Positions 1-64,000 of a stretch of DNA of 64,000 nucleotides are shown piece after piece. This DNA comes from Ceratodon purpureus (taxonomy: Eukaryota; Streptophyta; Bryopsida; Pseudoditrichales; Ditrichaceae). The notes beneath the pieces were generated by a model. It was given only the letters and a program-made list of their open reading frames with translations. It ran no database searches and had not been told where the DNA came from. The position numbers were made by a program, and so were the translations under genes. The stretch covers positions 7,306,740 through 7,370,739 of the forward strand of contig CM026433.1 of the NCBI GenBank assembly GCA_014871385.1, read 5' to 3'. Position 1 is the stretch's first letter. Each line of letters starts with the position of its first letter.

Positions 1-181
1 TTGATGACGGTTTACGCTCAGATCCTAGCTCAGATATGACTAACTTTGAGTGTTCCAACTTTGAACCCAGATCTGGAAATGAGAGTAGAATGGGCTGTGT
101 TTTTTGATTTGGTTTTTTAGTATAAGGAATCCCTTTTGCTGCACTGAAGGATGGAGGATGCGAAGGCAAAGTAGTTGAAGG

Positions 182-535
182 ATGAAGTGCTGCTCTTCTG
201 ATGCAGGACTTGGAGATGGTCCAAAGCGGGGTCCGAAGTCGTGCTGGGAATGTCTCAGAAGAGGGTATCGAACCAAGAATGAAGCAAGATTGCTGCTCCT
301 CAAGGACAAGCTGGCAGATCTACGAATGCAAGGACCGGTTGCGGGAGAGAGCTTCCTCGTCGTCCAAGAAATATTTCAGCAGCTTGTGGGCTTTGGAGAC
401 GCGATTACCAGCAGGCTGGATGTGTTTGAGGGGACAGTCGACTCACTTTCTGAGGCTATGACGCGGTTGTCCAATCTGTCGACGGCGAGAAGGAGCTCCA
501 TTCCTTGAAGCAACTTGCAGATCAGTTGGTTGACT
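182..535 (+). pseudogene. Frameshifted coding remnant, unknown protein
   Basis: An open frame runs from an ATG at 182 to a stop at 506-508 (108 codons). Its middle reads like real protein: charged and helical, with the stretch KDKLADLRMQGPVAGESF followed by an amphipathic segment ending near SEAMTRLS. From about 470 the plausible continuation (SVDGEKELHSLKQLADQLVD, then stop at about 535) lies in another frame, so the locus seems to carry a one-base lesion. I do not recognise the family. The upstream part of any gene would lie outside the window. It could also be a chance ORF; confidence is low. Confidence 0.35.
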
Positions 536-834
536 AAGAATTAGTAGGGGGAGGGCTTGATGAGGAAGCCGAAACCCTGTAATAAGCACGTGTCTTCTAA
601 GATCCGGATGTGGGACTTACAATGCGGATGTGCAGTACCGGATTCCACCATGCTTTTACTTGTTCAGTAAGTGGTGTGGGCGGCGTGAACATAGGTCACG
701 TGACTGCAATGACCTTGCGGAAGAACCTGCTACCTGAACATGTTAGAGAACACAAAAATCGCATACCGCAAGAGCACCATGCCAGTTTGAGACAGTCCAT
801 CAAGTGTAAATGAAGATGACGAGAAAGATGAATC

Positions 835-1014
835 ATGTTAGTACTGAGAAGACTTCGAGAGGAGCTGCTGCACTTGATTGGGAGACCAAGTGGCACACCA
901 CATCCAGAGTGCAGAGACAAGGAATTGTTGAATCTTACAACTGTAAATCAGCGAGTTGAAGATGTCTTACAAGAATTGGAGGCAATGGAATTGGATGACA
1001 ACTTACCACACTGA
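835..1014 (+). pseudogene. Short coding-like remnant, unknown protein
   Basis: A 59-codon frame begins at an ATG at 835 and ends at TGA 1012-1014. It contains a helical, acidic stretch with NLTTVNQRVEDVLQELEAME. It lies 300 bases after the frameshifted remnant at 182-535, on the same strand, and the two may be pieces of one decayed gene. No splice pair joining them in phase was convincing. Function unknown. Confidence 0.3.
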
Positions 1015-1369
1015 AGTGCCGCTCACATGGCTTCAATTGCGATGCATTGTTCCCCCTTCTCCCTCTTCCAGCAGGCAGGAGTCAAGGTATGATTATTGCT
1101 TCATTGCAATCTCTGGCACTTGCGATACCTGACGTATTGGTAAGTATTAACTATTCTTTATCTCGAAGAACAGAGTTAAGTGAACTATGAGACGGGACGA
1201 ACTTGTGAGTAATAACGGTGTTTTGTGCATAAATGTTGATCCTAGTCACTGACCATCACGACACTCATGAACTACCAGCGATTGATACCTGTTTGTTCAT
1301 TACTGCACACTTCTGGTTCAGGTAGTCATGCTTGAAGTGGAAACATCAGCGTATACAGGACGCGGACGC
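1015..1369. other. Non-coding spacer
   Basis: No coding frame, RNA gene or repeat that I can support. It lies between the remnant ending at 1014 and the outer edge of the inverted duplication at about 1370. Confidence 0.5.
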
Positions 1370-1598
1370 ACAAGAAATTTTATGACAAACCGCCGTTTTA
1401 TATTACACAATCCCACAATTATGTTACAATTTTGGTTCCACCTAAGAAGAACCGTGGAAGACACTCTCCTCAAGAAAATTTATTCTACACAGCTCTCCCG
1501 TCAACCTCAATCTCTCCAAATCAATGCTTCCTGTATGTACAGATTGTTGCACAGGAGGAGATTTCTGAACCTCCATTGATCTTTAACCTCAACTAGTC

Positions 1599-2243
1599 TC
1601 ATGTATGACGGGCCATGGCCATAGCTCGGCGCTCGCGGACTTGTGCACGCTTCCTAGCAGCGTTGTCAACGGCTCTCGCAACTTTCTGCCTTCTCCTCTC
1701 TGCACAAGCACAACAGAAAAGAGTCCACAAAATCAAATCCCATGCTTATACTACAATTCCCGTACACTCCGAACAAAACTCAAAACTCCAGCCACATGCA
1801 AAATCTTGCAAAAAAACATCACAAATTCTAAGGATCTATACCATCTGCTTGTCCTTCAGTTCCAGAAACAAGCAACTATTATACCACACACTCAGAGCAA
1901 AAAATAATACTGCAGAAACTCGGGTAAAGCACTCAAGAATGCCATCGCGATTACCTGTGGCAGCGGCCTTCATGTTCCGGATGCTCTCCGTAGCAGCCAC
2001 TCTCTTCACAGGATGCGTCGGATGCTGCAAGCGGTACAGCTTGAGCATGACATTGGCACGCAGGTACGTCATCTTCTCCGACACCTTGGCGCCTGCGATG
2101 CTGAACTTCGCCCCGACATTCGCCCGCATGTCCGTGAACCTCACCGCCGGGCTGACCTTGTTCTTCGCCACGGCTCCCGCAGCTCCGTGTCTGCGCCGGC
2201 GCCCAGTGGCCGTCCCCGTAGCAACTGTCTTCGTCCTCGCCAT
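1599..2243 (-). CDS. Small basic protein, copy A
   Basis: Two exons on the - strand: 2243-1955 (289 nt, ATG at 2243-2241) and 1699-1599 (101 nt, stop TGA), joined in phase 1 by a GT-AG intron; 129 aa. The N-terminus is MARTKTVATGTATGRRRRHG. A conserved core follows (KVSPAVRFTDMRANVG, then LMLK/YRLQHP-type residues and HPVKRVAATES), and exon 2 encodes an Arg/Lys-rich helix ending in AMARHT. The protein is strongly basic, without signal peptide or membrane segment. I do not recognise the family; basic composition suggests nucleic-acid or chromatin binding, which is inference. It differs from copy C (16165-16807) by one residue in exon 1 (Ala for Gln after RANVG). Conservation of frame and splice sites in both arms supports a functional gene. 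Confidence 0.8.
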
Positions 2244-2613
2244 TCTCTAACTCAACAACAACACCGCAACACCTGCAACGACCATCGATCAACAGACCTC
2301 CACCATGTCAGATCCACTCTCAAAGCTCCCACTCACACCACGCTCCACAAAACGAGCCAAATGCATCGCAAAACATGAAACATCGACCTACAGACACCAT
2401 CGACAATCACTCAATCCTGGCATCGACTCAAAAGCCGCCCATGGTATTAAAGTAAAAGTATATCAGGTAGGAAGGCAATTCTAGTGAACTGGTTGGATTG
2501 CGTACCGAAGGAAAGTTTAGCAGAAAGTGAAAGGCGTGAGGATGGGGGATGGAGCGCAGATGAGAAAAGTTTTGAAGCAGATGGAGATGAAGTTTGCGAT
2601 CATCGAGCTCGGG

Positions 2614-2620
2614 TTTTATA
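2614..2620 (-). promoter_or_regulatory. TATA box of small basic protein gene copy A
   Basis: TATAAAA on the - strand, about 370 bases upstream of the ATG at 2243. The matching position in the opposite arm (15784-15790) carries the same motif at the same distance from its gene, so promoter and leader were duplicated with the coding region. Confidence 0.55.
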
Positions 2621-2830
2621 TGTGCGTCGACGGAGAATGATTCTGGCGGGAATGGCGTGACAGGTGGCGTCGGGGCTGTGTATAATTGGGTGATGGTGTC
2701 TGCCAGGTCGGATTGTTTATGGGGTTACCTCCAGGTGGCTGGGGACCGGTACGCGTGGCGTGGGGGGAGGAATCCGATGGTTGGGGATACAGTTGGGAGG
2801 AAAAGATCTAGGGCCTGGATGGAGGAAAGA

Positions 2831-3439
2831 TCAGGAGGGTTGCGGCTGTTGTGTTATTTACGCTACCGACTGGATGACCCGGAGGGCTACACTGTAATTC
2901 ATATTGAAGGTTAGTTTTTGATCAAACGTCCAAAACATTAAGTGTTTAAACTTATTGGAATTGGTGTTATCATAATATGTTTAAGTTAAGCTCTTGACAG
3001 CTTGGATTTGAGAATAGACTAGATCATTCCATATTTTTCTACATTTAGCGTAAGTAGAAAATCTAGTCTTGCTTTTCTAAAGGACCAATTCTCTCTTATT
3101 TTGGTTGAGGAAATCTACTTTTTTTCTCAGTTTTGCTCCTAAAAAAAGTTCATGGGGCTTTGTTTGATGTTTAAGAAATTGAACGTTGTGGGAGTTTCAA
3201 GGTGGCATTGGTTGAATTCATTTTGTAGCCAAGTTGTAGATTGTTAAAAAAATTGGAATCACTCTAAGTATTATCTTCTTTGATGAGCACTAGCGCACTA
3301 ACTTCCTTGTCACTTCCCTCATCTAAAAAAAAAGAATTCTATTCACTAAGACTGTTTTTGTGTCGGAATTGCCTTCTACATTAAATCTGTTTGACTGAAT
3401 TACCATGAGTTTGATTAAACATAATTTATTTATTCACTC
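2831..3439. other. AT-rich spacer
   Basis: No supported gene. The sequence becomes AT-rich just beyond the edge of the inverted duplication. Confidence 0.5.
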
Positions 3440-3650
3440 CAATAGTTAATAGATAAGAAGAATTTGTTGGAATCTCTCCATATTCATTTGTAAAAGTTGA
3501 GGTGGTCTTTAAATTCAAGAAAAACTAATACTCAACAATGAAATAAAGAAGAGAAACTAATTCTCTTGAATCTAAAGACCACCAAACTTTTAGACAACAA
3601 ATATGAAAAGAAACCACCAATTCTTCTATACCTTCAAACTATTTTGAGCT
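3440..3650. repeat. Foldback (inverted repeat) element
   Basis: Two arms flank a short loop around 3522-3568. The best-matched arm segments share a block containing GGTGGTCTTTA (left 3490-3520, right complement 3569-3598), with weaker pairing outward to about 3440 and 3650. It resembles a short non-autonomous inverted-repeat element. No target-site duplication could be assigned. Confidence 0.6.
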
Positions 3651-3702
3651 AAAATAATAATATAATAATGCAAAATTCATGATAATCCATCAAAACTCAG
3701 GC

Positions 3703-3990
3703 TGACTTGAAGGATAATTGTACTCAATTGCATTGGTTCATCTTCTTTACTTTTTCAGTTTAAACCGAGTGTACGGGTATATAAGACGGAGACAGACTCT
3801 GCACCATTTGAAACTCTAATCCTGTGAGGTCTCTCCACCTCTCTCGAAGCTCTCAACAAATCAGAGCAGTAGTTCAAGAACTTTTGACTCCGAAGTTGGA
3901 AAGATGGAGGTAACCTCAGGAGTGAGTGGGGACTACCGGTTTAAGATGGAGACAATTAGGATTGTGAACAATCTAGATACATGACAAGTA
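3703..3990 (+). repeat. Duplicated segment, copy 1 (pairs with 4876-4990)
   Basis: The outer parts of this segment (GGATAATTGTACTCAA on the left, GACAATTAGGATTGTG on the right) recur next to each other at 4876-4990. Between them copy 1 carries about 190 extra bases, described separately as an inserted element. Confidence 0.75.
3762..3946 (+). mobile_element. About 190-bp TATA-bearing dispersed element, copy 1
   Basis: This block is absent from the otherwise matching segment at 4876-4990. It begins near TTTAAACCGAGTGTACGGG, has a TATA-like GGGTATATAAG, a CT-rich middle (CTCTCCACCTCTCTCG), and ends in GGGGACTACCGGTTTAAG. Related copies occur at 58999-59500 (interrupted by another element) and 61505-61705. 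Termini are mirror-like (TTAAACC / GGTTTAA), so a TTAA-type target site is possible. The TATA and CT-rich core could instead mean an LTR or SINE-like unit. It has no coding capacity. Confidence 0.6.
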
Positions 3991-5536
3991 GGAGTACTTG
4001 GCAGATTTTGAGCTGAGTGGCAAAATCCTCTTTGGTGTAAAGAATTGTGACAACAATACATTACAGCAAAATGTCACAAAATAGGTGCCGACATGATCTA
4101 ACCCTTGGAATCGATCCGGGTACCTCTCAGCAACAAATCTCTCTCCCTTTGTCCATTCATCTCTCGCGCGTCAGGTATCCCCCTAATGAGAGGTCCCCCG
4201 GATCTGCTCCGAAGATCTGCAGTTCTGTTATTAATACAAGTATTAGAAGCGCGCCCCTCAGGTTCATCTTGTTGGCTTGGTAGACATGCGGAGGAGCAGG
4301 TGATGCAGAGATGAAATGACAAGCAATCTGCTGCGCCGCCGGGGTCCAAAGCGTGGAATAAATCGATTCATGCACCAGGCCACTGAGGCCAGTGGGAAGG
4401 GAAACAGCTGCTGCTCGAGGGAGATCTGCCGATGTACTAGAGCCCGTGCCTTCCTAGAACAGTGACGTCAAGCTTGGGGAATCATAGTGTTTGCGTCTTC
4501 GCTTGCAACAGCGTGGATGCTTTCTTTGCTTTTGGGTTTCTGCCTTGTGGGGTTTAGTTCCAGTTCAATTGGTTTCAACGCAGATCTGGGGTTTCGTTTT
4601 GGGAGATAAAGCACTGAAGGAAAAGATCTCCAGGAGCCTAAAACCTGGCTCCAAAATAAATGAATCTGGTTAGATTTTCTGATGTGGATACATCTAGAAC
4701 GTCACAGGGTGACCCAATAGTCCTCTGAACACTATTAGAATCTGTATTCACTGCTGTCCTGAGAAATGATCAAAAGCCTGACGGTGAACATACACGATTG
4801 CCGAAGAATATGAACCATAGCTGATTCAGAGGCAATGTCTGGATGCAGACCTTGGGAGCCGGTTAGTCTGTGTCGGTTTGAAGGATAATTGTACTCAAGT
4901 GCAATTGGTCTATCTTCTTTGCTTTCTCAGTTTGAGATGGAGACAATTAGGATTGTGGACAATCTTGATACATGACAAGTAGGAGTAATCTTTCCTTGCC
5001 AGAATGCAGATGATAAATTTTCGTCAGTTTGTGTCTTTGCAAAGGTGACTTATAACCAACCTGAAGAAGAAATTACAGCAAAATGTAGACACCTGGAGTG
5101 ATTTGGGTGATTGACGTTGTAAACACATTCACGTTGGTCCTATTCACTGCGCATTCCATTGCTGTACAGCGGTGTTCTTCGTCTGCCCATCTAGAAGTTA
5201 AGTTCTTATCCGGTATCTGTATCATTAATGAATCAGTCACAAATTCTGAATGCCGACAAAGAACAAATTGTTTCTGGAGACAAACCGTGACTCCAGCTTA
5301 CAGAATCCCTATAATATTTCAGTTCTAGTTCGATATCAAACTAAGGAGGAACTCTCGTAGGTATCAATTGATTCAGTTTTTACGCATAAAACGTACTCAC
5401 ACTTGTTCATGCTTCCTTGCAGGGTCTTCAACAGCTCAGCTTTCCTTCTGCACAAGCTGAAGAAATAGAGCTCATAAATCATGTAATTATCTCACAGTGA
5501 ATTTGCACCTGAGCAATAAACATACACTCTGGCTAT
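3991..5536. other. Spacer without a supported gene
   Basis: Apart from the duplicated piece at 4876-4990, I see no coding exon here. Short open frames at 4098-4375 and 4491-4673 lack protein-like composition and splice support. Confidence 0.5.
4876..4990 (+). repeat. Duplicated segment, copy 2, empty site of the 190-bp element
   Basis: This copy matches the flanks of the element at 3762-3946 but lacks the element. The junction reads CTCAGTTTGAGATGGAG where copy 1 has the insertion, making it an unoccupied or precisely deleted site. Confidence 0.7.
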
Positions 5537-8500
5537 TCAGAAAATATTGGCGATACAGGTAGACAATGTAAACACTTGAGGAAGCTCCATTGAGTGCGGC
5601 ACTTCATCATAATATTGTTTGACCGTTGCCACTGCTCTAAGCTCCACCTTGCTGCGACACAAGTACAGCTTGAACGTGACTGTCACTCCCACCTCGTTCT
5701 CATCAATGAGAGAAACAAAATTGGAATCCTCGAGTAGATTAATAACAAAATGCCCTTCTCTTGTAACGGAATCCTGAAATGTGTACCTTGGCTCCTGCTC
5801 ACTGGAACTGTACAACTCCAAAGGTATTTGTGTTTGGCCACACGTGTGTGGGACGTCAAAGGGTCCTAACCTCGCAACCTGCTTGCCCTCTATCCGACAC
5901 TCTTTTACAAAAATTGGAACGAATCTGTTCCTACAAAATTGCTTCCCGCCTTTCACTTCCAAGAGATGAGACGGATCAACGCCGTGCTCGAAGGGCAAGA
6001 ACATGGTGATCCCGTAGGTCTTCATGAGAATTCGAGGCACAATGGCATCTGGGGTAACTGCTTGCGCAATTGCATCTGGAGTCAGTGCAAGTGCAATGGC
6101 ACCTTGCATTATGGCGCTACCAGGATTAGGGGGGCTGAATATGTGATCCACTTCATGACAGAAACGGGCGCGAATTCTTTCCATGACGTAGGGCGAGCCA
6201 GCAAACCCGCCCACCACAAACATCACCTTGACGCTTTGCACTTGACTCAACTGAGTTTCAATCAATCCAAGAATCTTATCCACCACTGGGTCGAAAATGG
6301 ACTTCAGATCTTGTTGAGTAAGCTCAATCTTGGAATAAGACTCACGTCGAGGATAGCCACGTTCCATCTCATATTCCTCCCCACTTTTCAGGGAGGAGAA
6401 TGTTATGGAGGGTGATGTTCATTGTATCTGTACTCGACATCATCTGATGGCCGAAGCCACACTTAATGTCCTCCCATTCCATTAGCAGCCGCCACCGATA
6501 CCGATCTTCCTCCCTCAGGAACTCGTCCAGACATCCTATTCTCCTGGATAAGAATTTCATGAAGGACGCGTCAACAGAAGTCCCTCCGCACCGGCCAACG
6601 GACGGAGCTGTAAGTTCCTGCACCTTGAAATTATTTCCACTCCGTATCACCTCTTGCACCACTACGTCCACTGTCCTGCCCCCAATGTCGACCACAAGAA
6701 CCTTATCTCGCACAAGCAATGTGGGCAAAGTTCTCAGGCTTTGGTGATCTGACACCAAAAGCTGATGGCAGTGAAATGAAGCGGCTTCTGTCTCCTGCAC
6801 AAGCATAACTGATTCTGGTCCTCCCTCACCAGACACAAGCCCAGCGTTCACCATGTACTCCCTCATCTGCTGCTTTGCGTTTTCGTCCCAGATGGATGGC
6901 ACTGACACGCACCATAGCACTGAATCCCTGTCAAAACTTGCAGGCTCGCTCTTACGAGCTGTCTCTATAGCTGATAAGGCAAGCTCACCAATGTACTTCA
7001 AGTAATCCGTGATGACAGAGTCCACCGTTAGCGATTCCCTCGCTGCCCATGAAGGAAGATCATTCAAGCGACTCAACAGGGAGCTCTTGCTCTTTAGTGT
7101 CGTAAGGTACAACCCTTCTACATTTGCAAGGTAGTCATGCTGCGCATGATAGCCCCAGGATGGCCTCTTGTGCTGGCCCCGTGACAAGCCCCGAGCGTAG
7201 AAACGAGGCTGTCAGAGTCTTGCAATATGGATTCTCCACAACGCCTCGTCCAGAAGAGCTCCCGCGAGGCGTCCATTCACCGTAGTAATACGGATAGTCG
7301 TTGTTGACGCACATCTGACCCCCAGTTGATACATTAGCATAGTAAGCGAAGCCCGAATAGGTGGTGCCGAAATCCAATGCGACCAGCCATTGAACACGAT
7401 AGCCTCTTCTCTTGAACCCAATTGGAGTAGATGAGTTACTGGCTGATGGTCGCTCCGGTATGTTCACTGATAGTGAAACCTCCCCTAACGCAGCTGCAAA
7501 CGAGAACGTCACTACTCAAACCAGCGTTCAACTTCAATTGAAATATTGCATCAATGCATATACAGTATGTCAAACAGAACTGATATCATACGAATTACAA
7601 TCTATGATACATATAGCATCTCCCATGAAAAAATCTGTTTCATCTAAACGAGAGATGCTTTAACTACATATGGCTTAAAAGAAAGACTTACATGGCATTA
7701 GAAGTTCACATTTAAGATGACGCAGCTCGGCACAAATTTCACCAAAGCTTGGGCGTTTGCTAGGATCTTGGTTCCAACATCTTTCAATCAAAGACTTCAA
7801 TAACGGAGGGCATTGACTAGGTAATGGTGGACGACCACCACTCACTACCACCTTCCTTACACTGCCAGGAGATACGTCTGAGAAAGGCACATGTCCAGTC
7901 AAGATTTCAAAGCATAGCATTCCAAAGCTGTAGATGTCGCTTTTGAAAGGATAATTCATGACTGTGGCCTTACTCTCAGACATCTCCACTTCATTTTCTG
8001 CATTGAAGATTGTATCATCTCTGGAGCCATCCACCTTGTCGTGCCCAAATTGAGAGTTTGGTTGGAATAGGTCATACTCCTTTCCTTCGTTTTTGACAGT
8101 CCAAAGTCAGCTACTTTCGCTACCACATACTCAATCTCTTGTGCACCAACACATCTGACAAGAATGTTCATCGATTTCAGATCACGATGCACAATCTTCA
8201 TATCATGCAGGTATTGCATACCGCCTCCTACTTGAAGCATTATGTCTACTCCTTCCATTATGTCAAACGGAGATTCTTGATTTCCAAGGCCCTCTGATAA
8301 CCTTTTATGCATCACGATCTAAGATCCCCATCCATCAGTTCTACTACAATGGAACAACTCCGCTCATCTGCAGTAGAACACAGCAAGGATATGATATTTG
8401 GATGGGACAACTTTCTCAAAATTGCAACCTCCTTCTTGAAGTCATTGTTGTCTGGTCCAATAAACGTTTTTATGGCAGCTTCACCTCCCATCCAATATGC

Positions 8501-9505
8501 TCTGTTCACAGTAGCAGCAGCACCTTTTCCCAGCTGGTCCTTTACTTTCAGGCTCCTGAAGACTGTTTCACCAAGCTGCTTCATTTGTTCCTCGCTGTTG
8601 AAAACTGTTTCAGAGCTTAAGTCCGAATGAGATGACCCTGGCAAGTCACCGGCCGGAATCAGCCTATTTGCCTCAAGTCTCTCACGTAGAAGACCCGCCA
8701 GCTGATACTCTATGCTAGTTGCCTTTTTCGTCTGAAGCACTGAATTTACATTTCTCAACAATAAATCTCTATCCCTTAATGCCCTTTCTTTGACAATTTT
8801 AGCTTCAGCTTTAAAAACAGCGTCCACTTTGGTCAGCGTGAAGCTTCGTCTTGCTCTCAATTTCTCACTTTTTGAAAAGACAAGTGTCCATAATTCCAAA
8901 TTAAAACCAATTGATAAAACATACTCCGACACATTTGTCGACGACATGGCAGCTTGAATCCAAGCATCCTTGGAACACTGACTTTGGATGAAGTTCTCCA
9001 CTTCCTTAGCTGACGCATATAGCAGCTTGAAAATTTTGAGGCAACTTGCCTTGTCTTCCGGTGAAGGAAACCAGAAGTATCTTTTGCTGAGTAACACTAA
9101 GAACGAGTCTGCGCTCTTCACGGCCAATTTCAGCTTATCAGCTAAATATTTGCACTGCCCAGAGTTGAATTTCAATGATATGAAACCACTTTGCGAAGAC
9201 AACCTTTGAACCCGCTCCATACAGCTTTTCGTGAGCTTTAAGTACTCCTCGGGCCCATTACCTGGATCGAACGTAACAAGATCGCAATCAACAGCACAAT
9301 CAACACGTTTTTCAATGAAATATGCCAACCTTAAGTCATATGACATTGTAGAGAGAAACATGTAAAGAAAACTAATAATGAATTTAACAGAAGGATCGAA
9401 GTACCCTTCAAACTGACTGTTATACTCAATGCTTGAAGCACACACTTCTTGTTTGGGATGGATCTGATACTTAAAGAGCAATGAACTTTCCAGCTGAAGA
9501 AGCAA
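5537..9505 (-). pseudogene. Protein kinase-HSP70-like fusion gene, multiply frameshifted
   Basis: Read on the - strand. The N-terminal part (to about 8600) is a helical region. A TKL-type kinase follows: Gly loop GKGAAATV, Lys in AAIK, catalytic HRDLKSMN, VADFGLS and WMAPEM, all present. The kinase exon ends in CCAT/GTAAGT at 7692. The next exon begins after TTTGCAG at 7493 and continues in the same phase (phase 1) into an HSP70/HSPA12-like ATPase with phosphate-1 VALDFGTTYSGFAY, phosphate-2 VVDIGGRTVDV and adenosine-site VVGGFAGSP, ending at 5537. Four one-base frame changes break the frame: about 8313-8320, 8003-8009, 7201-7203 (T-run) and 6379-6382 (G-run). An in-frame TGA at 9509-9511 may be a fifth lesion. 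No ATG was found in the ATPase exon before its first motif, which supports the fusion. The 5' end is unresolved. A recent pseudogene or an indel-prone assembly would both fit. Confidence 0.75.
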
Positions 9506-9511
9506 CTTTCA

Positions 9512-12500
9512 TTTGGTACGAAGTTTACCGTGTACAGTGACTAGCGATTTGAATAACCTGGAAAGTTTCATCTTGCCAACAACAGCACCTTGCTCCTTGC
9601 ACTCCGAGTCGGTAAAGTCTATGCGTCCTTCTGATAAAGATATTAATGAATAAATTCAATATTAGCGCATTGTTAGCACCTGAAATGCAAGAGCCGAAAA
9701 ATCTTCCACCAGCAGAAGTGGTTCAGGGCAGATTGCTTTCTCAGAGACCCTAAGCTCAAGTGAACTCCTAGTTCACTACGCACCGTGCTAACCATGGGAG
9801 AAAACTTGTTTGTTTACGTTTAAACACTGCCTCCGCGACAAAATTCGTCAAAAACACATGTAAAACAACAAACATTGATGGCAACTGTCAAATGGGAATT
9901 CTATTCACGTTCTAACATCGACCCCATAATTGAACAAAGGACCACTGATAAAGCCCCTAAATCAGCTCTGCAATACTAGATTACTAAAGACACTTACAGA
10001 TTAATGCGCTCTAGGTTACCTAACAGGCTAACAAGTGAAACAATTCGACATATACTTCTTTAACAACTTTCTACCATCAATTTTTAGCGCTCGTGAATAG
10101 TCGAGAACTGGGACAGTGCGGTTCATCGATGACGACGTTATCCGCTGCTCTCTATAGCAAACTCTACATAAAAAATTCTCAGAAATTGAGAACGACCCAG
10201 TACACACAACCTTTGGAAGGCCGGATTCTTGGATGACCCATCGACCATGCCGTGACCCGACCCAGTACCACCACCAATACATCCAGACTAACTTCTGCCT
10301 CTCTCCAAAACCTAGAACGACTATAATCTCATTCTTCACGTCAAAAACTTCGTGACCCACTATCGCACTTACAGAAAGGTAGGGATACCACGTACAATCA
10401 GAACCTTTCCATCATAAGCAAACAAACGCAAACTTCACCAACTTCACCAGTTCAAAAAACTCGGCTCAAACCTATAAAATCGCTCACAGGCTTTTGGAAT
10501 ACACTCACCAAATACGTCTTTAATCGTCGGTAAGGCAAGACACAAGATCCAGATGAGCACTGACCAGCGTCAACACATCGTTATCGAAAGAATCTTGTCT
10601 CTGTAGAAGTGCCCCTTCCAGATTCCTCGCCCATGGCACACAAACCCCTGCACAGTAACTAAAGCTGCGGAATCACAAGAGTCTCAACTAAGTAGCCATT
10701 TTGAACAAAGAACAAAGATGCACATTCATGAGCTGCAAATGGCTCCATAGTATCGAACTGACCCTGATCATGACCACCCGCACCTTGCACCCTTGTTTTA
10801 TTCTGGAAAAATCTTTGAAGCCTTCTTATATTGTAGCAAAAATGACTCTGGAACATTTGCAATCCCAAGGAGATTTCTGTCTGTACACTGCTTTACCGAC
10901 AGTCGCTGATGACGGTGATGAAGGCTCCATTGTTCACATTGCAAAATCTGGGCATGACACGCCATATGAAGGTGAGTTTCCTCGGTCTATCCCTTTTTTG
11001 ATTTTGTTTTCTCTGCGACTGAAGGGAACAACGGGGAACTGGTCAAAGTTTTTCAAGTTTTTTGAAGAAAGTGGAGGGAGAATTTAAGCTAGATAAGGAG
11101 TTCAGGAATGGGAATCTTTCATGATCCCAATGCATCGACTTCGTGAACATTCATGGTGCCAATATAAACATTCCTGGTTAGCTTTTTTATGACTTGAGTT
11201 GTGGGCGACGAGGATTAGTGAGTTTCAGGACTTCCACGTATCACTTAATTGCATGTTCTAGTTGGCCGTTTACATTTATTATTCAAATACCAATTAATTC
11301 GTTATGCAGCATGAAGCTGTTGGCGATTGAGCGACGAAGCACAGGGGAAGCACACTTAGCACACCTTTCTCTTTCCAACTTATTTCTAAGCATCTTCCGC
11401 TATCCATACACGAAGTAAAATATCATGTGATTCCCAGTTTTATAAAAAGACCTGACGAAAATTCCTGAAGTTACCACATACTGGTGTAGAATCTGATACA
11501 TGTCGAGGCTTAAAAATTATCGAAACGTGCAGACTGGATTCTAGGATTCAATTTTTGTCTCCAAGATACGATTAATAAATTATAATTACATCGCTTAGTT
11601 GCTAAGAAAGGACAAACAGCTCAGACTTGGAAATGCACAAAACAATTCTGGAATCTAGATGAGATATTTGAAATGTGTTTCCCTAGAATTTGGGGGAGGT
11701 AATAAACTTTGGTCTCACCTCTTGCTGGAAGTTCGGTGAAGAATACTCAGCGTCCTCCAACAGTCGAGTGGAGTTATGCTCAAAATATCTTACACATCAA
11801 TAGGAGACGCATGTCAGAGCTTCTCCAGGAAAGTCCTCACAACCGGTAGAAAGCTGTACAGACTTTTCTTCCTACTGTACAGATTGGTATGGGACTACAG
11901 AAGCTTCGGGTACCCAGTCTGGTGTTCTATAAATCGTCAATGCCCGATATCAAAAATCATAGAAGAAAAATAGAAGTTGTCCATTGCACTGCAGTGAGAC
12001 CAGTTGTACTTACAATATTCAAAACTAATTAATCCACTTTTGTGTAATGACAATGTCAATGTGAAGGAAAAAGCCTCGAAGAAATGGAACAATATGAACA
12101 GAAAATCTCAAACATGGACATCTGAATGATTCTACATCTTGCATAAGATGGTTTGAAATATATACAGAAATAGTAAACAAATGTACACAAGTAGTAGACG
12201 CGGTTCTACGAACACACCGCCAAAGCAATAATTTCTAAGATTCTGCAACTAGTTCTCCTGACTGTAAGGCACATAAGCTCGTAGAAACTTGTAGAAAAGG
12301 ACGTGTCTTGAATGGAGTAGGTATCGCTCATACCGCATCTCAACCTCTACAGCTGGCTTCGATCTGTTGATATACACAGGATGATCACTTCTAGCTGGAG
12401 GAGCTTTTCCTCAGAAACCAGATCTTGATAGAGCAGGCCGTCCACTGGAAGAGATTGACAAGCAGTGTGATGGTGCCATGATCCGCTGCTGAATGTACCT

Positions 12501-12533
12501 TCTCCGGCTACGCAAGCCATCGATCCAACGTAC
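9512..12533. other. Long spacer without a supported gene
   Basis: On the - strand, about 40 codons upstream of the TGA at 9509 (9512-9633, containing RIDFTDSECKEQG and MKLSRLFKSLVTVHG) look coding and follow an acceptor-like TTATCAG; this may be an upstream exon of the kinase-HSP70 locus. From there to 12533 I find no coding exon, RNA gene or strong repeat on either strand. Confidence 0.4.
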
Positions 12534-13376
12534 TTAAGTGTGTTTGGCCATATCATAGGCGCGACGCTCACGCGCCACTGCGCGCTTCCTGGCTGCATTG
12601 TCCGCTGCACGGGCCACTTTCTGCCTTCTCCTCTCTGCAACAAATACATCGCAAAATTAGTCAGGATCGAAATCGACTTCCAACTGATGATCACAATCTT
12701 CAAAACGAACAACAAAAAAGAAACTTCGACAGCCATGAACATCAACTATTCCTCCCAGAAACCACAATGCAGCTACTGAAAACTCTAACGGAAAAGAAAA
12801 ACTACAAGAACAACCTGCTCCTCTCCCACTTCAACCGAGAATGAACACGGAGTAAGACTTCGATCGTCAGACACCGCCACACTCGTTCAAGCTGAAAGGC
12901 TTTCAACTCATGGTCACCGCAACTAAGGCTGCTAATCTAAGCGCCGCAAAGTAACCACTACAAACCGTCGCTAATAGAGCTACACTCTGAAGCTCCCCTC
13001 CTACGTCATTGCAAATAAACACGAATAAAGACCTTAAGACGATTGATTACAATGCAGCTGTGTGTATATTACCTGTTGCAGCGGCCTTCACCTCCTTGAT
13101 AGTTTCCGTTGCCGCCACTCGCTTCACGGGATGCGACGGGTGCTGAAGACGGTACAGCTTCAACATCAAATTAGCACGAATGTGCGTCATCCTCTCCGAC
13201 ACTTTGGCTCCCGCGACAGTAAACCTCATCCCCGCATTCGCCTTCATGTCCGTGAGCCTCACCGCCGGACTAACCTTGCTCTTCGCCACCACAGTCCCCG
13301 CCGGCTTCTTCCCAGCCTTGGCATTCCCCCTCGCATTGCCCTTGGCATTCCCCTTAACTCCCTCCGTCCTCGCCAT
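12534..13376 (-). CDS. Small basic protein, diverged paralogue B
   Basis: Two exons on the - strand: 13376-13073 (304 nt, ATG at 13376-13374) and 12634-12534 (101 nt, stop TAA), phase 1 intron of 438 bp; 134 aa. The intron position and phase equal those of copies A and C. The N-terminus differs (MARTEGVKGNAKGNARGNAK, a Gly-Asn-Ala/Lys repeat), but the core aligns throughout (KVSPAVRLTDMKANAG, HPVKRVAATETI), and the exon 2 helix ends in AYDMAKHT. Being older than the A/C duplication yet intact, it argues that the family is under selection. Function unknown; basic composition suggests nucleic-acid binding (inference). Confidence 0.8.
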
Positions 13377-15579
13377 CTCCTTCTCCCTCCAAAACACACC
13401 AATGCAGGCTCCAAACGGCTCAAAAGAAGCGCACAAACGAGCACAACAACTCAACTTCACTCCAAGCTCAGAAACTACAAGAGCAGCAAGACGACACGCC
13501 GAAAAGCTATGGCGAAATTGATCAGCGAAAGTTGCGTTCTAAGGAAACAGACGCCATGCTTATGAGCTCAGATATCAGGAAGAAATGCATGCGTATCCAA
13601 AGCCGCCACTACATCACAAAACCAACAAAATCTACAACACCTATAGAATTCAGGAATACAATGTAGCAGACAGTGAGATGATGTTGGTTTTGCATATACC
13701 AACGCTTTTTTGTACCCAGAGGGGGTCGTACACAAAACCGTCATTGCACTCAGAACCGATATGATCTACAGCTGGTGTGGATTTTAGAAGGTGTATATGT
13801 ACATTTGAGGTTGTGTTGGATTTAGGGTACTTGACGGGGATGGGTTAGTGCACGGGATATGGTGGCTGGGGTCCGGTTTGATTGGGGGGACACTTGGCAG
13901 CGTGGATTTGGAATCCGAGGGGTTTGATTGTAGGTTTGGGGATGACGTGGCGGAGATTTTACGTGTGGGCTGAGGGACTGGCTGACTGACTGCAGGAAGT
14001 GCGTTGATCGCGGTCATTGTGGAGGCGGGAGGTGTGAAGAGCGTGGGATTGTGGGCATTGGAGAAGGTGGCTAGTTCGCATTTTCTGCAGCAGGCTAAAG
14101 GAGCAGGGAGCCTACTTTTGTAGATCTTTGCTGAATGTGTAGGTTTAATTAGTATTTTTGGGCCTAAAGGTTCTGGAGTAGGTGAAGTTAGTCCATGTAG
14201 TTGGTCAAAATGGCTTGACTTTCATTTGATAAGAGAAAAAAGTCAAGAAAGAGAGGAATGAGAAGCGGAGAAGATTCACAAAATTAGGTTTCTGAATGAA
14301 AATATTTTTTGTTTTTTTGATATACTTGGACACTTGAAAAATATCATTTTCTATTTTAAACAAGATCAATTAACTTAAAACGTATTTTAATTTCCAAAAA
14401 TTATAGTATTAAGTTTTTTATTGTTGAATAGCTATTTAAATTAGACAAAAAAAAATATGTTTAAATAAATTAGATGGTTATATATTTATAATGTAGGTGC
14501 TTTTTCAAAAACCTTTATTATATCAAATAAATATACCAAATAACAAACATTTCTACAAAGCCAAAATCCACAACATTATAAAACATCTTAATACCAACTA
14601 CTCGTTATTAAATGTGGATTATTTTATCTTAGTTTTTCTTGCTAATTCCATCTACATTAGTTGGATGTAATGTCCCACACAAAGATTAAATTTTTTAATT
14701 TTTAATTTTTTTCATGTTGGCAAGTCAAATAGGTATTTCTTATTCATGTTGGCAAGTCAAATAGGTATTTCTTAGTGCACACAAAATTCAACTAAAGGGC
14801 ATTAAGGAAGACACAAATGAACTCAGGAAATTTTTCGAAGTAGTAAAAAATCCAAAAGGTAGTAGACGAGCGTGTTGAAGAAATTTGGCTTGACATGAAG
14901 GTTCTTCCACTGCACCAAGTTCACTCTAATAAGGTGGTTTCCGCATGCCCAACTGGCTCCTTATTCCAATGGCTATAGTTTGGCGTCAAAACAAATGGTA
15001 TAAAATTAAAAAACCACTGTACCTACATATGCGGTTGGAAATGGGTTGAGTTTAGGGCATAAATAGTAGCAGGAGTAATGGTTTAGTGGCTAGGGAGATT
15101 TGGGGTGTTGGAAATGAGATGCACAAGCATTGGGACGTGACTTTTTAGATATGGTTCACTGTTTGTATCAAAGTGTATTCCAGAATGTGATCAAGACGGA
15201 ATTGGAGGAAACTCAGTTGAAAATAGGCAATGCATGTTCGTGTATCAGTTGGAAAGTGTGGTAAATAAAGGAGCCTATCAGTTGGAAATGGGACAGCCCC
15301 CTTTTTCCATTCCGTAAATCATAACTAATTCACAGTAATTCCTAAAATACTCAAACCACCTGCACTGGGTTTTAATGTACTTGGCTCATTTGTGTAAATT
15401 TTGTCCCAGCGATTTCGCTCATTTCCCTTGCAATATCAGCTTATTCAGTTGGGAATGGGGTAACCACCTTATTGTTTATCCCACACCATGTCAGCAACAG
15501 AATAAGGCCAGTCGGTACAGTGCAAACTCCTGATCTTCCAACAGCCCTGCTGACAATCACGAAACAAGAATACTCATGC
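13377..15579. other. Spacer, AT-rich from about 14.2 kb
   Basis: No supported gene. It contains the 5' flank of paralogue B, an AT-rich stretch at about 14.28-14.72 kb, and a two-copy 32-bp tandem repeat (listed separately). Short open frames at 13784-14017 and 15472-15976 have no protein-like features; the latter overlap the promoter of copy C. Confidence 0.5.
14711..14774. repeat. Perfect tandem repeat, 2 x 32 bp
   Basis: The unit starting TTCATGTTGGCAAGTCAAAT occurs twice back to back (14711 and 14743) without mismatch, in AT-rich spacer. Confidence 0.9.
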
Positions 15580-15783
15580 CAGCCCACCGGACCCGTAGAT
15601 CTTTCCCTCCCCTCTGCAGCCCCATCCGCACGATCCCCACGATCACGACACGCGTACCACCCCAGCCACCTGGAGGTAACCCAATAAACAATCCGACTTG
15701 GCAGACACCATCACCCAATCATACGCAGCCTCGACGCCACCTGTCACGCCATTCCCGCCAGAATCATTCTCCGTCGACACACA

Positions 15784-15790
15784 TATAAAA
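15784..15790 (+). promoter_or_regulatory. TATA box of small basic protein gene copy C
   Basis: TATAAAA about 375 bases before the ATG at 16165, mirrored in the other arm at 2614-2620. A donor-like CGGTAAGC at about 15897 suggests a 5' UTR intron, but its acceptor is not clear. Confidence 0.55.
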
Positions 15791-16164
15791 CCCGAGCTCG
15801 ATGACCGAAACCTTCATCTCCATCTGCTTCAAAACTTTTCTCATCTGCGCTCCATCCCCCATCCTCACGCCTTTCACTTTCTGCTAAACTTTCCTTCGGT
15901 AAGCAATCCAACCAGTTCACTAGAATTGTCTTCCTACCTGATATACTTTTACTTTAATACCATGGGCGGCTTTTGAGTCGATGCCAGGATTGAGTGATTG
16001 TCGATGGTGTCTGTTGGTCGATGTTTCATGTTTTGCGATGCATTTGGCTAGTTTTGTGGAGCGTGGTGTGAGTGGGAGCTTCGAGAGTGGATCTGACATG
16101 GTGGAGGTATGTTGATCGATGGTCGTTGCAGGTGTTGTGGTTGTGTAATTGTTGAGTTTAGAGA

Positions 16165-16807
16165 ATGGCGAGGACGAAGACAGTTGCTACGGGGACGGCC
16201 ACTGGGCGCCGGCGCAGACACGGAGCTGCGGGAGCCGTGGCGAAGAACAAGGTCAGCCCGGCGGTGAGGTTCACGGACATGCGGGCGAATGTTGGACAGA
16301 AGTTCAGCATCGCGGGCGCTAAGGTGTCGGAGAAGATGACGTACCTCCGGGCCAATGTCATGCTCAAGCTGTACCGCTTGCAGCATCCCACGCATCCTGT
16401 CAAGCGAGTGGCTGCTACTGAGAGCATCCGGAACATGAAGGCTGCTGCCACAGGTAATTGAGATGACATTCTTTACTCGAATTTCTGCAGTATTACTCTC
16501 TGCTCGGAGCATGTGGTGTTTGCTGCTTGTTTCTGTAACTGAAGGAAAAAAGCAGCTAGTGTAACGATGTCAGTAGTTAGAGTTCGTGATGTTTTTTTTT
16601 CAAGATTTTGCATGCAGCTGGGGTTTTGAGTTTTATCCGGGGCATAGGGGAATTATATAGAGTGTATGCAGGGGATTTAATTTTGTGAACACTTGTACTT
16701 GTGCAGAGAGGAGAAGGCAGAAAGTTGCCAGAGCCGTTGACAACGCTGCTAGGAAGCGTGCCCAAGTCCGCGAGCGCCGAGCTATGGCCATGGCCCGTCA
16801 TACATAA
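16165..16807 (+). CDS. Small basic protein, copy C
   Basis: Two exons: 16165-16453 (289 nt) and 16707-16807 (101 nt, stop TAA), joined in phase 1 by a 253-bp GT-AG intron; 129 aa. The N-terminus is MARTKTVATGTATG followed by RRRRHG, then KVSPAVRFTDMRANVGQKFS, a central LKLYRLQHPTHPVKR block, and an exon 2 helix rich in Arg/Lys (QKVARAVDNAARKRAQVRER). No targeting or membrane segment is visible. It is the near-identical partner of copy A and a diverged paralogue of copy B. After Met removal the first residues ARTKT resemble the histone H3 tail start. Family and function not recognised. Confidence 0.82.
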
Positions 16808-17020
16808 GACTAGTTGAGGTTGAAGGTTAATGGAAGTTTGGTAATTGATACTGATGCACGACGATCTGTACATATCAAGAGTTTTTTAGGGAGATTGAAG
16901 TTGACGGGAGAGCTGTGTAGAATAAATTTTTCTCAAGGAAAGTATCTTCCCTGTTTGCAAGTTAGGTGGAACCAGAATTGTAACATTATGGGATGGTGTA
17001 ATATAAATTGCCAGTTTGGC

Positions 17021-17857
17021 TTGTTATACTCAATTGTTGTTCATCGGCGTTCAGAAAGTGGATACGATTAACTTCGATATGCATTTTATACTATCTGATC
17101 CACAACTTCAAAGCTTAGTATTCAGAATACACAATTGGATTATGTTCCGTTCTTTTTCTACTCTCATGATTGTCTATAAAAATGGTGAGAGAAATGGGCT
17201 CAGCTTCCAAAGCGAGCCTGTAGATAATTTGCCACCTCCTAAGCTAAACAGAGACTATCACAAACTTTTCAGCAGTCACAGGTTTCACAATCAGCATTCT
17301 GAAACTCGATTCAACAGCAAAAACTTATTTGCTGTTTCTGTCGTGGTCATGAGCAGGCCCATCACGCTTCGATTTGCATCTGCTAAGGTCACAACATGAC
17401 GCAACAGCATCGAAGAATGGAAATCTTTCAGATATTGACATTAGAAAGCCCGCAGCAAACCAGGTGCATCTACACAACCAAAAACCTCTATTCGCTTCAA
17501 ACCCAAGTTGTTTTACAAAATGAAATGTAGCACTCACATAACAAAAAACAGAAAGACTGACAACAGATATCACTGACTAAAATAAATTCTTCGACTAAAT
17601 GTATTTTTCCACATATTCATAAGGAATTGGGTACATTCGGCACTGCAGAGCTTTTTCTCGGCAGAGGTTATAGCCCTTCCTGAAGTGATGAGAGATGAAT
17701 GGATGGACGCATTTCTACGATTCAATTCGAGCTGTCTGAACTAATTGACAAGAAATTCAGCTGCGGTTTCTAGGGATCAACATTACCACATCACAGAAAC
17801 CTGCAATGAAGGATGCCTTGGGATATGAACGATGATGCCACCTCCAGAGTGTCGCGT
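17021..17857. other. Spacer without a supported gene
   Basis: Lies between the end of the inverted duplication and the 3' end of the Dabb gene. Nothing recognised. Confidence 0.5.
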
Positions 17858-20800
17858 CTACAGAGGGGAAGACTTGGTCACAGGATCTACCAAAAAATCA
17901 GCTGATAACAGCCCTGCACTGATGGGAAGAACTTTCTCCGTGAATACCTGCACAGGCAATGCAAGAGTGAGAGAACCGACGTGTAAACATTCTGCCTCAT
18001 CTCTGAGTTGCTTAGTTTTACAGCGAACAGGTCTAAGAAATTGTACACAGTTTGGGGTTGCAGGGACTTCATTTAAGACAGCAGAAAAAGCTTCACTTCC
18101 GTGCACTCTGCTTACACTGACATAAGCTGGATGTTTGCTGAATGTGTCCAGAGCCTCTTCTGCAGTTCAATACATGACATGCATTAATGAATGTGTATAT
18201 AATATCGGTTTTAAAGTTGTCGACATGAGATTTACATTTGACTTGCTACATGTACTCTTCAGTGAATCAGTGAGCTATCAAGCATGTTACTGAGAAAAAT
18301 AGCCTTCTTCATTTAAAAGGTGTTATTATTTACGTTCCATAGATACATTATTTTCTGTGAAGGAGATGAATTACAACACAAGCGTAGTATTTGTGAGAAA
18401 AAACGTAGAGAAAACAAACAGTCTGGAGACTGACCTGATGGCACCCGCACAAGAACTCCGTGTGTATAGCCTTTGCTACGATCAGAGAGGTTAACACCTG
18501 ATTCAACCCAAAATAAACGTCAGCAAAAAATTTACCAAAAAATGTCGAAGGGTTTGCTTAAATGCAAACTTGATGCACAATCAACCTCTAGTACAGTCAA
18601 ATAGCTTAAAACAAGTTTCACCTGCTGTGAGTTGAACAATAACCGACGGATCAATTTGTTGTGGAAGAGCATTGAAGGCCTCCATCATTCCTTCGGTTCC
18701 GGCTTGGCTTGCTCCCTCTCTTACTTTTATCAGAACGACGTGCTCTATTCCTTGTTGAAATTTCTGTCAGGCTCAACATCATAATATCATTTTCCACTCT
18801 TGAATTTTAATTATGGAAGAACTTTTAACTACAACCGAAGACACCGAATCCAGTTTTCTGGTCTTTTGTTATATGCTCGAATCAAAACCGTGCATATGCT
18901 GGCTACAAGTTAGAAATTAGGAAAGTTGGATCGAGTACAACATGGGAAAGCCTCATGTGAAGAACATGAACTTTGACATGTTTCTACGATTTGCATTCCT
19001 CGCCAAATTCGGGAAATCGAGCACGAGAGGAATACACGCAACTTACATCACCTCGCCTGAAGAGTGGTTCGAGGTCATCTTCAACCTCTGCTTCGAAGTC
19101 TGCAACTATGCGTCCCTGAAAAACTCCATAAGTTTAAAATGATGTAGGCATTCTCATTTTGATATTCCGTGCAGCTTACAAACATCAGTGAATTGGAGAG
19201 CTCAAGATTTGCACTTGCCGAGGCGACACAAAATCCAAGCCACATTGAAACATGATTTCTACAAGAAAGGAGAACCGAAATTGCAGGGAGAAACTCCAAA
19301 AAAACAGAACCTGCAAGAAAAATTAGCCATGGTGTTTTACCTTGCAATATGGACTGATGAACTCATCAGCAACTTTCAGGCGAGCTGGGTGGTTCATGTA
19401 CTGTTCTAAAGCTTCAAACGATGGAAAACGCTGGAAGAAAGCATGTGTGACCCCTTCCGGCATCCTTTCAACGACCCGACCTGGGAAACACAAAGCGAAA
19501 TGAATCAAAACTCAACTTCAGAGGGTATGGGTCAGAATGCTATTTTTTGTATTCAATTTCAAATAACGAGTGTCCAAACGCACCTAAGGAAACAGCCAAA
19601 ATGCCTCGGTAGTGATATTGAAGGGAGTACAGATGATCCAACATATCCTTCTCTTGTTCATCGGTTAAATCCTCCTCCATCTGGAGCAACACAACATGCT
19701 CCACCACCTTCCTGCGTAGCCCATCTATGTGCCCACCATTCAGACAATATCAACAAGCTATACATTCCATCTCTCCACAACACATTGATTAGTTGCCTGC
19801 TCAGCAAGAACAACAACGTTGTTGGAGATTCAATACTACAATCAGAAATTGTTTTCATGTACCAAAAAACTAGAAAAGACATCAGGACACAGGACCAGGG
19901 CTCAAATGAGAAGATTTACTAAGCAACATGACTCCGCAAAATGGCAAGGCTGTGCTAGGATACCTCGTACCAGTCGGCCTCGTTGATTCCTGAGGACCAT
20001 TCATGGAAGATCGCTCAGCTGCAACTATGATGTTGCTCAATCTCCTCGATGAACTGCCGAGAAAAGGACCATGTTGAAATGCTTTTCGTAGTTTTTCTTG
20101 AGAATCTGCATCAAGTAGACAACAATGACCGCAACTAAGGGTACTATCATGGACAGCTCTACTCTAACAATTATTCTAAGTCTTTATCAGATCAGAGCTA
20201 CCTTCACTAAAGGTTGCCCTAAGTGCCTGCAACATCCGCTCATGATGGTCATCTGACCGGTTTGAACATTGAAGTACTTGAGACAGAATGCAGAGGAACT
20301 TAGACACTGAATCAGAGATGGAGGATAATGCAAGTGAATTCACAGGAGGGAACTTCAGTAAGTGATATTCATCTAATAGGCAGAAGCTCTTGTAAACACT
20401 CTCTTCTATACTTGACTATGTTTCTTATATCAAAGAATACTACACATGTACTGTAATTATTCCAAAGAGCTTGTGAAGGAGCCGTAATTGTAAAAGATAA
20501 ATCACTACCCACAACAACGGCATGATTCTCAATCAGGGATCAAACAGGAACACCCGCTCCTCTACCCTAAGCTAAATTGTAAGTCCAATTGGCACTCTCC
20601 CGCAAAAACACACATAGGGCAACGAAATGCACTGCTCTTCCCTAAAGCAATGATTCACTCAAAAAAAGACAATCTCAAGTCCTCCACCCAATGCAACAAA
20701 TCCTAACTCACACCCTCCAATTCCCAATCCCAATCCAATCCAATTCCCAACTTCAGCTCCAGGGAGATCACCAAAACCGGAGAAAAGACAAAGCTCCCAA

Positions 20801-21501
20801 TCGCTCGCAGCAACATGAACTCAACATTCTACACCTGGAACACCCATTCATCAAACACGCTTCCCCTAAAATGCGAGCATTGCATAAAACCCGTCCTCAA
20901 ATCCTCCACTTGGAATCCCAAACCTCTCTCACTCACTCTCTACCACCATCCCATCTCCAGCTCCAGGTATCCAAATCCTCACCTTCTTCCAGATAAGAAA
21001 GCAGAGGATCACAAAGCGCAATTCCAATCCACCTCAATGCAACAACAAAAAACTCTCTCTCCAAAACCTCCAATCCCAATCACTCCAAATCCTGTCCACT
21101 CCTCTCTCCACCTCCAGTCCAATCCACAAAGCCTGATCCCAAAACTCCAGATTCAAGCCTAGAATTCCCAGGACAAAACTACAACCTGAACAAAACTAGA
21201 ATCTGAACAAGACTAGAATCTGAACAACCGGGGATTCGAAACTCTAGCTCTAGATTCGGAGAGCTCCACAAAGAGCTGGCTTTCCCCAAAGACATCACTC
21301 AAGAGAAAATCTAGACAACACAACATACATACCTGGCAAAGACTTGGCAAAAATGCAAACATGGTGAGGATGGCTGGAAGTTTTGATGACCCAGGGTGGG
21401 GCTCCAGGCAGGTGGGAGGAAGTGGAAGTGGTGGCGACGGCAGGGGCAAGCGAGAGCATAGCCATGGTGAGGATCATTGCCGTGAAGCCATAGCCATGCA
21501 C
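17858..21501 (-). CDS. Double Dabb (stress-responsive A/B barrel) protein, probably plastid
   Basis: Nine exons on the - strand: 21501-21333, 20105-19971, 19724-19584, 19480-19341, 19115-19047, 18763-18622, 18497-18435, 18159-18116, 17947-17858; phases agree throughout, about 330 aa. The exon 2/3 junction has an equally good alternative (19964 with 19711). Exon 1 gives a Ser/Thr/Ala/Pro-rich leader (MAMLSLAPAVATTSTSSHLP) typical of plastid targeting. Dabb domain 1 starts at KVVEHVVLLQMEEDLTDEQ and includes EGVTHAFFQRFPSFEALEQY and HPARLKVADEF. Domain 2 starts at IEHVVLIKVREGASQAGTE and includes YTHGVLVRVPS and KHPAYVS. The C-terminus (VLPISAGLLSADFLVDP) follows a short intron. Dabb proteins are small dimeric A/B barrels often linked to stress; no enzymatic activity can be assigned. 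Start choice (21501 or a Met a few codons later) is uncertain. Confidence 0.82.
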
Positions 21502-21776
21502 AGGCCTTGAAGCTGGTGCCTGGTGTGTGCTTCACTCTTTTTTTCCAGTTTCCTTTCCAGGTTGAGTGCCGAGGAACTTCTCCTCCTTCTCTTTCCCATC
21601 CGGGTTGAGCCCCTTCTCAGCTTGCTCATTGGCGGAGACCCGTGGCTCCACGTCGGATTGTTTGGGCCAGCGTGGCGGGGGGTGGATTGGTCCGGTTTTG
21701 TGCTCCGGAAGTGGCCACTTGGCTCGGAGATAACTCTATGTTGGAGGGACAGTTGTGTATGTAGTGAGTCGGTGTT

Positions 21777-22052
21777 GATACAACTCCATAGAGCGTAGCA
21801 AAATTTCTTGCATTCTAGTGTAATTCTGTTTTGTAGAGGAGAGTTACAAGGTGAGGTGATGTGCCAATTCCTGTAATTGGGCAAATTTTGAGTTAGTTCT
21901 GGATGGAGTGAATATTTGTTGATAGAACTTCATGTAGTGTAGCAAAATTTCCTACATTTTAGTATAATTTTTCTTGAGTAGAGTTACAATTTAAGTTTGC
22001 ATGTCAACTCCTATGATTGGGCAAATTTTGAGTTAGTTCCATATGGAGTTGA
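21777..22052. repeat. Degenerate tandem repeat, 2 x about 143 bp
   Basis: Two adjacent units share GTAGCAAAATTTC, GAGTTACAA and TTGGGCAAATTTTGAGTTAG in the same order, starting near 21777 and 21920. They lie in the 5' flank of the Dabb gene. Confidence 0.75.
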
Positions 22053-23795
22053 TGGGGCTGCACTTGTGGAAATTGTGTAACTTAGGAGAGTTTTGGATGA
22101 CACTTGGTACTAGGTGAATTCTGAACAACTGCAACGTTTTGAAACGAGCTTAAAATGGGACTATCCTTGTGGGAATCTACTTCAAAAGTACAGTTGCTGC
22201 TCTGAATTACGTATATTCTAGATTTTGACTCTCTGAATCTGAAACTTGAATCACTCTAATTACTTGTTATCAACAAGACTTTAAGTGCTTCAGCTTCGAA
22301 CAGATGGTAGCAAATGTTGGACAGTCTTTGGGCCCTTCCAGTGGGGTCACTGATGATCACCAAGACAGTTACGTTACAGAGTTGGTCAAATTTGGGCCCT
22401 ATGTACGTGGATGAGATCTCCACAGTCCTCTGAAATAAATGGGTTATATCAAGCACCAAAACTTTCAGGCAACGCTCATATGGGGATATTTATTAACTAA
22501 GGCAGTTTTACAACTGCCCAAATTAGGTTCAGAATCTTGAAAAACACTACATGTGCCCTAAACTGCCAAAATTGTAAGGAACTGCCAATACAATGAATAC
22601 GTCTCATCAACTCCAGACAAGGATACCAATTAGCCATACTCCAAACCATGCTGCGGTGAATAAACAACTTTGGTCTACAACGCACCAAAAAATTTCGACC
22701 TCATTGATATAAGCTTCCAACCAGAAACACACAACCTTGACAGATGATGGAAATAAACTACCAATTGAGATTCAGAAAACTGTTCTACAATTGTCAAACA
22801 TAAACTCACAATTTATCATAATTCAAGTCCTCATATCGGCTGCTGATATGAGTTCTTCTAGTCCCTAGTTTGTCATTTAGAGAGCACTGAGCAGCTTTAA
22901 GAAATTCTTTTCAAAGAAATCAGAAAGTAGGGATCAGACTATCAAGTACACATGCTCTGAATCTTGTAATGTAAATATCAGTACACACAGAGTATCGCTA
23001 TAGTATTGCACGTATTATCAATGCAGTTAATTTTTCCAAAGCATATCGCATAATGCTTGTCAACTTGCACGTAGTAAGGACTCTCGTATTGCATCAAATA
23101 TATTCTAGTACAAGCAGTTGACGTTACATTGCACGCTGCCACGCACTACAAGAATATTGCTAAGCAACAACTTCGGTACATGGTGATATGGTGACATCAA
23201 TGTTGATACAAGGGCACACGGTTCGCTTGCTGTCATACTGAGGTATGCAAAAGATATGTGTACTACGATTGTGAGCTGACCACACAGGCTCGGGTGTGAG
23301 AAGCTTGAACCGCTTGCAATGATAATTTACACTAAACTTGTAAGTCTGAGGGAGAATCAGGATCAAGGTGCACGAATTAAAAGAGGAATGGATTGAGAGA
23401 ATCATCTACTGGCTATGGCAACCCAGTTAAATTTTCATGAGTATCCATTATCTTTAGATCCGATTTTTCGCCACTGACTAGTGCCTCTCAACCAAATGGG
23501 TATCGTGATCCTGGTCACAGAGCATAAAACAAATAAAGTTTGTTTTTAAAACCGGGAGAGTCTGAGTCAAAGATCCATGAGTTGATATTATTTTCAGCAC
23601 GCTCACAGTAGAAAAATAAATCCACCCGAAGTATCTTTAGTTACAGTAAAAACGATCAGACGTACACACGAGGTTCCCTAATCCTCTGGCGGGAAAATCA
23701 TCACAAAATCTTCTCTTAATGGATATCAACATCAATGAAATCAGGATGAGGGGTAGGAGACGCATGAAAAAGAATTCAGCTAGGGTGCAGCAGCT
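22053..23795. other. Spacer between Dabb and BSK-like genes
   Basis: No coding exon, RNA gene or strong repeat recognised. It holds the far 5' flank of the Dabb gene and the 3' flank of the BSK-like gene. Confidence 0.5.
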
Positions 23796-27730
<3,935 letters not shown>

Positions 27731-29288
27731 TCTATCCCCCTAACCCCGCCAGCGCTTCCGTTTCTTCCAGTAATCTAACCACTGACCCCTTTTCTCTTTC
27801 ACGCACAGACGCTGAATGTTCAAACCTGGTTGATCCACGAAAGCCCCCACCTCATGATCGGTTCGAAGGTGCCGTCAACTTCTACACCATCCTGCACTCT
27901 TCCTTCAGACCATCAGCTAGTGGAGATCAACCAGGCGATATGCAACAGTACAACCGTTCTCTGGAGCCGATGGCCTTTAGAAATGACGACTTGTAGGAGT
28001 ATTTGCCAGCGATGCCGTTAGAACTGCCCCACACCTAGCTGTTTCAAAACCCCAGAGTATCCATATGATTTAGAAGTTTGTGCATGTGTGTTTTGGCGAA
28101 GCAAGTCCCAAGTGTGAGCACCTCATAGAAACAACGGAAAACCAAAGTCTCTACGAGAAGTGCATGCGCACAGTTACATATGACCTTCTTCAGAAACGAT
28201 AAACTTCAACACCACACGAGGTGCCTCTAAGATAAGAAAATGCACTGAACTGAAAAAACAAAAGTCTATCATGCAGGTATGAAAGATCGTTGCGCTGTGT
28301 TAGAAGCTCCCAGCTTAAAACAAACGTTTAATCCAAGAAGTAACAATTCTCCACTGACCTCTTTAACCCCAAAAGTACACCGACAACTCCCTCCTCTCAC
28401 CTCCAACACAAAACCCCGGAGTCCAAACACAATATTTCTAACCTGTCAATAACACCTCTCTCCCTGCTCCCAGATGTGACAACCCAACCAGGAACAAAGT
28501 ACGAAAACGAGTCGCAACCATGCTCTCAGAACTCACCTTAACCTCTCAAAACAACACTCTCAAAAAACATTCATATTATTCCACCATGTGAGCCACATAA
28601 CCCTCAACCTGGCACCATCTAAGCATCAAACATCACAAGATGACATACACTCTCGCTTACTATGTCCCCCACAATGGACCTAAACTCACTCTCACCAACA
28701 CCGACAACACCCCCACCCTCTCCTCTCACCGAAAAAACTAACCATTAACCAAAACAGAAACAAACTTACAAACTTAATAGCCTGCAGGCTGTTTGCTGTC
28801 TTTACGTATGTCCGGGTGCAGCACTCACGCTTAGTCGCCCCATCCCCATCCAGGTCTCACCTTGTGCAGATGAGCTCACCATGACCTGCAACGAAAAACA
28901 GCAGCCTTTGAAATTATCTCCCTGTCCCCGGGCAGCTTAGCTAGCTGCAGAAATATGAGAGTAATATGAAACCCAAGTGCAGTAACTTAACTCCACACCA
29001 TACCTTACCTTCACCACCATGAGCATGAGCAGTGCAGCAGGAGGAGCAACAGGGATGAGGTTGTGCCTGCCTCGAGAGGAGTGCAAGTTGAGTTGCTTGA
29101 AGCGGGTGCAAGCAACCTGAGGAAGATGAAGCAGCAGCTGCTTCTGCTTGTGCAGCCCTCAAGGCATGGGAATGTAAGAAAGTACTACTGCCCTGACACC
29201 CCAACACTAGCTCCCACACGTGCAAGGACAGGCCCCTCTCAGACGCCCACAGACATGACATACAGCTCCTCCTCCATCCCCTCCCTCC
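27731..29288. other. 5' flank of the BSK-like gene, no supported gene
   Basis: Contains C/A-rich stretches (28.3-28.75 kb) consistent with leader or promoter DNA. Open frames at 28941-29360 (-) and 29063-29305 (+) overlap each other and lack conserved features. Confidence 0.5.
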
Positions 29289-29404
29289 ACCACACTCAGA
29301 CATGAACCCATTCCTCCCTTCATCAAAGCTTTGATGGATCAGAGATTCTTTGCTTTGCAAAATTTAAGTGAGATTAGGAGTTTTAAAATACACTGCATAT
29401 TCAT

Positions 29405-29975
29405 GTTTAGAGAGGATATTCGAAATTGCCGAAGTTTGAAGAATCTGCCGATGTAGTGAATAACTCCATTTTGTGAACCCATTCCTTCAGCTTTGATGGA
29501 GAGGTTCTTTGCTTTGGTGATTTTATGGCTTGCCCAAGTGAGATTTGGAGTTTCAAAATACAGTGCATATTCATGTTTAGAGAGGATATTCTAAACTGCC
29601 GAAGTTTGAAGAATCTGCCGATGAAGTGAATAACTAGCTCCATTTTGTGAACCCATTCCTTCAGCTTTGATGGAGAGATTCTTTGCTTTGGTGATTTTAT
29701 GGCTTGCCCAAGTGAGATTTGGAGTTTCAAAATACAGTGCATATTCATGTTTAGAGAGGATATTCTAAACTGCCGAAGTTTGAAGAATCTGCCGATGAAG
29801 TGAATAACTAGCTCCATTTTGTGAACCCATTCCTTCAGCTTTGATGGAGAGATTCTTTGCTTTGGTGATTTTATGGCTTGCCCAAGTGAGATTTGGAGTT
29901 TCATAATACACTGCATATTCGTGTTTAGAGAGGATATTCTAAATTGCCGAAGTTTGAAGAAACTGCCGATGTAGT
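29405..29975. repeat. 174-bp tandem array, about 3.5 units
   Basis: The marker AGAGGATATT recurs at 29411, 29581, 29755 and 29929 (spacings 170, 174, 174), with GCCGAAGTTTGAAGAA following each time. A more degenerate half unit precedes at about 29290-29405. Since 174 is 3 x 58, one long frame stays open by repetition, producing a repetitive ORF on the - strand that I do not consider a gene. Confidence 0.9.
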
Positions 29976-30639
29976 GAATGACTCCATTTTGGTAGTTCTG
30001 TATTCAGGTTTGGCCAAATGAGTGCTTGACGCTCAAAGTACTGTATATGTTCAGGGAGGTGTATACCAAGCTCTAGAGACACTCATGGCGGTGTCCCCAT
30101 AGCCAGTATTTGTCATTGTTCAGAGAGGCTCAATCCTGAACTACCTGAGTTAGCAGGAAATTAACTGCCGTTGTGGTGATTAAGTACTCATGGGACCTTA
30201 CTTACTGCTAATATAGTGAATAACATTACATATTCATGACTAGAAATGGCTTCCTAAACAGCTCAAGTAATGAGAGATTAACTCCTCATATGCTGAACAA
30301 GTACTCCATGGGACCTTGTTAGAAGAAACAGACGACGAATACAGTGAATACTGTGACATATTTATGTTGAAAGAGGGCTTCTTTAACAACCCGAATTAGG
30401 AGAAATTAACTGCCAACATAGTGAAGTACTTACTTCATGAGACCTTGGTCCTCCAGACCAAGACCATGTTACCTTTTGTGTTTCTCCTTGGTATTGATTT
30501 TTTCCTACCATGCATGGCTTGGGAATGATCCAACCAAGTTAATTAACTTAGCCTTGAGAGGTGATGAGAGTGTGAACATGAGCCTGGGCAAGGCGGCTGA
30601 GGAAGAGGGGGAAGAGTGTACTTGTTTCTTGTGTTGCAG

Positions 30640-30890
30640 TGGAGATTTGATGACCTTGTAATTACCTATAATGTATCCCATGCGTACATGCAAAAGGGTG
30701 TCCGGCTATAGATCAACCTATGTTGGTCACTTCCAAAATTTGTAGTTATTATTGTAAGTGCTTATAAATATCCCAAAAATGAGGAAACTTTGTTTTTTCT
30801 TATTGTTAATCACTGTAAAATAGGAAGCCACTCATTCCACCTCCACAAGTATAGTGAATTCCTTAAGTGTCCGAAAATAGATGCTGCTAC
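30640..30890 (-). mobile_element. Dispersed repeat segment (reverse copy of 60532-60768)
   Basis: The complement of this stretch aligns with 60532-60768, sharing AAGGAATTCACTATACTTGT, GATATTTATAAGCACT and GGATACATTAT. In the otherwise matching large repeat at 56190-56330 the position holds unrelated DNA, so this piece was inserted or substituted after the two large copies separated. No clear terminal inverted repeat was found. Confidence 0.7.
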
Positions 30891-31680
30891 CATAAGTTAC
30901 TGGATCGGATTCTGGCTCCACACTTCTCATTCTCATAGATAATTGAAGGTTTTTGTAACTCATTTGCTAGCAGCTTTGGGCAGCTTTGGGCAGCTTGGGC
31001 TCCTTTGTGACTTATGACTTTTTTTGATTTGAAGATAAATGTTAGACGACTCAAAAAATGATGTATCAAAATAGGGTGTTATGAAAATAGAATGCATTTC
31101 TAAGGTGAAAATAAGGAACCCCTCTGTTGAAAAATATATATGTCGTTGATTTTTGTTTAGAATGATGGTTTTTTTTAGTCATTTTCTTGGTTCTTTTATG
31201 CTTCCATTAGTTATCATAGTCCATGTTTTCTTTGTATGTACAGCTTTGATTATGTGTCAAAAAGAATAGTTTCAGTTGTAGTTATAGATTTTCGGTTTAT
31301 AAAATGAAAGTGGTAAGATAAATGACTTTGCAACATAGGCTATTAATGTATTGTACTTGTTGTGAGTTTAAGCATTCTTTCAATGAAGAATCCTTTTTTC
31401 TGGAGACAAGTAAGGCCAATAAATTCCAAAATAATTCATTCAGTCACCAAATTACTATGAAACTACATTAAATCCTTCAACAGTAACACCTGAAGAAGAG
31501 AGAGAGTCTGAGTAAAATGGAGAATCTGTTACATTGATCACACTGAGATTGAGCAAATTGGCAGAGCTGATCTTCAAGTTCACATGCAGTCTGCTGAGCT
31601 GATGCAGTGGAAATGGAATAAAATAAAGGAAAAGCATTGTGTGTCGGAGCAGGCTCCCACCTGGAGAAGATGTGGGTAAG

Positions 31681-31742
31681 TTTTGTTTTGTTTTTATTTT
31701 TTTATTTTATTTTTGTTTTTATTTTTTATTTTTTATTTTTTA
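31681..31742 (+). repeat. T-rich simple repeat (TTTTAT-type)
   Basis: Runs of TTTTTATTTT units between two copies of AGATGTGGGTAAGTT. The equivalent tract in copy 2 (57440-57507) has an extra unit. Confidence 0.85.
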
Positions 31743-31875
31743 GATGTGGGTAAGTTAATTGTTGTGTAGGATGACTCTGATCAACTTATGATCAGTGTTT
31801 GCCAAAGAAAGCAACAAAATCATTCGTTGCTGGAATTTTAATATTAATTCTGTTTGATAAGCATGTGATAATTAT

Positions 31876-32616
31876 TGGCATGGTGGGAGATTCCCACACT
31901 GATCAGGTGACGACGAGGTGAGTAGGCTTCATTTGCAAGTACTGTCAGCATGCAGCTCTTTTCTGTGACGAGTTTGATATTATTCTTTTACTGATATTCA
32001 GTGGATCAGGAATCTGAACTCCCTACACTGTAGCACCATAGCAGTATTTCCTTTAAGTAATAATAATAAATTTCAAAAATAGAAATTGGAAAATTTTGTG
32101 GATAGAGAAACGGAAGTAGAATGAATTGTTGTTTCTAATAATTTGATATTTTGGAGTCATTTGGATTGTTTTTAGTGATTTTTAGTAAGTAGAGGTGAAG
32201 TGTATTTTTTGAAAAATAAACAAATACTTGTGCAATTTGTGGCAAACTTGCTATTATAGCAAGTTTTCTTGGAGTGATTGAAATGCCTCATTTCAACTAT
32301 GCCCAATTCTATTAAAGCAGTGATTTCAGCTAGGGTTTGGAAATACTAGGGGGTAAATAGTGTATAAAGAAAACACAAATGCTTATTTATTTTTCAGGTT
32401 TATATGTATGTATTTTTTGTGATATTGAATTACATCTCACTAGCGTTCCAACACAGTTTGAAATTCCAAAATCCATCAATTTTTAAACAAGTTCTTGCAT
32501 TCCAAAGTTTCCAGTTTATTCCACTGTGACTATGACTTCGACTAGAATTTGTAAATGAAGTGCACCAGACTATACGTCACTTTTTATTTAGGTCACAATG
32601 AATAGAGGATGTACTA
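31876..32616. other. AT-rich spacer
   Basis: No supported feature between the end of the large repeat and the first TIR element. Confidence 0.5.
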
Positions 32617-32927
32617 TAGTAAGTGGCTCAGAAATCGCTCAGATTTTAGATTGGCAGGCTCGGTGAGGAGATATTAAGGAAATCAATTTTTGGAACATGT
32701 GCAAAGTATTTATAAAATTAGACCAATTGGAATAATTAATTTTGGATTAGTATTGAATTAGTTATGAATTTTGGAAGGAGAATTTGTTAGTGGCTCAAAA
32801 ACCGCTCAATCTAAAATGTATACCATGATTACATAGAAATTCGAATTTAGAGGCTATAATGTACCTCCTGCTTGGATAAGTGTACACTGCGGTTTGAGGT
32901 GCTGCGCGGGTTTTGAGCCACCCACTA
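32617..32927. mobile_element. MITE-like TIR element, 311 bp, TA target site
   Basis: Terminal inverted repeats TAGTAAGTGGCTCAGAAA (left) and complement TAGTGGGTGGCTCAAAAC (right), bounded by TA on each side (32615-32616, 32928-32929). No coding capacity. The TA target site suggests a Tc1/mariner-type non-autonomous element (inference). Confidence 0.75.
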
Positions 32928-33095
32928 TAAGCACTTACATTTATGCTTTAAACTAAACTAAAATAATACAAAACATTTGAACCATTTTAGATCATGCGCA
33001 ATTTTAGAGCATCCTACCTCAATATGCCATGTTCATGGTTGAAACTTGGAGCATCTCATTTGATGAGTTTGGTTGAAAATGCCCTTAGCCCTTTA

Positions 33096-33416
33096 TGGTA
33101 AAATGCTCTAAAATGGAGCAGTGCCGATAATGGAGCTCTAGGAATCTTCGCTCATAGATACATAATAACTTCTCCACCCAACAGTACCATGTACTGATGG
33201 CAAACAATATAGGGTGCCATTTTAAGGCACCATTTTAGAAACACCTATAAATCCAGCTTCAAAAATTCATAACTAATTGTAGAAGAATCCAAAGATGATG
33301 ATTCCACTTGCTCCAACTTTACACTTACTTTCCCCATGCATGAAAATTATTTGCAGTGTTAATTTCGCTGTAGATTTCCCACACTGAAAATTGAGCCATT
33401 ATAGAGCACCTTACCA
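33096..33416. mobile_element. MITE-like TIR element, 321 bp, same family as 59024-59335
   Basis: Ends TGGTAAAATGCTCTAAAATG (left) and complement TGGTAAGGTGCTCTATAATG (right), flanked by TA. The interior, with CACCCAACAGTACCATGTAC, aligns with the element at 59024-59335 in opposite orientation. Non-coding. Confidence 0.8.
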
Positions 33417-34785
33417 TAAACCAGATTCACAATAAAAAATGTTCTTTCCTTCAAGAGACATCGATGGCTTCGAGAAACTCCAGATAACCATGAAAACCTA
33501 CAATTACAACAAGCAATCTGTTCCCAGTATCAAATAATCTACATATTCATGAACATTTCCAAAAACTTTTAAAAAAATCTTGTTCAATAGGAAGATTATG
33601 AAGCCCATGATAATCTACCAAGTCCATAGTTAATAAGTGAGTTTAAATCATCAAGTTGCATGTACTTTGAGCATGGAGTGGGTATGCCAGAAGAGGTTGA
33701 CAAGTAATGTCATATAGCATAGCATAGTACTGATTCAAATGATGTTCGAGAGGAGCTGCCTGCGCTCATGATGCTCATGGCCGTTTTTAACTTTTCACAG
33801 CATTGGTGCAGGGTCAACGAATGCTTCACTGCACCTACTTACTTCCAGCATCTTGCAAGCTTTCTCGGGTCATGGTCAACTCTATTTTTCCAATCATTCT
33901 CAAAAAAATAAGTTACAGTAAACACCAACAACTTGTTGTTTCAATGGATTAGGGCAATGGACTAGAAATAGTAATTATGGTTATCAATTTTAGATGTATT
34001 GTTCAATGATATCCATGGCCATTAGAAATTTTCTACGAACATTTCTAATTTTACTTGGTGTGAGTCTCATTATTGTGGCAATTTTTATTTCTCTCTCCAC
34101 TACTCTGTTTTATCAAATATAAGTCATACTCCGTTAACTTACTACATGGACTAACTTTCCCTACTCCACAACTATTGGGTCCAAAACTACAAATTTTTCT
34201 AATCACCTCTACAAAGAGTGGCTTACAGTACATGTTGGGGGGCACATGCCCCTTATTTAGCCAAAAAAAATCTAAAAGAATTTTAAAACCTCAGGATGGG
34301 CAAAGCCAAAGAAATACACCCATTCAAGGGTGAGGTTTGGTGCATCTCTCGATGGAGAAAAATGTAGATATTCAAGAACTAACGATTTCAGTGTCAAGAG
34401 GCCCAAAGTGCATTCCACCAACACACAATTACTTTGTACCTCTTGTTCATGACAAAATTTCAACCCGTGTCCACATCATACAAATTTGTCTCATTGTTAT
34501 TGGACAATCACCTTGGCACAAAATGAAGGCCCCTACAAGACTCCAAAAGCCTCTGCGCGTGCCAACTTGTGACTGGAACTCATGCCCTCTGTTTAAAGCT
34601 TTTATCATTTTCAGGCTGGCACTGGAGGAATGGAAGTTGTACAAAGCTTGACTGCTCTACGAAGTACCAAACTTGAGGGGACAACAAATTCACCATACAT
34701 GTTCACATCACACTGCCATTTCTTTCTATGCAGCTCCATTTGAAATGATTGTAGAGTCACAAATCACTTAACCCGGGAATGGGTA
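33417..34785. other. AT-rich spacer
   Basis: No supported gene. Short open frames at 34051-34651 overlap on both strands and have no conserved features. Confidence 0.5.
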
Positions 34786-35724
34786 CCGTAGGTTAAGAGC
34801 AGCTTCGGCGCTCTCTTGCCGAATAATTTATTTATTTATGATTTTAGTGTTCGGTACCTAAAAATAGTATATTCAAAGATTCGGCATCTTTCTTTTTAAA
34901 TTTTATAAATTCGGCTTTAATCATTTTTTACATTTCTACTTCAGTTTGTATCATGTACAACATTCATGCATTACATTACAAGTTGGTTGTGAGTGATGAG
35001 GTGCTAATGCTCTCTACTTTATACAAGTGGAGTGGAGTTGTGTCCAACAATGCATATGGGAAATGTGAACTTTGAGGTGAAGCACTTAGTTAGTCTTCTT
35101 TTTTATAACACACATAACTTTTGCATATAGTCTTCAAATGACATAAAACTTGTTGGAGGTGAAAGATTACTTGATTTAAAACTTTTCTAAGACCAACAAA
35201 ATTTCAAAAAAGTTAATCTTCTATGCACAAATGACCTCCGGAAAACTGTTATGAATGCATTTTTTTTTTTATCTTTACATGGCTGCAATGATTTGTTCAT
35301 ATCTTTTGCATAAAGACTCATTTTAAAACAAAACTTATTGGAGGTAGAAGAAGGATTGATTTCTCAACTTTTGGTAGTTAAATATAATTCTCTAAAACTT
35401 CATCTTCTATGCTCAATTGGACTCCAATAATCTGAGTACAACACATTTGAAAAGCCTCACTTAGTGTCTTCTTACTTCTTAACCCATATTCTTTGTGAAC
35501 TAATGTGAGTGAGTTTGATTACAAAAGGAGCACATTCTATCCTTCACAATTCATATTAGTTTCCAATAGAGGTAAAATTTTAGTGAGAAGTAAAAATTTC
35601 TTACTTTTCGGCAATTTTGAAAAATAATTCATATTATTTTCGGCTAAAATTGCCAATAATATCCTAAAAAATTTGGCATCTATTTTTGAAATTATTATTC
35701 GCCGAACCTGCTTTTAACCTATGG
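34786..35724. mobile_element. TIR element, 939 bp, TA target site
   Basis: Ends CCGTAGGTTAAGAGCAGCTT (left) and complement CCATAGGTTAAAAGCAGGTT (right), each followed by CGGCG, with TA on both outer sides. CGGC-type motifs (TTCGGCA) recur near both ends. There is no transposase frame, so it is non-autonomous. Confidence 0.75.
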
Positions 35725-35726
35725 TA

Positions 35727-37900
35727 TTTAAAGTGGCTAGGGTCATTTCTTACCCTCATTTAATGAGGCTCTCTATCTCTCTGGGATCTCTTCCAATCAT
35801 ATGAATGGTCAAGTTACTCTTGACCTATGAATGGAGTCATTTGAAGGGACTCCTTGTCTGCACTCTGGATTCCCGCTTTAGCCACTTGATACCCAGGCAA
35901 GTACATTAACTTTTTAATGCATAATTTTTTCCCCTTAGTTGTATACTGATAAGTCTCTCTCACTTATAAAATTTGCAACAATTATGTATGAGTTTGTTTT
36001 TGACATAGAAGATTGTGATGGAGAGCTATTGACATATGTCAATAGTGAATGCTGTCACTTTTAAATTTGAAAATTTGGCGCAAACTTTGTTTTAACTTTA
36101 AAGCCACACACCTTCCTAAATTATCCAATTATCATCTTACTAAGGTCTAACCAACACTTGTTTGATTAACCCCTAACTATCCTTAAAACCCAAAATGGGT
36201 TTTTGCAATTTCGGGCAGCCTAGATGGGGAGGTTAAAAGTAATTATTTTTTTCAATATTTTTACTGGATGCTCCCTTTATGGTAAGGTCTATGTAGTAAA
36301 AATTTTGAAGTCAAATTCCAATTTAAGAACCTTCATTTAGAAATTTTAGGTTTCAAGTCCAAAACGGGCAGTCTCAAATTAGGTATTTTCAAAAAAACAA
36401 AAATTGAAATATGTTCATAACCAAATCACTACTCAAATTCCATAGTGACCCAAGTCAAAAAGTTTACCAATTTTACAAGGGCAGCCTCCAAAACTTACAA
36501 AGACAAGCTTCACAGTTTTTAGTAATTTTTGAATTTTTCCTTTAAAAATTTGTCAAAATTCGAGATTTTTGAATTTTTTAAATATTTTTTTTTCCAAAAA
36601 TAAAAAATTTAAAAAGGTACCTACTCACCGTTCACTTTTTCTTAAGCTCACAAATTGTTTTTGTAATGCATGTTTTACTATTTTGTCAATTTTATACCCT
36701 CATATAGAAAATATTTTTTATGAAGGCCTAAAAAGCGTTTTTTTGGCCTAAAATTTTGCATGAGCATACCTAACCTAGTTAGCTACATGGAAAAAAATGT
36801 GACCAAACTTTTGAAGTGATAATCATCAAGTCTTCCTTTGGCCCAATAGCACCATGCCTCTCGGACAAGGCCCAAAAAAATATTTGCTGAAACTTTGATC
36901 ACTAAGGTCTCACTTATGAATATCATCCAGCGGTTGAAATTTGAATCGGTTTTTTCATGTAGGGTTAGGTACAAGATCTTACGGTTGAAATTCCAAAAAA
37001 CGTTAGACAATTTGTTTCATATCCTCGGGAGGGCATAGTGGTAAAAAATCGCAGTTTTGAGGATTCAAGCTCTCAAAAACACAAGGAAATTTAGGGGTTA
37101 AAGTATGTTCATAATTATATGGATAAAATATTACAAATGATATCATTGATTCCAGGACATAGAATTTTAAGGAAAAATCATCTAAACACTGGGGGTTTTA
37201 TAGAACTACTCTAGATTACAAAAGGTTCAAAACTAAAGTTGCACCTACATTCTACTTACATTCTTTAGATTTGGCCCTAAAATTCTATTACTATCTTTCA
37301 TCAAAATATTCCAAAATTATTGTTTATAGTGCAAATACTGGAAAAACCATAAATAGATTTTATTTGTTTTTCCAACTATAACATATTAACTTATCTATAA
37401 TACAATACAAAAAGATATGCATATCTATCCATCAATTTGTTTTTAGTCATATGCTCTTTTAAAAATTGCATACATATAATGTAGTTGACTTATATAAATG
37501 ATCTAGAAAAAAGTTTTAGAACACAAATAAATATTACATATTACATGACATTACATATGATTTCTATAACATTATTATACAGACACAAACTTGAAAATAA
37601 TTGCTCACTTCACCAAAAATTCTATTTATTGTGTTGCGTATTACTTCATAGTACCGTTCCAAAATATCTATAAATCTTATAGATTCAAACACACTATCTA
37701 CAATTCACATAAATAAAAAAAAATACATATAATATAAACACATAAGCACACTTATTAGACATTTTGGTTTACCAAAAAATTACAATATTATTAATACAAG
37801 GTTGATACCTCTCACCTTCTTCCAAAGGCCCATGTAACTTATTTCTTTTTATCCCGGAAATGGGATATACATAAATTGCACTTCTGGATAATAAACTGAT
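35727..37900. other. AT-rich gene desert
   Basis: No coding exon, RNA gene or well-bounded element seen on either strand. Base composition is strongly AT-rich. Confidence 0.5.
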
Positions 37901-38350
37901 TATCGACCCCGGGTGCCTTTGACCGTGGCGTCACTCCCACGGTACCACGCCATCCAGATAACACAAACCCACACCCAAAACCATCACTGCACCTAAAAAC
38001 CAACAGATCTTCATATACGGTACATAACTTGAGTAAACTCGCTGTAATGGTTTGAACCACCCTCGTGAAGTAACCTCAACAGAAAACCACATTTCCAAAA
38101 CCGCCATTCGCCCTAACCCAATATAGGTAGATTACACTCCATAAATTCTACCCAAATAATATAATTTTCGTAGATTACTTCTCTGTGACGGTTTTAGCCT
38201 CCCTTTACCTGCTCGCGGTTTCACATCATCCAGATAACACATCCTCAAAAACTTCAGCTCCCGTAACCAACTTTAGTAGATTTTACTCTACGTGTTCTAT
38301 GAAAAATGTAGATAACGGAAAGCCAACCCCATTGTGACGGTTTGACATTC
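37900..38350. repeat. Degenerate tandem repeat, about 3 x 145 bp
   Basis: Three blocks end in similar motifs (TGTAATGGTTTGA at about 38041, TGTGACGGTTTTA at about 38184, TGTGACGGTTTGA at about 38332), two of them preceded by CATCCAGATAACACA. Spacing is 143-148 bp. Confidence 0.6.
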
Positions 38351-38355
38351 CTTGC

Positions 38356-38380
38356 TTAAACCCTAAACCCTAAACCCTGG
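38356..38380 (+). repeat. Short interstitial telomere-type tract
   Basis: Three CCCTAAA-type units in a row, the plant telomere motif, directly after the 145-bp tandem blocks. Too short to be a telomere. Confidence 0.7.
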
Positions 38381-38499
38381 ACCTCGAACACGCACAGGAA
38401 CACACTCATACAGCCATGTCTTGATGTGAAAGTCTCCGACAATCACCATCGCCATAGCTTACAGGAGCCATGTTAGCGAGAGCCTGATCTCCAGGTATG

Positions 38500-40150
38500 T
38501 TTACAATCATGTGCTCCAACTTTTACCGCATTTAATTCCCTTTATTTTTGAATCTGGAGGCAGGGTTTGAAGATGGTGACAGTGAGCTTGACGATGAAGG
38601 GATTCAAGTATCTGGGGGTTAGAGGTTTTGGGGTGACGCAATTCGTCGTTTGAGAGTGAGTTCCTGAGGTTTAGTTCCGGGATTGGGTTTCTCATATTGG
38701 AGATTGGAGGCGTGGTGGTGCATTGGAGGAGAATTTTCGTGATTGTGAGGTTTGCGAGGTTTGTGAGGTTTGGGTTTTGGGTTCTGGGTTAGGAGCTCGT
38801 GTTGTGGGGGATGGGGTGGTGCGGTTGATTGGTAGGTGAAGGTGGATGAGTGTGAGCTTTAATGGCTTCATTCTCTTGAGGAGAAAGAACTTCTTGTTGC
38901 AGTTGTTGAGAATTCCTTTCTCTAGGTTTTCTGTAGCTGAGGTCGTGAATTTGCGTTTTTTGAGAGTTTCTTCATGAGGTTAGTTACGGTGTTGGTTCTT
39001 TGGGGTTGGAAATGGTTCATTACTGGCGCATGGGAGTAGAGTTCTGGTGATTGTGAGGTTTGGAGTTTATCATGGATTTTTAGGGCAGTAGCTGGTGGTG
39101 AGGATAAGATAATGCGCTCGGTTATTAGGTGAAGGAGCATGAGCCTGAACTGTAATGGCTGTCTTTCTTGGGGGTGAAGAACCTCCAAATGCTCTGGGTT
39201 TTCAGTGGGTGAGGCCGTCAATTAGAGTGTCGTTCCTGTTCTGATAGTCTCCTGTTCTGTTGCGGCATTGCTTCTGGGGTTTGGAATTCCAATATTTTTG
39301 ACGTATGTAAAGAATCTCGGTGATTGTGAGGTTTCCGAGTTCACCACCGCTTTTAGGTTGCCAGCCGGTGTTGAAGATAACGCGCTTGAGTGGTAGAAAA
39401 TGGTGCGTGAGCGTCAACTTTAATATCTGTATTTGCTTGAGCGCATAGAACTCATTCCAGTGTTAAGAGCCCATTTTCCTTAACCTTTTCAGTAGTTGAG
39501 GTCCCCATTTAGAGCGCCATCACTCTCTTAAGAGCCTCTTGTCGAGGTCAATTGCGGCAATCCAACATTGCGGAATTCTAAGCATATTGTTACATATGAG
39601 AAGAATTCTGGTAACTGCGAGGTTCAGAATTCATCAGGTTCCCAGCATTTACGATGTGAGCTCGTGTTGAGGATAATGAGCTTCATTACTACGGAACGAA
39701 GGATTACCCTTGAGGGTAATGGGTTGCTTTATTTCGGCTCATAGTGTCTATTTCGCGAGGCAAATCGAGAATCATTTTGAATGTCTGAGTTCTAGAACTA
39801 TCCTTTTTCTGCCGTTGCACTTTGGAAGGATCTCGAAGATGACCATTTTTTAGGTTTTCAGTAGTTCAGGTCATCAATTACGGTGTGGTCGCCTCTTGAG
39901 AGTGTTGTGTTGAGAGATGTGGGACTGTTTCTCATGTTCATGTCTTCAAATTTATGAGCATATTGGCATATGTCCGGAGAATTCTAGTGATTGTGAGGTT
40001 TGAAGATTATCAGGTTTGCCGTTATTAAGATGTCAGCTAGTGTGAAGGATAATGCGCTTCGTTGCTAGGCATGTAATGACTGTTTTTTGAGTAAGAAGTG
40101 CCATTTTAAAGAGGCAAGTTACCCATCATGTCGAATGTCTACGTTGGAGA
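38500..40150. repeat. Degenerate tandem repeat upstream of gyrase A, about 5 x 300 bp
   Basis: A block with GTGATTGTGAGGTTTG, then a variant of GTGTTGAGGATAATGCGCTT, then GTGAGC...TTTAATGGCT recurs near 38735, 39045, 39320, 39605 and 39985. Divergence is high, so it is old. It ends about 200 bases before the gyrase A start codon. Confidence 0.65.
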
Positions 40151-40381
40151 TATCTTCTCATCCGATGTTGCGCTGTGGAGCGACCATTTTAGCTGCAATT
40201 TTTTAGTAGCTTGTGAAGTTAAGTTGATGATACTTATAATGTTTCTACTCTTTAAGTTCTGGGTGCGTCATTTGATTTACATTTGTTGCGTGTGGTGAAG
40301 GATGTGGTGAAGGATTTGGACGTGCGCTCTGGTGGTTACGTCATGCGGAGTGATGTCCTGCGTTTGAGAGCCGGATGAGCC

Positions 40382-50319
<9,938 letters not shown>

Positions 50320-51460
50320 ATGGTACTTTAGTGTGGAATTTCTCATAAAATATATCTCTAGAATGTGGGTCACATGTACAAGATGTTGTCCAGGTTGTAG
50401 ATCAAGGGATTTGATATCTTCATTGTTCAAACTGAGGTTCTGAGTAGGTGTGCCAGAACCTCATCACCATTTTTTTGAAAAAAGACTTGAGTTTCATCTA
50501 TCATGTATTTATTGTGCCACGCTGACAGTTTGTCATGTGTTTTCTGAATTTGGCCAATTGCCAGTGGTGCAATCACCTTGATTCGTAACTATACCGAATC
50601 AAGCATTTGCTCTGAGAGATTTGACTGTGAAACTATAATCTAAATTCTAAAACAGAGTTTCGAATTTACTGCAATATGCTTTACACCGTCGTCTCAGAAA
50701 GATAGGAAGGCTTCGCAATTTTGCAGACGAGGCCCAAAGATCACAATGATTTCTGGCCTAGCCCATGTGACAGCCTGTTGAAGTCCGAACCTTACCGTGC
50801 TGTCAGGGTCGTGCCAAAGCTTTTTCAGTGCATCTCCACCGCTGGACTCTGGACGCTGTCACCGTAAAATCGTACGAGTAAATAATTCAAATTGTCTCAG
50901 TTGTCTTGTGCTGTCCTGGTCTTGTTACCGAATCTTCGAGTCAAACATCTGCATATTGCAACCTCTTCCCTTACACTCCATCTATTTCTTCCTTCGTGTG
51001 CTTAGTTGGAGCTCGCCTGGGCCCCTGCAAGCTTGATTAGAAGCTCGAAGTAGATCAGAAACTCACCTTCATTAAATTCCGAATCTAGAGTGTGCATTTC
51101 CAGGATACATGGCAATGCTCTAGTCCAATGTCTTCGCAGCTCCTGCTAGAACGGAATGTCCTGTTCAACGGTTCACTTGAATGCAGCCACTAGTGTAAAA
51201 TCCAGCGATGATTACATTCTTTATCTATCAGATTCTTCATACTGCCGCACTGATATATGTCGAGAACTAGGGTTGTTTAAGTACAATCTTTTAACTGAAG
51301 AGGACCCATAGCTACTTCATGCTTCATCCCTGTTCTACAAGAAAACCTACCTCCAGTTACTAGAAGCAGGTCCAATCATCAGTTCTTACTCCGTCGTCAG
51401 TTCACGGCACGCCCACTTCGATTGCAAGCCTCACCAACTACCTCAACTATCCCGCAAATC
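50320..51460. other. 3' flank of gyrase A, no supported gene
   Basis: Nothing recognised on either strand up to the 112-bp direct repeat at 51461. Confidence 0.5.
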
Positions 51461-51572
51461 TCATTGCACAGTGAGAGATTATAAATAGAAAACCCACCGG
51501 AAACACTCAACCATCTACAATGTCCACTTGATGCTCAGAACATAGATACGCTCGAATATATTGTACCAAAAT
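51461..51572 (+). repeat. 112-bp direct repeat, left copy
   Basis: Runs from TCATTGCACAGTGAGAGATT to TATTGTACCAAAAT and is identical to 57638-57749 as far as I can compare by eye. The right copy is the natural 3' flank of the LEA gene. The pair brackets 51573-57637. Confidence 0.92.
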
Positions 51573-52268
51573 ACATACATAATCTTACAGTTGGAAGTAT
51601 CAAAATTGGTTCTAATTTTGCACTACCCGGCTTGCTTTCAAAAGGGGCTGTTTGGAGGCAGTTTTGAGCAAAAACCACCCTCAGGCCTTTAGGGGTTAAT
51701 TTATTGAGCTAATCATAGTGTTACATTAGTTTGAGAGTAAATGGTCAAATAACCTCTTTTACTAAAGTGCAAAAGATGAGATATTTAATGTTATGGAACT
51801 GCTCCAAATTTCAACATTCATGTACATAGTGGATAGAAAAATATTTCATTTTCACATATCGTGTATCACATATCACATATCCATAGAAATTTTATCATTC
51901 AAGATTTCTTTTTAATTTGTAGTTCTGGGGGTGTTTTTTCCAAGACTGTTTCAACTTCTACTAAAGGGCCTATAAGAAATGAAGAAAAAGAGGAAAAACA
52001 AGATTCTACAAGAAAATAAAGCAAAAGAGGAAAAAAAGAAAGTAAAAGTAATGGATGAATCTCGTCGAAGCTACAGATTAGAGCGATGGATGGCTTGGAT
52101 CTCTTCACCTGATCTAACGGTCATAAATACGGATTGATTTAGGAGATCCTACGTCTGTGGGCGATTTGGGCGATTTAGGGTTTGGAGATGACTTGCTATG
52201 CTCCCGTCAGTTGCGCGCTTCATCTCACATGCGCCTCCTACTCGCTCGCTCTCCTTCTTTGCTTTACT

Positions 52269-52541
52269 TGTTGTGATAACGAATACTTGAGTTACTTTAG
52301 ATTACTTTGAGTTACATTAGAAGGTTCTAGAACCCTCATGCATGTACAAGATAGAAAGTTAGAAAGTATCAGTTAGCATGTAAATTTACCCATAACTCCT
52401 ACTTGGGTACTCAGGCTAACTTCCAGTTTTTCTACCTATATAAGCATGAGGAGAGATCACTCCTCTACCTCTTTCTTTTGTGTTCAATTCCTTGCTTCCT
52501 TCATGTTTACTTCCTTCCTGTTTCATAATACGTTATCAGCA
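52269..52541 (+). mobile_element. Copia-type LTR (solo or truncated)
   Basis: Starts TGTTGTGATAACG and ends CGTTATCAGCA, giving the TG...CA ends and short inverted termini of an LTR. A TATA box (TATATAAG, 52437-52444) lies inside, followed by a CT-rich leader. No second LTR, primer-binding tract, gag or pol follows. The next gene downstream in the same direction is the NTPase-nuclease gene. Confidence 0.6.
52437..52444 (+). promoter_or_regulatory. LTR TATA box, candidate promoter of the NTPase-nuclease gene
   Basis: TATATAAG in CCTATATAAGCATGAG, about 400 bases before the ATG at 52844, with no other clear TATA in between. Confidence 0.5.
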
Positions 52542-52659
52542 CGAGGCTCTTTGAGAGGGGGGTTCTATGTTTGAGAGGCAATAAGAGTTGTACCACCTTG
52601 TTTTTGAGAGAGCCTTGATTCTCATATTCTGGTTCTTCTTGAATTGATTTGAGAGAGAG

Positions 52660-52796
52660 CTTCTAGTTTTTCTCACCTCCTAGTTTTTATCCCCTCCTAG
52701 TTTTTCTCACCTCCTAGTTTTTATCCCCTCCTAGTTTTTATCACCTTCTTGTTTTTATCACCTTCTTGTTTTTATCACCTTCTTGTTTTTATCACA
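52660..52796 (+). repeat. 17-bp minisatellite in the leader, about 8 units
   Basis: Units of the form CTCCTAGTTTTTATCAC, shifting to CTTCTTGTTTTTATCAC in the last three copies, run to 48 bases before the ATG at 52844. They are CT/T-rich on the coding strand. Confidence 0.85.
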
Positions 52797-52843
52797 ACAT
52801 TACTTTTTCTACTCTGGAGCGAAGCATAATTCGATCAGAAAGT

Positions 52844-55171
52844 ATGGCGTCTATGGACTGGATCTCCTGGAACGAGAGATTGAAGTCACTTGTAGAAGTC
52901 GACGAGCAGAGGGGGAGGATCAAAGCGAAGTTGTTAGATAAAGGCCCAGAGTATGCGAAGGCTTTGTTTGCTGATACTGATGGTGCCGTGCGAGCGTCGC
53001 TTCTAGCCCTCATTGAACCCGCTGGTGCTGGTATGATTTCTTTCCTAAAAACCAGTCAAGAAGGAGGGTAACATAGAGTTCCATGCAGTGCAGCCACCTT
53101 CGTTGCGGAAGACACCTGCACTCTTTGGTCTACTGTAGGGTTTCGTTAGTTCTGTTTTGTGAGCGTTGCGTGTGATCTTCTTCTGAAATTTTGGCAGTAA
53201 ATGAGTCGGTGCTTCATATTGAATCGTGTATGTCAACCTCCATGTCGACTATGTTATGTTTTCGTTAAATTTATGGTGAGTCGTCAGGATGTAAAGGTAG
53301 CAAGGTTGTAAGGTGTTAAGAAACCTGTCACCGCGGTGCCTGTCCTAGGGTCTGCACAGCCAGCTGCACATTTAGTAGGTATGTTCTTTAGAACCTGTTG
53401 AATTCTGGTTACGCACTACATGATAGATGGTACTCAACAACATGCGATGATGGTTAGGGTATGAGACTGCAGTGCCATTGATGAGTTATACACTTTGTTC
53501 TGTTTTATGTGATCTGCTCACTCCAGGTTATGGGCCAATACCTGGTACGCAAGAACAGCTACTGTTTTGGAAGAATTTGGAGAAAGCGGAGTTGAAAAGC
53601 GAAACGGTGTCAATCGACATGGAGGTAGACCAAATCCCGGGGAACCAGGATGCCGACATGGAGGTAGACAAAATCGATGTGATAGTCACCACTTTGGAGC
53701 TGCAAGACAATTCTACGTTCATGGGAGTTCAGGGAGGTATGTCACGTATCATGGTTCCCAAGTTCTATAACGACCTTTGGGAGAAGGCTGAGCTACTGAT
53801 TGACGGGGACACTCCAAAGAAGAAGGGCATGGTGATTACAGGGACTCCGGGCACAGGCAAGTCAGTCATGGGATGGTATTTCATCTTTAAGCTGAGGGAG
53901 AAACTAGGCTCTTTTGACTTAGTGTACCAGCATGAAGGAATGCAGACTTTCTATTGCAAGAATGGCGCTGTCACCTCGGCTGGAATAGCTGCTCGCAGCT
54001 TCAGCCGTGTGCTGTCAAGGAAGGATACGGTCTACGTCGTGGATGGCGTTAGTGTATTCGATGAGAATGCAATGACATTTGTTTTTGCCTCGCCTAATCC
54101 CAAAGGCTACAATGTGTTTCTGAAAAGGCCTGGCACGGGATTGTATTACTCGAAGGTCTGGAGCAAGATTGAGATCCTTGCTGCTCGGGAGCAGTTGTAC
54201 AAGCACATTGAAAAGAGTTCGGTACTCGATCTCTATAGGAAGTGGGGTGGGGTGCCTCGGTATGTGCTTGAGAGAGCGGAGGATCGTAATTTTCAAATCC
54301 ATCTAGACTCGATGATTGAGTCGGTGTCAGGGGACGATTGGCTAGACTTTATGACGAAAGTTGGGGGGCAGGGCCGTACTAAGATATCCGACGTTATCTT
54401 TCATTTCAGGACGGAAGATTACGTTCTGAGGACAGTGGATTTTGCCAGTTTCTATGTTTCCGAGCTTGCATATACAAAGCTGCAGAAGTCTGCATGGGCG
54501 AAAACTGTTGATTTTTTGGAAAGGGATGATTCAGCATCGGCAGCCTTTCGTGGGCAACTTTTTGAAACGGCTGCGCACGAGATGCTGTTGCGGAAGTGCC
54601 GTGTTAGGGTTAGGTCCCTGGAAGAAAATGGGCAGTCAGAAACTGTCGATTGGCCTGAGTTACAGCGTCGGAAATTTCGGAAACTTACTGATGTGAAAGG
54701 AGAAGGATCTGCTGGGTGCTACTGGAAACCAGAATCCAAGACGAATGCGACTTTTGATGCTGTGTGTACGAGTATTGGTGCACCCCTTGGTACGAGCGCA
54801 GCCCTGCAGATGACCATTTCGGAGGAGCATGGCATCAAGCATGATGGTAATATATTTGCACTGAAGTTTTTATAATCCTTTTGTTGTTTTTTGGGGTTTC
54901 ACTTGGGGTTTCATTTGGGGTTTTCACTCCAAATCCTAATAGTAACAATTATTTAACAGGGTTGGACAAGCTGCTGCGGGCAATACCTTTCGTGAAGAGG
55001 TTTTATTGGGTGGTGCCAGCCTTGATTTTTGAGGACTTCAAGAAACAGAAATTTAAAAATAAGGATTCGGAGCCACGGACCCAAGCGATATCGTATCCAG
55101 TTTCTGAAGTGGAGCAGTGGGCTTTGGAACTTCCATTGAATCATTTGCATCCAGGGGCAGTCCAGTCCTGA
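52844..55171 (+). CDS. Crinkler/RHS-like P-loop NTPase with REase-fold nuclease domain
   Basis: Three exons in phase: 52844-53030, 53527-54846, 54960-55171; 572 aa, no stop or frameshift. Residues 1-62 form a short helical N-terminal domain (SWNERLKSLVEVDEQRG). A spacer with two DMEVD motifs follows. The P-loop NTPase has Walker A GTPGTGKS (about 168-175) and a strand with VYVVDG. A conserved GGVPRYVLE segment leads to a C-terminal restriction-endonuclease-like domain: GQLFETAAHEMLL, FDAVCT, and LQMTISEEHGIK (the QxT variant of the ExK motif). The tail GLDKLLRAIPFVKRFYWVVP is typical of this group. In oomycetes and fungi such proteins are secreted Crinkler effectors; in trypanosomes they are RHS proteins. 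No secretion signal is visible here, so a host-internal role is possible. A small extra exon around 53340-53380 cannot be excluded. Confidence 0.85.
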
Positions 55172-55199
55172 ACCTCAGGCAGAGCCAGTCCAGCACATA

Positions 55200-57637
55200 C
55201 CTTCAGCTTTGATGGAGAGGTTCTTTGCTTTGGTGATTTTATGGCTTGCCCAAGTGAGATTTGGAGTTTCAAAATACAGTGCATATTCATGTTTAGAGAG
55301 GATATTCTAAACTGCCGAAGTTTGAAGAATCTGCCGATGAAGTGAATAACTAGCTCCATTTTGTGAACCCATTCCTTCAGCTTTGATGGAGAGATTCTTT
55401 GCTTTGGTGATTTTATGGCTTGCCCAAGTGAGATTTGGAGTTTCATAATACACTGCATATTCGTGTTTAGAGAGGATATTCTAAATTGCCGAAGTTTGAA
55501 GAAACTGCCGATGTAGTGAATGACTCCATTTTGGTAGTTCTGTATTCAGGTTTGGCCAAATGAGTGCTTGACGCTCAAAGTACTGTGTATGTTCAGGGAG
55601 GTGTATACCAAGCTCTAGAGACACTCATGGCGGTGTCCCCATAGCCAGTATTTGTCATTGTTCAGAGAGGCTCATTCCTGAACTGCCTGAGTTCGCAGGA
55701 AATTAACTGTCGATGTGGTGATTAGGTACTCCTGGGACCATACTTACTGCTAATATAGTGAATAACATTACATATTCATGATTAGAAATGGCTTCCTAAA
55801 CAGCTCGGGTAATGAGAGATTAACTCCTCATATGCTGAACAAGTACTCCATTGGACCTGTCACCTTGTTAGAAGAAACAAACTACGAATACAGTGAATAC
55901 TGTTACATATTTATGTTGAAAGAGGGCTTCATGAGACCTTGAAACTACCCAAATTAGGAGAAATTATCTGCCAACATTGTGAAGTACTTACTTCATGAGA
56001 CCTTGGTCCTCCAGACCGAGACCATGTTACCTTTTGTTTTTCTCCTTCTTATTGATTTTTCCTACCATGCATGGCTTGGGAATGATCCAACCAAGTTAAT
56101 TAACTTGGCCTTGAGAGGTGATGAGAGTGTGAACATGAGCCTGGGCAAGGCGGCTGAGGAAGAGGGGGAAGAGTGTACTTGTTTCTTGTGAGCATGGAAT
56201 CCGAGTGGGGATGGGAAGCATTGTCACAGATTCGGCGATGCTTTGGTGTCTATGCAATGTGCATCCCAAATGAGCTCATGATGCTTGCATTGCTCATCTC
56301 TGGGTGGGGCCATTCTACTAAGTTACTGGATCGGATTCTGGCTCCACACTTCTCATTCTCATAGATAATTGAAGGTTTTTGTAACTCATTTGCTAGCAGC
56401 TTTGGGCAGCTTGGGCTCCTTTGTGACTTATGACTTTTTTTGATTTGAAGATAATTGTTAGACGACTCAAAAAATGATGTATCAAAATAGGGTGTTATGA
56501 AAATAGAATGCATTTCTAAGGTGAAAATAAGGAACCCCTCTGTTGAAAAATATATATATGTCGTTGATTTTTGTTTAGAATGATGGTTTTTTTTAGTCAT
56601 TTTCTTGGTTCTTTTATGCTTCCATTCGTTATCATAGTCCATGTTTTCTTTGTATGTACAGCTTTGATTATGTGTCAAAAAGAATAGTTTCAGTTGTAGT
56701 TATAGATTTTCGGTTTATAAAATGAAAGTGGTAAGATAAATGACTTTGCAACATAGGCTATTAATGTATTGTACTTGTTGTGAGTTTAAGCATTCTTTCA
56801 ATGAAGAATCCTTTTTTCTGGAGACAAGTAAGGCCAATAAATTCCAAAATAATTCATTCATTCACCAAATTACTATGAAACTACATTAAATCCTTCAACA
56901 GTAACACCTGAAGAAGAGAGACCCTTGCGATAAACCTCGCCCTCGTCTTAATGACGAGGGCCCCCCAACCAGGGCTGTCATTGGAGGGGGCAAAAAGCCC
57001 CCTATATTTTGCATGTTGATGAAAAAAAAAATTAAAATTTTAAAAAAAATTAAAAAATATATAAACTAACTAAAATTAATCTTGTGGGTCCCCCTAGGCT
57101 AATTCGGGGTCCCCGGTTTCATTAAAAATAAAAAAATTACTAAAAAAGGGCCGCAGGGCCCCTAAAAATAGATCAGGGAGGTAAGGAGAAAGGGGAGGAG
57201 GAGGGGGAGGGCCCGCCTCGTCATTAAGACGTGGGCGAGGTTTAGAGCGAGGGGAAGAGAGAGAGTCTGAGTAAAATGGAGAATCTGTTACATTGATCAC
57301 ACTGAGATTGAGCAAATTGGCAGAGCTGATCTTCAAGTTCACATGCAGTCTGCTGAGCTGATGCAGTGGAAATGGAATAAAATAAAGGAAAAGCATTGTG
57401 TGTCGGAGCAGGCTCCCACCTGGAGAAGATGTGGGTAAGTTTTGTTTTGTTTTTATTTTTTTATTTTATTTTTGTTTTTATTTTTTATTTTTTATTTTTT
57501 ATTTTTTAGATGTGGGTATGTTAATTGTTCTGTAGGATGACTCTGATCAACTTATGATCAGTGTTTGCTAAAGAAAGCAACAAAATCATTCGTTGCTGGA
57601 ATTTTAATATTAATTCTGTTTGATAAGCATGTGATAA
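55200..57637. repeat. Large dispersed repeat, copy 2 (pairs with 29484-31875)
   Basis: Begins 29 bases after the stop codon of the NTPase-nuclease gene at CCTTCAGCTTTGATGGAGAG and runs to the right 112-bp repeat. It has two 174-bp tandem units (marker AGAGGATATT at 55297 and 55471) against about four in copy 1, and a nested 332-bp element at 56922-57253. Confidence 0.88.
56922..57253. mobile_element. MITE, 332 bp, 9-bp target-site duplication
   Basis: Terminal inverted repeats of about 38 bp: left CCCTTGCGATAAACCTCGCC, right complement CCCTCGCTCTAAACCTCGCC, both followed by a shared CGTCTTAATGACGAGG. Flanked by GAAGAGAGA at 56913-56921 and 57254-57262. The large repeat copy 1 (about 31491-31510) has the same context with a single GAAGAGAGA, i.e. 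the empty site. GC-rich ends enclose an AT-rich core. A 9-bp duplication suggests a Mutator-like (MULE) family (inference). No coding capacity. Confidence 0.88.
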
Positions 57638-57749
57638 TCATTGCACAGTGAGAGATTATAAATAGAAAACCCACCGGAAACACTCAACCATCTACAATGT
57701 CCACTTGATGCTCAGAACATAGATACGCTCGAATATATTGTACCAAAAT
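57638..57749 (+). repeat. 112-bp direct repeat, right copy (LEA 3' flank)
   Basis: Second copy of 51461-51572. It lies 90 bases downstream of the LEA stop codon on the LEA strand and probably includes its 3' UTR or polyadenylation region. Confidence 0.92.
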
Positions 57750-57838
57750 CCAATCATTTAAAAAATAATCTTTACAACATTCACATGTATCATCCCGATT
57801 CCCGAAACATCATGTCCCTCTTCGTGCTAGAGCTCTAT

Positions 57839-58561
57839 CTACTGCTTAGGTGTCACAGCATCCTTCACACTCTGAACTGCATTTCCCAGTGCGTCGCCTG
57901 CTTGTTGCAACAAACTGGCACCGCCATCCTTGGCCTCCACAGCCTTGTCAGAGGCCACTTGGGCAGCATCCGCGGATGCCTGCTTCGTCTGCTCCCACTT
58001 CTCACCAGCCACACTTCCAGCTTGGTTGGCCTTGTCGCCAGCTGCTTCCGCAACCTCGTTGGCCTTGTCCTGCGTCGCACCGGCTGCGTTAGAAGCACCC
58101 TGCTTCGTCTGCTCCCACTTCTCCCCGGCCACATTGCCTGCTTGGTTGGCCTTGTCTCCAGCTACTCCTGCTGCTTCGTGAGCCTTCTCTTGCGTAGCGC
58201 CGGCCGCATCCTGCAAGTCGGAAACTCATTCAGTACTCCACAATCCAGCACAAACTTCACCCCATTTCAACCCAACCACACCAGTCCATATATCGAGCTG
58301 CACCCTCCAGGTCAATCACCGACCCAAATGCACCGTTCCCCTACTCTCTGCTACATTCAACTGAACATAAATTTCACCGATTGTATTACTACATAATGCA
58401 TTACACTGATAAAACCAGCAAAGAGTGATGTTGAGGACATCGATCGAGCTGAGACTAACCTTGGTGGCTTGCTGGGCCTCGCCCGCCTTCTGCTGGCCGA
58501 ACTGCTTGGTCTCCTCGGCCTTGTGGGCGGCGGCGTCCTGGTTGCTGTTGTACGATGCCAT
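57839..58561 (-). CDS. Group 3 (LEA_4) late embryogenesis abundant protein
   Basis: Two exons on the - strand: 58561-58460 (102 nt, ATG at 58561) and 58210-57839 (372 nt, stop TAG), phase 0 intron; 157 aa. It is made of Ala/Lys/Glu/Gln/Asp-rich 11-mer-type repeats without Cys or Trp-rich core apart from EKWEQTKQ. Two copies of a longer unit are visible (GDKANQAGNVAGEKWEQTKQ and GDKANQAGSVAGEKWEQTKQ). No signal peptide is seen, so it is probably cytosolic. Such proteins are disordered when hydrated, fold into amphipathic helices on drying and protect membranes and enzymes. An ABRE-type motif and a TATA box upstream fit drought/ABA induction. The open frame on the opposite strand is a shadow of the repeats. 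Confidence 0.92.
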
Positions 58562-58730
58562 CTCTGAAACTGGAAGCTGAGCTACTTCGAATAGACACTG
58601 AAGTCTGAATGAAAAGAACGAGCTATTGAACTTGCCTCGAGTACTGTATAATGAGAGTGAGAAGCGGTGCTGAAAATGAAGACTGATATTGAATCTGACC
58701 GATAGAGCGAAGGTTGGGGGCAGTGCAGCT

Positions 58731-58737
58731 TCTTATA
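58731..58737 (-). promoter_or_regulatory. TATA box of the LEA gene
   Basis: TATAAGA on the - strand, 170 bases upstream of the ATG at 58561. Confidence 0.6.
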
Positions 58738-58886
58738 CATATGATTCCGGGGACAGGTGGCGGGTGTCAGAAGTTGTAAATGGGACACTTGGCGAGAACC
58801 TGGTGCGTGGGGGTGGGCGAGGGCAGCGGAGGAAGTGTTTGCGGTGGCCCCCGAGTTTATCTAGAAGCAGGCTGCAGGTTTTTGAG

Positions 58887-58893
58887 ACGTGGC
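58887..58893 (-). promoter_or_regulatory. ABRE-type element of the LEA gene
   Basis: ACGTGGC (read on +; GCCACGT on -) about 150 bases upstream of the TATA box. ACGTGGC is the bZIP-bound core of ABA-responsive elements in plant LEA promoters. Confidence 0.5.
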
Positions 58894-58998
58894 ACCCTTC
58901 AACAAGGTGGTCTTCAGCACCAACTTTCTGCGCATCACTGTCCCACTTCACTCATTTTCATGCTCTGCAGCTAGAACTGCAGAGTACAGGCACATTAG

Positions 58999-64000: not shown

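Follow-up and report, generated by a model that had tools for sequence, protein, structure and literature searches.

A moss gene that probably joins a TKL-type kinase to an HSP70-like module with an altered ATP loop

The window that we analyzed, a 64,000-nt stretch of Ceratodon purpureus DNA (GCA_014871385.1, CM026433.1:7,306,740-7,370,739, forward strand, or C13:7306740-7370739), carries on its reverse strand a copy of a gene with a kinase exon followed by an HSP70-like exon. We favor, at a probability of about 0.55, the reading that this gene belongs to a modular moss kinase-fusion family, in which a conserved kinase would be the signaling part and a damaged HSP70-like ATPase would offer a binding, sensing, or decoy surface. 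The family pattern of swapped modules is more interesting than the bare fusion. The genome examined comprised 151 contigs (362.5 Mb), and the kinase, HSP70-like, and NB-ARC counts below rest on the best candidates among the matches listed. An HSP70-like frame is called linked when it lies downstream of a kinase belonging to the gene's family; free means only that the upstream side has no match of that kinase family. The C13 gene is labeled A, with its sequence taken from a second copy (L039), and other loci are labeled C2 (L040), C3a (L062 and L013), C3b (L063 and L014), C4a (L064), C4b (L078), C8 (L066), and C11 (L065 and L050).

The window gene and its open second copy

All gene coordinates are on the reverse strand. 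The kinase exon (7692-9508, where 9508 is merely the start of the open frame) encodes an N-terminal helical domain (about 9253-8549) and a TKL-type protein kinase domain (about 8551-7723). A predicted phase-1 intron of 198 nt (7494-7691, GTAAGT...TTTGCAG) leads to the HSP70-like exon (5537-7493, stop codon at 5539-5537), which encodes a nucleotide-binding-type domain (about 7395-6068) and an SBD-beta-like domain (about 6037-5618). The splice signals named in the original prediction are present, with a donor ...CCAT (7692)/GTAAGT, an acceptor TTTGCAG, an exon from 7493, and matching phases; as also claimed there, the HSP70-like frame has no ATG ahead of LDFGTTYSGF.

The original prediction did not mention that the window copy is not open. 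Four one-base indels in the gene split the kinase exon into three open pieces in three frames (9508-8315, 8318-7959, and 8106-7678) and the HSP70-like exon into three more (7515-7138, 7211-6372, and 6418-5540). The surrounding stretch, 3997-11990 of the window, recurs at C13:7260000-7267999 (L039; these limits are those of the fetched sequence, not mapped block ends). The two copies are 50.7 kb apart; aligned over 8 kb, they differ by 16 one-base indels and show 0 mismatches. In L039, the kinase frame is open over 611 aa and the HSP70-like frame over 658 aa, measured from the stop codon before it, and both open exons stand in one and the same frame. An intact copy is thus present in the same genome, as a gene at about C13:7261548-7265517; the original prediction had proposed to look for intact paralogues. 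The stretch fetched at C13:7290000 did not match the window, so the duplicated block is limited.

Differences confined to one-base indels suggest to us that one copy has suffered sequencing or assembly error, not biological decay. The frame breaks in the window look like such errors, the window copy is most likely a duplicate, riddled with indels, of the intact gene at C13:7261548-7265517, and the near-identical C13 stretches are likely an assembly duplication within the chromosome model. The four frame breaks would also fit a true pseudogene, left by a recent segmental duplication and making this copy one without a biological product, but the absence of any substitution beside the 16 indels has the pattern of error and not of decay. 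We rejected the pseudogene as the main reading because the copies differ by indels alone, and we regard it as improbable; it would in any case leave the standing of the intact copy untouched.

Elsewhere in the window, a 474-aa frame (53451-54872, forward strand) matches P-loop ATPase families (KaiC, NPHP3_N) only weakly, below the cut-off. A 1.4-kb inverted repeat of 88% identity (1397-2813 and 15592-17007) and the segment 13068-13289 carry copies of one small basic frame that has no Pfam match. Direct repeats at 29654-31892 and 55196-57657, with pieces 96 to 98% identical over about 2.4 kb, are perhaps the ends of a mobile element. Rfam scans at the gathering threshold and tRNA scans gave no match within the 64-kb window, and candidate kinase or HSP70-like paralogues of the gene within the window were rejected as chance-level pieces.

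The kinase exon and its junction

The open second copy matches PF07714 at an E value of 1e-53. The catalytic residues K347, E360, H441, D443, N448, and D468 (numbering read in L039) are invariant in 27/27 kinases; they were read in L039 because the window copy is frame-broken. The N-terminal domain forms long helices in the predicted model. Pfam found MLKL_N in 0/27 N-termini among the best 25 of 33 families listed. In a set of 18 of the 27 N-termini (the loop pattern missed the other 9), it found MLKL_N in 0/18, PF19584 (MCAfunc) in 0/18, where a distant match would escape, and DUF1221 in 1/18 (E value of 0.042). MLKL was absent from the best 50 matches listed by Foldseek or VIA-align, which the kinase domain dominated; structures 6ka4 and 6lba, which we take to be AtMLKLs, weakly matched the kinase part. 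Naming the N terminus MCAfunc or MLKL_N was rejected because no Pfam match was clear, and PDB relatives found by sequence were also rejected, with one match at an E value of 0.56.

Eight kinase loci among the matches listed (seven if the C13 copies merge) are followed on the same strand by an HSP70-like match, 1.9 to 2.2 kb downstream; 0.015 pairs were expected by chance. Counting pairs up to 5.5 kb apart on any side or strand gave 10, of which 9 were same-strand and downstream (C8 counted twice). This count took in 53 of the 112 kinase matches, with short, repeated, and weak pieces dropped, and 50 of the 51 HSP70-like matches. At C2, the kinase frame is kept (608 aa) and the HSP70-like match covers only 37 query residues, about 30 of them exonic.

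The kinase exon ends in a GT at the homologous spot, always in phase 1, in 21 of 24 readable relatives (counted by eye; 28 kinase-family loci were scanned); the exceptions are L018, which has GC, and L026 and L028, which lack the GT. On the other side of the intron, A, C3a, and C3b share a homologous acceptor (GCAG|CT) and, between it and the motif, a related linker of ∼33 to 49 residues; the acceptors assigned in C4a, C8, and C11 are guesses. The synonymous divergence of the kinase and HSP70-like parts is similar (dS of 0.99 and 0.78 for C3a-C3b, and of 1.08 and 0.98 for A-C3b), and dN/dS is 0.17 to 0.36 for both parts in these pairs, as expected if the two parts were duplicated together under constraint.

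A rival reading places two adjacent genes at the locus: a kinase whose tail is short and encoded by the intron, and an HSP70-like gene that has a hidden first exon or a non-ATG start. An ATG precedes the motif in 15/16 free HSP70-like loci (13/16 by script; L047 and L048, whose FDFGTT the pattern missed, were added by eye), and in the nearest free paralogues, L044 to L046, it lies about 92 to 107 residues ahead of the motif. The linked frames lack this start region, and A, C3a, and C4a have no ATG, whereas C3b, C11, and C8 do have one, in frame and ahead of the motif, which leaves room for a separate HSP70-like gene at these three loci. That the HSP70-like part of C11 is closest to the free gene L047 (100/100), and that the unspliced kinase frame of A runs into CKSFF and then a stop, would also suit two genes. 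Two genes are harder to reconcile with a gap in A of only 198 nt, with a phase-1 acceptor homologous across A, C3a, and C3b, with eight tandem pairs on one strand at near-constant spacing, and with the listing of Physcomitrella patens proteins that have both domains (PMC8049495). We consider two genes improbable. One fused protein, encoded by the kinase and HSP70-like exons together, is the probable product; the single polypeptide of the original prediction gains from the open second copy, the conserved phase-1 junction, the missing start codon, and the similar dS, and it keeps the qualification that the junction is a predicted one.

The HSP70-like module and its phosphate-2 loop

In the open second copy, PF00012 (HSP70) was detected above the Pfam cut-off (E value of 2e-6); the broken window copy, searched as six pieces, remained below it (17.5 versus 20.6 bits). 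Although phmmer with one HSP70-like piece found no match in the PDB up to an E value of 1, a profile search of the PDB with the HSP70-like part did give matches. An Hsp70-type nucleotide-binding fold with an SBD-beta is found in the predicted model, which aligns as a DnaK-like NBD plus SBD-beta (VIA-align) at 15 to 20% identity in the listed rows; no helical lid was seen in this model.

Two of the three motifs reported by the original prediction are present as such, phosphate-1 (ALDFGTTYSGF, 7348-7380) and the adenosine motif (FVVGGFAGSP, 6191-6220). The third, phosphate-2 (DIGGRTVD, 6666-6689), is noncanonical: its GGRT aligns to the GGGT of BiP, and the free paralogues read D[IV]GGGT[SAV]D. 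The GGGT is intact in 14/14 free paralogues (14 of 16 free loci, with L048, a twin of L047, and L049, broken, dropped, and L055 unread) and altered in 6/7 kinase-linked modules. The third Gly is replaced by Arg in A and by Ser, Trp, or Lys in the other altered modules. Because the linked modules share ancestry, these 6/7 altered loops are not seven independent events; parsimony gives at least two losses.

These alterations bear on the idea that phosphorylation is coupled to a working HSP70-like chaperone ATPase, whose cycle would gate the kinase or refold its clients. The predicted NBD fold and SBD-beta-like part suit that idea, as do A, which retains phosphate-1, an EPEAA-like Glu, and the adenosine motif, and C11, which keeps the GGGT loop and all motifs. 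Beyond the phosphate-2 loop, however, the conserved Glu is also replaced by Lys in C3a and C3b, the Asp is replaced by Asn in C4a and C4b, and 4/7 linked frames end after the nucleotide-binding part. The coupling put forward in the original prediction is weakened as far as it needs a working ATPase, since changes in the ATP-binding phosphate-2 loop occur in 6/7 of the linked modules read, A included, but in 0/14 free ones. Judged from these motifs, the HSP70-like part of the window gene is probably not a working ATPase, and we think a functional chaperone cycle unlikely.

The possible N termini of the free paralogues L044, L045, L046, and L047 read MACFGWC, MGGFKFMCC, MGCADFLGC, and MAGGFRIGSFVCC, respectively, and possibly resemble lipid-anchor signals. 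The kinase-linked modules are without the N-terminal region that these four carry.

Modules behind the kinase and known systems

Trees were built for subsets of the loci (29 kinases and 20 HSP70-like frames). The HSP70-like tree unites the linked modules A, C3a, and C3b in a single clade (97/96), pairs C11 with the free L047 as sisters (100/100), and places C4a and C8 together with weaker support (87/73) on long branches; at least three changes, gains or losses, are needed for the linked/free label. The kinases of C4a and C11 are sisters in their own tree (100/100). That the HSP70-like parts of these two loci are not sisters argues for module exchange, and the kinase and the HSP70-like part were likely joined two or three separate times, as far as these topologies indicate.

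We examined neighboring modules in ten regions at kinase relatives (L067 to L076). Pfam recognized kinase domains of another type behind the family kinase in L067, L069, and L072. In L068 and L073 (behind kinases L017 and L029), a partial second kinase is followed by DUF7792 and Arm repeats, L075 has an alpha/beta-hydrolase-like frame with Pfam matches below the cut-off only, and L070, L071, and L074 had no nameable module downstream. One DUF7792 stretch of L068/L073 weakly matches MLKL_N (E value of 0.019). In L076 (65-3085, forward strand; C13:6875400-6879000), a 1,007-aa open frame contains two kinase stretches with no intron between them, which makes it a tandem kinase belonging to the family.

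At least four kinase loci are followed, 1.7 to 2.3 kb downstream and on the same strand, by an NB-ARC match; this is a lower bound drawn from 14 of 121 NB-ARC matches that were picked near kinases by eye, without a chance estimate. At C7:7769150-7773404 (L079 and L026), a kinase is followed on one strand by a DUF676 serine-esterase frame (27.3 bits against a cut-off of 20.3) and then by the beginning of an NB-ARC domain (28.0 bits against 23.5); the usual junction GT is missing, and the locus is a possible kinase-hydrolase-NLR. A serine-esterase motif is expected to hold the usual elbow serine; the C7 sequence VCHGFGG lacks it, so the DUF676 module may also be decayed. Since related kinases in the same genome precede immune-receptor parts, the window gene probably belongs to a kinase-fusion family that mixes and matches modules; by association, this family is possibly immune in role.

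At the DNA level, the exon of this TKL-type kinase family, with its conserved helical N terminus, ends at a conserved phase-1 donor, and differing modules lie behind it. In the mechanism that we propose, the kinase, with its catalytic residues kept, would act as the signaling part, as in plant kinase fusion proteins, and the HSP70-like part would be a damaged ATPase turned into a binding, sensing, scaffold, or decoy surface. This surface might lure a pathogen effector or a client whose targets are the free HSP70-like proteins; once bound, such a partner would cause the kinase to be released or clustered, and a defense or stress response would follow. With free paralogues that have intact loops in the same genome, the decoy idea is directly testable. 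A further reading, tentative and in our view somewhat doubtful, makes the phase-1 intron an exchange point for intracellular receptors, at which NB-ARC, hydrolase-NB-ARC, kinase, Arm, and HSP70-like modules would be swapped, the last as integrated decoys or sensors that lack the ATP loop and replace NB-ARC.

The predicted NBD and SBD-beta liken the window gene to Hsp70 and to Ssz1, the latter among the VIA-align matches listed, with HSPA12 as a putative relative; identity of 15 to 20%, the altered phosphate-2, and a model without a helical lid set it apart. Ssz1 is itself an Hsp70 that is not known to hydrolyze ATP. Plant MLKL proteins also place a helical N terminus before a kinase domain, whereas in the window gene the kinase motifs are kept and a C-terminal module is added.

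The original prediction knew of no described protein of this architecture. However, Table 2 of PMC8049495 (PLoS One, 2021) lists two P. patens proteins with MCAfunc, Pkinase, and an additional HSP70 domain, so the combination is no longer undescribed, and a bryophyte protein with both domains, as the prediction proposed to seek, is listed there; among the papers cited here, it alone reports this pair of domains for a moss. As in the window gene, an N-terminal domain of another kind precedes a protein kinase and an HSP70 domain in these moss proteins; the difference is PF19584, found in none of the 18 N termini here, so that any orthology is putative. The passages on them in PMC8049495 do not analyze their introns, motifs, or function, and in a literature search that left out most subscription journals, the junction intron, module swapping, and ATP-loop change were nowhere found described. 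The bare kinase plus HSP70 architecture is therefore already in print, and the junction, module-swapping, and ATP-loop evidence is what is new here.

Kinase-NLRs (Pkn-NLR) are known from non-flowering plants (PMC11218826), and the window gene's kinase family, upstream of NB-ARC at at least four loci and at one with an intervening DUF676 hydrolase, appears to supply some of them; the window gene itself has an HSP70-like exon in place of NB-ARC. Another close parallel is to the kinase fusion and tandem kinase proteins of plants, such as Sr43, Pm13, Lr9, and others (PMC10260397, PMC10951266), for which an integrated-decoy model is presented in PMC10260397; PMC10951266 also describes a helical-domain kinase acting in resistance. 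These proteins likewise combine a kinase that has catalytic residues with an unrelated, sometimes degenerate module and arose by repeated fusions, although no partner of HSP70-like type is named in the passages on them. In the window gene's family, the catalytic kinase residues are kept, and the predicted junction, its phase, the missing start, and the paralogues fit joined domains. Kinase fusion proteins count among the newer resistance proteins of plants, the examples named are grass genes, and the cloned kinase fusion genes are called apparently unique to Triticeae (PMC10260397). If our reading is correct, a moss family that exchanges modules, NLR parts and a decayed HSP70-like domain among them, behind a single conserved kinase exon would allow the role of the fused module to be studied in a second system, independent of the first.
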